Below the pieces are notes generated by a model. The model had not been told where the DNA came from, made no database searches, and saw only the letters and a program-made list of their open reading frames with translations. A DNA stretch of 64,000 bases from Lactarius indigo (lineage: Eukaryota; Basidiomycota; Agaricomycetes; Russulales; Russulaceae), in NCBI GenBank assembly GCA_025766275.1, contig JAFKAC010000163.1, positions 1 to 64,000 of the forward strand. Reading direction: 5' to 3'. The translations under genes were made by a program, and so were the position numbers. Below are positions 1 to 64,000 of this stretch, piece by piece (position 1 is the first letter of the stretch; every line of letters begins with the position of its first letter).

Positions 1-1095
1 TCTGCATGAGGATGGAAAGGTGTTGGTAGAAGATATTTCCGTAGGGAACGGCGCCGATAAGTCGAACAATGGTATCTCCGGGAATGCTAGCCACGAAATC
101 TTCAACCTTGTTCTCATCTGCCAGGGCTAGCGCGTTAAGCAACCCGATAGGGGCCGTCGGGTCGATTGCGTCCAATGATTCGACAGCTGCCCGGAAGGTG
201 CCACCCAAAAACCCATCTTTGAGACGCATCTTGTGCCGCTTGATGACGTCGTCAAGAAGTGGCCACCAATCGTTGAAGCGTCTCTGGACCGATGATGTAG
301 GATCGTCCGATATTAGGGCGCCATGAAGGCTCTTCAGGAGCCATCGAGCGCAAAGCGAAACGACGAATAAGGAGGCGTGCCAGGCATACCACCAAACGCT
401 GGACATTGGGGTACGATAAGGGAAACGATGGTCAAAGCAAGGGAGGATGGTCAGGATGAGGTACACGAGTCCAAAGAGTCCGACGCAGATGGAGACGACG
501 ATGGCCACCATCTTGGAAACCGCGAAAAGGAATATCACCAGCCCAAAGAAAAAGAAAAATACGGAGAGGTGGAGGAGCGCCTGAGCTACCGTAACTGTAC
601 GCCGCATCGGATATATTGAGATTCCTCGGAACAGGAAAGTGCGTCCGCGCTCTCTCTCACCCAGAAGGCTCGGAATTTTGAGGCAACTGAGTGTATCTGC
701 GGGCCCATTGCTGTACCAGAGTCACCACCAGCGCAGAAGATATGCTAAGTACGAGGCTTAGTAGCCACAACGAGTTGACCCAGATAATGGAGAGGCCAGG
801 AGGGTGTGCCGTCTTGTCACCACTGGCAGAACCAGAAGATAACTCTTGGTAGCTCTCAACGATAAATGTTGCCACGATTGGGGAGAAAAGACCGGCCTTG
901 AGGGCTTGTCATCCGTCTGAACCATGGAGACGGTATGGTAAGACTCACAAAGACGAGGACACGATTTGCGTCGTCTTTCCAGGCATCGTTGACCCGTGTA
1001 TCGTACTTCTCGGCTTCTTCCATGTATCCGGACCACATTCCATCTACCAAAGCTTCGTTGACTGTGGCAAATGTTATCGTAGAGTTCCGTGGACT
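1..1095 (-). pseudogene. DUF6535 family membrane protein, 3' part off window, one frameshift
   Basis: The minus strand encodes the conserved DUF6535 body: an N-terminal stretch with W-x-x-Y-M-E-E-A-E-K-Y-D, then two membrane segments (VATFIVESY; SLWLLSLVLSISSALVVTLV) ending in the hallmark QQWARRY, then a second pair (LLHLSVFFFFFGLVIFLF; MVAIVVSICVGLFGLVYLIL) followed by ILPCFDHRFPYRTPMSSVWW and a soluble tail that runs off the left edge. A GT-AG intron (897-948) fits between VLVF and AGLFSP. After QQWARRYTQLPQ the frame breaks: one extra base in an AAAA run (plus-strand TTTT, 675-678) must be skipped to continue into the REL-like, GERERGRTFLF region. Everything else in the family pattern is intact. 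It is therefore either a young pseudogene or a homopolymer sequencing error. The family has no assigned biochemical role. The start codon is not certain. Confidence 0.8.
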
Positions 1096-3439
1096 CTGTT
1101 CCTCTACACACCTTTGTCATGTGCCAAGGTCCTGTAGGCAACTTGTATCAGATCATGGAGATGAGGGTACGTCTCAGGCATTCTCGATCCTAGGGAAGGA
1201 AGAGGAGGACGAGGCTTACATCGACGTGTACCGCTGGAACTATTTATGTCTACCGTCAAGGAGCCATCGTGAGCAATTTAAGGTTTTATCAAACGATTGT
1301 TTTCAGTATCAGAACAGTCTAACGGAGGATATTAAGTCCGCTCGCAGCCTACCCGCATCGTGTATTCCGAGTAATGCGAAGAAACGCGCAAAAAAAAAAG
1401 TGGGATCAGTACAGATTGGAGTTGTTCCGTGGGTATATTGATAAGCAGTATTTGGAAGTTTTGCCTTTTTTGACTCGATCGCCTCCTGGGACCGTGACAT
1501 CGCCTCCTGAGCGAGCTCTTACACCGACCTAGGCGCGTCTTCCCCCAATTGCACCCGAGATGACAACCAGTGCAGGTGCAGGTGCAGAAAAGGTCACCCA
1601 AATGCCCAAATCCTGTGCAGGTGAATGCCCGAATAGGATGCGCTTCTGAGCAATCGAACCATGTCTCACACCGGCCCGAGCCAAGACACCTCCCAATTGC
1701 TCCCGAGACGACAACCAGTGCCAGTGCAGGCGCAGACAGGGTATCTAAATGCACAAATCCTGTGCAAGAATATGCCCGAAGGTATGTCCTACCTCTTGAC
1801 CGCCAGCATGACGCCTCCACCCCCAATTGCACCCGAGATGACAAACGGTACCTATACTTGTACCTGTATGCACAAATCCTGTGTAGCCTGAATGCCCGAA
1901 TGGGACGCGCTGCCCTTTGGCCATCAGCTGCATCGGCCCCAGTGAAAAATGCGTCGGATGGGATAGAATTAGATATTCGGATTACGGATCTCATAGAAAC
2001 ATGACCGGTAGAAGATAAATCGAATTATTTAGCATACCTGCAGTTCACGACAGCCCCACGGGGCTTGCCGCGGGGCTAAAAGCAAGACCAAGAGTGTCGG
2101 ACATCGTCGCTTATGCGTTTGTGCGCAAGCCAGATTTCTTTGGTGCAGATAGTACAGACGCAATTTTTTGACCAAGTCGCAGAACCTGAAGCTGGGACTA
2201 TGGAGATGGTGTGGGCATCAGTCATTGCGACCTGATAGAAAGTGATGAGGTACGTGGTTCGCAGAGATAAGTTTTGTTAGTGACTTTCTGTGCTATCTTA
2301 ATGCCCTTCTCGGCCAGTGTTTGGACCTTCATGAGACGCTCTTCAACTAGGCGTCGACCTCGTCGACTATAACCTTGCTTGTAGGGTGGAGATCTTCGCT
2401 GGTTTTTATTTTCTATTTTGGAACAGATAGGAACGAGAAAATGAGAATATACGACAACGTTGGTCCGTTTATGTATCAAGCAAAGATTGGATTCGCGTCA
2501 GAGCACGAGATCGGCGAGCACTTTGCGGCGTACGAGCAGCCGCGTGGCGCGTCACGGAAGAAAGGAAACAAAAACCTCGCGAAGAAAAGTAGACTGAGGC
2601 AGGAACGGTATGATCGCCACGGAACATGGTGGTGTATGCGCGCCCGAATGAGAACGCGACGAACAAAGACCACTGGAACGATGGGACGTGGCTAAGAGTG
2701 GCGAGAATGGTGACCGTCAGTTGATAAATGTGTAAAGGAAGCACACACAGACACCCAGTTGAGGTAAAACAGGTAATGCAGATGGGATAGTAACAGGAAT
2801 AAATGTAAAGGGGGGAAGAGGCAAGTCATGATTATAGGGGAAGTCGAGCTGACTGGTGGCGCGCACCCTCGACAGCAGAAAGTGTGATGCGACGAGAAAA
2901 ATATTGGGCCCCAAGGTGTCGAACGAGATTGTTGGGTCGGATGGCGGTGGTTAGAGGCATCTTCTACCTCTAACTCTGCACCCGGGCCAAGTGTGAACGT
3001 TTGAACAATGGGCGTCAGGGCCCGGTGAACGCCCAGTTCCGTCACCGGTTTCTGGAGGACACATTTGATCTGGTCATCTGAACCTGAACATGCAAAAGGC
3101 ACGGCATGATCAAGAAGCGCTGGTTAGCGCTGGTTCGGATGGCATGTTTGGTCTCATGTTCGTCCTATCCACTCGTTCTTAGGTAATTTCAACCTGCCAA
3201 TGACCTCGTCAAGCAAGGCATCGTTTGTGGCTGGCACATGTGGTGCGTGACCGGATCTCACGCGTTTAGAGTCCACACCACTTCCGAGAACTACGTCTTT
3301 GTTTACACAGAATAGCGTGACACCTCTTTCCAACAGTTCTAAAACACAGTATTTATCGAATCTATTACACCATAGCATTGCATGTAGTCTAATGATAAAG
3401 TAACGGTGAGTGGTATGCGGTTGGTCAGATAGCACGTGT
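1096..3439. other. Gene-poor interval holding a tandem repeat
   Basis: Apart from the repeat at 1543-1960, I see no supported gene. Several ORFs of 60-220 codons exist on both strands but show no recognisable domains and no plausible splice structure. The 3' end probably includes the untranslated tail of the ATG15 gene, which ends at 3440. Confidence 0.5.
1543..1960. repeat. Three-copy imperfect tandem repeat, unit about 130-148 bp
   Basis: The block CCCAATTG(C)(A/T)CCCGAGA(T/C)GACAA recurs with CAATTG starting near 1546, 1694 and 1824, so the periods are about 148 and 130 bp. In each copy it is followed, 50-60 bp on, by AATGC(C/A)CAAATCCTGTG and then by (A/T)ATGCCCGAA. Copies differ by many substitutions and small indels, so this is an old duplication. 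An open frame of 220 codons runs across it on the minus strand but resembles nothing I know. I treat it as non-coding. Confidence 0.8.
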
Positions 3440-4952
3440 CTACAAAGTAAAGTTACCGTATTCCCACTGGAAGCAGTCCTACAAGGGGGTCAGAGACCAA
3501 CACACAGAACAAGCAAGTGCGTGGTACCGGCGTACCACGCAATCGTCCTGTCTCTTGATCGGCGGTACTTCGAGGCCTTGTTCCTCCGCCGCAGCCCACG
3601 GCTTCGAGAGTATGTTCTCGATAACCGTCGCGATCGGGTGGGTGGTCAAGCGCACAGACCAAGAAAGGTTCGTCACGGTGTCGTACTCGATGATGTTGCC
3701 GAGGTGACACTGGCTCTCCATCGCGTACCCGGCAACGCCGCACGTCGATAGTTTGCCCGTGCAGGTGCCCATGGCAATGGGATCCGCGGTGTGCCATACG
3801 TGCGTGATGTGGTGTGTCGATGGCTATACGGTGACGCGTCGGAAGTGAGCGCGGACCATACTCGTAAGTACTCGGACCGGAACGGAGAGCGTACGGGAGA
3901 CGGCAGGTGCAAGCGTTGCGCGGCCATGCGCTCGCCTGGCGGCTCGAATGCCACAACGGGCGCGCCGAACGTGACTCCCAAGAGCGAAGCAAGCGCGCCG
4001 CCGAGGGAGTGACCAATAATCCATATATTCGCGTTGGGATACATTGCAGTGATGTTGTTGTACAAATTCTGTTTTCGCAGGAGTTAGTGGTGAGGATCCA
4101 CGCGGGGAGAAAGGGCTGCGTACGACGCCAGTGGGATAGAAGAGGCTCTCGTCGATCAGAGCTGTCTCGACGCATTCTTGGTTACACTTCCCGTTTCCAC
4201 GGAAGCAGTCGCATACGGGTGTCCACCCGCTGCTGACGCGCGCACAGCAGCAGCTGAAGAGTAGGTTGTCGTTCAGCTTGTCCTTCTCTATCGTCGGCCC
4301 CCCGCCAATGTATGGGACGGACGTGCCCTTGATCGTGAGAGCGACGGTGCTGTTGTCCTCCGTCGCAAAGACATACCCGCGGAAGCCATCGTCGTCTGGC
4401 TCCCACCCGACTGGCATACCCTGCGCTCAGTAGCACAAACAAAGGACATCAGTTCCTCTTTTACAACAATGGCGGCGGCCTACGCACGACGTTCCACTCG
4501 TCCGTCAGGTTGTACCACCCGCTGGCGCCGGGCATGAAATACGCGTCGCTTGTCATCTTCGCGAGCAGCAGGAGCGTCTCGCGACGCGTCACATCCGGCC
4601 CAGGCACGTCGTCCTCATCCCAGTCCAGTGCTGCGCTCTGCCCGCGCATGGACATGTGCCGCGCACGTGTGATCGCTGCGAACGACGGCGGGCGCGCCGT
4701 GCGCACGGGAGAAGTGCGGATAGACACAGGTGGTGATGCTAGGTTGCTGGAGGAGGAAGCAGCCCCAGGCCCGCCGGGTGGCAGGTCAGCAAAATAAACC
4801 CGCGCAGATGACGTCGTGGCGTGCATGTGCCGTAGACGAAAGTCCAACGATGGCGGTGGCCTTGCATGAGGATGATGTTCGGAAACTTCAGAAGGTAAGA
4901 ATTTGCTGAGTATAGAGAGGGCGAGGTTCGCCAATGATATTGGAAGCAGCAT
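3440..4952 (-). CDS. ATG15: Autophagy lipase Atg15 (class 3 lipase)
   Basis: Atg15 is the vacuolar phospholipase that dissolves autophagic bodies after fusion with the vacuole; it reaches the vacuole through the multivesicular body pathway. Five exons join in frame (4952-4488, 4420-4124, 4068-3895, 3823-3536, 3478-3440), giving 420 aa. Family marks: FRLRHMHA near the N-terminus, ETLLLLAKMTSDAYF, GWEPDDDGFRGYVFAT, DNLLFSCCCAR, then the lipase box GHSLGG with nucleophile Ser275, HTADPIAMGTC (Asp326) and a His at about 374, ending in the usual C-V-D-C-x-x-W-E-Y tail. Introns are 55-71 bp. The chosen ATG at 4952 begins a moderately hydrophobic stretch (PISLANLALSILS), expected for the signal anchor. 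That anchor is weak, so a further upstream exon is possible. Catalytic residues follow family knowledge; the exon joins are mine. Confidence 0.92.
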
Positions 4953-5233
4953 ACCTGGTGCGGAGATAGTATCGAGTCAACGGCTTTTTGTGGGATCCTC
5001 GTGCATGTAGCTTGGCCACCCGGGCCGGTCCTTGCCGCCAAATCTGAGTCCCGTCGGCCCACTGAGACGCTGGTCATCAAGCCCACCAGCGTCGCAATGG
5101 AAAGCCGTTTTTAAACTTATTTTTAATACAGAATTTTATTCTTGGTTCGCCAGGCTCCGATTCCACGTGGGCCGATATGGAAGATTTGAGTGTTTTAAGG
5201 CGAGCTTATGTTTCAATTCCGCTAGTGCACTAC

Positions 5234-5719
5234 TCAGGGAGGCACTAACACGAAACTCGCTGCGTCTATCGCCCTCGGCCCTACTTGGACTATATACACC
5301 AGAAGGTTCGGGTGAGACACCGCGAAGACCTCCAGCGGGCTCTCCGGATCTCTCCTGGGCTCCAGTGGGCCGTCGGAATAGTTATCCGAGTCACCCAGCG
5401 CGCCTTCCTGCCTCATCTTCCTCTTGTAATCGTCCTTCTTCTTCGGCTTCCAACCTCTGTAGCAGACTTGCGGCAAAGTGTGGCCCGTGCCTGAAAAACC
5501 TGGGAACTGGATATTGTGGCTGACTTCCGTCTTCAGAACTCCAGCTCTCACTCGCGGCACACGTGGGTCCCGTGGTTTCTTCGTCTTCGTCGAAAAGGTG
5601 TAGCTGTGCGGGCCGAACCATACACCCACCTGTTGTTTTGTGATGTTTCTTTTGAACCTGCTCTTCTCAACGTCGTCGTCGGTCTTTCCGACAGTCTTGA
5701 GGAACTTGAAGGTGCCCAA
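5234..5719 (-). other. Unrecognised open frame of about 160 codons
   Basis: A minus-strand frame stays open for about 160 codons, with a basic middle section (GWKPKKKDDYKRKMRQ). It lacks an ATG at its upstream end (the first codon in the run is TTG) and shows no domain I recognise. It lies between ATG15 and a gag remnant on the other strand, so it could be transposon-derived or chance. I would not call it a gene. Confidence 0.2.
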
Positions 5720-5834
5720 ATCTGGTACAATTATGTAGTTGCAACGGATTTGAGCACCTCGCTAGATGGACCTGCGACGACCAGTTCAAGGACGACATTA
5801 CGCAACAGGTGGCTGTATAGTTCGGCCTTATATA

Positions 5835-5990
5835 ATGTCATCCATATCACTTACCGCTCCAGCTGAGCCCATGAACTTTGATGCGACAGCCACTAGCCGC
5901 AATCGAAGAAAAATCCCCACTAACCCTCGCTGTTATAATTGCAACGGGTTTGGACACCTTGAACATTTCAAGCTGACCAAGTCTAATTAG
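5835..5990 (+). mobile_element. Degenerate retrotransposon gag zinc-knuckle fragment
   Basis: A 51-codon frame reads like the C-terminal part of an LTR-retrotransposon Gag: a short PAEPMNFDAT segment, a basic linker, then a CCHC-type knuckle C-Y-N-C-N-G-F-G-H-L-E-H-F in which the final Cys is replaced (Phe or Leu at that place). The frame stops soon after. No reverse transcriptase, integrase or LTR pair is visible within 1 kb on either side. This is a decayed fragment, not an active element. Assignment rests on the knuckle and the preceding PM-x-(F/I)-DA motif common in fungal Gag proteins. Confidence 0.55.
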
Positions 5991-6408
5991 TAAACCAGAG
6001 CACGAGCCCTAGTTTAGCTCGTGAACCAACTCTTTGAGCCCTTACTTGCCATCAATCATTGGCAGTCAGAGTCATATGCTCGTGTCGGGCAGTCCATTAT
6101 CATACAATGAGTCCGAGTTACATCAAGCCAATGTACAACAAGTTATATCTAGCCAGGTGAGTCAATCGGTACTGAGATTTAGATTTGTTTGCCGATAGCC
6201 CGCAAATGATTCACCCCCCTACCGAAATCGGGAAACGCTGACTAGCTCTGGCGGTTAGTGGAATAGTTGTACGTTACAGATGTTTCTCACCAACCTCTTA
6301 AGATTGCGCCTCTCCTGTGACATCGTACAATCATGCGTCGTGGCTCTAACCAAGAAACCCATTCTCTTCTGGACTTGATGACTCGGCTGAAACCGACGAA
6401 AACACGCA
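5991..6408. other. Intergenic, nothing supported
   Basis: No ORF, repeat or RNA signal that I can support. Confidence 0.5.
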
Positions 6409-6534
6409 TCAGAAACAGGAGACAAGTATTCCTGACAATAGCAAACCTTCAGCAGCGAGCCCAAGATCCAAGGGCATTGCTGCTCCAAGAACGGCGAGGA
6501 TCGGGATGAGGAACAACGCCAAGTAAGTGCGCAT
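6409..6534 (-). CDS. Possible small secreted protein (41 aa, or first exon of a longer one)
   Basis: An ATG at 6534 opens a 41-codon frame that begins with a clear signal-peptide-like segment (MRTYLALFLIPILAVLGAA followed by MPLDLGL), with a possible cleavage after AAA-like residues, and ends at a TGA at 6409. A GT at the AAEG|GTTTGC position and a TTTCAG at about 6390 would allow splicing into a downstream exon reaching about 6255. So the true protein may be longer. I know no homologue. Only the signal-peptide character supports it. Confidence 0.35.
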   Translation of the reverse strand: MRTYLALFLIPILAVLGAAMPLDLGLAAEGLLLSGILVSCF

Positions 6535-7688
6535 GATGGCTGAGCGGCACAGGAGAACAGTGACGACTGAGCTGCCGTGAAGCGTCGAAAACACATCTCT
6601 TCTTTTATATCCGCTGACCCCAGCGAAAAGCCGCAGTCGAATCACGGTATAGGACGGACTCGTGCTCAAGTCACCGCGACCTACCGCAGAGATCAGACGG
6701 AGAAGACGACTGAAAGCACTCCACACGTTTCCGCGCTGTGACGTGATAACGAGGAGGGCCGCACACTGACGACTGCTTCTATTATTGAGTAATTCTATGC
6801 ATGGGAGCTAGAGGTGCGAGTGTACGTGTATGCACGGGCGACGCAGTCCGAGGGCACCATCGTTGCTCTTACACCGAAACTTCGAGAACCCAATCGTAGT
6901 TCATAAGTGTTGTGCAATAAGGACTCCTTTGTTCCCAGACGGGTAAGGCAGAAGGGGAGGCTCAAAGTGGGGTCAAAGTTTGTGCGCCACGGGGCCCTAT
7001 AATTCCCACAGCTAGTGACGTGGTAGTGGTTGGCGGCCCCAAAATGGTATGTGAAAGTCAGAAAAACGGTGGGCCGAGGGCCAGCTGATAAGTCGTAAAT
7101 GTAGCAGAACACCGAGCCATGCGAAAAGTTGCGCTGAAGTGATAAGGTAGAGTTCGAGGCTCGGACACTCGGTATTCGGCAGAAGAACGTTCAGTTACCA
7201 AATCAATTGCCTAGGTCATAACCAACGCTAAACTGGGAGCTAACTACAGTAAAAGATCTGGGAAATTCGTGAAGGGCGTCATAGTAACTTAGTCCCGTCC
7301 CTCGGACCAGTAACGTGCAGTAACAGTGATGCCGTATGCCAAGTAGCGTCAGTGTACGCAAACAAACTAGCGTGTCCCAAGCTGTCCGATCAGGTATTGG
7401 GACGAAACAGGGGTGCAAAAAACCACGACCCTAGAGAAATCCGTGACAAGGCAGTAAGGGACGATCCGGGAATAGCCCCAGCTAGGCATACACCCACAGA
7501 CCTGAGGCCACGTTCACACAGTATCCCCACAAAGTACGACCGAGACTGACACGAGCACGTGGACCGCATAGTTTGCAGGCAACACGTCGCAGATCAGACA
7601 AGGTATCGTGGGAAGCGGCGAGCCAAGTAAAGCACTTGAGGATCCATATAGTTCCCACGCCTACTTGCCGGCGACTGGCCTCCCAATA
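6535..7688. other. Intergenic, nothing supported
   Basis: About 1.15 kb without a recognisable gene. ORFs present are short, overlap each other and have no family resemblance. The last few hundred bases are presumably the TAN1 promoter. Confidence 0.5.
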
Positions 7689-8974
7689 ATGCCAGACACC
7701 AAACGTCCCCAAGAAGGCGGCGAGAGACCCAAAAAAAAGCGATTTCGCTCGGTGAGGGGAATTAGTGTGCGGTGCTTAAGCGCATTCTGTTTCATGCCGC
7801 ATGCAGGACGGTACCCCAGTCTGGGGGAAAAGGTCGATCGACGGACCAGGGATATGGGTGAGCTGTGTCAAGGGAAAGGAGAAGCAGACGGTTGGGGAAC
7901 TGTACGATTTATTTGAAAGCGTCAGTCGTGCTGTGATTATTCTAGTTCTTTATCTCCATCTTTCCTCTAGCTTGCCTCCGAGCTCTGGCCAGAGACGGCG
8001 GCTGTCCCCGATGGCGGCGCCAGTGACGAAGACGGCCGTGACGATCCAGACGAGGGCGCAATGACGGAGGATCTGGAAAAACAAATATCGAAGGAGCTTG
8101 CGTCGATCAAGCGGCCGCGCAAAGAGCAGATATTCGGTAAAGTGGTACTCCACCTGCCTTATTCTTGATGATAATTCTGAATTCGGCGGCTGGTCCGATC
8201 ATGCAGCAAACTGCCAGACGAACACACCATGCGGTGCGCCGGGCATGGTCCCACCTTAGTGGATGATCGTTTTTCTCTAAAAAGATAGATTTTTTTCCCC
8301 CGCCATGCATGCAGTGATCTTCATCTCGTGCAAGGCGCCCATAGATCCCGTCAAACTCGTACTCAAGTACATCGAGGACGTCGAAACGACCGGGGTGACC
8401 CGAACGAGGTGAATCAAAACAATTGTACTTTCCCCCCTCCCAACTGTTGCAGACCCCGCGTGGGTTCGTTCACAAGGTACACTCATCGTCTAACGCCGGT
8501 TACGAATACATGTGTCGCGAACGTCCCTGAGATCAAGTCTCTCGCACAGCGCGTGCTGAAACCGTTCCTGGCGCAGCACCCAGGCTCGGACTTTCGAGTG
8601 CGTCACGCTGATTTCAAAACCACGCTCAATCATGGCCGAAATTGAATCACGCGTGTAGTACAAGATTGAGCTCAAAGTACGGAATCATAATTCGATACCG
8701 CGGCAGACGATCATCGATACCGTGGTGTCGTGCGTTCCGAGCGAATGGACCGTCAATCTGAACGATGCTGAAGTTTACATCCTTGTCGAGGTGTTCAAGG
8801 CAAGGGCATTCATGCATTTTCCGCAAGGGCGACTAATGTAAAGTGACTATTAAACAGAGCATTTGTGGCGTCGGAATCGTGAAAGACTACTACGCGCATC
8901 AAAGGTTCAATGTGATGGAGATTGCGAACGCAAAGAATGCGGATAAACTTGAAGGCGATGGTCGAGTACAATAG
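7689..8974 (+). CDS. TAN1: tRNA acetyltransferase accessory protein Tan1 (THUMP domain)
   Basis: Tan1/THUMPD1 is the THUMP-domain tRNA-binding partner of the N-acetyltransferase that makes ac4C12 in tRNA-Ser and tRNA-Leu. Eight exons (7689-7751, 7807-7920, 7971-8136, 8207-8233, 8315-8408, 8477-8597, 8659-8799, 8858-8974) give 280 aa with consistent phases. Marks in order: KKKRF then DGTPVWGKRSIDGPG, CVKGKEKQTVGELYDLFES, IEKQ/ELASIKRPRK, NCQTNTPCVVFISCKAPIDP, KYIEDVETTGVTRTR, YTHRLTPVTNTC, and the THUMP segment YKIELKVRNH to VEVFKSICGVGIV. Exon 4 is only 27 nt. The last intron (8800-8857) has a GC donor. An alternative acceptor at 8452 for exon 6 would add eight residues. The 189-bp gap to the next plus-strand gene is short. 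Confidence 0.93.
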
Positions 8975-9163
8975 ATATGAGATGGCGTCAACTTCGCGTA
9001 GTAGAAATCATGATGTATGCCCCTGTACATTGAGCGCCTACTGTAATTCCATTTCGAGTGGCTGCCGCATCTGTACTGTATACCTGAACGCCATCAATTT
9101 GGCACAACTTTGCCACCGGCCTCCTCAACCCCAAATTTGATTCGCAAAAAAAAAAAAGTCGTC

Positions 9164-10402
9164 ATGGATATCGTGTCGTCGATGCTCGATCTCATGCGGC
9201 GTCTCCCGCCGACCAAGATCGAGGAGAACGTCGATGCACTCGTGCAGATAAGTCCCGACTACGCCGACGATCTCTCAGGCAACGTCGACCAGCCACTGAA
9301 GCTGCGCGTGGACAAAGCGACGGGCAAGGAGTACCTCGCTTGCGTGTACAATCAGGACGGCGAGAGTTACAGGTGCGCAGGGATCTGTTGGGATAGATCC
9401 CCCGCCTTTGATTGACCGACCGTGGTAGATCGCCTTGGTCGAACGAATACGACCCTCCATCGGAAGATGGCCCCGTCCCTCCCCCGAAACTGCGGAAACT
9501 TGAGATTGCGGCGAACGAGGCGTTCGATACATATCGCGAGATGTGAGTTCCTTCCCTTCACACAGACCTCAACAACTGTGGTTGGCACGCTATTGGTGGC
9601 ACGCTTAAAACGCAAAAAAAAAACCCCATCATGTGCCACCCAAACCATCTATCCTAGCCCGTCAATTAGCCGTGATGTAATGGTTTTCATTGTCATAGGT
9701 ACTTCGAAGGCGGTGTATCCTCCGTCTTTCTGTGGGACCTCGAGGACGGCGGTTTCGCAGGCGTGGTACTTCTCAAGAAAAGTACGTAAATGTCGTGATT
9801 GATTTCGTTGGACCGCCCCCCAACCCCGCTACTGTAATTAATACATCATTTGCTCGGAATGCGGCTGACACCATAACCGTGCACCTCCTTTGGGGCTCAT
9901 TCTTTCCAGCGCTTACGCCGGCGTCGCCCTCGGAACCGTCTGGGAGCTGGGACTCGATACACGTCTTCGAGACTGTGGAGCGCGGGCGCCAGGCACACTA
10001 CAAACTCACTTCAACGATTATGCTGCAACTCATTACGCGTCGTGAGAGTGTGGAGGCTAATTTTGATGCGAAAGATTCCGCGGCATGGAAGCATGATGGG
10101 GAGGTCAGCCTGAGCGGTAGCATGACCCGGCAGGTATGTATCGCCGTATGTGGCTGGAATGTACCCTAACTTGTATACGGCAGACGGAGCAGGACCATCC
10201 GGTGCAGGATGGAACATCACACGTGCAAAATGTTGGGAGGATGGTTGAGGACATGGAGATCAAGATGCGCAATCTGCTGCAGGAGGTGTACTTCGGAAAG
10301 ACGCGTGACGTAGTACACGACCTCCGAAGTTTGGATGATCTTGAGAAGGCGCGCAAGCAGAGGGAACTTCAGAAAGAGCTCGTGGGCTTCATCAAGCGGT
10401 GA
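9164..10402 (+). CDS. CAP2: F-actin capping protein subunit beta
   Basis: This is the beta subunit of the heterodimer that caps actin filament barbed ends in cortical patches. Five exons (9164-9372, 9429-9542, 9699-9781, 9910-10133, 10184-10402) give 282 aa, the usual length. Diagnostic segments: [113 protein letters not shown] and [11 protein letters not shown]. The ATG at 9164 starts just before the family's conserved helix, so a very short upstream exon is possible but not needed. The loop after VVLLKK is slightly expanded ([10 protein letters not shown]) relative to yeast and animals. Confidence 0.95.
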
Positions 10403-10668
10403 TAGGACTTAAGAAAACCTTGATAGCGTGGAATTGTATGCTATGATATGATATGTGTGGCTACTTGAAACCCTAAAAAGGGTGTTGCTTAGTGGTGGTC
10501 GGCGGAAACAAGGAAGGTTATCACATGTGGCAACCAGAGCTCGAGTCCACGAGGTCAAGGCCGGGGATAAATGGTAAATCAACTCACTAGTGGAGAAGCA
10601 GAATTTGGCACGTGGCACAACGGAGGAGGGGCGCATCGCGCGATGGGCATTGGAACGGAAGATTCCGA

Positions 10669-11497
10669 TCAAGATCGTAACTCGGCATCTGCTATCGGAT
10701 TCGAGTGGATGGTAATCTAATTAATTTGTTGGTCGAAAGAAAGCAAGACGGGGGCAAGATCATACATGCGTGAGTTTGATTTCTGACAGCGGACGGTTTT
10801 TGTTGTTGACAGGAACTCGCTCCATGGCGTCGAGAGTCGAGTCGTGGCCATCTATGACCTTGCCGAAAATGGTGTACTTTGAATCGAGATGGGACTGTTT
10901 GGCGTAGGTTATGAAGAACTGAGACTTGTTAGTATCGGGGCCAGAATTTGCCATTGCAACGACGCCACGGGCGTTGAACTGAGAAATGAATGATGAGAAC
11001 GTAGATAGGCGCCGATTACAACGGCTCCGATTGGAGTGGAAGAATGAATCACCTTTAGGGTCGAGCGAATTTCATCAGGAAAAGGACTGCCCCAGATTGA
11101 TTGACCGGCTTTTCCAGTTCCAGTGGGATCGCCCGTCTGGACCATAAAGCCTTTGATATTCCTATGAAACAGGCAGCCGTCGTAATAGTTTGATGCGCAG
11201 AGTGCCAAAAAGTTCTGTTTGGTGGAGAGAAAGGTAAAAGCTATGACGAGGACAGATGGAGTTGGGAGCACCTCGGCGGTTTTTGGGACAGCCTCGCAAA
11301 AAATTTCGATCTGAAATACAGTAAGGATGTGTATGGAGCACACGGTCGCGAGGGGAGAGATGACTAACCTTGAGATCACCATGGGTGGTGTGTAAGGTTA
11401 CGGACTTGAAGGCGTCATGTCAAAAACCAAATGATGATGAGCAGGATGGATGGCACAGACCATGGTTGGGGTGATGGTTGCTTACAAAAGATAACAT
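10669..11497 (-). CDS. Peptidyl-prolyl cis-trans isomerase, PPIL3-type cyclophilin
   Basis: A small cyclophilin of the PPIL3/Cyp10 class, a spliceosome-associated prolyl isomerase. Core exons are 11404-11369, 11310-11272, 11214-11053, 10978-10766 and 10716-10669, ending ITIHSNPIA plus a short tail. Signature pieces: [91 protein letters not shown]. The active-site Arg (FHRN), Phe-Met-Gln and FF residues are present. The start is ambiguous: a 12-nt first exon at 11497-11486 (then GTAAG) or an ATG at 11463 directly before a weaker GTCTGT donor; both splice to 11404 and the second gives the family-standard M-S-V-T-L-H-T. It is divergent from the G-alpha gene. Confidence 0.92.
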
Positions 11498-11626
11498 AAT
11501 TCAAATCGAGGACAGCCCCTGTCCCTTATTAAACTCAGTCACTCCCTCTTCTCAAGCTCAAGCCCAAGGGTCCGACTACCCCTTCCCCTTCCCTCCCCTC
11601 CCCTCCTCCCCTCCCCTTTCAAAGTC
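11498..11626. promoter_or_regulatory. Compact divergent promoter with polypyrimidine tract
   Basis: Only 129 bp separate the start of the cyclophilin gene (minus, 11497) from that of the G-alpha gene (plus, 11627). The space includes a nearly pure C/T run from about 11578 to 11620 directly upstream of the G-alpha ATG, a common feature of fungal core promoters. No TATA box is obvious. The two genes must share regulatory DNA unless transcription starts lie inside a neighbour. Confidence 0.6.
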
Positions 11627-13567
11627 ATGCTCCATGCTCGTCGTCCACCCTCTGTATATTCCCAAGACGATCCCCTCGCTTTCGCCCTCCGCCCTCCCGA
11701 TGCAGAGACAGAACTAGAGCGCAGAGCACGACTCAAAAGGGAAGCCGACTCCAAACGTATATCCGACATTATCGACGAGCAACTCAAAGCCGACAAAAGA
11801 AATTTCGAAAAGTCTAAACAGGATGTCCGCGTGCGTCTCTCTCTCTCTCTGTTCTCTCTCACATCGCACTCATCTCCGACCAGCTCCTCCTGCTGGGTCA
11901 GGCCGAATCGGGAAAGTCCACCCTACAAAAGCAATTCCAACTCATGTACAGCCCCGACTCCCTAGATCAGGAACGCGCTTCTTGGCGTACCGTCGTATAC
12001 TTCAATATCGCTCGCTCGGTCAAGCGCATTTTGGACACTCTCGAGTCACATGGCGATTCGTTCGATGATGAAACTCCTGACAGCTCTTATGATTCCGTTG
12101 CTTCCAAACACACTCTCGAACCACATGTCCACCAGGATGCCGCCGACGGCTCTTCCGCTCATCAATACCCCTCTCCCGTCATTACCGAGTCTCAAAGACA
12201 GATCGCTACCCTCAGACTACGCCTATCTCCTCTTGTGGCCGCCGAATGTACTCTCGCAGACAAACTCAGCGGTGGAATTCGTGTCTCGGGCTCAGGCAAA
12301 GGTGGTGTCTATGTCCGCGATGGATGGCAATCCAGGTCTACCGCACGCAGCTCTCGCTCTCGTGTCGCCTCTACACCCAACTATTCTCTTCCGAGTAGCC
12401 TCACAGACGGGCTGAACGGCCTTAATGTTGCCGAGGCCGTCGAAGAGGTCGGCCGCATCCTTGACGCAAGCAACGAAGACGTCAAGGCCCTGTGGCGGTC
12501 TGACGTTGTGCAAAAGATGATCAAGCGGAGAAGGCTCCGCTTGGAAGAATGGGCAGAGTTGTGAGCTTTTCTTTTTGGTTTCCCCGTTTCCAATCCACAT
12601 TCTGATTCGACCGATAATAGCTTCCTCAGCGATATTGACCGTGTGGCTGCCAAAGACTACGTTCCGAGCACTGGTGAGTTGTAGGATCTTGCGTATTCGT
12701 CATGTACTCATCGTATCTAGATGACATTCTTCACGCCCGCATTCAGACCATGGGTGTCTCGGAGCACCTTTTCGAAGTGCCTTTACATGGCAAGTCTGTT
12801 ATCTGGCACCTCTATGATGTTGGCGGCGCCCGCGGGCAACGACATTCCTGGGTGCCCTATTTTGACGAAGCAAATGCAATTATTTTCGTCGCCCCGATCA
12901 GCGCGTTTGATCAGGTGTGTAATGCGAAAAATGTTTCGATGGCATATCTGAACAATGATGGCTTTGAATAGTACTTGGACGAGGACCCGCGGACGAACAG
13001 GATCGATGATTCCCTTCAACTATTCACTTCCATTTGCTCAAACCAACTCTTGAAGAATATCCACCTCGTCCTTTTTTTGAGTGAGTATTTCCAATGATTT
13101 GGGTCCGAGTGACTCTAATCTTGGTTTTATAGACAAAACGGATGTTTTGCAGAACAAACTAGCCAACGGTGTGCGCGTTTCCAAATAGTTCGTCCACCCT
13201 CTCAAGCTTGTTTTGCCACCAATTTGACTGTTACCCCATTCAGCATTACATCCTTCGGTAACCGCCCCAACGATTATGAAACTGTTGTCAATTATTTTCG
13301 CGCGCATTTTTTGCAAGTCCATCGGAAAAACAATGAGAAGAAACGCGTACTCTATTCCCACCTCACGAACGTGGTCGTACGTCCGTCTTCTTTTCAAAGA
13401 AGTTCTGTTTTTCTTATCTAGCTCGATTAGGACATCAAAACCACACGTAGTATCATCGCCAACGGTACGTTTTGAACTTAGAACTCGGGGTAGTCGTATT
13501 GATCGGCCCCTCCACAGTTCGAGATTCCATATTCAGGGATTATCTGAAATCTGCAGCCCTCGTGTAA
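11627..13567 (+). CDS. Divergent G-protein alpha subunit (basidiomycete expanded type)
   Basis: Nine exons (11627-11830, 11884-12560, 12621-12673, 12721-12914, 12972-13080, 13133-13187, 13244-13376, 13431-13464, 13518-13567) give 502 aa against about 355 for a canonical G-alpha. The P-loop is GQAESGKST (from Gly73). A long S/G/H-rich insert fills the helical domain. The switch I region reads R318-IQTMGVSE, with the Arg finger kept but K-T-T-G-I altered to Q-T-M-G-V. Switch II is DVGGARGQRHSW: the catalytic Gln is Ala348. The base-recognition NKTD is present (FLNKTDV), the TCA-T element is replaced by TNVVD, and the C-terminus ends RDSIFRDYLKSAALV. There is no N-terminal MGxxxS lipidation signal. 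Members of this family are known in Agaricomycetes; GTPase activity is doubtful. Confidence 0.92.
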
Positions 13568-14091
13568 AGTCACGTCTCTCAGCTTCATGCACGGTATTCT
13601 ACTTCCCCTCGCTCTGTTAATTTTGCGTGTCGAGGTCTCACGGGCTCTCTGTATTCGTAAGCTATTGGAACACCAGGTCTAATGGCCCAATCCTTTACCC
13701 ACGCGCATTCCTGTACCAATAATGATTCACTCGCCGTTGTTGTTGCTCGTGTCTTTCAACTCCAGTCAGCCTCCAACAATTCTCATTATTGCCTGTCGTA
13801 TTTTAGTGTATTTCCTCTCCCCCTCTCTCGATTTTACGTTCGCATTCTCGCATTCACGTCGTATGTTATATCGCCGCTCTCTACCGGTCACACGCACACC
13901 ATTGTTGGGCTGTTCCTGAAATGCAAATAAAGTGTCAATTTGCATAGAGACGACTGTCGAGTTATTCTGGTGTTTTGTTTGCGATCGGGTGTAGTAAGCA
14001 TATGGGTAGGTCTCAGGTCTTGTGGGGTTCAATCGGCTATAAATGTAAAACGCTAAGCAGAAAATGGGAGAAACAGGTGATCCTTTGTTAT
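13568..14091. other. Convergent intergenic space
   Basis: 524 bp between the stops of the G-alpha gene and ASA1, presumably both 3' UTRs and terminators. No other feature is supported. Confidence 0.5.
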
Positions 14092-15870
14092 CTATCTCGG
14101 ACCCCCCGATTTTGCCCCATTGAAGTCCATCAACTCCCAGATCACCACTCTCCCATCCTTGCCTCCGCTCACCAGCCACCGCGCGCGACGTGCCTTTTCT
14201 CCCATGGTCATGTCGTCATCGTCGTCACCACTGCCACGTCCCTCGTTAATATCGGTGTTGTCTTCTTCCGTACAGCTGACCGTTTCCACTGCTTCGCCAC
14301 CATCTGTGGCGTGGGCGTGACGTTGTTGTTCTTGCTGATGATGGTGGCTGTGGCGGCGGTGATGGTGGCGGCGGCAGTGCTGCCCAGGTGACGCCGGTGC
14401 CGCTGAGAGACGCACGTGAGCAAAGGCGAGCGCTTGTATACCGTCCTTGTGGTGTACGAGCGTTCCGAGGGACTTGAATGATTTTGTGGAGAACAGACGC
14501 ACGCTGCGGAAAAACAGTTGTTTTTTTTTTTTTGGAGAGTGATGGAAGGAAGAGATGCGATCAACCGGGGTTGTTGTTGTTGTTACAATGAACGAATGAA
14601 GAAACTGAGAGAGAGGAGTAAGTGACTTACCGGCCGTCCCAGCCCCCAATAGCACACACGCGCCCTTCGTCGTGTATTGCGACCGCACCGTTCCCCGGGT
14701 GCTTCGTTCGGTGCACCGCCCCTGCGGAGTCGTTCGAATCCGGGTTCACCTGTACATAAGGTTAGGGAGCTAGAGGGGGGCAAGGGGGCGAACGTACGCC
14801 TAGGTTGTATCGTCCTACGAGGTGGTCTGCGGACACGGACAAGGCGACAGAGCGGTCGAGCGAAAGTGCCGTCGCCATGACTGCCGTAGCAGAAGTCAAA
14901 AACAGAGTGGGGAGTGCTTCTTGTGGCGCGCGCAACTCACCAGATTCGACGTGGAGTTTGAACGACCAAACGCACTCCCAGCCGATGCCTTCGATCGAAC
15001 GTTCCTTCGCGACATTGCGGTACTTCCATAGCTTAACGCTGCCGTTCTCGTATGAACTGATAAGGGACAGGGCTCGGTCGGCGTCGGGCGTTGGGTCGGT
15101 CGCTCCTGGCGCGGGAAGGAGGTGCACCGACATGACGATCCCTGGAAAGACGTCCAGTCACCCGTTCTGATAATAAGAAAGTGAGCTGCCCTCGTACCTG
15201 TTGGGTTCTTGACCCCTCGACCGTCGGATCCCGCATCTAGGCTCCCCTTACCGATGGCGGCATGGATTCTCTCCATAGACGGGAGCACCCAAATATCGGC
15301 CTAAGGGCAAAAATACATCTCAACACAATCGCTCTCAAAGTAAATGTTCCGCGCTTGCCAGTGATGACTCGACGAGATTCGGAACTGCCACCAGAGCCTG
15401 CCCATCGTGGATAGGCAGAAGAGAGAATCGACAAAAGTTGAGGGCGTTGACGTCTAGCGAGTAACTGAGTTCGAGCTCTAACGTGCCAGGGGACGACGCA
15501 GATCCGCCGCCGACAGTAGATGGTGCATGCGAGGGCCGTCTCCACACGTGCAGCTTATTGTCGCGGCCATGACTTTTCAATAAAGACCAGGTCAGGGGCA
15601 CCATCCATCTCCCCAAGAACAGTCACACACGGACGTGATGACCTGTTGTTCCCCCCACTCCTCTACACCTAGGAGACCGTCCGTGTGCGCCTTCCAAGAA
15701 GCCAATGGGCGGATAGATCTCGTCGAGGTGATCACGACCAACCCCGAGACATCTCCAGAGTAAATACGCTCGTTGTCGCCTGAGACGAACAATGTGCTGA
15801 CAGCGGAGTTGTGCGAACGAATCGTGTGCAGCGGCGGCGGGGCGATTGGGACAAGAGAGGACGAGGACAT
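14092..15870 (-). CDS. ASA1: ASTRA-associated protein 1 (WD40 repeat)
   Basis: Asa1 is a WD40 propeller subunit of the ASTRA/TTT assembly that supports Tel2-dependent maturation of PIKK kinases and chromatin regulators. Seven exons (15870-15635, 15572-15359, 15300-15252, 15141-14941, 14880-14798, 14749-14631, 14503-14092) give 437 aa. Marks: PPPLHTIRSHNSAVSTLFVSGDN, GDVSGLVVITST, W-K-A-H-T-D-G-L-L-G, VITHGRDNKLHVW, ADIWVLPSMERIHAAIG, GIVMSVHLLP, SYENGSVKLWKYR, GNGAVAIHDEGRVCAIGGWDGR, VRLFSTKSFKSLGTLVHHKDGIQALAFA and the last blade WLVSGGKDGRVVIWEL. The final repeat is interrupted by a low-complexity insert rich in His, Glu and Asp. Intron 15301-15358 has a GC donor. The 110-bp intron 15142-15251 might hide a small exon. 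Confidence 0.92.
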
Positions 15871-16802
15871 GAGAAATGAACACTGACCGGCTCCTTTTAG
15901 GGGTCTATTATTAGATAGCGATAGTAACCAGGTTACCTAACAGCACTCTAACACCTCCGAGTCTTCCTTGCGCTGGTGGTGCGCGCCGCTAGGCTCGACG
16001 GGAAGGGATAAAAACGTTACACGTCAATAGTCTAAGTCAAAGGCCTTTCTTCGGTCATACTGTTTATGTTACTTGGGTTTATGGGTGGGTGTTGGCGCCA
16101 TACGCGGTGTTTCTGGCTAGGGCGTTCTCCAAGGAGCTTTTGTTTTAAAAAAAATTATTATATCCTCGAGGGTCGAGGGGGGGCCCTCTGAGCCCCTGAA
16201 TGGTGTCTCCAAGGGTGCGGAGTTTTAGCCGCTGCCTCCCTTCCCCTCAACAACACATCCCACACAAGATCTTGAGGCCCGCTTTGAGTATGGAACACGT
16301 GAAACACACACGGTTCGGCCGTTAGGGGGGGGGGATGATAAACGTGTTGTTACAGTGGAAAATGTGTGAGTACCCCCCCGCACGCAGGGGGTTTACACGA
16401 CCGTACGTGCAGCGACAGAACAACAGCACTATGGACAGCTTGTGTGTACGTGTGAATAAACGAAATCTGCAAGGTGCATCATCTAGAGACACGTTGACCG
16501 GGACGACGAGAGACGCGATCGAGAATAGGGTATGCATGTGACGCATCTGGAACTGCGCTCGGTGGCGGTTCCAGCGAGTAACAGTGAGAGGGGAGGGGCA
16601 TGAGGTGACGCTAAAAGGCAAGCGTGTCGACACACTGACAAGAAAAAACATGTGCATATGTCACAGAGAATTGGAGAGAGATGGCCGCGACTTGCGCGAC
16701 GAGCATAACCGGTGGTGCTCAATGCGGACGGAGTAATCCGCGCTCTAACAGTAAGGAATCGTCTGGCGCGTAAATGGAAGGGGGGGAGGCAAGGACCACT
16801 CG
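15871..16802. other. Intergenic, nothing supported
   Basis: About 0.93 kb with a C-run at 16324-16333 and short ORFs of no recognisable family. It holds the ASA1 promoter and the 3' end of the SH3 gene. Confidence 0.5.
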
Positions 16803-17761
16803 TTAGAAGTTGGACCACGAGATGAGCTCATCGCGAGAAGAAAATCCTGGACCTGCGTCCAACTGGATGGTGACGCCAAGGGAGGTAGTGCGCATCGGGC
16901 GGGAGGCCTTGAGGCCCTTGACGGGCTTGACGAAGCACCAGGCGGGCACTGCGCCCATCTCGACCTCACCGGGCTTGACGAGCGAGTCGCGGCCGACGAT
17001 ACACCAGCCGTCGTCGAACGACTGGACCACGGTCACTTTCTCGCTGAGCGAGAGCACGAGCTCGTCTGGCAGCACCGGCGAGAACAGCTGGCGGACCTTG
17101 CGACCCTCGACGCCGAGGATCGTCGACGCGGCGCTATACGTGGACGACGCGGTCGATATGGGGCGGCCGTTCCCAAAGCCGAAAAAGGAGCTTCGCCGCA
17201 GCGCAGCATCGGGAGCACTCAGGTAGGAGACGGTGGAGATGGGTCGCGCAGGGGCACCGGGAGAGCTGGGGGCGAGCGTACTGCTAGCCGCGTTGGAGAA
17301 CGGGCGGGTCATGGTTCCTGTCGTCATGTGATAGCGCAAAATGTCGTCCCTCGTTGCGTCAAGCCTTACGATATTTCTGTGCGGCATGACAATAGAGGCC
17401 GTCAACTGCTCCCTGGAGAATGGGCCAGGACCAGAGATGGCAATTCTGCAATGGTAATGCGTAGGCAGGTCATTATCGGCAAAAGCAAGAAAGAAAATCA
17501 AGCGACTCGCCTAGGAGGTGCAGCTTTTTCGTCGTCTTCCGAGATTAGCCCTTTGACGGTCAGGAAAGCGCCTTGCCTTCCATCGGCTCGCTGCTCGCGA
17601 GACCGCTTCCTCCATGTACGAATTCCTAGCCACAAGCAAACGGCCAAAATGAGTGCGCCGGAGAAAGCGATTCCCGCGATGACTACTGGGGTTATGCGGT
17701 TCGACTGGGGGGAGTCATCAACAGATGTATCACGGGAGTGTATCTGGGGGTATGGTGCCAT
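16803..17761 (-). CDS. Single-pass membrane protein with SH3 domain
   Basis: Two exons (17761-17511 and 17445-16803) give 297 aa. A short N-terminus (starts MAPYPQIHS) precedes a transmembrane segment, TPVVIAGIAFSGALILAVCLWLGI, then a basic stop (RTWRKRSREQR). After a Ser-rich linker an SH3 domain runs from RQLFSPVLPDEL through FDDGWCIVGRD to GAVPAWCFVKP, followed by the short conserved C-terminal tail ISWSNF that I associate with basidiomycete proteins of this type. The layout resembles fungal cell-surface SH3 proteins such as Fus1 but is not proof of that role. The single intron (17446-17510) has a GC donor in an otherwise perfect context (CTAG|GCGAGT), required to keep frame. Confidence 0.85.
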
Positions 17762-19234
17762 GAGGTGTGGGGTATGTTTTTTTTTTGAGTCTTGTTATGT
17801 TTTACAGTATGAAAATGGGCCTAGAAAGGAGTGAAGGGTCTAAGGAACGGGAGGGATAAGGGAGTGCACCGAGGAGGTTAAGGAGAGGAATGTGAGAGGC
17901 TTCAGAAGCCTACACGAGTATATCTCGGGCACGTCACAGCCCACAACGATGTGGGGGTAAGGGAGGAAGGTATGGTGGGGTGATGTTGGGGCTGTTGACA
18001 ACGGAAGTCATTCGACCTGCACATACCAAATATTTAATAAGGTACGAGTGATAAATGAAAATCGGATTGCATTGCTGTCGATGCTTCTTGTTCTTCTGTG
18101 GCACGGCGACTGGATCTCAGCCTAACGAGATGCCAGAAATGGACCGAGGACACAACTCCCCGACTCGGAGTCTACGTTCTAGGAACTTGGAAATTCAAAG
18201 CTATCGTTTAACTGTCTCCCCGAGTTGGGTTGCACTTGCACTCGTCTCGTCAACGTGTGAGTGTCTGGGTAGCACAAGACTCGGATACGTACGTATTCGC
18301 CTTGGTTCGCGGCGGTCATTATCGCAACCCGTCCGCGGTCCTCCGATAATTGTAACTTCCATTGTTCCTGACGTCGACCTGGCGACGACGCAACGCGCCA
18401 CGGTGTCGGTTGCTTGCTTCACCGTAACGGGCCGCTCTCCGTCATCGTAATTTACGATTACCATGAACTATCTCAGTTGAAGCGGACCTTGTACCTGAAG
18501 CTCGAAGGCCTGAAGCACCATGCCAGGTGAGGGCAAGGACGGGCCAAATTTGAACCCATGGAGATACTACCGACCCCCCTTGTGGATAGAAAAAAAACGG
18601 AAGTGAAACGCCTTAATTATTACTAACATGTAACATCATCGTGGTCGTCATCCATAGCATCTATACCGTCAACACTCACCCATACAACCAAACATACGAC
18701 GAAGCAACACTGTCAAACCAACAAACAATCATCACCCTGAGAAAAACCATGGATCTAGAAGTGAGTCCAATGCCGAGGCATAGCTCAAGGACACCACAAT
18801 AGGAGAGGAGATAATCCAAAAGGCTAAAAATAGCGACGAAAGCGCCGCGGACGGCTTTATATACTCACAAACATATGGAAAGCCTTATCGGAGAAACATG
18901 GCTGTACCCCGGGAGACTGGACAAATCAGAAGATTTTTCTAGTGAGTGGCCAGAACGAAGGTGGAAAAAATAAAAACAAAAAAACCTAAACTCTCAAGCC
19001 CAACATTCCCCAACAGGGCGTGCGCAAATACATTTTTATCCTTCCCTTAAAGCCTTAGGCCTTAGGGCCCAGTTCAACGCGTTAGGCAGGGCTGTTAGGT
19101 GCGATGTATCTCTGGCTATCCAAACAAAAAAAGAGATGGGCCATCTAATAAGATCTGTAAGATATATCTTCCTTTAAATATACACCCTCTATGTTACTCT
19201 GATCCGCCACCATTATCCTCGATGAGCCCATGCA
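17762..19234. other. Intergenic, nothing firmly supported
   Basis: 1.47 kb without a recognisable gene. A 131-codon ORF on the plus strand (18055-18450) starts with a Cys/Phe-rich hydrophobic stretch but continues without domain resemblance. Poly-A tracts occur at 18590-18600 and 18968-18990. Confidence 0.45.
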
Positions 19235-21568
19235 TCAAATCATATAGTCCAAGTTCTCGTTCAACCTGGCCAGAACTACGGTCAAGAGCTGCAGAGCTGA
19301 GAATGGGGTGAACCACCGTACCTGCTTCTTCATGAGAATATCGTCTTGGGTTGCGGAAGACCTAAATAATTCGTCTATCGCTTCCAGCGGGATATTTGCT
19401 GTCTCAGGAACGACGTATGTTGCCCAGAGATAAGCCAAGAAACAGGCACTCCCGAAAACCCCGAATGTTAGCCTGGCGAGTCCCGCTGAGTCATGATAAG
19501 TGACAACGTCATGGTGAAATAGGCTCACGCTGGCGAGCTCTCCAAGAGTGGAGGTGTCACGAGGCCAATAAAGACTAACAGTCCACTCAGAAAGTCTGGG
19601 CACGAATCAAATCATGAATTGCGGACATACAGTTATTCAGCCAGTTTGAGGCCGCCGACAGTGCAGCGCCCTTGCCCCTCATAGATAGTGGGAACACTTC
19701 GTTTGGAAGGACCCAACCAATAGGTCCAAAGCTGGTGCCATAAGCAACTGTGAAGAGGTATACGCAACTAGGCAGGGTCTGAATGCGGCGGCGGGTGCAG
19801 CATGTAGAAGAGTTGCGTACCTAACGGCAATCCAAGCCGCAGCTGCATGATCGCCCCATTGGCCGCCAAATTCAAAGATCTCCACTAATTCAGACGTTCG
19901 CTGACTGAGAGTAGACGTAGCCGACTTACCAGCAGGGCAATGAGCAGGTGTGATACGGCCATCGCGGCGCTGCCTATTCGGAGGAGGTGCCTCCTTCCTA
20001 TCCGCGAGGGAATTTGTAGCTGAGGCAGATGGAGGGGATGAGTTCCGCGGACCACCCACCCCATGTGTCAATATACAGAATGGCTGGAAGTACGGCCAGA
20101 AATTGAACAATGTTCACGCCTCCAGCCATTATTAGGTTGACAGTACTTCCATCGAAACCCAGACTACGCATCAGCAATGGGCCGTAGTATAGCAGGGCAT
20201 TAATGCCGCTCCACTCTGTAACAGAACACAAATTTCACACTTTTCCTTAGGCAATCAACCCGGGGCACTCACGTTGGAAGAACATTACCATTATCCCTAT
20301 AAGGGTCCGGTCGATGTATCGACGGTCGAAGAGCCTAGCCCAGGCCAAAGCTTCGTTACGCATAAATCGACCATCATCGATTGGAGTGGACCTTTGAAGC
20401 ATGACAGCCTCCGCTTCCATTTCCATGAGCTCGATCTTTGGTGGGATGTCAGATAGGTCTAAATACGCTGAGCGCGCACGGACCTGAATCAGCGGGTCCG
20501 TCCTAGCCTCAGCAAGGGATCGAAGACGCAATTTAGCAAGGGATGCGAGAGCCGCTTCTCTTTTTCCGTGAAGAACGAGGAGACGCGGAGAATCAGGTAG
20601 CGCGAAGGTCCCCAAACCAAGAAGGATCCCAGGGACGAGTTGCAACCCCAGGGGTATTCGCCAGGACAGACTCCCTGTAACTACAATGGAAATCGTAACT
20701 CGTGGACCAACCATCTATCCCAGAAGCAAAATAAGACTTACTGTTTCGCGTTAAGAACCCTGTCCAAAAACCAAGCACACACCCTAGGACGATGGAAAAC
20801 TGCTCCAGCGCCAATAGCGACCCCCGCACCTCTGGCGGACTAATCTCTGCCATATACAAAGGAGAGAGCGTGCTGTGTGTCGCAGCACAAAAAGGACTGA
20901 TTGAATGTTTCGAATGGGGCAAACCGGGAAGGTCATACCTGAGCGCACCAACGCCAATGCCACCGATAGCCCTTCCGCCCGTAATCTGCGTCAGGGAGCG
21001 TGCCCACGTCTGCAGTGCAGAACCTGCGCAAAAGACAGCTTTTGGGCGGGGCGTGGGTACGGCGAACGGCGGAACGCAAAAAAGAACACCCACCGCAGGC
21101 CAACGCAATGGACGTCCTCCTCGAGATCCTGTCCGCGAACACGCCTGTTCCCAGCACGCCGAAGAGACAGCCCAGCTCGAGCACGGCCGCTGCCAACAAC
21201 GTTGAGTGAGTCGCTTGCGCAGAGCGAGGGAGAGATCATGTCCACGCACTCATAAGCCCGAGCTCCCAGGGCCCCACGGGCCACCGCGTTCTGAAGTCGT
21301 TCATGACGAGCACGTTCGCGATGACACCCTGGTCATAGCCGAACGTGAGGCCACCGAGGGACGCGAACATGGCGCAACGCAGTGTGTACGTGTTGGCGCA
21401 GAGCCCCGCGAGGCCTGTGGGTCCGTACGCGTACGAATAATGTTCTCCATCTGGGTGCACAGAAAGCGTGCCACCACGAAGCCTCGCGGAAGAAGGGGGT
21501 ATGGGGAGCAGTGGGGATGATGCATCCGCTTCTGCAGACGTTGTCAGGGTATAGTCGTCGGGAAGCAT
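19235..21568 (-). CDS. MFS sugar transporter (12-TM sugar porter family)
   Basis: A plasma-membrane sugar/H+ symporter-type protein spread over about eight exons. First exon 21568-21250 carries the N-terminal cytosolic tail and TM1 with GGLTFGYDQGVI; the next (from 21189) has FADRISRR, the usual D-R-x-G-R-R variant. Later exons show GGRAIGGIGVGAL, PLYMAEISPPEVRGSLLALEQ, SWRIPLGLQLVPGILLGLG, PDSPRLL, EWSGINALLYYGPLLMRSLG, FGPIGWVLPNEVFPLSMRGKG and VVPETANIPLEAID, ending LARLNENLDYMI. All main sugar-porter motifs are present, so it should be functional. Internal exon limits beyond the first two were not all fixed. It is on the same strand as the membrane protein gene next to it; substrate cannot be read from sequence. 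Confidence 0.88.
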
Positions 21569-21959
21569 GATCGTGCAGGAGCGCCTGTGGCCATTTTTAG
21601 AAAGTCACGCGCTGTATTTGAATGGACGCGATATCGTGTAGAGTAAATACTGTAGTGCGAAGAGCGTGCATAAATATGGATAACTAGGCTCACAGCACGC
21701 AGAACGAAATGAAATGATTCGCTCTGCAAGAATACAAAGTAAAGGTATTGACGCGAATTCGCAAGAAGGGATTGGGTGGAAATGGTGAATGAGTGTGAAT
21801 GGTTGGTTACTCGACCTACTCGTACACAAAACGGGTAAGAAAGAGCGCTTTCGCCGGTCTCCAGAGAAAAGACAAGGACACGGAGACCTGACGTGTGAGA
21901 CGAAAACAACTCCCTGGGGAGTAAAAAAAAAAGAGCAAATGTAGAGCAAAATACAAGAA

Positions 21960-23222
21960 TCAAAACGCTTTCGGCGTTGGTGGGGCAGTTGTGCCTTCTA
22001 CAGTGTATATCGAAGTAGCGGTCGTCTGCATCGAGACTCGATTAGCCTGGTCCTCTGGAACGGCGGGTTTGGTATCCAAAGCAGCAATGAGAGATAGGAG
22101 TGCGTCGCCACCTGCCCCTGCACGAACCGTTCCGCGGCTGGCAACGGAGTTGGAGCGGGAGCGCTTAACGGTCGAGACTGACGATTTCCGTGACCGTGAC
22201 CGCGAAGATTGGTCGGAGAAGGGATTATGTTGAGATGCATTGAAAAATGGGTTGCTACTGCTTGCTCGCGTATCTGCATCGTTTCCATCAAGACTTGCTC
22301 GCGAGTCTTCGTCATCTTTAAAGGGATTCTGCGTGATCTCGGAATAAACGCTCGGTCGCTCGGTTACGGGTTCGTCCATGATGAGCACCTCGGCCGATTC
22401 CCAACGGTGTTGGGCGGAATCCGTGGTCCTTGGCGTTTGACGGGCCATGACAGCCGAAGGTGACATCGAGTCTGACGTGCGAAGAGAAAGGAATGAATCC
22501 GCAGCGGTTTCACCGCCCCAAGAGACGACCGGGGATCCTTCTACACCGGTGGCAAACGGTCGAGAAGGCGGTGCAGTCGAAAGGTCCTCCGCTAGGTTGG
22601 GATACTGGACAAAATTCGGCATTGCCGCGGGATCGAAAGTGTTGTTGGCCTTCTCATCTGATACCGAACGTAGGCTGGGGTCCTTCTCAAATAATTCGAA
22701 CTTGCCAATTTCAGGCGTCTTTGGTGGTGCCATAGAATTGACCTCTGCAAGTGACTTGTCACCCCCCTCCAGTCGTTCCCATTTATTATCTCCGTTGGAG
22801 CCCCGATCACCCTCGACGCGGGATGTAGGTGGGTGACCACGAGTGAGTGGCCGCCTAGCCTGCGTGTAAGTGCGCTTCTTGAAGAGCGTATATATGGCAA
22901 ACATTGCGGCGACAGCAACCACGAATACTCCAGCAGATATACCGAGTACGGCCCCTGTGGAGATTGAAGAATGGGTCGGGGACAAGGCGGCCGAGGAGGT
23001 GGACGTGGAGCTAGTCTGAGTAGGGGATGATTCGGTGACCGTGAGCAGAGGCTCATTGGGGCTGAGAGCGTTGGAGACCGAAGGAACAGGTAAACCAGAT
23101 GGGCCAAGCAATAAGCTACTGCCAAGACCAACTGATGTAGCCGTGGTTCCGCCCACAACACCAGAGGCGGAAGGGGCCTCTGGCACCCCATCTGATTGAC
23201 GTTTGTTGTGTGCGTATTGCAT
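21960..23222 (-). CDS. Single-pass membrane protein with mucin-like ectodomain and NPF motifs
   Basis: An intronless frame from the ATG at 23222 encodes 420 aa; the frame is also open about 48 codons further upstream with no ATG, so a 5' exon carrying a signal peptide may be missing. The N-terminal about 85 residues are Ser/Thr/Pro/Gly-rich, then a transmembrane helix GAVLGISAGVFVVAVAAMFAIYTLF and a basic stop (KKRTYTQARR). The long cytosolic tail is disordered, Ser-rich, and holds three NPF tripeptides (NPFKDDE, NPFFNAS, NPFSDQ), which bind EH domains in endocytic adaptors. A basic RSRSRKSS cluster follows. The architecture recalls fungal wall-stress sensor and Mid2-like prote​ins, but no conserved domain is visible, so function is open. 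Confidence 0.7.
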   Translation of the reverse strand: MQYAHNKRQSDGVPEAPSASGVVGGTTATSVGLGSSLLLGPSGLPVPSVSNALSPNEPLLTVTESSPTQTSSTSTSSAALSPTHSSISTGAVLGISAGVFVVAVAAMFAIYTLFKKRTYTQARRPLTRGHPPTSRVEGDRGSNGDNKWERLEGGDKSLAEVNSMAPPKTPEIGKFELFEKDPSLRSVSDEKANNTFDPAAMPNFVQYPNLAEDLSTAPPSRPFATGVEGSPVVSWGGETAADSFLSLRTSDSMSPSAVMARQTPRTTDSAQHRWESAEVLIMDEPVTERPSVYSEITQNPFKDDEDSRASLDGNDADTRASSSNPFFNASQHNPFSDQSSRSRSRKSSVSTVKRSRSNSVASRGTVRAGAGGDALLSLIAALDTKPAVPEDQANRVSMQTTATSIYTVEGTTAPPTPKAF

Positions 23223-25129
23223 AGGAAACGATTTAGAGTAGGAGAATGTGATTTCTGCACAAGGAGCGAGATTTTTAAGGAAAGTCGAGGATCGAGGGAT
23301 TGCTTTTGATGTGATGGGAGTGCAAAAAAAAAAAAGGACGGCTAGGGAAAACAATATCAGTGGCACTCTCGGGTAGTGCCAATCTTAGGTGCAAAAAATT
23401 CAGCGCCGAGCAGGATAAAAATGAGAAAGAGGACCAACCGTCGAAGGAAGACGACGAGCAAGCAGAGGACTGCCGTCTTGCGTGAAGAGCCGCGTTGTTG
23501 TCGACGACGTTGACCGATATTTGCCGAGCTTGGACAGACAGACCCTCGACTACTTTCAAACACAGCCTCGGTCTTCCCCGAACAACAATAACAGATCATG
23601 ATCACCGATCGCCGATCAACAACTCATCATCCGAGCCGAGCCACCATCGAAGATCCAACCCATCACCGATTCACCCTCACTCATGATGCGTAGCAGCCAG
23701 CTATCAACAACAGCGCCTCGAATTCCCTCTCATTTCTCTCACAATGGATAAGCCTACCAGCTCAGCGTCTCTACTTGGGGCATTATTTGACGTGTCCATT
23801 GAAGGAGCCGCAACGGCACGACCACGTGGTACCCCTTTACAGTCATTATTCTTGTAATTATCAGGTAACCATGCAGTTCCGAACTGCATTCTCATTCTCG
23901 GTCGGTTGCCACCTTGTCTCGGGTTCCATTCTGGGGCGCGCGCGTGGACAAACAACATCTTCTGAACGGATATGATTCCTGGAGGATGATGCTACTGTAT
24001 TTCGAACATGCTTTGCTTTTGGGCGGTGCCACTCTGGCACAAGGTTACTTTGTGTTCTCGTTTATGTGTGAGCGCCCTGTCGGGTCACTCTAGATTCGCT
24101 CGTCTCGTGGTCACATCTAGACGAGCCTCGGAGCTGGCAACTGCTGTTCCGGCGCGAGGCAACACGACGCCAAGAATTCTCTCCCATTTGAATGATTTAC
24201 TCGGGTGGTCGTGATCTGTACCGTAGAACCGGAAATGGAATGGGGCTTTACCACACCTTCCTCCGAAAGTAGATACAGTCATCCAGATTAGATAGGCATT
24301 GCCGTAAACCACGCGGCTTCTTTGCGGAAATGTATTTGCTATCGAGGGAATTTTGCCTGGAATGGGGGTGGGATTGCGCCCATACAGTTCCGGGTATACG
24401 AGGTCCGGTGGGTTTCTCTACAAGCGCTTATTGTGCGTTAATCCTGTAGCGCATAAGTTACCACCACAATGTTGCCGCTATCCCAGGCCGACGGAGGACC
24501 CCGATTAGCATGCAAACCATGCGCCCGTTCAAACCGTATCCCTCGTCCCTATCATCGGCGCCATGCTTTGATGGGCACGACCCCACGCCTTTGATTGGGG
24601 GTGGAGGTCGCAACCATTTACCTGACCCGTCTTGCACTACCCCACCGTCGCGCCATCCTGGTGGATGGCGTCTCTCAAAGTTTCCAGAAAATGATACGGC
24701 CCTTGGTGGCTGTCATATGTCGTATGTCATAAATCAATCGCGCTTTGTCAATGAACTTTCTTGATGTTCGGTAAAATTCGGTAGTTATTCGGTCGCGTGC
24801 TGGGCTCTGATTAAATTGCTCGTAATTCCAGGTGTGCTCCTCTCCACTGTATCTGCCCACGTGCACACTACGTGCACATTGACGTGCACCGGCCCGGCAC
24901 TGTGCTTGGTTTTCGGGAGACACTGCCCCTGTTCTTGCGGATACAGCAGTATTTTCAGTAGGTGTCTTCAATACACACAACATTTGCAGAGAAAAGGTAT
25001 TTACCGTAGCACAAGGCTCCATAGAACCATTTTCGTGAGCTGTCCCGTGACGCGTGACACTGCAGTATCGACAATTTGGGTGTGATTCTCCATCTCGTAC
25101 CCCTCACTTAACTGGTGTTACAAAATTCT
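23223..25129. other. Intergenic, nothing supported
   Basis: 1.9 kb with no recognisable gene. It contains the upstream region of the NPF membrane protein (a possible missing first exon lies in 23.3-23.6 kb) and otherwise unique, non-coding-looking sequence. Confidence 0.45.
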
Positions 25130-25320
25130 CCTTTCAGAGTTCCTCACTCCTTTACTTCACTTCTGTACGATGATCGCTTCTATCTTCGATCTGACACTGT
25201 TGAAGAAGCCTTTCGTGGTCCTCGTTGGTTTCCAACCCAGTGCTCTGCCCCTCTCCGCCTTGCAGCGTGAATTACTGCCTAGCCAGACTCCCTGAGACAT
25301 ACATTGTGGTATCAGGTTCA
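25130..25320 (+). repeat. Duplicated segment, copy 1 (partner at 27895-28088)
   Basis: About 190 bp closely match 27895-28088, including GGTTTCCAACCCAGTGCTCTG and the run up to the epimerase stop codon. In one plus-strand frame both copies can be read as F-x-L-R-S-D-T ... W-F-P-T-Q-C-S-A-P-L-R-L-A-A, and several differences between copies are synonymous in that frame. Copy 1 then meets a stop. It may be the decayed tail of a gene carried along by the local duplication. Confidence 0.6.
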
Positions 25321-25324
25321 CCAG

Positions 25325-26258
25325 TTATTCAGATGATAAGACGAATATAATCACCCCGAAGTACTTCTGTGCCTCCTCAGCAGTAAATGTTGTCGGTTCT
25401 GGGCTCTTTCCCTTGCCCAGGTCGTATAAAGCTTGCGAGTATGCCTTTGCTAGGTCGTACAACTTATATTCAAATAATTCTGCCTCTGGACTGGAGTTAA
25501 GGAAACTGCGATACCTTAGAGACAACCACTCACGTTCATGCATCTCCACGTTTGGCCAAATATTCTTTCCCTCGCCGATCACTCCTCCTTGCCCCCTGTC
25601 CAAGCTAGCCTTCATTGCAAATGGAACCTGAATGGAGTGTGGTTGGGAGATACCGAGATTGAAAAGGTTTCCAGTGGCGATTCCATAAATGGTTGAAGGC
25701 AAAACTATGTACGTGCGTACAAACTTGCGTCGCATTTCGCGTAATTCAACCCTATCTCCATGATATATTAGTCGGAAGCGAGACTGACCTTCCTTATCTG
25801 CAGCAACGACTTCCAGGTCAACCAATCGGTGGAATGCCGTATCGGGAAGAGATTCGATTTGTTCAGGATCGGTGTCGTCATAAATTATGTCCGTGTCATG
25901 TAGGCCAGCAGCGTTATCCCCCAACACACCTGAGAATTTCAACCCCACTTTTAGTGTCGTTCTCTGTGACAATGATAGAATGTATCACCTGTTCCTGGCT
26001 GTGGAGCAAGGAATCAGCATCCAAGAAAAATGAAATACGTATACTCGACATGCGGTGTGGATGTAAACAGGGACCTTGCCAGTCTTGTCGTAGCGCGCTT
26101 TCAGCCCATGAAGAAGGGCCTTAGAAGCCTTATGATCATCCGCGTCTGCCTAAACCGTGGGTCCAGCATTGAAGAGGAAACCAGAGACAACGTTATTACG
26201 GTGTGTATAATGACGTCTGATGCAGAAGCTAACTCGGTGAGTTTGTCGAGATCAGACA
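25325..26258 (-). pseudogene. Truncated copy A of NAD(P)-binding epimerase/NmrA-like gene
   Basis: This is a clear paralogue of the intact gene at 28089-29339, in the same order and orientation from its stop back to the middle of exon 2. It lacks the first exon and most of exon 2, so the Rossmann GxxGxxG is missing; similarity stops abruptly at about 26258. It also lacks 81 nt near the 3' end (27 codons between AEL and EYKLYD), an in-frame loss. The acceptor of the intron at about 25730-25800 is mutated, but the former intron is open and in frame. The 215-codon open frame (25325-25972) is therefore misleading. No promoter or start is left. I call it a pseudogene. Confidence 0.8.
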
Positions 26259-26679
26259 CATGCAATTGGTTATGGCCGGTCTAAGCCGGAGCGACGAAGG
26301 AGCGGTGGCGTAGAGCACAGTCTTTGAGTGAACGAACGAGGCGGCACGTGCTCATTTCGTGCTGCCGCCTGTCTACCCAAGCTCTCGACTGGTTCAAGAA
26401 TAATCGTCTGCCTACCACACCCAATAAGTGCCAGGATCGGTAATGAGGCTCCATGTCTTCCTACCTTCGTCAGCTTACTCGGGCCGCTTCAGGAGGGTCC
26501 CACCTGCCCGTCGCGATTTCGCCGAGGAAACGCAAACGCCTCGTCCCCAATCGGGAAGCTCTTTGTACTTCCGCCCGCTCTCTATGCAGTCTGCCAGCCT
26601 TAAGCCACTTCCCGGCACCATGAGCTAGTGTTCTTCCCTCTTGGCGCTATACCGAACCTAATACGGAGAGCAAGGCAGT

Positions 26680-27960
26680 GACTCGCAAAAAAGCCCTTGA
26701 AAAAGCCTGGCCTGGAAAGATATCGCTGACTCAGCTTAAAGATTAGGTGAGGGGCGAAGCATTGGTTGCTGGATTGTCGATCATCAATCGTCCTGCTCTG
26801 GTGTTCGTGCAACTGGGTGAGGTATCTGCTTCGACCCCGGCCCGAACAGATCATGGAGCCATTGGGGCCATGATGACGTGACCCGTTATCACAACATAAC
26901 CTTCATAGGAAAACTAGTGAGGACCACGGCCCACGTTGCTTTTCGGTAAGAGCTGCGCAGCAAGAGGAACGGATTAACCCCAAGGTACTTCTATTCGCCT
27001 TCGGCGGTAGGTGGCTCGGATATCACAGCATCAATGTTGGGCTCTTTCCGAGGTCATGTGAAGACGCTTCGTCTTTATGTAGTATCTTTCACATGGGGTG
27101 GACAATACCTCAGTAGTAACCTGGAGAGGGTCAGATGCTTGATCAGTCGTTTCACTTAGTATAGATTCGCGAAGGGGCCAGTCGCACCGGCAGGGGGCCC
27201 AGCGGCCAGGGCAGCCTGGGAGATCCAAGAATTTGATGTCATCACTCACGGCCTGAGAAAACCTTTACATTCCTTCATACTGTATATGTGCAGTGTGCGC
27301 AAGGTGGAGCAGCGCCAAGAATCTTGATCAAGTTGCTGACACCTTTCACACGGAGAGATGGTGTCGACGTTGAGACTGAAGCTTCGGTTGGCCTTTGCAA
27401 TACCGTTGTTCGCCCTCGCTACATCTTTGTTTCGGATTTAACAACACCAGACCCTACAGATTCGCCTCACGTTCTGGTGGATATGGGTATAGAGCTTGAG
27501 GACAACCGGGGTTTATTGGGCTGGCTTAGCCTGGCTAGGAGATGCGGGAGAACGTGCCCCAAACGCGGTAGCAGCGGAGCTCAAAACCCCAACGCTCGAG
27601 GTTGAGATAAGGCCGGGTGACGCTGTCGATGGCTACATTGTGGTCGCCGAATCACCAATCTGGTGGCTTCATGCCATAGCACAACAACCGTGATACAGCA
27701 TAAATAGCTGCACCCGGTCATTCAGTAGAATATCGGGACTAGTTTCGCCGACGGGAAAGGCGAGCGTGCTCACTCATTAAAAGGAACCAGGCAGGTTTAC
27801 AAACCATGGTACTGCAGTGCACTACTCCATAGTTAATGTGAATTGTATAGGTTTGAGTTACTCAAGGCTCTGGCTGACAATACTCGTGTTACAATATCCT
27901 CCCGTTGGGTCCCTACTCCTTCACTTCTGTGCGATGATTACTTCCACCTCCGGTCGGACA
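26680..27960. repeat. Segmental duplication block 1, with degenerate epimerase start (copy A')
   Basis: This stretch aligns along its length with 32165-34345. Shared landmarks: GATATCGCTGACTCAGCT near 26710 and 32203, ATCTGCTTCGACCCCGGCCC near 26827 and 32302, AGATTCGCGAA near 27164, TTTCACACGGAGAGA near 27342, GATTCGCCT near 27459 and TTTGAGTTACT near 27852. In the minus direction it keeps remnants of the epimerase 5' end (GATG-like loop, AGATTCGCGAA region) and a decayed TATA at about 27281. No open gene remains. Confidence 0.7.
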
Positions 27961-28088
27961 CTTTCGATGAAATCTTTGGTGGTCTTCAATGGTTTCCAAC
28001 CCAGTGCTCTGCTCCTCTTCGCCTTGCAGCGTGCATTACTGCCGAGCCAGACTCCCTGAGACATACATTGTGGCATTAGCTTCACCAG
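27895..28088 (+). repeat. Duplicated segment, copy 2 (partner at 25130-25320)
   Basis: Matches 25130-25320. Here the plus-strand frame stays open to a stop at about 28077 and reads SLLCDDYFHLRSDTFDEIF then WFPTQCSAPLRLAAC. It ends right at the 3' end of the intact epimerase gene on the opposite strand. No domain recognised. Confidence 0.55.
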
Positions 28089-29339
28089 TTATTCAGACGA
28101 TAAGGAAAATGTAATCACCCCGAAATACTTCTGTGCCTCCTCGGCAGTAAATGGCGTCGGTTCTGGACTCTTTCCCTTGCCCAGGTCATATAAAGCTTGC
28201 GAGTATGCTTTTGCCAGGTCGTACAACTTATATTCATCGCTAGCACCGAAGTAGTATCCCTCGCGACCATGCGGCGTGTTTGGGTTGGACAAAGCGGCGT
28301 CGAGAATGATTTGGTATAATTCTGCCTCTGGACTGGAGTTGAGAAAACGGTGATACATTAGAGAGACAGTGACTCACGTTCGTGAACCTCCACGTTCGGC
28401 CAAATATTCTTTCCCTCGCCGATCATTCCTCCTTGCCCCCTGTCCAGGCTAGCCTTGATCGCGGTAGGAACTTGTTGGGAGTAAGCATGGGAAATGCCGA
28501 GATCGAAAAGGTTTCCAGTGGCGATTCCATAAATGGTTGAAGGCAAAACTATGTACGTGCGTACATAACCTGCGTCGTATTTCGCGTAATTCAGCCCTAT
28601 CTCTATGATATCAGTCAGAAGTGAGACTGACCTTCCCTGTCTGCAGCGACGACTTCTCGGTCAACCAATCGGTGGATAGCCGTATCGGGAAGAGACTCGA
28701 TTTGTTCGGGATCGGTGTCGTCATAAATTATGTCCGTGTCGCGTAGACCAGCAGCGTTATCCATTAACACACCTGAGAATTTCAACCCCGACGTCTAGTA
28801 TCGTTCTCTGTGAAAAATGATAGAAGGCATCACCTGTTCCTGACTGTTGAGACGAGAGTCAGCGTCCATGAGAAAAATAACGTGTATATTCGACACACAG
28901 TGTGGATGTAAACAGGTATCCCGCCAGTCTTGTCATAGCGCGCTTTCAACCCATGAAGAAGGGCTTTAGCAGCCTTTTGATCATCCGCGTCTGCCTATAC
29001 ACAGGGTTCAGCATGGAACGGGAGACCGGAGACGACGAAAACACTATTACAGTGTGTATTATGACGTCTGATGCGACGGCAAGCTCAGTGAGTTTGTCGA
29101 GATCAGATAAAGATGCAACAGCAGTATTGATGCCAAGCGTATTCAACAATTTGGCTTTGTCGGCACTACGAACGAGTGCGGTAATTTCAAATGTATCTCT
29201 CTTGGGATGAACGAGTAAACGCTGGAGGACTGAGCCTCCGATATAACCTGAAGGGCGCTCCGTTCAGCGTGGATCCCAAATAGAGTACTAGTAGAATACC
29301 TGTGGCGCCGGTGATAAAGATGTAAGTTTTGGGTGTCAT
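28089..29339 (-). CDS. NAD(P)-binding epimerase/NmrA-like protein, intact copy B
   Basis: An extended-SDR/NmrA-type Rossmann protein. Seven exons (29339-29300, 29247-29051, 28994-28899, 28843-28834, 28772-28632, 28569-28378, 28327-28089) give 304 aa with correct phases. The N-terminus MTPKTYIFITGATGYIGG holds the dinucleotide motif G11-x-x-G14-x-x-G17; then ITALVRSADKAKLL, YIHTSGTG, YVRTYIVLPSTIYGIATG, a GKNIWPNVEVHE segment and HGREGYYFG. The canonical Y-x-x-x-K of catalytic SDRs is not evident, so it may be a redox sensor or an atypical reductase. Exon 4 is a 10-nt micro-exon. A good TATA box lies 45-54 bp upstream. Decayed relatives lie on both sides. Substrate unknown. Confidence 0.85.
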
Positions 29340-29383
29340 TGTTGGAGCTTGAGAGAACCTGCATACTGTAGCATGAAATAACC

Positions 29384-29393
29384 CCTTTATATA
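29384..29393 (-). promoter_or_regulatory. TATA box of epimerase copy B
   Basis: TATATAAAGG on the minus strand, about 45 bp upstream of the ATG. Equivalent sequences remain in the decayed copies (TATATAAGGG at about 33479-33488; a weaker TATA near 27281), each followed by a similar flank, which shows that the promoters were duplicated with the genes. Confidence 0.6.
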
Positions 29394-30061
29394 TGTGCGA
29401 CGTCAGTTAGGTTCTGGCGCAATGTGGCTGCCAGTGCTGCCAGTGAAAGTTGCTGACTGTAATGAGACCGCCGCAAGATCAGTGTTAGTGTCAGCATTAG
29501 ATTAGTCAGGAATCAGCGTTGTCAGCTCCGAGTCGGATTCTTGCGTCATCGTGACGGTCATAGACTTAGGAAGCACTAGACACTCGCAAAACGCGGTCAA
29601 TATGAAGGTTGGCCCCTCTGAGGCGGAGTAAGGAACAAGCAGAGGCATGCAGCATCTGGTACATAGTCCTCTCACTTTGGGAAAGTGACCCACTGTTCAT
29701 GAGGAGATAGTGATTAGAACAGTGACGAGCCTAGGGTACGATGTCGTTCCGTGAGTTGAGCAGACGAGGCGCACTGACGGCCACCACCTTTCTGTCAATT
29801 TTCAAGACTGGTCGTTCTTTCGCCCGCCGCGGCCAGCCACACTCAGTAATCGGATATCGATTGATGACTATTTACACGCTCATCATCTCACTCCGGCCCG
29901 CCCACTGCCGTGGCACCCATCGTGACCTCTGTTTAGCTTTAGGTTTGACAAAGGTGTGATTGAACAGGGCATCTTGCCTTTGGCTGCGACTGCCAGCGCC
30001 GCAAAATGCGACTAACTCGGTCAAGAATGAGACTCACGCTTATGTTGCGTTCACTCCAATC

Positions 30062-31885
30062 ATGTCCTCCGCCATCGATGGCTCAGGCTCCGCGCTTGAG
30101 ATTCTCTTCGCAGTTCTGTCCTATGCTCTGACACAGGCAAAGTCTGTTTTTTTATAAGATACCTGGGTCCCATATCATCGCCCGCTATATCAAGTCTTCC
30201 TACCAGAACGACCCTGGTCTCGCGGTCCTCGAAATACTCTTGGCCATCTTCCCCATTCACACCCCCCTTCGGTCCCGTACCCGAGCAGACAGCGGCGAAG
30301 AGCACTTTATTAACTTTTCAGAAGAGGTTGGTCTCTCTGAGTCACTCCGCTGGCCCACACTCACCCACATTCGACGCGACAGGAGGTCGACGAACTCGTG
30401 GATGAATGGATCCCAGAACCCCTAATTGCCCCACTCACTCCAGAAGAAGAATCCGATCTCGCGTCAGTGCCCGTAGTCTCTGGTGCAAATGGGCCTAGGC
30501 CGAAACTCGCCAACACGGGCAAGCAGGTTCTTAATCTTGCTAGCTACAACTTCACGGGCCTCGCCGGCAACGAAAATATCAAAGTGCGTGCGATAGAGGC
30601 TCTCCGAAAATATGGCGTCGGTTGCTGTGGCCCTCCTGGGTTCTACGGTACTGCTGGTGCGTCAGTGCTGTCGATGCGCGTTTGCTGTGACGAACGGCTT
30701 AGATTTGCAGATGTCCACGTGGATCTTGAGCGAGATATAGCGGACTTCCTCGGTACAGAGACCTCGATTCTCAACTCACAGGGTTTCTCGACAATACCTT
30801 CCGTGATCTCTGCGTTCGCAAAGCATGGCGACATCATCGTTTCCGACCGGGGCATTAATTTTGCTATCCAGAAGGGCTTGCAGATTTCGCGTTCCACGGT
30901 TCGCTGGTTCGATCATAATGACCTGAAGAGCCTCGAAGACGTGCTCCTGGGCGTCGAAATGGATCGTCAGAAACGTCGTGGACCGCTTACAAGACGATTC
31001 ATTGTCACCGAGGGCATCTTTGAGAGGGATGGTGCCATGGTCGATCTACCAAAACTCGTAAGTTATGCATGATTAGCAGTACCGTCTCATTCTGACTTGT
31101 TGAACAGATCGAGCTGAAACACAAGTACAAGTATCGTCTTATTCTCGATGAGAGCATCTCCTTTGGCACCGTGGGACGAACTGGACGCGGTCTCACGGAA
31201 CTCTATAACGTCCCAGTATGCGTATCCTTTGTTTCGCTTGTTGTGCCTACTCAACTCAACCGCTCAGGCCACGCAAATAGACATGATCATCGGATCGGTC
31301 GCCAACAGCCTCAACTCGTCAGGTGGATTCTGCGCAGGCTCGCGTATCATCGTGGATCACCAGCGCAGCAACGGCACATCCTTCGTCTTCTCCGCAGCGA
31401 TCCCGGCGCTCCAAGCGGTCTCCGCTTCGGAGGGGATCAACATCTTGCGAAACACGCCATCGATCCTGAGCACCCTGCAGGAGAACGTGCGCGCAATCCG
31501 GGCCGTTCTTGACCGGGTCGAGGCCATCACGATCCCCTCGCATGCTGCATCGCCGATCATCCACATCCACCTGCGTTCTGCGGCGACGCTTTCTGCATCC
31601 ACGTCTGCGTCTGCGAAGTCACCGAACCCTGCGACCCCCGCGTCGCGCGATGGGCCTTCGTTTGACATAGCGGGTGAGGAGCGCCTGCTGCAGGACATCG
31701 TGGATGAGGCGCTCGCGCAGGGCGTGTGGACTACGCGGGCTCGGCGGCTGCGCGGGCAGGAGCTCGTTGAGGCGCGTCCGAGCATCCGGCTCGCTGTCAC
31801 GGCTGCGCTGTCGCGCAAGGAGTGCGAGCGCGCCGCTGGCGTCATCAAGGCCGCCGTCGTGAAGGTGCTCACGAAGCACAAATGA
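30062..31885 (+). CDS. LCB1: Serine palmitoyltransferase subunit 1 (LCB1), one frameshift in exon 1
   Basis: Lcb1 is the non-catalytic subunit of the ER enzyme that condenses serine and palmitoyl-CoA, the first step of sphingolipid synthesis. Four exons: 30062-30326, 30383-31057, 31108-31215, 31268-31885. The N-terminal membrane part leads to SVF, then [20 protein letters not shown], but a run of seven T (30147-30153) shifts the frame; six would restore it, giving about 554 aa. Afterwards everything is intact: [37 protein letters not shown] (the Cys mutated in human HSAN1 is present), [46 protein letters not shown] and [12 protein letters not shown], where the PLP lysine is absent as expected for Lcb1. 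Because the rest is well conserved, a sequencing error is likely. Confidence 0.92.
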
Positions 31886-32164
31886 GCTCGCCTGTTACTG
31901 ATCCGGAGCTCTCCTGACATGCTATTGCCTTAGTTTTCCCCACTCTTTACACCTTACATCACCTACACTCAGGTACAATGCCATAGTATCTCTATGTCAG
32001 TCATACAGTTAAGCATAGGCGCCGGTCTCCACCAAGTCTTCATTCCGTTTTACGCAAAATACCATAGTATGCACTCTCAAGTACTGGTGTATTAGTAGAG
32101 TCACTCCCCTTCCTATGTGCGTGATGGAATACCTCTCACACTTGTGTGACTTTAGCTGGTCCAC

Positions 32165-33470
32165 ATGATTTTTCAAGAAGCCTGGAACCTTGCCTGGAAC
32201 GATATCGCTGACTCAGCTCAAAGATGGCGCTGAAGGCGAAGCTTTGGTTGGTTGCCGAATCACTGATCGTCCTGTACAGTTCGTGCAATTGGATATATGT
32301 ATCTGCTTCGACCCCGGCCCGAACAGGCAGATCATAGATCCGTTGGGACTACGATGATGTGGCCCGTGATCACAATGTAACTTTCACAGGCAACTGGCGA
32401 GGAATCACGTTGGTCTTTTCGGATAATAGAGCTAAGTAGCAAGAGGTACTTCTATTCGTCTTCGGCGCTAGGTGATAGCATCAGTTCTGAGTTCTTTCCC
32501 ACGTCGTATAACACCTGCGAGTACGCTTTTGTCATTGGCCTTCATGTAGTATCATTCATACGCGGGGGAGCTTGAAGTCTGTCAAAAGCGGCATTGAAAT
32601 CAACTCCATCTCTGCACTGGAGTTGAGAAAATACCGACATTTAATTGGATCGGGCTGTTGGATAGTAAAAGGATAAAGGATCTATAAGCTTTCCAGTAGC
32701 GATCCCACATATGGGGCCACAGCATGTCTCGCATTTGCGAAATCGGAGGGGTTGTCGTCGTCACCGTCGTCGTCGTCGACGCTTCCTCTCAATTCCAGTC
32801 GGAAACATATCGACCCGCGGCGGCAATCTCCAAGTTGACGGTTCAATGAAGAGCCGTATCAGAGCGACTCGATTGTTCAGGATTTGGTGTCGACGTAAAT
32901 CCAATCTGGGTCTCACGTGCCAGTGGCACCATCAAAGAGCACGCCCAAAGAGTTTCAGCGCCCGCTTCCAGTATCGTTTGTTGTGGGAAATGACGGAAGG
33001 CCGTCACCTAGCCCTGACCGCGGAAAACAAAGTCAGCGACCGTGAGACAAGGAACACTGCGCTGGACACGTCGCGGTGTGAATACCAGTATAAATGGGGA
33101 CCTTGCCTTGCCGGAAAACATTTCCATCTCACGAAGAAGGGCTTTATGTCATCCGCATTTACCTATACAGTGGGTTCAGCACAATGTTGGAGACCAGGAG
33201 AAACGGGAGCCTGATTATGGTGTGGATAACGACGAGCTAAGCGAGTTTGTCGAGATTGGACAAGGGTGTAATAGCAATGTTGACATTGGTGGCCTTGTCG
33301 ATATGTGAACAGGTGTGGTGACTTCAAACGTAGCCCTTTTGGGAGGGTGAAGTAGACGCTGGACAGAACCTCCGATACAACCTGGAGAGGGCAGATGTTC
33401 CGTTGAGCATAGATTCGCGAAAGCGCCAGTTGCACCGGTGATGTCATCACGGAACATGAAAAACCTTTCG
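32165..33470 (-). pseudogene. Decayed epimerase copy C within duplication block 2
   Basis: Minus-strand remnants of the epimerase gene: near 33,450 a loop ITGATG and, after a decayed intron, GGSVQRLLHPPKRATFEV, matching the start of copy B with frameshifts between. Farther along, only short islands such as the CTGGAGTTGAGAAAA region (about 32,620) and the TACGCTTTTG region (32,520) are recognisable. No continuous frame survives. Its TATA element is still visible at 33479-33488. Confidence 0.7.
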
Positions 33471-34345
33471 TCCCGATTCCCTTATATATGCGCAGTCATG
33501 CACAGGTTGGAGCGGCGCCGAGGATCACGATCAAGTTACCGATTCTTTTCACACGGAGAGACGACGTCAGCATAGAGCTAGTCAAAAATGGGAGTCTCCA
33601 GTCGGCCTTTGCAACACCGTTGTTCGCGCACCTGCTGCATTTTCGTCTCGGTTTTACACAATGCCGGTCCCTATGGATTCGCCTGCTCACGTTCTGGCGG
33701 TATGGATAAGAGTGATTGAGGAGATAAGGTGGGTTCATCGGGCTGGTTGGGAGATGCGCGAGAACATGTCCTAAACGCGGTGGCAGTGGAGCCCAAACAC
33801 CAGCGCTCGTGCGAGAAGGCCGGGTGGCGCTATCGGGGGGTGTATTGCAGTGGTTACCGGATCATCAATCTGTGCGACGGGAAAGCATTCAGCAACTCGA
33901 ACAGGCAAGACGGGCGCAGTAGCAGTAGGTCTATAGCTGTACATTAGACCGATAATTCTATCTAGTTGGGCTTCTTGGTCGAACCAAGGAAGAGGTCCGG
34001 TGACGGTGCGGGTGGATCGGGGAATTCACAACTTTCACAGCACGCGGTAATTCACCGGCAGTCATCACACTGCATCAATCGGTCAACCTGGTCAAGAATG
34101 GTCGAAGAATTACACTTACAAATACGATAACACAGACGTGGTACTGCATGAAGAGCCACACCCGGCCATTTCTACACCATGATCGGGACTATATTTCGCC
34201 GGTGGGAAGGGGCGAGCGCTCACTGGCCCTAGTAACTCATTTAAAAGAAAACGAATTCATTAGTCATGGTGGTGCACTACTCCATGCTTACTGTGGGTTT
34301 TATTGGTTTGAGTTACTAAAGACTCGGACTGACGATGTTAGGTTC
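33471..34345. repeat. Segmental duplication block 2, upstream part
   Basis: Continues the match to block 1 (27290-27960): GGTTGGAGCGGCGCCGAGGATC against the same region near 27300, TTTCACACGGAGAGA, GATTCGCCTGCTCACGTTCTGG, and TTTGAGTTACTAAAGACTCGG against TTTGAGTTACTCAAGGCTC. Block 2 is longer because of insertions. No gene supported. Confidence 0.65.
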
Positions 34346-34636
34346 AGGTTGAACGTTGAACGTCACACACAGGTGCCCGTCCAGTGCACAGGAAACCAGA
34401 ATCTGTCGCTTACGAGAGACAAATCCTCCGTGACATCGCCATCGTGTCTGTAAGTCAATATGTCTAATGGATCAGTTCTAATTTCTTCCACCTCGACCCT
34501 CACTACAAGACATTGATTCCTTTTCTTCCGTATCGTGACAGTCCTCACTTTTTTTGATCTCGCCTCTTTGATCCCGCCTCATTTCGCTGACTAGAAGTTT
34601 GTCTTAACCTCAAGATCGAACGTTGCGCAGTCAGAA

Positions 34637-37600
34637 ATGTCCACAGATGACACACAGAGTCGGTCCTTCGGCCCTCAGCAACAATGGGCCGGGTTACAAC
34701 CTCGACAACCATCGTATGTTTATCCGAGTTCTCAGCTCCCAGAAGAAGGGTCGAGTCTTCAAACCCCCGTTTCATCTTCTCATGACCGCTCACCCGACGT
34801 CCCCTCCTTTGGCTATGGCCCTTCTTACAACCAGATATCTCGTTCATCCTCACTCCTGCCTTCGTCCGGTCAGTATTCTCGTTCGGATGCCGCTCAACTC
34901 CAATATCCATCCTATCCCGACCCCTCCTACTCCGACAGCCAACAGCATCGTCACAACTACTTCCCAGCTTCCCAGAATTCCTTTGATCCAGCGATCTCTA
35001 CGATGACCAACCCATCGTATGGTACTCCAACAGTTTCGGACACATACACTTCTTCACCCTTTTCTCCTCACCAATTTCCTGAGCTCCGTCCGGCTCACAG
35101 TTACAGCGCTGGCTCGTCCCTGCCTGCTGTCACATCCCTTGACACCGTCGCGCCAACAATCTCTACGTTTGATGCCCCTCGTCATCACACACCTACCTCC
35201 ACGGTGAGCAACAAACGTCAGAGACCAGAGGATCAAGATCAGGAGGGGGATGTCAACTCTCAGGCACGGGGAGATACTGCCTTGTCCTTAGCTGAAAAAC
35301 TGAAGCGCGCTTGTGCTCGTTGCCGGGGTCTCAAAGTGAGTCGTTCCCCTAGTCCTCTGTACGGGCTTGGTTCTAAACGTCAGTGCATAGGTCCGCTGCC
35401 ACTTTAGGGATGACAAGGATACATGCGACCGATGTATCAAAGCCTCCCAGGAATGCATCATTCCAGGCCGGAAGCAGAGGCGGCCTCCACCGTAAGTTGC
35501 CTCGAAGTCCAATACATAGCGGACTTCCTTATCGGTTCTTTCCGCCCTTTCCCCTTTTAGCAAACGTGAGCTTCTTCTCGCCAAGATTCGGGACCAAGCC
35601 ACCCGGATCAAGGAACTCATGGCCCAACTCGAGACGACACAGGCGGCTGATAAAAATGTCACGCAAATGACGGCTAATCTCCCTACTGAGTTTGCACGTT
35701 CCTCGAGGTTAGGATCACCGGCAAGCGGATCTTTTGTAGATTCTTCTGGCTACGTCGACGTCTCATCTACGTTTGATTCTGCATCGTCGTTCGGTGCCAC
35801 CCATTCAAATATTAGCCAAGAAAACTCAGAATGGATAGCGAAAGCACGCGAAAACCTCGAAGCTTTTGGTGACTTCATTCGCTTAGGAGGCTCGAGTACA
35901 GCTAGGAGCGATCTTGTCGATCAAGACCTAGAGGACTCTAGCTCAAGTGACGATCATATTGACGGGGGTAGTAGTGGGAGCGAGGATGAACTCGACGTTG
36001 ACCGACTGTCTCCTGAAATACCAGGCACCGTCCGCGAACGAACACTTTCCGGAAAGGGCTCTCCGAGTGGCCGTACGAAGATGGTTAGCCTCCCCGCCCA
36101 GGCAAGCCCATTCGGTATGATGGCTACACTCAGCGTCAGGAACATCAAGCCAAAGGGGCCAGCAAGCGTTATCAGCGATGCGAGCGACTTGGGGGTTGCA
36201 AATGAGGACTTCTTTCGAACGCGTAAGGTATCACGAATGTGAATGGCACGTCTCTCTAACTGATTCGGCTGCAGCTACGGATCCCGACCCGTTGCGACTT
36301 GGCCTTCCGGGACACCAGATACCTCCTCTCCTACGGAAGAACATCATTACCCCCGCGGAAGCCGAGAAATTATTCAAGAGGTATGTACTCATTTCCTTTG
36401 TTACCGTCTGAGCCATTCTGACTTCCTGTTAGCTACTTTGACTGGATGAATCCTTCTACTTCACTTCTCGACCCTAAACTTTATACGGCTCAACAAGTCT
36501 ACTGGAGATGCCCTTTCTTGTTCACAGTCAGTCAGTCACAGTCACTACGATCCAAGGTAGAGCCGTCTCACAGGTTACTTTATAGTTTGCGCGATTGCAT
36601 CACGATACGATAGCGAGCGCCCAGATTTATATCCAACGGCCATGGAGTACGCACGTCAAGAGGCTGGAGCCACCTTCTTAGGCGGCCAGAAGCGCGTCGA
36701 AGTTGTCCAAGCGTATTATTTGTTGAGCTTATATCCCATCCCTATGCGTCGATGGGAGGACGATCGTTCTTGGATTTACCTTGGACAAGCAATCCGTGTG
36801 GCGATGGACATGAATCTCCACCATCCGAATACTGCGAAGCCTCAAAACGAGCTGCATGCTCGTGAGATGTTGAACCGGACACGTGCTTGGTTGAACTGTT
36901 TCAATCTCGATCGCTCCTATGGATCACAGTATGGCAAGATGTCGATCATAAACAACGAAGACTATGTCGCAAATCACTCTTACGAGTGGTGGAACTCTTC
37001 AGAATACAATATGGAACATTTCGATATTCATCTCTGCGCATACACATCCGAATTGCGAGTACTAAACGACTTTTTGTCGATGGTATATAGCAACCCGGAG
37101 CATCCGACTGGCTTGAACAAGGTAGGTTTCTCCTGAAAAGTCTTGTGTTTATTGTCATACTAATGTCTCTCCGTGCTTGTTTCACAGGAAATCGATCTCG
37201 GGAGACTGGCAAGTGACACAGATGACAAAATTGAAAAGCTACGGTTACGATGGTTCGACATGTTGGAGAAGACAGACATGGACGAACCACAAAACCGCTT
37301 CCGCATTGGGCTGTTGAAACTGGGCTATAGCTACGCGAGGCTAGTGGCCTTGGCATTTGGCTTCCAACACACTTTTGGCAAGAGCAATACAGACGAGAAT
37401 CCTTTTTTGATTAGAGTACGTCACTAATTCTTGTCGATCCCGCTGTGTTGACCCGCCTATAGTGCATTCGTGCTGCATCGGACGTGGTTAATGCTATGGT
37501 GGACGATGTTGGGATTCCTTCGCAGAGTGAGTACCGATCAGCGGGTGTTGTTTTCCTCGCCCTGATTTTGGCTTAGGAACCTACGTCCGACATGGGCCCG

Positions 37601-38345
37601 AGTCACAGACAGTTTTTGTCGCATTCTCTTGCACATTCTTGATCAAAGTGCGTCTTGCACGGCATTCAAAAGTTACGTTTGTCTGATAAATGATTTTAGT
37701 TATTGCAGCCGAAATACGCGTCATATATCTCGCCAGGACAACGTGCCGATATTGTTAGAACAGTAGAACGCGCAGTAGAGTTTCTCGGTGCTTCTGATAT
37801 AGGTGTAGACGATCGCCACGGTCCACGACTCTATTCCCGTTTCATTGGCGGGTTACTCGAGCGTGTGAAAACTCCACCAGCCACTTCGTACCGCCCGTCA
37901 CGGTCCAAGAGAAAGAGTCCAGGATTCTCAGCCACGGGCCATCACGCCAACCTCGCACCGCCAGCTGCGAGACCAGCTGCCGGTACCGTGAATTACTTCG
38001 AGCCTCTCCCGAAGCGAACCACGACACCTTTCGACCACTTAGCATTTCCAATGGAATCTGATCCATCGACTCTTACAACGACCACGGCGCTTGGTTTGAC
38101 GGCATCAGAGTTCTTCTGTGCGCCTTTACCTTTCGATAATGACCTGCTCGAGTCGATGCAGACATTGTCATCGTTTTCCGAGATGCATGATACAATGTTG
38201 CCAGGTGTGCACGCATACACTTGTTCATTGTTTTCGAATCGTTTTGACGTGATGGGTTCCCATAGGTTTTGGATGGATGAAACAAATGCCACCTATAGAC
38301 TACGCGCAGTATGAACAACAGATGGCTGGGGTGTATTATTCTTGA
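34637..38345 (+). CDS. Zn2Cys6 fungal-specific transcription factor
   Basis: A Gal4-class regulator. A Ser/Pro/Gln/Tyr-rich N-terminal region of about 220 residues is followed by the zinc cluster C226-x2-C229-x6-C236-x8-C245-x2-C248-x6-C255, split by an intron (35336-35390), then a coiled coil (RELLLAKIRDQATRIKELMAQLE), an acidic Ser-rich linker and the fungal_trans regulatory domain (FDWMNPSTSLLDPKLY, FLFTVICAIASRY, QAYYLLSLYPIP, SWIYLGQAIRVAMDMNLHH, RTRAWLNCFNLDRSY). First exons: 34637-35335, 35391-35491, 35561-36222, 36275-36380, 36433-36530, 36586-37121. The end GVYYS-stop at 38345 follows a last intron of about 57 bp. Exon limits around 37.4-37.7 kb are approximate. Its stop is 141 bp from the start of the siderophore-synthetase gene on the same strand. 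Confidence 0.88.
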
Positions 38346-38486
38346 TGGTTTTCTTTGATACGAGCGAGTGTTGTCAGATATCGTATGTGGGTTATCTTAT
38401 CAGATTATAATCAGATAAGACTAGGTTCGCGGTCGGTCGGTCGGTCCCAGCGCTTGACTTGCGACTTGTTGGTTTTCCAGATCACA

Positions 38487-40649
38487 ATGACCTCGTCCTC
38501 TGCCGAGCGCGCCTCTTCTGCTACAATCGCACGTCTTCTCTCATGTCTTGTTACCGAATCTCTCGTTTGCGCTTTATTCCTTCCTCTCCAATACTCCGAT
38601 TGTGTCGGCATCGGGGTCGTACTAAACGCTCCTGCATCAAACATACCCGCGACAGACTGCATATCTTATTCGGAGGGCGATATTCTTGCCATTATAGTAC
38701 TCAAGCACATCCCAATATTCAAGCACGGCTCGAGTAACCTACTTGGGAAAGAAGTTGGACTTTTGGACCCGTTGGACATGGCTCCTTTAGTATTGGTAAC
38801 TAATACACACAAAGACGCACACAAAGACTCGGACGAAAATGAGGAGGTACTGCTCTAAAAACTCAAATCAATTTCGCACTAAGTATATACAACGATCTCA
38901 GAGCGATCTGGTCTCGAGTATTCAGGAAGCCCTTTCCACTCCGGGATGGTCCATCTCGCCGACCACCACCATCAAGCAGATCAAAGATCCCTTGGTCCTT
39001 TGGGAAATGTTTGCATTGAGTATCGATCTAGATCCGGCCATGCGCTCTGATATCTCGGCCGAGCTTGCAAGTTCTGTGGAGTGGCAAGCCTACTCTTACG
39101 ATCACCCGCCGAACCCGCCGACGCTCCTGTCTCCCAGCATCGACTGGGAGCAGTCAATTGTCGAGGGGCATCCCACCCACCCTGTAAGTATGTCCTCAGT
39201 GTGCGTCCGGAAATAATCCACCCACGATACTAGATGCACAAGACAAGACACTTCTTACCCCCTATTCCACCACTGACTCCAGGGAGCTACGATTTGTATA
39301 CCCCACGTTTGCGCTTTGCCGTCCTTCCTCGAACAAGTTTACATGTCACAGGAGAGTTTGAGGTGCTCGTTCAACCAATTCTCGAAGGAGCAATGGAAAA
39401 CGCAGGAAGGGCCTTCGACGTACCAGAGAACCAAATCGTCGTGCCGGTACACGAGCTTCAGGTGTCGCATATACTCGACAAGTTCGAAGAAGCGATCATC
39501 TATCCGGAGGAGTTTAGTGTTCCTGCAAGCGCCCAGCAGAGTATCCGGTATTTGTTTTCGAGTGTATCGTTTTCGAGTAGTCTGTTTATTCGTCCAACTC
39601 AGCTCGGTGATTCTTCCAGAAATCCTACACGCGACGCATCTCAAACTCGGGGTTGGGATCAAACTGACGTCCGCGGTTCGCACGATATCACCCGCAAGCG
39701 CGTATGTCGGCCCTCGCTTCTCCACACAAGTTGTTCCCGCACTACACTTTGACCCATCGTTACTTACTGTTGCGCGGGAACTGGCAAGTGTCGTGCATGT
39801 CGCGCCCGACAGCGATGTCGCGAGACATTGTGCTGCAATCGTACGCGAATGCCACGAGAACGGTAGTGAGGCACGTGGGGAAAGGCTGATCGTCTGCACG
39901 AGTCTCGTCGAGCGCGGTCACGCGGGTACGGATGGTGTCACGCCGAGCGTCGTGAGAGTATTTGGGCTGGATACAGAGGAGAAGCGCGTCGAGTGGCTTG
40001 ACAAGTGAAGCCCCCTATTTTTCCCTGCTGGCGTCATCCGACCTCTCCCCGTAGATTTGTGCGCTTGTTCTTCGCCGCATTCCTACCGCCGATGCTGAAA
40101 GACGGCGTTGCGTTCGAAGCGCACCCACAGAATACCGTCGCGCGCTTTTCCCTCACGCCCCCTCACGAACTTCGCGGTTTTGTGATCCGTGATTTTGGCG
40201 GGCTGCGCGTGCACCCGCCCACCCTTCTCAAGTCCACTGGTGTCACGCTAGACGTCATTCCAGGCCACTCTATTGTCGCTGACACCCTCGATGATGTCTA
40301 CACGCGTATGTACCACACCGTGTTCCACAATCACTTACAACAACTCGTGCGCGTGCTTGAGCTCCACTACAATGGCAAAGGATGGCAAGTAATACGCATG
40401 CGTCTTCGGGAGGCGATCCCGTCGGGTCATGCGCTGGAGAGGGCTTGGTTGAGTGAAGAGGTAAAGACACTTCCAGGAAAATGCTTCATGCGCATGCGCA
40501 TGGTTGGGATGTATAGACACGTAAGTTCAGTTGCGTTCGATTCAAGATGATTCTTTGACGAACTTGTCCGTTGCAAGCATTTGCATGGACCTTTCCCTAA
40601 CCTATTGCACTACACTGGTGTTGACGAGGAGAGCTTTGTCGTCGATTAG
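38487..40649 (+). CDS. IucA/IucC-family NRPS-independent siderophore synthetase
   Basis: NIS synthetases adenylate a carboxylate such as citrate and couple it to an amine or alcohol to build carboxylate siderophores. Six exons (38487-38846, 38902-39183, 39234-39547, 39603-40004, 40055-40520, 40578-40649) give 631 aa, the full family length. Marks: ARLLSCLVTESLV at the N-terminus, the ATP-binding start EGHPTHPMHKTR, GSYDLYTPRLRF, PVHELQV, HLKLGVGIKLTSAVRTISP, GPRFSTQVVPAL, ERLIVCTSLVE, FFAAFLPPMLKDGVAFEAHPQN, RGFVIRDFGGLRVHP, HNHLQQLVRVL and PGKCFMRMRM. All core motifs look intact. No acetylase, monooxygenase or siderophore transporter lies nearby, so the product and even the siderophore role are inferred from the family. 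The next gene upstream is a transcription factor. Confidence 0.92.
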
Positions 40650-40737
40650 AAGGTTATAACTCAGATTGTCTGGTCTTCTTGTGAGCTCCTGTCGGGTACG
40701 CGGGGTTTCCTTCAGATTAACCTTTTCATGGGAATGG

Positions 40738-40905
40738 GCTTCGAAGACGAGGCCGGCGATATCTACCGGACGGGTGGGTGTAGTCCCCACGTTTCTCCTT
40801 AGTCCAACACAGGACCTGTGAACGTATAGCATGGCAAAGCTCTCAGACAGAACTCGGGGGAACCTCGGGAAAGAAGTGACGGGTTAAAAGCTCCAAAAGC
40901 GAAGA
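40738..40905 (+). repeat. Direct repeat, copy 1 (partner 41662-41832)
   Basis: Shares with the partner copy GAAGACGAGGCCGG(C), AT(A/C)TA(C)CGGA(C/T)GGG, GTGTAGTC(C/G)CCACGTTTCT, GGCAAAG, AGACAGAACTCGGGGGA, AAAGAAGTGACGGGTTAAA and AAAAGCGAAG. Overall identity is roughly 75-80 percent by eye over 165 bp. No terminal inverted repeats or target duplications were found, so it is not assigned to an element type. Confidence 0.75.
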
Positions 40906-41661
40906 AAGAACTTGGGCGACAAGAACGGTAATTACCATTACGCTGCACCCCCGCTCGTGCTGGCCCAAAGGTCACCACAGAAATATATATACTGTAGGCA
41001 CCGTAGGATCCCTGTTCTAGGTCATTCAAGCCACCATGTTGTGGGTGCGACTGCCTCGGGAAAGTCCACGAAGATATCATAACTTGTTGGAACATCAAGG
41101 GCGAAGTATTAAACTACTGAAATTTTAAGCAGCACTGGTTTGACTTATGGCGCCACCCTGTCCAACGACTGCCTGCCCCGATCAGCGTCATCTCCTTCAC
41201 AGGGGACATACTTACTATTGAAGCTTGAAGGGTTGTCAATGCCGCCTTGGACGACATATCATATTTGCCGCGTCCCCCTGACATTTTTCTCAGAGTCCCC
41301 CTTCACTTGCTCAGGACTCTAAGAATCGATTTGGTGAGGTGGATTCAGACTGAACACTGCAAGGAACCCGGTCCCAATTAGAGAAACTCACATTGAACCC
41401 ACTTGTAAATAAGTACATACTGTTCTGTAAACCCTTGAAAGAATTCCGAAGTCCTCTATTGTAGCGCTCTTGATTCTTGTAGTACTTAAGGAACTTTCAT
41501 GTACCTACCAGAGCTCTAAGCTCGACCTACTGTGCTCAGCCGCAGTAGCTTTCTCGTATACACGTCTTTGGCTTCACGAACATCGATCCCGAACGACCTC
41601 GCTTTTCCCGGCTTGTCTTGTGCATCATCCGAGTCGCTCCGCCGTCTTGTTGTCGGCAATC

Positions 41662-41832
41662 GGTACGAAGACAAGGCCGGCCCGGGCAATATTTATCGGA
41701 TGGGCGAGTGTAGTCGCCACGTTTCTTATTTCTCTAGCACAAGATATGTGAATACATGTGGCAAAGTTCGGAGACAGAACTCGGGGGAGCCTCGAGAAAG
41801 AAGTGACGGGTTAAACTCTAAAAGCGAAGCGA
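41662..41832 (+). repeat. Direct repeat, copy 2 (partner 40738-40905)
   Basis: Same unit as at 40738 in the same orientation, about 0.92 kb away. The intervening DNA is unique. Could be a non-autonomous element inserted twice or a local duplication. Confidence 0.75.
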
Positions 41833-42148
41833 GATGGATACCTGAGCGACAACTCCTCAACAGTCCCGAATTTCAACAACTGATGTTATGATGCTTGTTA
41901 AAGATGTCCGCACCAAACCCAATGTCTCAACATGACATAACTTAATGCTCGACGAACTTTGACACGACTCAGTCCTTCAAAATATCGATGCAATTCCCAA
42001 TTTGTGACCCTCGTCACCGCTGCCTCCGCTCCTATTGTACCACTTCTCGCCATCCTAGGCTTGACATATGTCTTCGTGCGATGGCTTTCAGCGACCGTTT
42101 TTGAAAACGTGTACGCGCTGTTGCATCCTCACATTCTGATCTTATTGG

Positions 42149-44082
42149 CTATGATTCACCATCGAGACCAGAACTGTTACCGTGAGTGCTCGTAGCCACC
42201 CAGAGGTTTGTGGATACCTCAAGAGGAGTAACGGGTTCTGTTGAAGGGCCCATGTCGGATGTTAGCGCGGTAGGACCCGCGTTACCCACGACGTCCACGC
42301 GATTAGGATCCCTCGCACTGGCACCGCGCTTACTGCGCGTGCGATCACGCCTTTTGGTGCCACTTTGACCAATTGTGCGCACTATCGCAGGTGGACGACC
42401 TCCTAGTGCCCCCCCGCTAACAGACGCGGAGTTGCCAGCACCAGCGACGAGGAAACGTCCCACGCCCGATATCTCGCGAGCTGACGTCGAGAACTGGCCC
42501 ACCTGGAACCCGCTGCCCGGACTATTTCCCATCGAGTCAGGCAAGAAACCGAGGCCAATGGGCCGTACATTCCCAGGAATAGGCTTGCTATTTGACGCGC
42601 GATTACGGCCGGAGCCGTCTCGAGGCACCGAGGACGAAGTATCTCTAGGTTCGAGCCCAAGCACGTCGAGTGGTGGGAGACTATCCGGCTTCTCCTTGCA
42701 AATATTCATGAACTGTAACAAGAAGTCGCGATCATACCTACCACGGGAAAGATTTTAGATTAAATGGGATGTCAAAAGCGGAAAGTCAAGCGGAAAGTAC
42801 GCACCGGAACTTGCCATTCTGAGTGTTGACATTGAGCTCAACTTTAGGGCTTTTAACACCTTCTGGGTAAGTAATGCGACTGAGGTCTTCGATGTGCCGT
42901 GCAGTGGCGAGTGCAGAAGGTAAAGCGTGGAGGATGATGCTGGAACCCGTACTCTGGAGCACCGAGATCATGCTGGAGTTTGACGCTGTTCCTGACATAA
43001 ACGAATCACGGCTCTTGGGGTCACCCTTCTTGCAATTAGAGGCACTAGTTGAAGTGATGGTCGTTGGCATAGCTTTGTCAATCTCTCCGAATTGTGATAG
43101 ATCGATCGCTTTGGGTTGCGCGGCGGCTCCTGCGACGGACCACCCATCAGGATGTGGTACCCCACTCGTTGAGCTCGCCAGTGAGATGTCGTTACCCACG
43201 GCATGAGCGCGCACCCCAAATTGCATCGCCTCTACCCGGCGTGAAATTTCGGCTGCTCTCACTCCAGTTTGAGTACGGATGTCTTTGCGTACGGTGGCTA
43301 CGAGCACGACATCCTCTTCATTCATTCGGCCAACTTCGTCCAGGCTAAGAGGCGCCGCCCTTTTGCACAGCGCAGTTAAAGCAGGAACAACCCAATGGTC
43401 CACTGCGTATGTACGAGCGAGGATAAGCCGGTCGCATGGGGTCGGTGGCTTGATCGACTTCAACGCCAACTCGCGAAGTGGAGCGAAGCCCCAGCGCGTG
43501 GAAAGGTGGAGAACCGATTGCCATTGTTCGTACGAAATGTCGTGCTGTTCAAAACTTCTAGATGTATACATCTTGATAAACGGAAAATAGGAGAAGGTGT
43601 TGAGAACTTACTCGGGATACAAGACAGAAAGAAAGGCTTCGAAGTCCTCACATTTGACGTCCCCAAGCGATACGATGGTCGATAAAGCCTCATGGTCACG
43701 TACTCCAAGCTGAGAAAATCGTGTTGAAAAATACGTAGAATCGCGAGAGAATAGATGACGGTGGACACAGTAAAGAAAACCATTGACCTGTGACTTCCTC
43801 AGCACATTGGGGACATATGCTATATACATGACGCACCAAAAATGTGACATCGCCATCCATGAAGTATTTGCTATGTCGTAGGAAAGAATCATCGCTTTGG
43901 TGGAGTGAGCCAGCTGGTTTCTCACTCTCACCGGACCCCCTCCCTAGAAAGCTCGTGGGTCTGGCTCCAGACCCAGTATGACGAGTCTCAGAGGGGTAAA
44001 TGGAAACCACCTGAGAGTAAAGACTCACACGAAACAGCAGGGATAACACCCGTACTCGATACAAGAGAAGAGATACTGTCAT
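42149..44082 (-). CDS. Chimeric protein: BTB/POZ domain fused to the eIF4E-binding linker of eIF4G
   Basis: Four exons (44082-43837, 43787-43612, 43557-42805, 42737-42149) give 587 aa with consistent phases. Residues about 60-255 are a typical Agaricomycete BTB/POZ protein: YFMDGDVTFLV, YCVHRHLFSRDSTYF, VKCEDFEAFLSVLYP, W-x-S-V-L-H-L-S-T-R-W-G-F, LRELAL, DRLILARTYAVDHWV, ALCKRAAPLSLDEVGRM. Within the same exon, from about residue 271, the protein turns into the N-terminal linker of basidiomycete eIF4G: PKAIDLSQFGEI, ALATARHIEDL, ITYPEGVKSPKVELNVN, KFRYDRDFLLQFMNICKEKPD, LPPLDVLGLEP, RTRSKRG and PLEVSTNLW. It stops just before where the MIF4G domain would begin. Y393-D-R-D-F-L-L399 fits the eIF4E-binding consensus Y-x4-L-phi. 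Start: a good ATG at 44082, though an upstream exon cannot be excluded. Confidence 0.8.
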
Positions 44083-44651
44083 CGTTCTCTCCCCAAGAGA
44101 TTATACGAGGTGTCATAACAGTAATGTTGTTATCACTGGCAAGGTTGTTATCTGATCCTAGTCAATAAGGATTTTATGCAACATCGTGTTGGCGCTCGTG
44201 TTACGTCTTTATTCATGAGGGACGTTCATGTTCCAAAATTATCGTGTTAGTATGGACGCAAATTTCAAAGATCGCAACAGATTACCCTCTTCCCGTCGTC
44301 TCTTCTGCCCCCCAAAAAATAGCCCAGACCCCAGGTCCAGGCGGTCTCGGCAGTGCCACATGGTTCTGTTAGATGTACTAGAATACGTCACCAAGATCAT
44401 CTAATATAATGGCGATGTAATGCACGCGATAGAAGTACGAAAGGTAATCTCACCTTGCGCCCAGGGAGTGCGGAGAGCCCGGTCTGGGTTCCCGGCCCGG
44501 CTGGCATAAATTGAGGAGGGCAGTAGGAGGGCCCAACATGACCAACGCGTCACTCCAAAGCAAAACAGAAGAGTCAATTGCTAGTAGATATACATGAGAA
44601 GTTGCTACAAAACCATGGTCTCCTTTTTTTCTGGATCCAGTCGCGAGTGCG
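44083..44651. other. Intergenic, nothing supported
   Basis: 570 bp between the BTB-eIF4G start and the end of the oxygenase gene on the same strand; no feature supported. Confidence 0.5.
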
Positions 44652-46208
44652 CTAATTATAGTGCGTAACCCGCACGCCATTAACGACCTCGTACTCAGTC
44701 CCATCTTCCGCCCGCTCTAGCTGAGTGACGCCATACGTTGATGCCCTGTTCTTACGCCATGTTTCCTGTACAGGCGGAACTCCAATAATAGACTTGTTGA
44801 TGCCCTCACGCTGCACGACTGGACTGTTAAGCAGCGGTGCAATACGAACGTCGTCGGCCATGTAATGGAAGTAATACAAACCAAGCCTCCGGTAACCGTC
44901 CTGGTCAGATGGTGGCTTGATAACACGGTGTACTGCGGACTTGTAATAACCGCCTGACAGGTACTCTGTCGTGTCGCCGCAATTTACGACCTATGACACG
45001 ATATCAAGAGAGAGAGAGGAAGAACTGTTCACTGTAACTCACGAGTGCATTTTCGACATGCCTAACATAACGCCATTGGCCATCCCAGTCTTTGATTTGC
45101 AAAGCAGTCACAGGTTGACTCCAAATCGCCGTAAAGCTCGTGTGGTCTACAATATTTGTGAGTCGGAAGAGACAGCGCGACATGCAACAGTTACCAGCAT
45201 GACCCTTCATCCAAACGTTGTCTGTTTTATCCTCCTCTTCCTGGGAGCGGGGATTGCTAAGTCGATGACGTCAACTCTCAGGGACAGACGGTGTTTGTAA
45301 ATGACATCATACTAGAGCATAAATCGCCCTGGAAAAGTGATGAACGGATGACAGTGGGTATGAATCGAGTGTACTTACAGAACGAGTGGTTGGTCTCGTT
45401 AAAGGGATGTAAGTCAGGTAGTGTATTTTCCGGGAGCTCGAGGCCCAGCGACAGAAGCCTGCGTTGTGATAAGAATATATAATCAGAGAGCTTTGAAATT
45501 TTGAACTGACTTTTGCACCTCGTTCAGGACTCCGCGATGAGTGAACTCGACGATCCTCTGAACTTCAGGCAAGAACGGACGAAGTACATTCGGGTGTTCT
45601 CGGCGAGAGACGTCTCGGGGAACTAGTGTATTTCAGTGAATGTTGACTCAGATTCTGTAGCAGTCTCTCACAGTTATAGTGCTCGATCCTATCCTTGACT
45701 CCGTTGGCAATATGCTGATCGGGGGTCAGGACCGTACTAAGGCGCAATCGGATTGCGCCACGTACCCAATACTGGGGAAGTTTATAGCCTAAGTACTCCC
45801 CGGTTTCCTTTATCCGGGCTCGATAGCGGATTTTTTCCTCCTCGCTGACATCGTCAAAAGCAAGAGCCGCAATATCGACCATTCGATCGACCTACATAAA
45901 CGCTGTTACCTGGTGGCCCATGGTCATAACGAACTATTACCTACAATTGCTTTATCGAGGCCATGATTGATCACATAGAAGAACCCTTGTCTGTGAGTGG
46001 CATCACGCGCCAGTCGCACCTGCTCGGCGCGACCCTCTGGTGTCTTAGCCTTAGCAAGGTCAATAAACGTCAGATCGGCCCAGTCAACTAGCCAGGCATC
46101 AGCGCCCATAGAGATGGTGAGTGGCTGACTTTGCTTACTGTCTTCCTTCGTGACTGGTGCAGGGACCCAGCGTCTGACGGGGGGAAGGTTCGAAATGTTG
46201 GTAGGCAT
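44652..46208 (-). CDS. 2-oxoglutarate/Fe(II)-dependent oxygenase (isopenicillin-N-synthase-like)
   Basis: A small-molecule oxygenase of the DIOX_N + 2OG-FeII_Oxy type. First exon 46208-45945 (starts MPTNISNLPPVRRW) has DLTFIDLAKAK and QGFFYVINHGLD, the N-terminal DIOX signature; exon 2 (45891-45766) has EEEKIRYRARIKETGEYLGYKLPQYW. Further short exons give VKDRIEHYNFPRDVSRREHPNVLRPFLPEV, ELPENTLPDLHPFNETNHSF, NPRSQEEEDKTDNVWMKGHADH, then ALQIKDWDGQWRYVRHVENALV, VNCGDTTEYLSGGYYKSAVHRV and RLGLYYFHYM. Iron ligands H-x-D (GHADH) and the distal His (AVHRV), plus the 2OG-binding Arg region, are present, so it should be active. About nine exons; the middle ones are approximate. Substrate cannot be inferred. 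It is divergent from the DENN gene. Confidence 0.85.
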
Positions 46209-47011
46209 AAAGTTATCGGTAGAACCACACGTGGTGAGAGAATGTAAGTTCGCTTGAATGACGTCCCTCTCCTCAGTTCTGCTTTATAGGATTCCGTACG
46301 GAGGGAAAAAAGACCCGGATCGGATCCAGAGGGGTAAATGGGACCGTGTCACCAAACTACTGTGTGCGGAATAACTGTTCCGAAGAAGTAATATTGCAGC
46401 CAAATAAGACATCAAGGTGGAGATGGAATGAACGACATTGTGGTCAGGGGGGACGTATACGTGGAGGAGAGGGCATCGCAGACGCTTACGGCGCTTCGGG
46501 GTTCCGGTTAGTTTCCGAGATAGACGCAGGACCAGATTCGGGTTCAATGGCAGCCTCATGTCACCAGCGCGCACGAAATGTAGCCTCGCCACTGATGGAA
46601 GCCTAGGACTCTAGTTGATGACCCCTGACACATACATTCAGCCAGAAGGTGGAATCAGTGCCGATATGACAACCTTCGAGAAAACTAAAAAAAAAAAAAA
46701 AACTTTTGGGACGCCGAGTGAAAGAGAAAAAGGCGAAAGCCATGCGGGTAAAGTTGGACCCGGGTGCCGTTCAACTTGGCGAGTAGCAAGCGCGACAGTG
46801 TCGTCAGATCGCATAGAATTTTTCATAGTTCATTGACATGCCGGGTGGATTTGGTCAATCAAAGCCGACTTTGACTTTGACAAAGTGACCAAATGAATTG
46901 TTGCGGGTCGGCAATGTTAAATAGGCGGACCGGAACCCGTCATTGACAGATGCCTGGACAGATGTTCAAGTTCAACGTTCAACCATCAGGTTACCGTCAC
47001 GGAGACATCAT
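46209..47011. promoter_or_regulatory. Divergent upstream region of the oxygenase and DENN genes
   Basis: 0.8 kb between two divergent starts. It contains a 16-nt A run at about 46687-46702. No specific element recognised. An in-frame ATG at 46943 could also extend the DENN protein by 23 residues. Confidence 0.4.
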
Positions 47012-49140
47012 ATGGAGAATAGCGCAGACCCTGGACCCTCGAGTAGCGTCCCTGCTCATCTCGTAGCTTTTGAGAGGGTGGGTACTCACTCGGGTACAAA
47101 CCAGACTCTCGATCTGCGCCATGGCTCGGTGTCGTCTCCAGACTTGCAGATCAAGCCATTGATTCCTGCCCTGGGAATAGCCGATGTTAGCGTTTCTCGA
47201 ACAAGGACACTCCCTTTAAGATCTCCAAAGCGTAGTCCAACTGGCGTGCCAACGATCCAAGGCGTTACATTTGACGTTGAAAATCTTGAGCGCTTGCGGC
47301 GCTGGATTCTGGGGTTGGCCATAGGCAATTGTTATTTGCTGGTCCAGCTGTGTGCTTTGTGTGCTTATTCATTAATTTCAGTTGATTTTGACCTTGAGCA
47401 GGGTCCTTCGCTGACCTGCATATTTCCGCTGTTCCCATTATACCCATTTGAGGCCGAGAATATGTTCGTTCTTTTTTTTTTTTTTTCTGTTCGTGTTTGT
47501 TGAAATCGAACCTGAATTAGTGCCTTCTCGGCGTTTCCTGATTCGACAATATTCAAGGAAGGTTCAGAGATCCATTCGTTTCGCATTCGAGAACAGGTTC
47601 TGAAGACCAATCAAGACGGTTCCTCGTCGTTTGATGGCCGGCGTGCGCCTTCTCCGGACGGCTTCGTGTACGGCTTTTCTCATTTCAATCAAGAAAAAAG
47701 CTCCACTTCCAAACGCGGGTATTCTCAGGTATTGTCACCAGACCGTACAATGACTTCTTCTTACCCACGTCGCTCCAGAGGTGTATCGTGGTGTTAACGC
47801 AGCATCCATTCCCAGCACTCTTCTGTGCCTTGCTCGACAAACTGGGGCCCCTTTATCACAATCACGGAGATCCAATATTGGAGGTCGCGTCGCACAATAT
47901 AGCAAAATGGTAAATGTCGACGTTCACAACGTATAATTCAGAATTATTTCACATCGGAATTTAGGCCTTCGCCAACCCCCGGGACCACTACCGAGCTTGG
48001 TTTTCTGGGCGCAGTCCTGCATGTCGAACTTCCCGGAGACGTGGACGAGCAGCAGCTAGGCACCAGCGAACAACCGCAGCCACGAATAGACCAAGATTGG
48101 CACGTACGTCCCAAATGTAAATTTTCCGTCACAGTGTCGTAATTAGGACCCAGCTTCTTGCGGGTTCTCCTCCGTTGGCTGCACCAAGTGCAATCCACAT
48201 TTTCGAGGCGTCGTTATCTCACCTTTGGTCTATCTGGGAGTGCCTTGTTTTATGTGAACCCATCCTTATATTCGGGCAGTCCCCTGCATGGACAAGCAAG
48301 GCAATATGGTGGATGCGCGACGTGTTCAGACCTGTGAGAACATTCTTTGTGTCAGATACCTAGGATGCAGACCGTCGGCACGTCGCGTAGATCCCATGGG
48401 CCGGGGACTTCCGCCCCTATTTCACTATCCATGATAGAGAGCATACAGCTCTGGTGAATGACAGGAGACCAAAAGCGGGTCTACTCCTCGGAGTTACAAA
48501 CCCTTTTTACGAGAAAGCATGCAGTCATTGGCCGCATGTTCTCACCCTCGGCGGAAAGTCCAGGCGAGTGGCATCAGCTCCTCGCGCCCCTCCCCCGTCA
48601 TTCCGACTGTTGTTATAGCCGCCAGAGCCCACCAACTCGTTCCGCTGGTCCGGAACCGGGGTGGAAGACCAAGACTCACAATCGCTATACGTCTAAAGAT
48701 CGTCAGCTCCTCCAGCAGTTGGAAGCCGTGGCGGGAGGTGGGAACACAAAAGCATGTGGGTTAGGCTTCCATGCATGCTTTGTGGCTGTCTGACGCTCTA
48801 CCTCTCAGTGGAGGAAGCTTCGTTCGGCCTCCGTCGGCACTTTTCTTCTCGCTCGGCAGCTTTGTTGGTCCCCCTTAATCGCTATTTGAATACCCTCATT
48901 CCTCGACCCTCCGAGGTCAGCAGAGCCACGACGGACTTACGCCTTAAGCCCTTCAATAACGCAAATTTCTTTACTTCGCTCAAAGCGCATGGAGCAGCGC
49001 TACCGTTCAGATCAAGTACGAAACAGCGTGAGTTCTACGAGCGTTGGCTCCGTACGCCAGCGTTTGGGCTGTGGCTTGCGAAGCAGGAAGACGTCGTTGG
49101 ACGTACACTAGAAAACGCGCGGTTCACGGAAGCACGGTGA
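47012..49140 (+). CDS. DENND6 (FAM116)-family DENN domain protein
   Basis: DENN proteins act as Rab guanine-nucleotide exchange factors; animal DENND6 acts on recycling endosomes through Rab14. Nine exons (47012-47324, 47382-47463, 47521-47728, 47779-47909, 47965-48103, 48154-48333, 48391-48563, 48619-48755, 48809-49140) give 564 aa. Marks: VTFDVENLERLRRWILGLAIVDFDLEQGP, ENIAFSAFPDS, FVYGFSHFNQ, VVLTQHPFPALFCALL, LEVASHNIAKWP, LSHLWSIWECLVLCEPILIFGQSP, MRDVFRPIPWAGDFRPYFTIHD, LLLGVTNPFYEKAC, GWKTKTHNRYTSKDRQLLQQLE, LVPLNRYLNTLIP and FYERWLRTPAFGLWL. Two introns (47325-47381 and 48564-48618) use GC donors; with a GT donor the first would add two residues, while the second has no in-frame GT alternative. 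Confidence 0.92.
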
Positions 49141-51194
49141 CAGTCGCATGGTGGCGTCGCGACGATTTCCACTAATTTCATCATTCATGGGATGAGGGCT
49201 AATGGAAAACGTTCTGCTTGGGCCAGGTTCCGGGAAAGGGTTAGAGCGATAACAGGTCATATGCATTCGGAGTGGCAGGGTTATCGGTATGAGATCGAGA
49301 TTTCAGCGCTTTCCAGCACTCGAGCTCTAAAAATGACAGGAGTCAAATCAGACACATTATTTATGAAGGCACACCGAATGCGGTTGTAGGATTGTGTGGA
49401 TAGATGTTTCTACCAATCACTGGCAGCGATCTAGGCATTCTCGTACCAGGGCTGAGATGGAAGCATCCTTCAAAAGCCAGGTTTCTTCTCACGGAGTATA
49501 AGAAGACATGTCGAGTGAAGGGTGTCTGCCATATTGAAGGAGGACACCCGTATGGTGTTATGCGAGACTCCACCTGTTAATTACGACCACGGAGTCTGCC
49601 CTGAAACGATGAACCCTTAGTCATATCGTTCGTAACTTATGCAAGTCAGCTGAGAAGGACACCCCTATATCAACGAAGTTCAAGGCACTTGCTTCCGTGA
49701 TTAATTACCACCTTTCAAGGCCCTACAGCATCAGCGGTGGTCACGGTGCACGACACGATTGGGTTGTTCCTTATTCTAGCTGCCCACGTCTAGAACAGGT
49801 CCCAGGCCGAGGTCACAGAATTTCGGCGGACTTGGGATACAACAAACCAAGCAACAAACAGATTAATCACAGCCGGCCTACAGCCGACTCGGGATCAACA
49901 ACTTCGCTAGAACCTCACACCTCTCCCACACCTCCCCTACACCAGCGCGGAAGCTTGTGTAGTGTGAGCACCTCGTGATAGATTCGGGGCTCTCTTCTCG
50001 ATTTATTTGGAAACGGCGCAAGAGGAAGATCAGAAGCTGGTGGGAACACCGGGCCGAAATAGTATTCGCATTCTCGTCTCGTTGACCACCTGGCACACTG
50101 GTCTGGGATACTTTTACTCAGCTGCTGTAGTAGGGTTTCTTAGCAAATACTCAAATCAAGACCTTTCCGTCTCCTGTATCCATCAACCGTCTATTCCCAA
50201 CAATGTATCTCCATTCTCTATTACCTCCTCCCTGATCCACACCCGCTCTCTGCATGAATATCCCTTACATTGGCCTCATGATTAGCTCTGCCTGCGCTCC
50301 TTGGCGATACTATCCCCGGGGGTAAAATGTGGCCACTCAAACACGTTATCAGATGACCAGCCACACAATTGGCCACATACACTCAATCTGTTGAAGGGGT
50401 AATTTTATGTCTATTGATAATTCTCCGACTTCTTTCTTCATGCGGGTTTTGGTCGTCCTACTGTCCACTATCAACACGACAGTCTTCTGGAATCTGGATC
50501 GTCCTTATTTGTGTCGCGTTCAGCGCACCTTTGTACATCGTGACCACCCTCCATGCCAGTTATCTACAGTCAGCGCCCCCCTCCTTTTTTTGGATCCATT
50601 TATATTTCTGGGATACATATCGATACATATAGGTCGTAGCGAGACCCACTACACTTATGAAACGTGCGTAACCTAAGAGGTGCCCCGAGAGCGAGCGCCT
50701 CTTCTTCGCTCCACTTTCCGCGCGAGATTCTTCTGATGCATCTGTATGAGGTACTATCTCATAAACCTGAGTATAAACCATAAAGATCAGATAGCGTGGG
50801 TAAAACAGGTGGTTGAGGTCCGTAGGAGTTTAAAGTGTCTATGAGGTTTTTGGCTTTACGCGTCGAAAAGATGTGATCAGAACAAGGTTTAGAGGAGCAA
50901 GCATATGCAGAACAGTACATCTTGCAGGATGGTGTCCCAAAGTGAGACTGTCAGTCGAGCCGGTAGCATCTGATTCAAGTTCGCGTGCAGCTTCAAGTTC
51001 GTCCGATATACAGTCGGGTCATGGTCACAGACGTGAGCCAGTAGCGAACACGCCATGGTATTGTTTAGACACTGACAGTGGAAACAGAATGTTAGATGAC
51101 TTTACCCGTCGGTTGGGATGGCTGTGATTTGTTCAGCTCTGGCTGAACACCTCGCCCATCACCGCAAGCCTGGACTTCTTCGCATCTGGCAGCT
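49141..51194. other. Intergenic, nothing supported
   Basis: 2 kb with only short overlapping ORFs and no family resemblance on either strand. Confidence 0.45.
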
Positions 51195-51783
51195 TCATAC
51201 CACATGACAAGGTAGAAAACAACGGACATTATCAGCCACCTTTCGCTTTCGATCCAGCGTCCGTTCGTACTTTTCAACAAATTCGGGAACCTCGCCCACG
51301 TTCGCATCCACTATACCGTTCAATGCGATATCTTCTTTTGTGAACTTCCCTTTAGTGTGCGCTTTGAGGAAGCAATCTTCATATTCTGGGTCCACCTGTG
51401 ACGTGATGGGGTTTCCAACTTCATTCAACTTAACGGCTATGGCCTGTATGAGAACGAAGCCGACGGCAGTAGATATACGTGACGTACCAGGCGGGCAACT
51501 TTACAAACAGTATCTCATTCTTCAAGATGTCTAATCCTGCTATCGCCCGCCCTCCACTGAGCATTTTGACTGACCTGCTGGAGAAGACCTCGCTAAATTG
51601 GCGCCCCAAATTCTCAAGGCCTTCGTCATTGAAAGAAGAGGTTGTCGGGTCAATATATCTCCACACGGTGAGCTCACAGGCGTGGGTGTTGGTGCGGGAG
51701 AGGGCTCCCGGCCTCATCTATTTGACCTTCTTCGTCAAGACGTATGTGTAATCGTCACCAGTAGAGTCAACCTGGAAATGGCC
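51195..51783 (-). other. Coding-like segments of an unrecognised protein
   Basis: Two adjacent minus-strand frames look like exons: one (about 51717-51500) includes WRYIDPTTSSFNDEGLENLG and SVKMLSGGRAIAGLDILKNE, the other (about 51440-51240) includes KLNEVGNPITSQVDPEYEDC and GIVDANVGEVPEFVEKYER, with a GT...AG pair between them. The simplest joint (GCCTG|GTACGT ... ATACAG|GCC) breaks frame, so the gene is either decayed or spliced differently. A GTGGCT donor could follow ERTLDRKRK. I recognise no domain, and no start or stop is convincing. Confidence 0.3.
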
Positions 51784-51879
51784 TAGAAATTATGGTCGGC
51801 GAGAAGCCAGATCTTTGGAAGCTCCACCATCATGATGCCGATGTGTGTGTGTACAACGGGAACGACGCCACCCACAGTG

Positions 51880-51925
51880 TAACATCACGCGAGTGTAACA
51901 CGTAACGCGTAACGTGTAACGCCCC
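51880..51925. repeat. Short imperfect GTAAC(R)CG tandem repeat
   Basis: The word GTAAC recurs five times at 5-16 bp spacing (GTGTAACATCACGCG, then GTGTAACACGTAACGCGTAAC and GTGTAACG) with palindromic cores (ACGCGT, ACGT). Possibly a binding-site cluster or replication-slippage product. Confidence 0.5.
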
Positions 51926-52702
51926 AAAAAGAAGGTCTGTCACGGCGGCGCCTGCCGCACGGCATGCGGACTTCTATTGTAACCCGAGAGTTCCCCCGAT
52001 GAGTTCTGAGTCAGCGCTCAGCGTTTAGTCGAGATCTAGCCGCTAGGTTAGGCTACTTCTCGATCTCTCGAGTTGTGGTTGTCTCCAATATAACTCAAAA
52101 GCTATGAGAATCTGAATGCCGGGGACTGTGGAATATCTGGAGATAGATGTGTTATTTTTCAAGCGTATTCTACTCGGGTATATGTGCGTGCTGTACTTAT
52201 GCATACCAAACCCTAAACACCCCTCGCCGCTGACCAACCTAGGCTAGTTCTTACAAAAGCTGCATATCCTGGTTCTCGCTTTGTCTCACCGATCCCGCAA
52301 TGCCCTTAGTGTTTCTTGACATCAGGTTTCAGGCTATGTATCTGGAGAAGGTCGCACACCCTCCGAACTCGGATACATCAACCTTCTCGGTAATGTCTAA
52401 CCTTCATTCGGCTATCGGTTCTATGGATAAATACGTTGAGCAGACTGGGATAAATCTCTATTCGCCAACAAGATCAAGGGCTGTGACTCTCCCGGTGCCG
52501 TCCTCCTACTTCAAGAGAACTTGAAAGCGTTCAGAGATTATCGTGACCAAATCTGAAATCCTTCAAATACCTTAGCCCGGTAGTACGATTCGCGCACGCG
52601 TTCTCTGAATTCTTGGTGAGGCGCGACCAGCTGGAGTGGTGGGCCATCAATTATAATTTCTATTTTTTTCAGTGCATGGAGCATGGAAAATTGGCCAGTC
52701 AG

Positions 52703-53269
52703 TCAGGCTTGTGAGACTCGCCCTAATGTCGATCTGCTTCTGTTTCTCCGGGTTAGATCTACAAAGTGAAATATCCCACCCGATCGAATGGCCGCACCTC
52801 TCCGCAGGTTCAATGCCCTCTTCTCCCCCATCTGTCCAGCGAAGCACACTACGGTACAGTCCCCTGCGTCCCTGGCGTCTCCCGGTCGCGCAAACTCGTC
52901 ATCGTCGACAACTACCATCCCGAGGGAGCCGTACTCCTGCGCGTTGCCTACCTCGCCAGGCCATGGAAACCGAATCGCCAGCACGCCTTCCTCCGCGCGT
53001 GACCGCCGAGCAGTAAATACAATCCCGTTGACCACCGCTATAACCTCCTCCCAGCAGCGCCGGAACACAGCGAGGAGCACGCGCCGCGCGTCTGCGTCTA
53101 CATGCGCCGGGACCGACAGCGACAGCGCAGGAGCACGCGCACCTTGCGTGGGTGCGACCCCCCAGGCAAGAGGCGCCGTTTCACAAATCGCTCGAGGGCG
53201 AGGTCTTCGCGCGCGGGCATATAGCGATGCATAAAGGTGGCCCAGTCGCGCGCGTGCGCACGTCGTCAA
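52703..53269 (-). other. Unrecognised GC-rich open frame of about 188 codons
   Basis: A minus-strand ORF starting ATG at 53269, rich in Arg and Ala, with a more protein-like second half (RVLLAVFRRCWEEVIAVVNGIVF ... LAIRFPWPGEV). A second frame upstream (53181-53582) overlaps it. Arg/Ala bias is expected for chance frames in GC-rich DNA, and nothing here matches a family I know. Kept only as a candidate. Confidence 0.25.
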
Positions 53270-53599
53270 CCAGATCGCAGAGGTCTAGGACGAGGTGGTA
53301 GAGTCGCGGGAGGCCGCGGAGTTTGCTTACGTTACAATCGCTGAGGCGAGGAAGTGGAGAAGTCGAGGAAGGTGATGCACGGGAGGGCCGGCCACCAGCG
53401 GCTGGAGCGCAGCAACTGGGCAATCTCGTGCCCGGGTATCTAATGGCAGAGCGCGTGGGTGCGCGCGAGGAACGGCGAGGAGGCAAGATCTGAGAGGTTG
53501 TCAAGGTGGAAGGAATTGAGGGGTTGTGCAGACCACCCGGTCCTCGACCACCGAGATGGAGGGGAGCTGCGCAGAGGGCCAACTAGCGAGAGTTTTCGG

Positions 53600-55139
53600 C
53601 ACAGAATTGTAGCGTGTATGTTACGTGAAGATGAAGAGGAGCATAAATCCAGGCTACGGGTGGGGAAATTGCGGGTGTGCTCACTCGTTCACGCACCCAC
53701 GAAGTGCAGCCCGTGATTCAGAAGCTATGGGTGGTTGGAGGGCCATGTTGCCTACAGTAGACTATTCAGGAACCAAAAGTCGGCACTAGAATAGACTCTC
53801 CCTCGGAGTCCCTCTTGGCCGTATAGACCCCGATGACTCCGCCATCCCCGAGAGGCTTCCTTGAGAGTCATTAGGGAATTCTCTCATCCTGTCCCGTGGT
53901 ACACTGGCATGTGTCTCACTCACCTCTACTTCTCTAATCTTCTAATGAACATCTCGGTAGTCGCCTTCTACGTTTATATAACTTCGTCTCGAAAGATACT
54001 TTTATAAACAAGCGTCATTCAACGATTGAGTCTTTTGTCAGGGTTTCCTCATACCCACTGCTCACAGTCCAAACATGATCCTTCCGCCCCAAAGTTGACT
54101 ATGCATTGTCCAGAATCTAGAGAAATGCGGACTGACGGAGTGGGATGTCGCATTTATACGTAATCATATATCATTTACATGCGTCTAGAGTTGAGATCTT
54201 GGGATTTTAAACAAAACAAAACCATTTATATTCTGGAGTACGAGCCCTAGATCCAGCCAGATCCGCGAAGGGAAGCAGAGAAAGGAAGAGACCGAAGAAG
54301 ATACCCCTCAAACATCAGCAAAACAAAATTTGACTAGCCGTGACTAGGGGAACTAGCTCCTACCATATTTGGATATCACTAGTCAGCACTAGTCACAGCT
54401 AGTGCTCCTAGTAACGTTTTGTTTTCCTGATGAACATCACGCACCAATAAAGCACACAACCGCCCACCCCAAACCCGTCAAAACTCCATCTCCACAACTT
54501 GCCGAACCCAACACGAACAGGCTCACTCAAGGGTCGTAGAAGAAGGCGGTAGACGAAGGAAGCGGCCACATCCCACCCACCAAGACCATCGCAACCAAAG
54601 CCGCGCCTTGTGCCACGGCGATCAAATCGCCCCACCAACTTCAACGCTTGACAAGAAGCTATGCTTTTCCACTCCGGAAAAGGGGAGACTTTAGATGAAA
54701 GGGTAGAGCACAGAAAGCGGAGAGTCATGGTCGCGTAGATATATTTACAAGTGTAGTGCTACATAGGGTACTATTCCCTCAGGCGCACAAAAATGGATTC
54801 AAAAAAAAAAAAAAGATACAGCCAGAGGGTCGTCCAGCCATAATGTACTAGTTGTAGGAAAGCGTATCCCATCTAAGGCGCCCCTAATTTTCTCCTAATT
54901 TTTCCAGAAACTAGAGTATAGTGAGTATAGTACACAACGGGACTTCCTAAATGGTTGTGTTTCGGCGTTTCGTGAGAGTGGTGGTTCAGACTAGAAGGAG
55001 TGGGTTGCATAGTGTATCATAAGTGCGTCATAGTACGTAACCGGCGACTTTGTGGATGGGGATAGTCACGTCCTAAACGGAACTCGTGTTCAGTTACTGA
55101 GCCCTCGGAAACTGTAATATAGGGCACACGCACTCTGAA
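53600..55139. other. Gene-free interval
   Basis: 1.5 kb of relatively AT-rich sequence with a C(T)AG-rich cluster at 54330-54415, a 14-nt A run at 54801-54814 and one 106-codon minus ORF (54408-54728) of no recognisable family. Confidence 0.45.
54330..54415. repeat. Cluster of CTAG/ACTAG words with dyad symmetry
   Basis: Within 86 bp CTAG occurs about eight times (GACTAGCCGTGACTAGGGGAAC, CTAGCTCC, CACTAGTCAG, CACTAGTCAC, AGCTAGTGCTCCTAGTAAC). CACTAGTC appears twice and faces TAGTG words, giving potential hairpins. CTAG is normally a rare tetramer. Confidence 0.5.
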
Positions 55140-55944
55140 TCATTGCGGAGGCTGTTTGAAGGTCCACCCCCACGGATCTACTGACATGCTCAGCTTTCCG
55201 AGTTGATTGGCCTTTGCACGAACGCGTTCAATGACGCGACCAGCCACAATAATATGAGTGTCGCCGGCTTTGATCTGGTTCACAAACTCTTGTGTGTTGT
55301 ATATCCTGAATTGTTCCCTTCCAGGAATGTTACTGTGAGACCCGTGGACCTTTTCCCAGTGGATCTTGAACGGTTTGACTCGGTTTCCTCGCCAGGTGCA
55401 ATTCTGGAATGGACAATGTATCCAATGTGGGAGGTGAATTTCTATGTGCCGGTCACAGTCTTGCCAGCGGGTGAAGTAGGCTGAACAAACGGGACATTTC
55501 CTGGGATCCCCCGGAGTAGTTGTGGCGGGTGGGGTAGTGTTGTTAATGTGGAAGGGCCAGCGGCCAGTGGGCGGGTCAGGCTGCAATGGGGTGGGGAAAA
55601 TATAAGGAACATGTCGAGGGGGACATGACAAGGCAATAAGTGATCTGCCACCAAATAATAATAATAAAAATAAAAATAAACCGGACCTGGTACGCGCCAG
55701 TCTGAAAGGTAGTACCAACGAGAGATTGGTCATAATCTTGCGTCAGAGATGCCGACGGGGTAAGGGCAAGATCTCCAGTGCCAAGCGATGCGTCGATGAA
55801 CTATCGAGGTCAAGACAGAATAATTCAATCAATGACATACATCTGAAAAGAAAAATCGACTAACAGCTGAGCCGAGACGTTCGAAGGGTATCAGCGGATC
55901 AGGAATCGTGACACCGAGTGAGGTGCCACAACCATGAGGGGACT
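55140..55944 (-). CDS. C2H2 zinc-finger protein, 5' exons unresolved
   Basis: Three 3' exons join in frame (55944-55841, 55800-55687, 55580-55140). The first two encode a Ser/Thr-rich segment (IPDPLIPFERLGSAVSRFFF, FIDASLGTGDLALTPS). The last encodes PDPPTGRWPFHI, then two fingers: C-P-V-C-x12-H-I-E-I-H and C-P-F-Q-N-C-x12-H-W-E-K-V-H (the second with a four-residue Cys spacing), separated by LPHWIH, and a basic C-terminal region ending KQPPQ. Paired fingers with this LPHWI linker recur in Agaricomycete putative transcription factors. The start lies upstream in 55.95-56.8 kb; a plausible MANFSPLIVLW start near 56.68 kb could not be linked. Confidence 0.7.
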
Positions 55945-58239
55945 CTGGAAGAGGGCCAGACAGGTAGTCGTAAGCAGCGCGGCGCTGTTCTCTCGAAATC
56001 TACCGAGGCCAGGAAAGAATGAACCTGGAAATGATACATGCGCGAAAACATCCGACCCACCTGATACGACCAAAGATCTATGCCAGTGGTACCCATGTCG
56101 GGACCACGACCGCGTTAGTACCCACACCAGTCAGTGGGGGGTGACGGGGTAACGATTGTATAAAATCCAGCTATATATATGAGGGTCGGACGCACAGTCT
56201 CCTCCTTCAGTGATAATGCCCCAGTGCCTTAGGCACTGTGCCATCGGAGAGATAGATTTCAGTGCCTATCCCTTCTCCGTGGTGGCTTGTCATCCATCTT
56301 GCCATTGCAAGACCTCGTGTGGGGCACTCATAGGACCCGTGATGATGTGTTCACGACTCATCTCCGTATATGCACAGGCAGATTGAACATGAGTGCGTGG
56401 CCGAGGTTACGGCAGGGGCGCGAGGCACCTGCTCAAAGTTAACATGGATGCTCTGAATTTGCTTGGATATATACTCACAGGTGAGGCTGTAAGCGAATTG
56501 GCCGATGGATTGTACTCCTATGAATAGGAGTGAATGTCCAGCCCGCCATGCAAGGCTGCTAGTCTACGCAGGGTAGAGCTCCGATAGAATGGACGCTACT
56601 GGAAACACCTATATCAGCCTGAGAGCCAGTGCCGGTGTCAGCGCCGGGCCAAAGTACTATCAGAGGTGAGAAGTTGGCCATAGTGCCAAGGCGGCTAAAT
56701 GTGCCGGCCTCGTGGTGCGTCTGTATGGAGCCGATGGTCGGTGGAGGAGGAATGAGCTGACCGTTGATTGGACTGGGGAGATGGATACACAAAAGGGAAG
56801 AGGGGGAGGGAAAAGTTGACGCACAGTTTGCGCGCACTGATATATGGTGCCACAGCTTCTTTTTTTCCTATCGCCAACAACACCTTCCTAGTTGCGGTGA
56901 CAGGTGATGGCATTCTCATTCTCGAGGGAATTTCTTATTGGTCCGTTCCACTTCTCTGGTATCCAGTCGTGATCCACGATGCGCTGGACAACGCCTTGAC
57001 GACTCGTCCCCTGCTACGAATCAAGCTACGAGACGGCCAGTCTACGACTCGGAAAGCCAGTTAAAAAAACTACGTTATTCGCAGAATTCGGGTCAAATAG
57101 TGTCGAACTATCAAGTTGCCATATGGGGCCACGGGGATCAGTACCGACGGCCATCTCTGAACGCTATCTGGGCACTAGTCTGAGCACGGGCTTGTTATAT
57201 CTGGGTATCGTCAAGAGGCTCTGTCAAAGGCAAGAATGGCGAGGAAGGGATCGATGACATTACTTTCGAGGTAGACTTTGATAAAAATTTCGTGCCTTTG
57301 TTTGAATTGTGACAGCACCGGACGGCGCTCGCGCCGACGTGAGACCACAGATGGGATGATTGAAGCCACGATTGGGGTTGTGCGTCGTTGGGTGGGTGTT
57401 ATCTTCGTCATCCGTACTTTTGCTCCCGGGACAGCGTCTATTTCACCAGCGTCTGAGCCCTGTGAAAAAGTTGGCTGTTAATGAGAGCCACACCTTCTTA
57501 TTTCACTTGCACATCATCTTCCTCATCGCTTTGATGAGCCAGGATGAGACCACCCTTCCAAGAACGGACCGCCAACCACCATATCGAACCTTAATAAAAA
57601 ACTGTAGCTCGCGGAGTCCCAAATCATAACCACGATTGATATCCTCTCTACTGTGACAGTAAAGGTTCACTACCTGTTCTTCACATGGTCAGGTTTGTTG
57701 GCCATGTTTCAACCCCAGGCTTTACACTGAATGAAGCTTATAGTAGAGGAGTGGGTTCAGAACCGAGCAAAGCGACCTTTACGAATAACATTTTTCACAC
57801 ACCAATTTGAACGTGTCGATCACACCCACGGTGATACGACTCGATATCCGAGTCGTACGTACGTGGGCGCCCGTCATCAACTTCACAATGGGCATGTGGC
57901 CGCACGCGGTGTCATGGGACTTGGTATGTTGTGGTGGACTCAAAGGAGAATCGAATCTTCATTGGGCAGTTGACTACAAGGTCTCCATTCGTAGAAGTAC
58001 GTTTGGTTGTTCGTTCTCGATGAATACATAACACCGATGAAACAGGGGAGACGGTTGAAGGTGTTCCACTTCCATGACTTTCCATCCTGCACCCTAAATA
58101 TCAGGTCACCTAGAGACCAAGTCACGCCAACTACTACATCCAAAAGTCAACTTAGAGCTCTACCACCCACATGGAAAATCAAACCGCCAGCCACAGCGAA
58201 CCCAAAACCCCGCAATGAGATCAGATTATACTTTGTAGG
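55945..58239. other. Mostly unassigned interval
   Basis: Likely contains 5' exons of the C2H2 gene (to about 56.8 kb). The rest shows only short ORFs. A small inverted repeat AGTGCCTTAGGCACT lies at about 56221-56237. Confidence 0.4.
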
Positions 58240-59096
58240 TCAGAATACACCAGAGTTCTTGGCGATGGATACCCAGCTTTTAGCGACATACTGCGTGAAT
58301 ATTTCAGCTTCTGTGAGGGCGCTTTGCATGTGTGATGCCGAATCGAGGAGAGTTTCGAGGAAGGCGGGGGCAGTCTGGGGTGACGTGATTTGATGGAGCT
58401 CTGTCAAGAAATAAAAAGTAGAAGTTGGCCACTGGAGAGAAGGGGGATGCAAGCTCATCAGCTTACCGGCACTCGCGTAGATAGCCGCAAGGGCGATCCG
58501 CTTTGTATACCAAGAGGGCTTTCATACGAGAGTTTAGGGCACTCGCGGAGGGGCAGTGTAAGTGTGTAAACGGGACGTACTCCGATGGATACGTCCTTGG
58601 CCGCTCTACACGCCTCGTCAGCAACGCTTGCTGCATGCTGTACCGCCGGTCGCGGATCGAGAGGGGGCACACCAAGTCTCGGTGATGCGACAAGTGCAAA
58701 AGCCTATATAGCATTACATATATAGGAATTGACATATGAGCGCGCGGTACCTCTGGAAGATGCTCGAGGACGGGCACGTTGTACTCGAGGCGGGCGAGCA
58801 GCGCGCCCTTCACGTCTTCCACGGGTACGGAGCGCATGTGATTTTGCCCTTGCTCGAGCCACGCACTGATCAGCGTTCGTCGCGCGGTGTCACCCTCGCC
58901 AAATAACGTTGTGACTGCGGAATCGGGGAGTGGCGTGGCGTGGGGCTCTGGGAGGGCGAGCACGGAGCGCGCGAGAGCCACACGGGTGAAGCCATGCTGT
59001 CGTACGAGAGGAAGTGCGAGTTTCAAGAGCTGTGTCCTGCGAACGGATGGGTATACATAGTTGAGGATGGGAGGGCACATACCTGAGCTGGGTCAT
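58240..59096 (-). CDS. COQ9: Ubiquinone biosynthesis protein Coq9
   Basis: Coq9 is a mitochondrial matrix lipid-binding protein of the coenzyme Q synthome that presents intermediates to Coq7. Five exons (59096-59083, 59036-58751, 58703-58581, 58518-58467, 58400-58240) give 211 aa. Marks: LLKLALPLVRQHGFTRVALARSVL, LPDSAVTTLFGEGDTARRTLISAWLEQG, LARLEYNVPVLEHLPEAFAL, LDPRPAVQHAASVADEAC, VSIGPSWYTKRIALAAIYASAELHQITSP, PAFLETLLDSA and EAEIFTQYVAKSWVSIAKNSG. The lipid-pocket helix region is intact. The first exon is only 14 nt (MTQL plus two bases), so the mitochondrial presequence is unusually short; an in-frame upstream extension exists but lacks an ATG. Divergent from eIF3j. Confidence 0.92.
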
Positions 59097-59260
59097 GGCC
59101 GCCTTGAACGGCAAACTCGTGACGAGACACCTGCCATTTCCGTATATCTTGCTCTCCACGACCGTTCACAATCTCTCTGCTGCTCGGCAGCGCCGACCGT
59201 CCTTACGCATACTTCTCTCTTCACAAGCGCCAAAAGTAAAGAAAATCCAAGAAGTATAAA
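59097..59260. promoter_or_regulatory. Divergent promoter of COQ9 and eIF3j
   Basis: 164 bp separate the two ATGs, so both genes must share or overlap their upstream elements. CTCTCT-like pyrimidine stretches occur near 59170-59220. No TATA recognised. Confidence 0.55.
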
Positions 59261-60255
59261 ATGTCTGACTGGGGTAAACGATTACTACTACTTTGTGCTA
59301 CTTGTTACTGATAACGGGGCAGAGGGTTCTGACAACGGCGGCTCTCCGGCGGTGGCGGGTGCCGTACCCAGCAAAGCAGGCGCCAAGGGCAAATGGGAGG
59401 GAGAAGACGAGGACGACGATGAGCCCGTCGTACGTATCCGCGTCACCAGACTCGAAAGCCCCGTCCCCTCCTGATCATCGCGATCATCGCAGAGCGACTG
59501 GGAGGCATCCTCCGAAGACGACGAGGTAAAGGCGAAGCCCGCGGCGACAGCAGCGGCGCCTCCCAAGAAGAAGGGGACGCTCAAACAGAAGCTCGCCGAA
59601 AAGGAGGCCGCGCGGCGGGCCCAGCTCGCTGCGGGCGGCAGCGATGCAGACTACGACGAGGATGCGGTGCTCGACCCGCGCGCGAAGGCGCGGCTTGAGA
59701 AGGAGCGTGAACTCGAGTCCGATCTCCACAACGCTACTGAGCTCTTCGGCTCCAGCACCCTTAAGAGTGCGTCGCCGCCGTTTCTATCTCATCATTTTTG
59801 TATCACTCACTTATGCGCACAGGTTCCTCTGCCGATGCGGATCTGGACAAAATTTTGAAATCGTCGCCCAATTCTAAAGAGGACTTCGTCGCGCTCTCAG
59901 AAGCCATCATCGCGCATATCGTGAAACGGCACCAAGACAAGCCCCTGTACTCTACGTTCGTCGAACACCATGTGCGCGCCCTTGCCCAGCCCCTGCGCGA
60001 TGTCGATGTCCGCAAGGCCGCGAGCGGACTCACTACACTTGCGAATGAGAAACAGCGGGAGAAGACCAGTGGGAAGAAGAAGCCAAAAGCTGCCGCAAAG
60101 CCCGTCCTTGGCGCAAGCAAAGTTGGGAATAAGTAATTCGTCCTTTAGACTTGAGATATGTGCGTTCGGCGCTGATCGACCTTTGCAGGCTGGATACGAC
60201 GGTGTACGACGAGGCGCTGGACGATTTCGGGTCCAACGCAGATGACTTCATGTGA
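59261..60255 (+). CDS. HCR1: Translation initiation factor eIF3 subunit J (Hcr1)
   Basis: eIF3j is the loosely bound eIF3 subunit that sits in the 40S decoding channel and helps initiation and recycling. Five exons (59261-59273, 59323-59429, 59493-59766, 59823-60132, 60189-60255) give 256 aa. Marks: MSDWE at the start (split after the first 13 nt), an acidic run WEGEDEDDDEPVSDWEASSEDDE, the Lys-rich KKKGTLKQKLAEKEAARRAQ, DPRAKARLEKERELESDLHNATELFG, the core helix FVALSEAIIAHIVKRHQDKPLYSTFVEHHVRAL and RDVDVRKAASGLTTLANEKQREK, and the conserved C-terminus YDEALDDFGSNADDFM. Complete and typical. Confidence 0.95.
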
Positions 60256-60397
60256 AGTGAATGAATGTAGCCCTGTTTTATTTTGATACTTTAATTGATT
60301 AGTCCAGTCGCCGCAATTCATCCTGTCTGTAGCCGAAATCGCGTAGATTGTAGCATGGATTAGTTCCTGCGGTGGCCCGCCGCCACAAACAACTACT

Positions 60398-60422
60398 CAT
60401 CATCATCATCATCATCATCATC
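60398..60422. repeat. (TCA)n microsatellite
   Basis: About eight perfect TCA/CAT units between eIF3j and the Crinkler gene. Confidence 0.9.
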
Positions 60423-60734
60423 GATGTCCTGATGATGCCTCCGGTGGTTCTTTCTCTTAGTTCGCGTCCGCTTCCGCTAGTCTCGGCCCAAACACCTTTC
60501 GTGCACCAAAGTTCGCGCCGACATCCCAACTCTGTAGTTTGGCTTTTCAGCCCGCCGCGGCGAGCGTTAAAGGATTGTCAGGAGACCAGACAGCCAAGAA
60601 GATCTCGCCATCCAGGGCTCAGTTAGTACAACACCGGTCGTCGCGCTCACCAGTCCGAGATCGAGGTCACGGGGTAATCGCGTCACGCAAGTGCCACTTT
60701 CTTTCGATTTGGACCCGCCCAGACAACGGTCATC

Positions 60735-63162
60735 ATGTCCGCTTCCATCACGCTCAACTGCCTGGTCTATGGGCAGCGTTACGACAGGATCTTCTCGGTC
60801 GAGACCCCCGGTAACGGGAATGTCATCACCCTGAAGAAAGCGATCAAGAACAAAAAGAATCTGACTTTCCAAGATGTTGAGGCCGACACTCTTAAGCTAT
60901 GGAACGTTTCTATCCCCATCGACGAATTTTTGGAAGAAAAGATTAATGATCTAGAGCTTGGGACAATGACACCACTGCTACCTGTGAAGGGGTTGTCAGC
61001 AGTCTTTTCGGGAAAAATTGAGGATGACCACCTCCACATCGTCGTACAAGGACCCGCCGCTATCGTCCAGACAAATGGATCTCCGCGGCTCCAGCTAAAT
61101 TGTTTTGCACTCGGTGGTAATCGCAATAACGTCTTCTCGGTCAAGATCCCCGGTACCGAGAGTGTCAGCACCCTCAAGGAAGCGATCAAGGACAAAATGA
61201 GGCCCGCATTTGATCACATTGTCGCTGACACCCTCATCCTTTGGCGGGTTTCTGTCCATGACACAAGCGATCTCGAACTGAAACTCAACGGATTCGACCT
61301 GGCCGATGAAGACCAGTTATCACCTATGCAGGTGTTATCGAGCGTCTTCTCGGATCCCCCTCTTCCAGGGCAAGTACACATTGTTGTGAAGCCTTCGTCA
61401 GCCCGTGAGTTCGAGTGGTTTTCCTCGCCACCCGTCTGACCTCGTTGTAGATTTGCTGTTTCAACAACAACGAGCCTCAAAGTCTGACACGAATGAACCA
61501 TGGACGAATATTGGACAACTGGAAACTAGTACGTTTTCTGACAAGTTGAACTCTCAACGTTGTTGAGCCCCGACTTTCCAGCCCAAGCTTTAGTAGTCAA
61601 TCACGCGGTGGGAGTTCCTCCACCCTCATCCATCGCTACGTTCCCCAGATTTCATGCTGAGCAAAAGCGTCACCCCATATGGAATGGGCGTCCCTCGGTG
61701 AATTCGGGCATCCCCATACAACTCTATCACCCCGCGTTTGCAAACTTTCTTCGCATTTCCCGTGAAGGTACCGTCGACATCGATGTCAAGCCGGAATCTT
61801 ACTCGGCCACACATTCCCTCTTCCACGCCGCTGCAGATCTTCACGACAACGAGGCTGAGCGTGTAACAGCAACCTGGACGTCTTTGGGACTGGCCATTGA
61901 GAATCCGCTTCCTCCACTGGACCACCATGGCATGCATTTCAACGGCGCCATTACAGAGGTCTGTGGAGGCGTCCCTGCTTTGGTGGCTCTCAAAGAAGAT
62001 AAGAATGAAATCGGGACAGACGGTTGCGACCCATCGCACCAGTGTGCTTTCGGCTTTCGTTCGTACTACGCATCAGAAAGGGTTACGTATTCCTGCCATT
62101 CCCTGCCAATTGCTCTTGTCTCACATGTTGTAGATGGAGCGGATCCGTAAAAGTTGTTGCTGCCCAACTTTCTTGATCGCTCTCGCAGGCCCTTGGATGT
62201 GTATTTTCGGAGCGGTCTTCGTTGAGAACGCAGTCGTTCAGCAGCTGACGGACTTCATCTGGATCGGTGGACATCCCTACGACGACCGTAAAATTGAGTC
62301 GGTGACGCGTATTCTGGCATCGCTTGGCACAGGGATAAAGAAATTGAAAGACTTTTACAAGACGCTATCCCAGGATGGTTTACGACCCAATCCCCAACGG
62401 TTCTTCCCATTTATTCGGCGCTACCCTGTTAAAGAAGATTTTGTCAACTTCTCGTATAATGCCTATCTTTTCCCCGTCACTCAGGATACTCGGGACACTC
62501 CGAGAAGCCCCTCCAAAGCCATATTCGTTGCTACCACCGAAGTCAAACGTCGACGTATTATCGTCAAGTTCACTCAAAGATATAACGCCAAAGCCCATCG
62601 CCTCCTTGCAATCAAAGGCTGTGCTCCTGAACTCTTATACTGCTCGAAGGAGGATCCGAATTCCGTTGATTTTGCTGGGTTGATCATGATCGTCATGGAA
62701 TATATCGATGGAAGAACTGCTTATCAGCGGTATAGCAACGGCCGACTTGACCAGCGCATTTTTGATCAGGTTGAGAAGGCCCTTGGCATCCTGCATGACG
62801 GAAACATTGTCTTTGGTGATCTCCGTTACCCGAACATCATAATTACGAAAGACGAGCGCGTTCTGCTTCTCGATTTTGATTGGTGCGGAGAACACGAAAA
62901 GGACACCTACCCCGTTTCGTTGAATGACAATCGCGATCCGCTCAACAGCATTAACTGGCACCCTGACGTCAAGAGAGGTGGTAAGATGGCGAAAGTGCAT
63001 GATACTTTCATGCTTGATGGCATGAGACCTCAATCGGACACCACGTCTTTGTACAACCAGCCACCAGCCACGACTTCAAGTCAAGATAGAGAACACATTC
63101 GACTCGGAAAACGCAAAGCGCGAGCCCAAGACGATGAGGTGAATGAAGGTGAAGGCGTGTGA
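60735..63162 (+). CDS. Crinkler (CRN)-type protein with tandem header domains and kinase-like C-terminus
   Basis: Four exons (60735-61404, 61451-61528, 61582-62081, 62134-63162) give 758 aa. Residues about 5-105 and 118-218 are two copies of the Crinkler ubiquitin-like header: LNCLVYG / LNCFALGG, a (V)ITLKKAIKNKK / VSTLKEAIKDKM helix, ADTLKLWNVSIP / ADTLILWRVSV, a late L-x-x-V-F-S and (L/V)HIVV strand. A linker and a middle region with LYHPAFANFL and KEDKNEIGTDGCDP precede a protein-kinase-like domain: a Lys in IIVKF (about 561), VMEYIDG hinge, then ILHDGNIVFGDLRYPNIII (Asp645, Asn650) and LLLDFDWCG (DFD for DFG). A Lys/Arg-rich tail follows. Header plus kinase is a known Crinkler architecture; its role as host-directed or competitor-directed effector is inference. 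No signal peptide is seen. Confidence 0.85.
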
Positions 63163-64000
63163 AGAAATTGAGACCAATACTATATACCGTACGATAAGTA
63201 CTTTACAACTTGTATTCCCATACTCTATGGCTTGTCACCGAATAATAGATTCCGCCCGAGGGGAAGAATAAAATCAATACAGAAATAACAAGAAACATGG
63301 AAACGCAGACGCACAGACGCAGGCGCAGATCGTCAACAGAGGCTACTTTTCCGCATTCGGTGACACCCCGAAAAAGGAAGGTGCTAAGCAAGAAAGTCAC
63401 CTTTTTACTGTCTTTGTAGCCTGTGTTTCCCGTAGACACCGTCTAACATGCTAGCTAGAAATGACGGGACCTAGGACGATGAGTGAGTTCAGTCGAGTCA
63501 GCTAACTCTCAGGTTCACCACGCAATTAAGCCGATGACAGTCACACAAGACATATGCAAAACAACAGCGGACACATAACTAACTGACCATTCACGCTGTC
63601 TTAGGCTTGTAACCCATGTGCCAATGCCCTGGGCAGATAGCATTCACAGGTCGGGTGTCGGGTGATTTAGTAGCGTTCAAAAATGACATTGTCGTTCTTG
63701 CCTCAGACAACATAAGATATCTACCAACTCACATCTGAAAATGTTGTCTTTTTCTTTCCCCCCTGGCATGGCGTAACATATGTGTCGTTATCAATGACTC
63801 CACCAGTTGAAGGGACGTTATGGTAATACAAGTTAGGAGCACTGAGTAGTGCCAGTGAAAGACTATAATAATATTACGGGTGAGTAAAGCCAAGAAAGAG
63901 GTGTTACAGTACTACAGAAAAAGCCGGCTAAAAATATGGATACAGTATTGTTCATGAGCATTATGATGAAAACATCTGTGGAAGGTCGTGTAGCGTCTCA
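63163..64000. other. Intergenic to window edge
   Basis: 0.84 kb with no recognised gene; one 78-codon minus ORF (63203-63439) includes a hydrophobic run but no family resemblance. Confidence 0.45.

Follow-up and report, generated by a model that had tools for sequence, protein, structure and literature searches.

A predicted gene of Lactarius indigo joins a BTB domain to rearranged pieces of the translation factor eIF4G and carries an intact eIF4E-binding motif. The gene lies on the minus strand at positions 44082-42149 of the window (the whole 64,000-nucleotide stretch analysed, on contig C72), and a model built from splice signals gives it four exons encoding 587 amino acids. The sequences compared here indicate that this chimaeric gene is real and is not the result of chance or mis-assembly. 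We tentatively favour, at a little under an even chance, the reading that the chimaera is common to several Lactarius species and that its product would act as a BTB-tethered, 4E-BP-like competitor of eIF4G. If expressed, it would be a natural, likely translation repressor built from the eIF4E-binding piece of eIF4G wired to a protein-interaction domain, and a direct test case both for 4E-BP-like regulators arising from eIF4G and for the role of expanded mushroom BTB families. No report of a BTB domain fused to eIF4G or eIF4E, or of Lactarius BTB families, was found in open-access PMC papers.

All features of the gene model are on the minus strand, and its introns of 49, 54 and 67 nt all follow the GT..AG rule. 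Exon 1 (43837..44082) starts at an ATG at 44082-44080 with an A at -3 and encodes an alternative N-terminus and the beginning of the BTB domain, the core of which is encoded by exon 2 (43612..43787). Exon 3 (42805..43557) runs from the C-terminal helices of the BTB domain through a post-MIF4G block of eIF4G into the first part of the 4E-binding module. Its frame is uninterrupted from the BTB through the eIF4G sequence, in agreement with an earlier note on this DNA, which had proposed that a single in-frame exon joined the two. Exon 4 (42149..42737) contains the 4E motif, the region downstream and an RS-like linker, with a stop immediately ahead of the expected MIF4G start. Pfam searches detected BTB (PF00651) at residues 78-170 (E 1.6e-8, 35.1 bits versus a cut-off of 20.5) and eIF_4G1 (PF12152) at residues 352-410 (E 2e-20), so that the proposed match of the C-terminal half to eIF4G was recovered by a profile. 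MIF4G (searched with Pfam) and MA3 were not found in the 587-aa protein, which ends before MIF4G as had been claimed. The deposited NCBI L. indigo model at this locus (P0121, 251 aa) starts at an internal Met within exon 3 and has no BTB domain.

The genome searched comprised 90.3 Mb in 291 contigs. It contains a second copy of the locus (C281:1316034-1319630), with 100% identity across 3,597 bp and a 13-bp difference in length 5' of the gene. Eight MIF4G matches were found genome-wide, none of them on C72 and none near C281:1317k. An assembly artefact was ruled out by the identical C281 copy together with the presence of the BTB-to-linker join in relatives; since the two copies are identical, their comparison gives no selection signal.

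The canonical eIF4E-binding motif YDRDFLLQF (42710..42736, minus strand; residues 393-401) is intact, as the first reading of the sequence had it. Among solved structures, the region around it matched eIF4G of Chaetomium (6fbz/6fc0, E 2.4e-7) and of yeast (1rf8, E 3.8e-4) and, weakly, that of human (5t46, E 0.19; 0.044 when only the core was used). The alignment to Chaetomium eIF4G covers the stretch upstream of YDRDFLLQF, the motif and the downstream EKPD, where the 6fbz alignment ends; a non-canonical C-terminal motif for the lateral surface of eIF4E may or may not follow. One study describes two additional N-terminal helices in Chaetomium eIF4G, a non-canonical lateral-surface motif that is generally poorly conserved, and competition between 4E-BPs and eIF4G via a common canonical motif (PMC8558276). 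YDRDFLLQF was kept in all three locus models covering it (window/P0121, P0122 and P0123) and in the related P0145 and P0106; this count leaves out P0124 and P0125, which start after the motif, and P0163, P0164, P0141, P0146, P0151 and P0166, which end before it.

The origin of each segment was traced by blastn of the locus against three loci from the same genome. DNA derived from a BTB gene, introns included, spans 43160..43985 (79.5% to the BTB gene at C259:1217221-1216394). It is followed by the post-MIF4G linker of eIF4G (PHPDGWSVAGA..DLSQFG..SVLQS) at 42952..43160 (76.6% to C259:1277822-1277605) and by a pre-MIF4G segment of eIF4G at 42152..42944 (76.5% to C259:1279657-1278882, shared intron position included), all on the minus strand. 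In the protein, residues ~274-343 correspond to the linker behind MIF4G and residues 352-587 to the region ahead of it. A true full-length eIF4G, which the earlier note had suggested looking for, is present on another contig (C259:1281931-1276959, minus strand), where the order of segments is 4E site, MIF4G, post-linker and C-terminal part. By this comparison, the eIF4G part of the fusion is permuted, the post-MIF4G block preceding the pre-MIF4G block. The identification of the whole eIF4G part as the N-terminal linker therefore holds for residues 352-587 and fails for residues ~274-343; the IDLSQFG sequence cited for it belongs behind MIF4G in true eIF4G. A two-piece fusion of BTB and eIF4G N-terminal linker was rejected because blastn resolves the locus into three pieces and places the source of the middle one behind MIF4G. 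A retrocopy origin was rejected because neither the eIF4G intron nor those of the BTB gene have been lost: the 67-nt intron (42738..42804, minus strand) sits where true eIF4G has one, between GKFR and YDRDFLL, which indicates that the eIF4G segment was copied as DNA and not as cDNA.

The two eIF4G blocks meet at CTCCAGA, a sequence found at both source sites, which suggests that they were joined by microhomology recombination. At C259:1063k, a post-linker remnant ends at the same eIF4G position (1277605) and is followed by MIF4G; in L. psammicola P0106, a similar-sized join, seen by eye, is followed by MIF4G and MA3. From these sequences we infer that one old rearranged eIF4G copy was the source of several pieces. 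The chimaera would have been made by DNA-level recombination between this copy and a gene of the BTB tandem array, which lies on C259 at 1124-1240 kb, its nearest match found ~37 kb from eIF4G. The array near eIF4G may be the source for such joins; with the other chimaeras, it clearly illustrates how new fusions may be seeded by genes that lie close together. The proposal that an expanded BTB family had been joined to a translation-factor module was borne out. Directly 3' of the stop, the sequence at 41856..42096 (no strand assigned) is multi-copy, matching six further genomic sites at 75-77%. The window sequence at 41479-41661 is also multi-copy, and a ~150-bp direct repeat pair just downstream of the fusion (40755-40909 and 41685-41834, ~930 bp apart) resembles the terminal repeats of a small element. 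Upstream of the fusion, a minus-strand frame at 44652-44990 may encode the C-terminus of a 2-oxoglutarate/Fe(II) oxygenase-like protein.

It is uncertain whether 44082 is the true start: exon 1, when aligned to BTB paralogues, is missing 10 + 7 nt, which puts the conserved paralogue-type ATG (44116-44114) out of frame. The ancestral BTB start frame (MTPRIISWGEN..., 43988..44116, minus strand) overlaps exon 1 and reaches a stop at 43988, within an open frame at 43988-44161. At 10 of the 13 paralogue loci read, exon 1 is a single frame from a Met before an IVSW-like sequence to the BTB domain. In the window, the BTB frame requires the ATG at 44082; the BTB core itself is in frame. No other evidence speaks as strongly against an ordinary N-terminus of the BTB domain in L. 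indigo as this frameshifted start, and the exon-1 frameshift may explain the deposited model without BTB. A 51-nt exon-1 intron (GTATCG...CTCTCAG) that would restore the ancestral start, considered on reading the sequence, is unlikely, as the paralogues carry this stretch as exon.

Three protein searches for relatives gave 205, 148 and 19 matches; the best 120, 120 and 19 were considered, and 23, 20 and 5 were read (P0115 twice), those running from BTB into the linker being chosen by eye from the proteins read. At least six further records do so in frame: P0163 (L. sanguifluus), P0164 (L. vividus), P0166, P0141, P0146 and P0151. Counting the window, seven sequences have an uninterrupted frame from BTB sequence to the linker, and the fusion that the earlier note had suggested seeking in relatives is found there. 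P0166, P0141, P0146 and P0151 have the same in-frame BTB-to-linker join as the window; they begin in the C-terminal half of the BTB domain, read through into the unspliced intron and look like single-exon predictions on genomic DNA. P0163 and P0164 contain the BTB core and are missing ~40 residues around the join (AMQ to ~QPK), by deletion or predicted intron. P0163 is a single predicted partial model with both domains, and P0124, on a contig of equal length, is the second half of the L. vividus protein P0164. Among the fusion records, just three species show the BTB core: L. indigo, L. sanguifluus and L. vividus.

In a BTB tree, the window and five of the records formed one clade with a support of 99/91, consistent with a single origin of the fusion; P0146 was not in this tree, three of the clade's records fill under half of the columns, and 5 of 27 named paralogues were skipped, having no clean core. 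The models P0122 (L. hatsudake) and P0123 (L. hengduanensis) start at an internal Met, like P0121. L. vividus and L. hengduanensis terminate alike (..LDSESPPIRSM) and L. indigo ends in ..LDGES, MIF4G being lost at the same place; L. hatsudake and P0125 have other C-terminal ends, likewise before MIF4G. The best matches of the first search, P0001, P0002 and P0003, had E-values suggestive of fusions but were set aside, as on reading each has two or three stretches of BTB sequence and lacks eIF4G. P0001 (L. psammicola) and P0002 (L. hengduanensis) are single predicted proteins in which three consecutive BTB stretches were read.

Constraint was estimated as pairwise dN/dS (no branch test), given here as NG86 and YN00 values. 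Against eIF4G, the 4E core (66 codons) showed 89% amino acid identity and dN/dS of 0.17 and 0.35, the RS linker 63% with 0.35 and 0.59, and the post-linker 69% with 0.40 and 0.88. Twelve BTB paralogue loci, some at corresponding haplotype positions, were compared with the BTB part of exon 3. The six closest gave 0.30-0.50 and 0.42-0.68, as did L024, L025, L026 and L029, and the remaining six were saturated. The ten pairs among five paralogues ranged over 0.23-0.58 and 0.28-0.78; the six pairs without L028 (L024, L025, L026 and L029) stayed at 0.23-0.35 and 0.28-0.37, and only pairs with L028, the BTB of the other chimaera, reached 0.37-0.58 and 0.56-0.78. The fused BTB thus seems less constrained than ordinary array members, with dN/dS still below 1, and this lowers confidence in a functional BTB-4E chimaera. 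When L. indigo was compared with L. sanguifluus, identity was higher in the BTB (88% over 171 aa) than in the post-linker (70% over 53 aa; p 0.005 by Fisher's test on rounded identities); the contrast with L. vividus was weak (85% versus 74%; p 0.10, from rounded identities). The 4E core was more conserved than the RS linker in L. hatsudake (p 0.028) and in P0141/P0125 (p 0.003), again from rounded identities. As BTB exceeds post-linker and 4E core exceeds RS linker, these comparisons speak for selection acting on both ends of the fusion. Loss of MIF4G at one place and retention of YDRDFLLQF across models also count for a functional chimaera. Counting against it are the frameshift in exon 1, the post-linker dN/dS, the internal-Met models P0121, P0122 and P0123 without BTB, the restriction of the BTB core to three Lactarius species, and simulations of neutral substitution (0.1 per site) in which 17% of runs kept the BTB exons open.

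The predicted protein combines three parts: a BTB domain followed by a putative helical extension, perhaps of BACK type; the post-MIF4G linker, which is disordered; and a fungal eIF4E-binding module. If expressed, it would bind eIF4E through this module in the place of eIF4G. The best eIF4E match in the L. indigo genome lies at C226:1583336-1583758. MIF4G and MA3 serve to bring in eIF4A or eIF3. Because MIF4G is missing, eIF4E would be occupied without recruitment of the rest of the machinery; a protein with neither MIF4G nor MA3 could not bring in eIF4A or eIF3, and cap-dependent translation would be held back. Dimerisation through BTB self-association would make the eIF4E trap bivalent. The fusion shares with eIF4G the PF12152 region, YDRDFLLQF, the RS-like linker and the intron position, but it has no eIF4G N-terminal region, MIF4G or MA3, places the post-MIF4G linker ahead of the 4E module and has gained a BTB. 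It resembles 4E-BPs (4E-BP1/2, yeast p20 and Eap1p, CUP, and 4E-T) in its canonical eIF4E-binding motif, the absence of MIF4G and the predicted competition with eIF4G. Unlike theirs, its module comes from eIF4G itself and is attached to a BTB.

The functional product may instead be a short 4E-binding protein of ~250 aa that starts in exon 3, the BTB being a residue of the rearrangement, and would then be 4E-BP-like without dimerisation. This rather unlikely explanation draws on the internal Met at which P0121, P0122 and P0123 start, the frameshifted ancestral BTB start in L. indigo and the higher dN/dS of the fused BTB compared with ordinary members of the array. However, L. sanguifluus and L. 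vividus both have open BTB exons whose conservation exceeds that of the linker (p 0.005 and 0.10, respectively), the partial model P0163 holds both domains, and the ATG at 44082, with its A at -3, leaves the BTB in frame. The frameshift and the raised BTB dN/dS are also compatible with evolutionary debris: an unstable BTB/eIF4G rearrangement like many others, its frame open by chance, unexpressed and without function. The repeats adjoining the gene and the other scrambled eIF4G copies (C259:1062k, P0106, P0150, P0160 and P0161) point the same way. We nevertheless judge debris decidedly improbable: seven sequences have frames open from BTB into the linker, the splice site and the 4E core are conserved, and the BTB is more conserved than the linker in at least one comparison.

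A further predicted role, to which we attach a very low probability, is that of a Cul3 adaptor whose eIF4G-derived substrate receptor would mark eIF4E, or eIF4E-bound complexes, with ubiquitin. A structure model of the BTB family weakly resembled BTB-BACK Cul3 adaptors in a fold search, and the N-terminal frame of a cullin at C281:1999k matched Cullin-3 only (14 of 14 at E<=0.01); together these make a ligase role possible. Cul3 thus appears to be present in the genome, an assignment resting on the N-terminal part of this locus, but its C-terminal frame scores 150 bits for Cullin-4 versus 122 for Cullin-3. Moreover, none of the Foldseek matches to BTB-BACK reached E<=0.001, and unrelated helical proteins (DnaB loader, TetR regulators) reached the same Z. 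PDB sequence searches with the BTB paralogue P0014 and profile A1 gave no BTB chain among the matches listed. Many BTB proteins are not Cul3 adaptors. The fusion would be like KLHL25-CUL3 and other BTB-BACK Cul3 adaptors in combining a BTB with a putative helical extension and in acting near eIF4E control; it differs in that its putative receptor is an eIF4G fragment, and KLHL25 is reported for 4E-BP1, not for eIF4E.

The window fusion is not the only BTB-eIF4G chimaera in the group; the earlier note knew of no described example. The opposite order, an eIF4G N-terminus and 4E site followed by BTB, occurs in the predicted single proteins P0004 (L. sanguifluus) and P0113 (L. quietus). L. indigo has a similar reverse arrangement at C259:1216248-1219424 and C49:70852-72304 (eIF4G N-terminus, 4E site, second partial 4E region and BTB gene), which may or may not form one gene. 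P0004 and P0113 contain the same two ingredients as the window fusion, in reversed order and with a BTB of another clade (a separate one in the BTB tree, 100/98). Descent of the fusion from such a chimaera is unlikely, given the different BTB clade and the lack of any match to the post-MIF4G block there. In the predicted protein P0018 of Russula earlei (681 aa), the BTB precedes a linker and MIF4G, and the 4E motif is missing. An improbable extension of our reading is that Russulaceae keep at least three kinds of BTB-eIF4G chimaeras (BTB to 4E site, 4E site to BTB, BTB to MIF4G) at the cap-binding step, the kind in the window being both a dimeric eIF4E trap and a ubiquitin-ligase receptor that would link BTB expansion to translation control. 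A second MIF4G copy is present in L. indigo at C259:1062292-1063369 and C3:145381-146103, with no 4E site matched; the C259 copy is joined to a post-MIF4G linker remnant, at a breakpoint common to the window fusion. Segments in unusual order were also seen in the eIF4G-like proteins P0106, P0150, P0160 and P0161, from L. psammicola or other samples.
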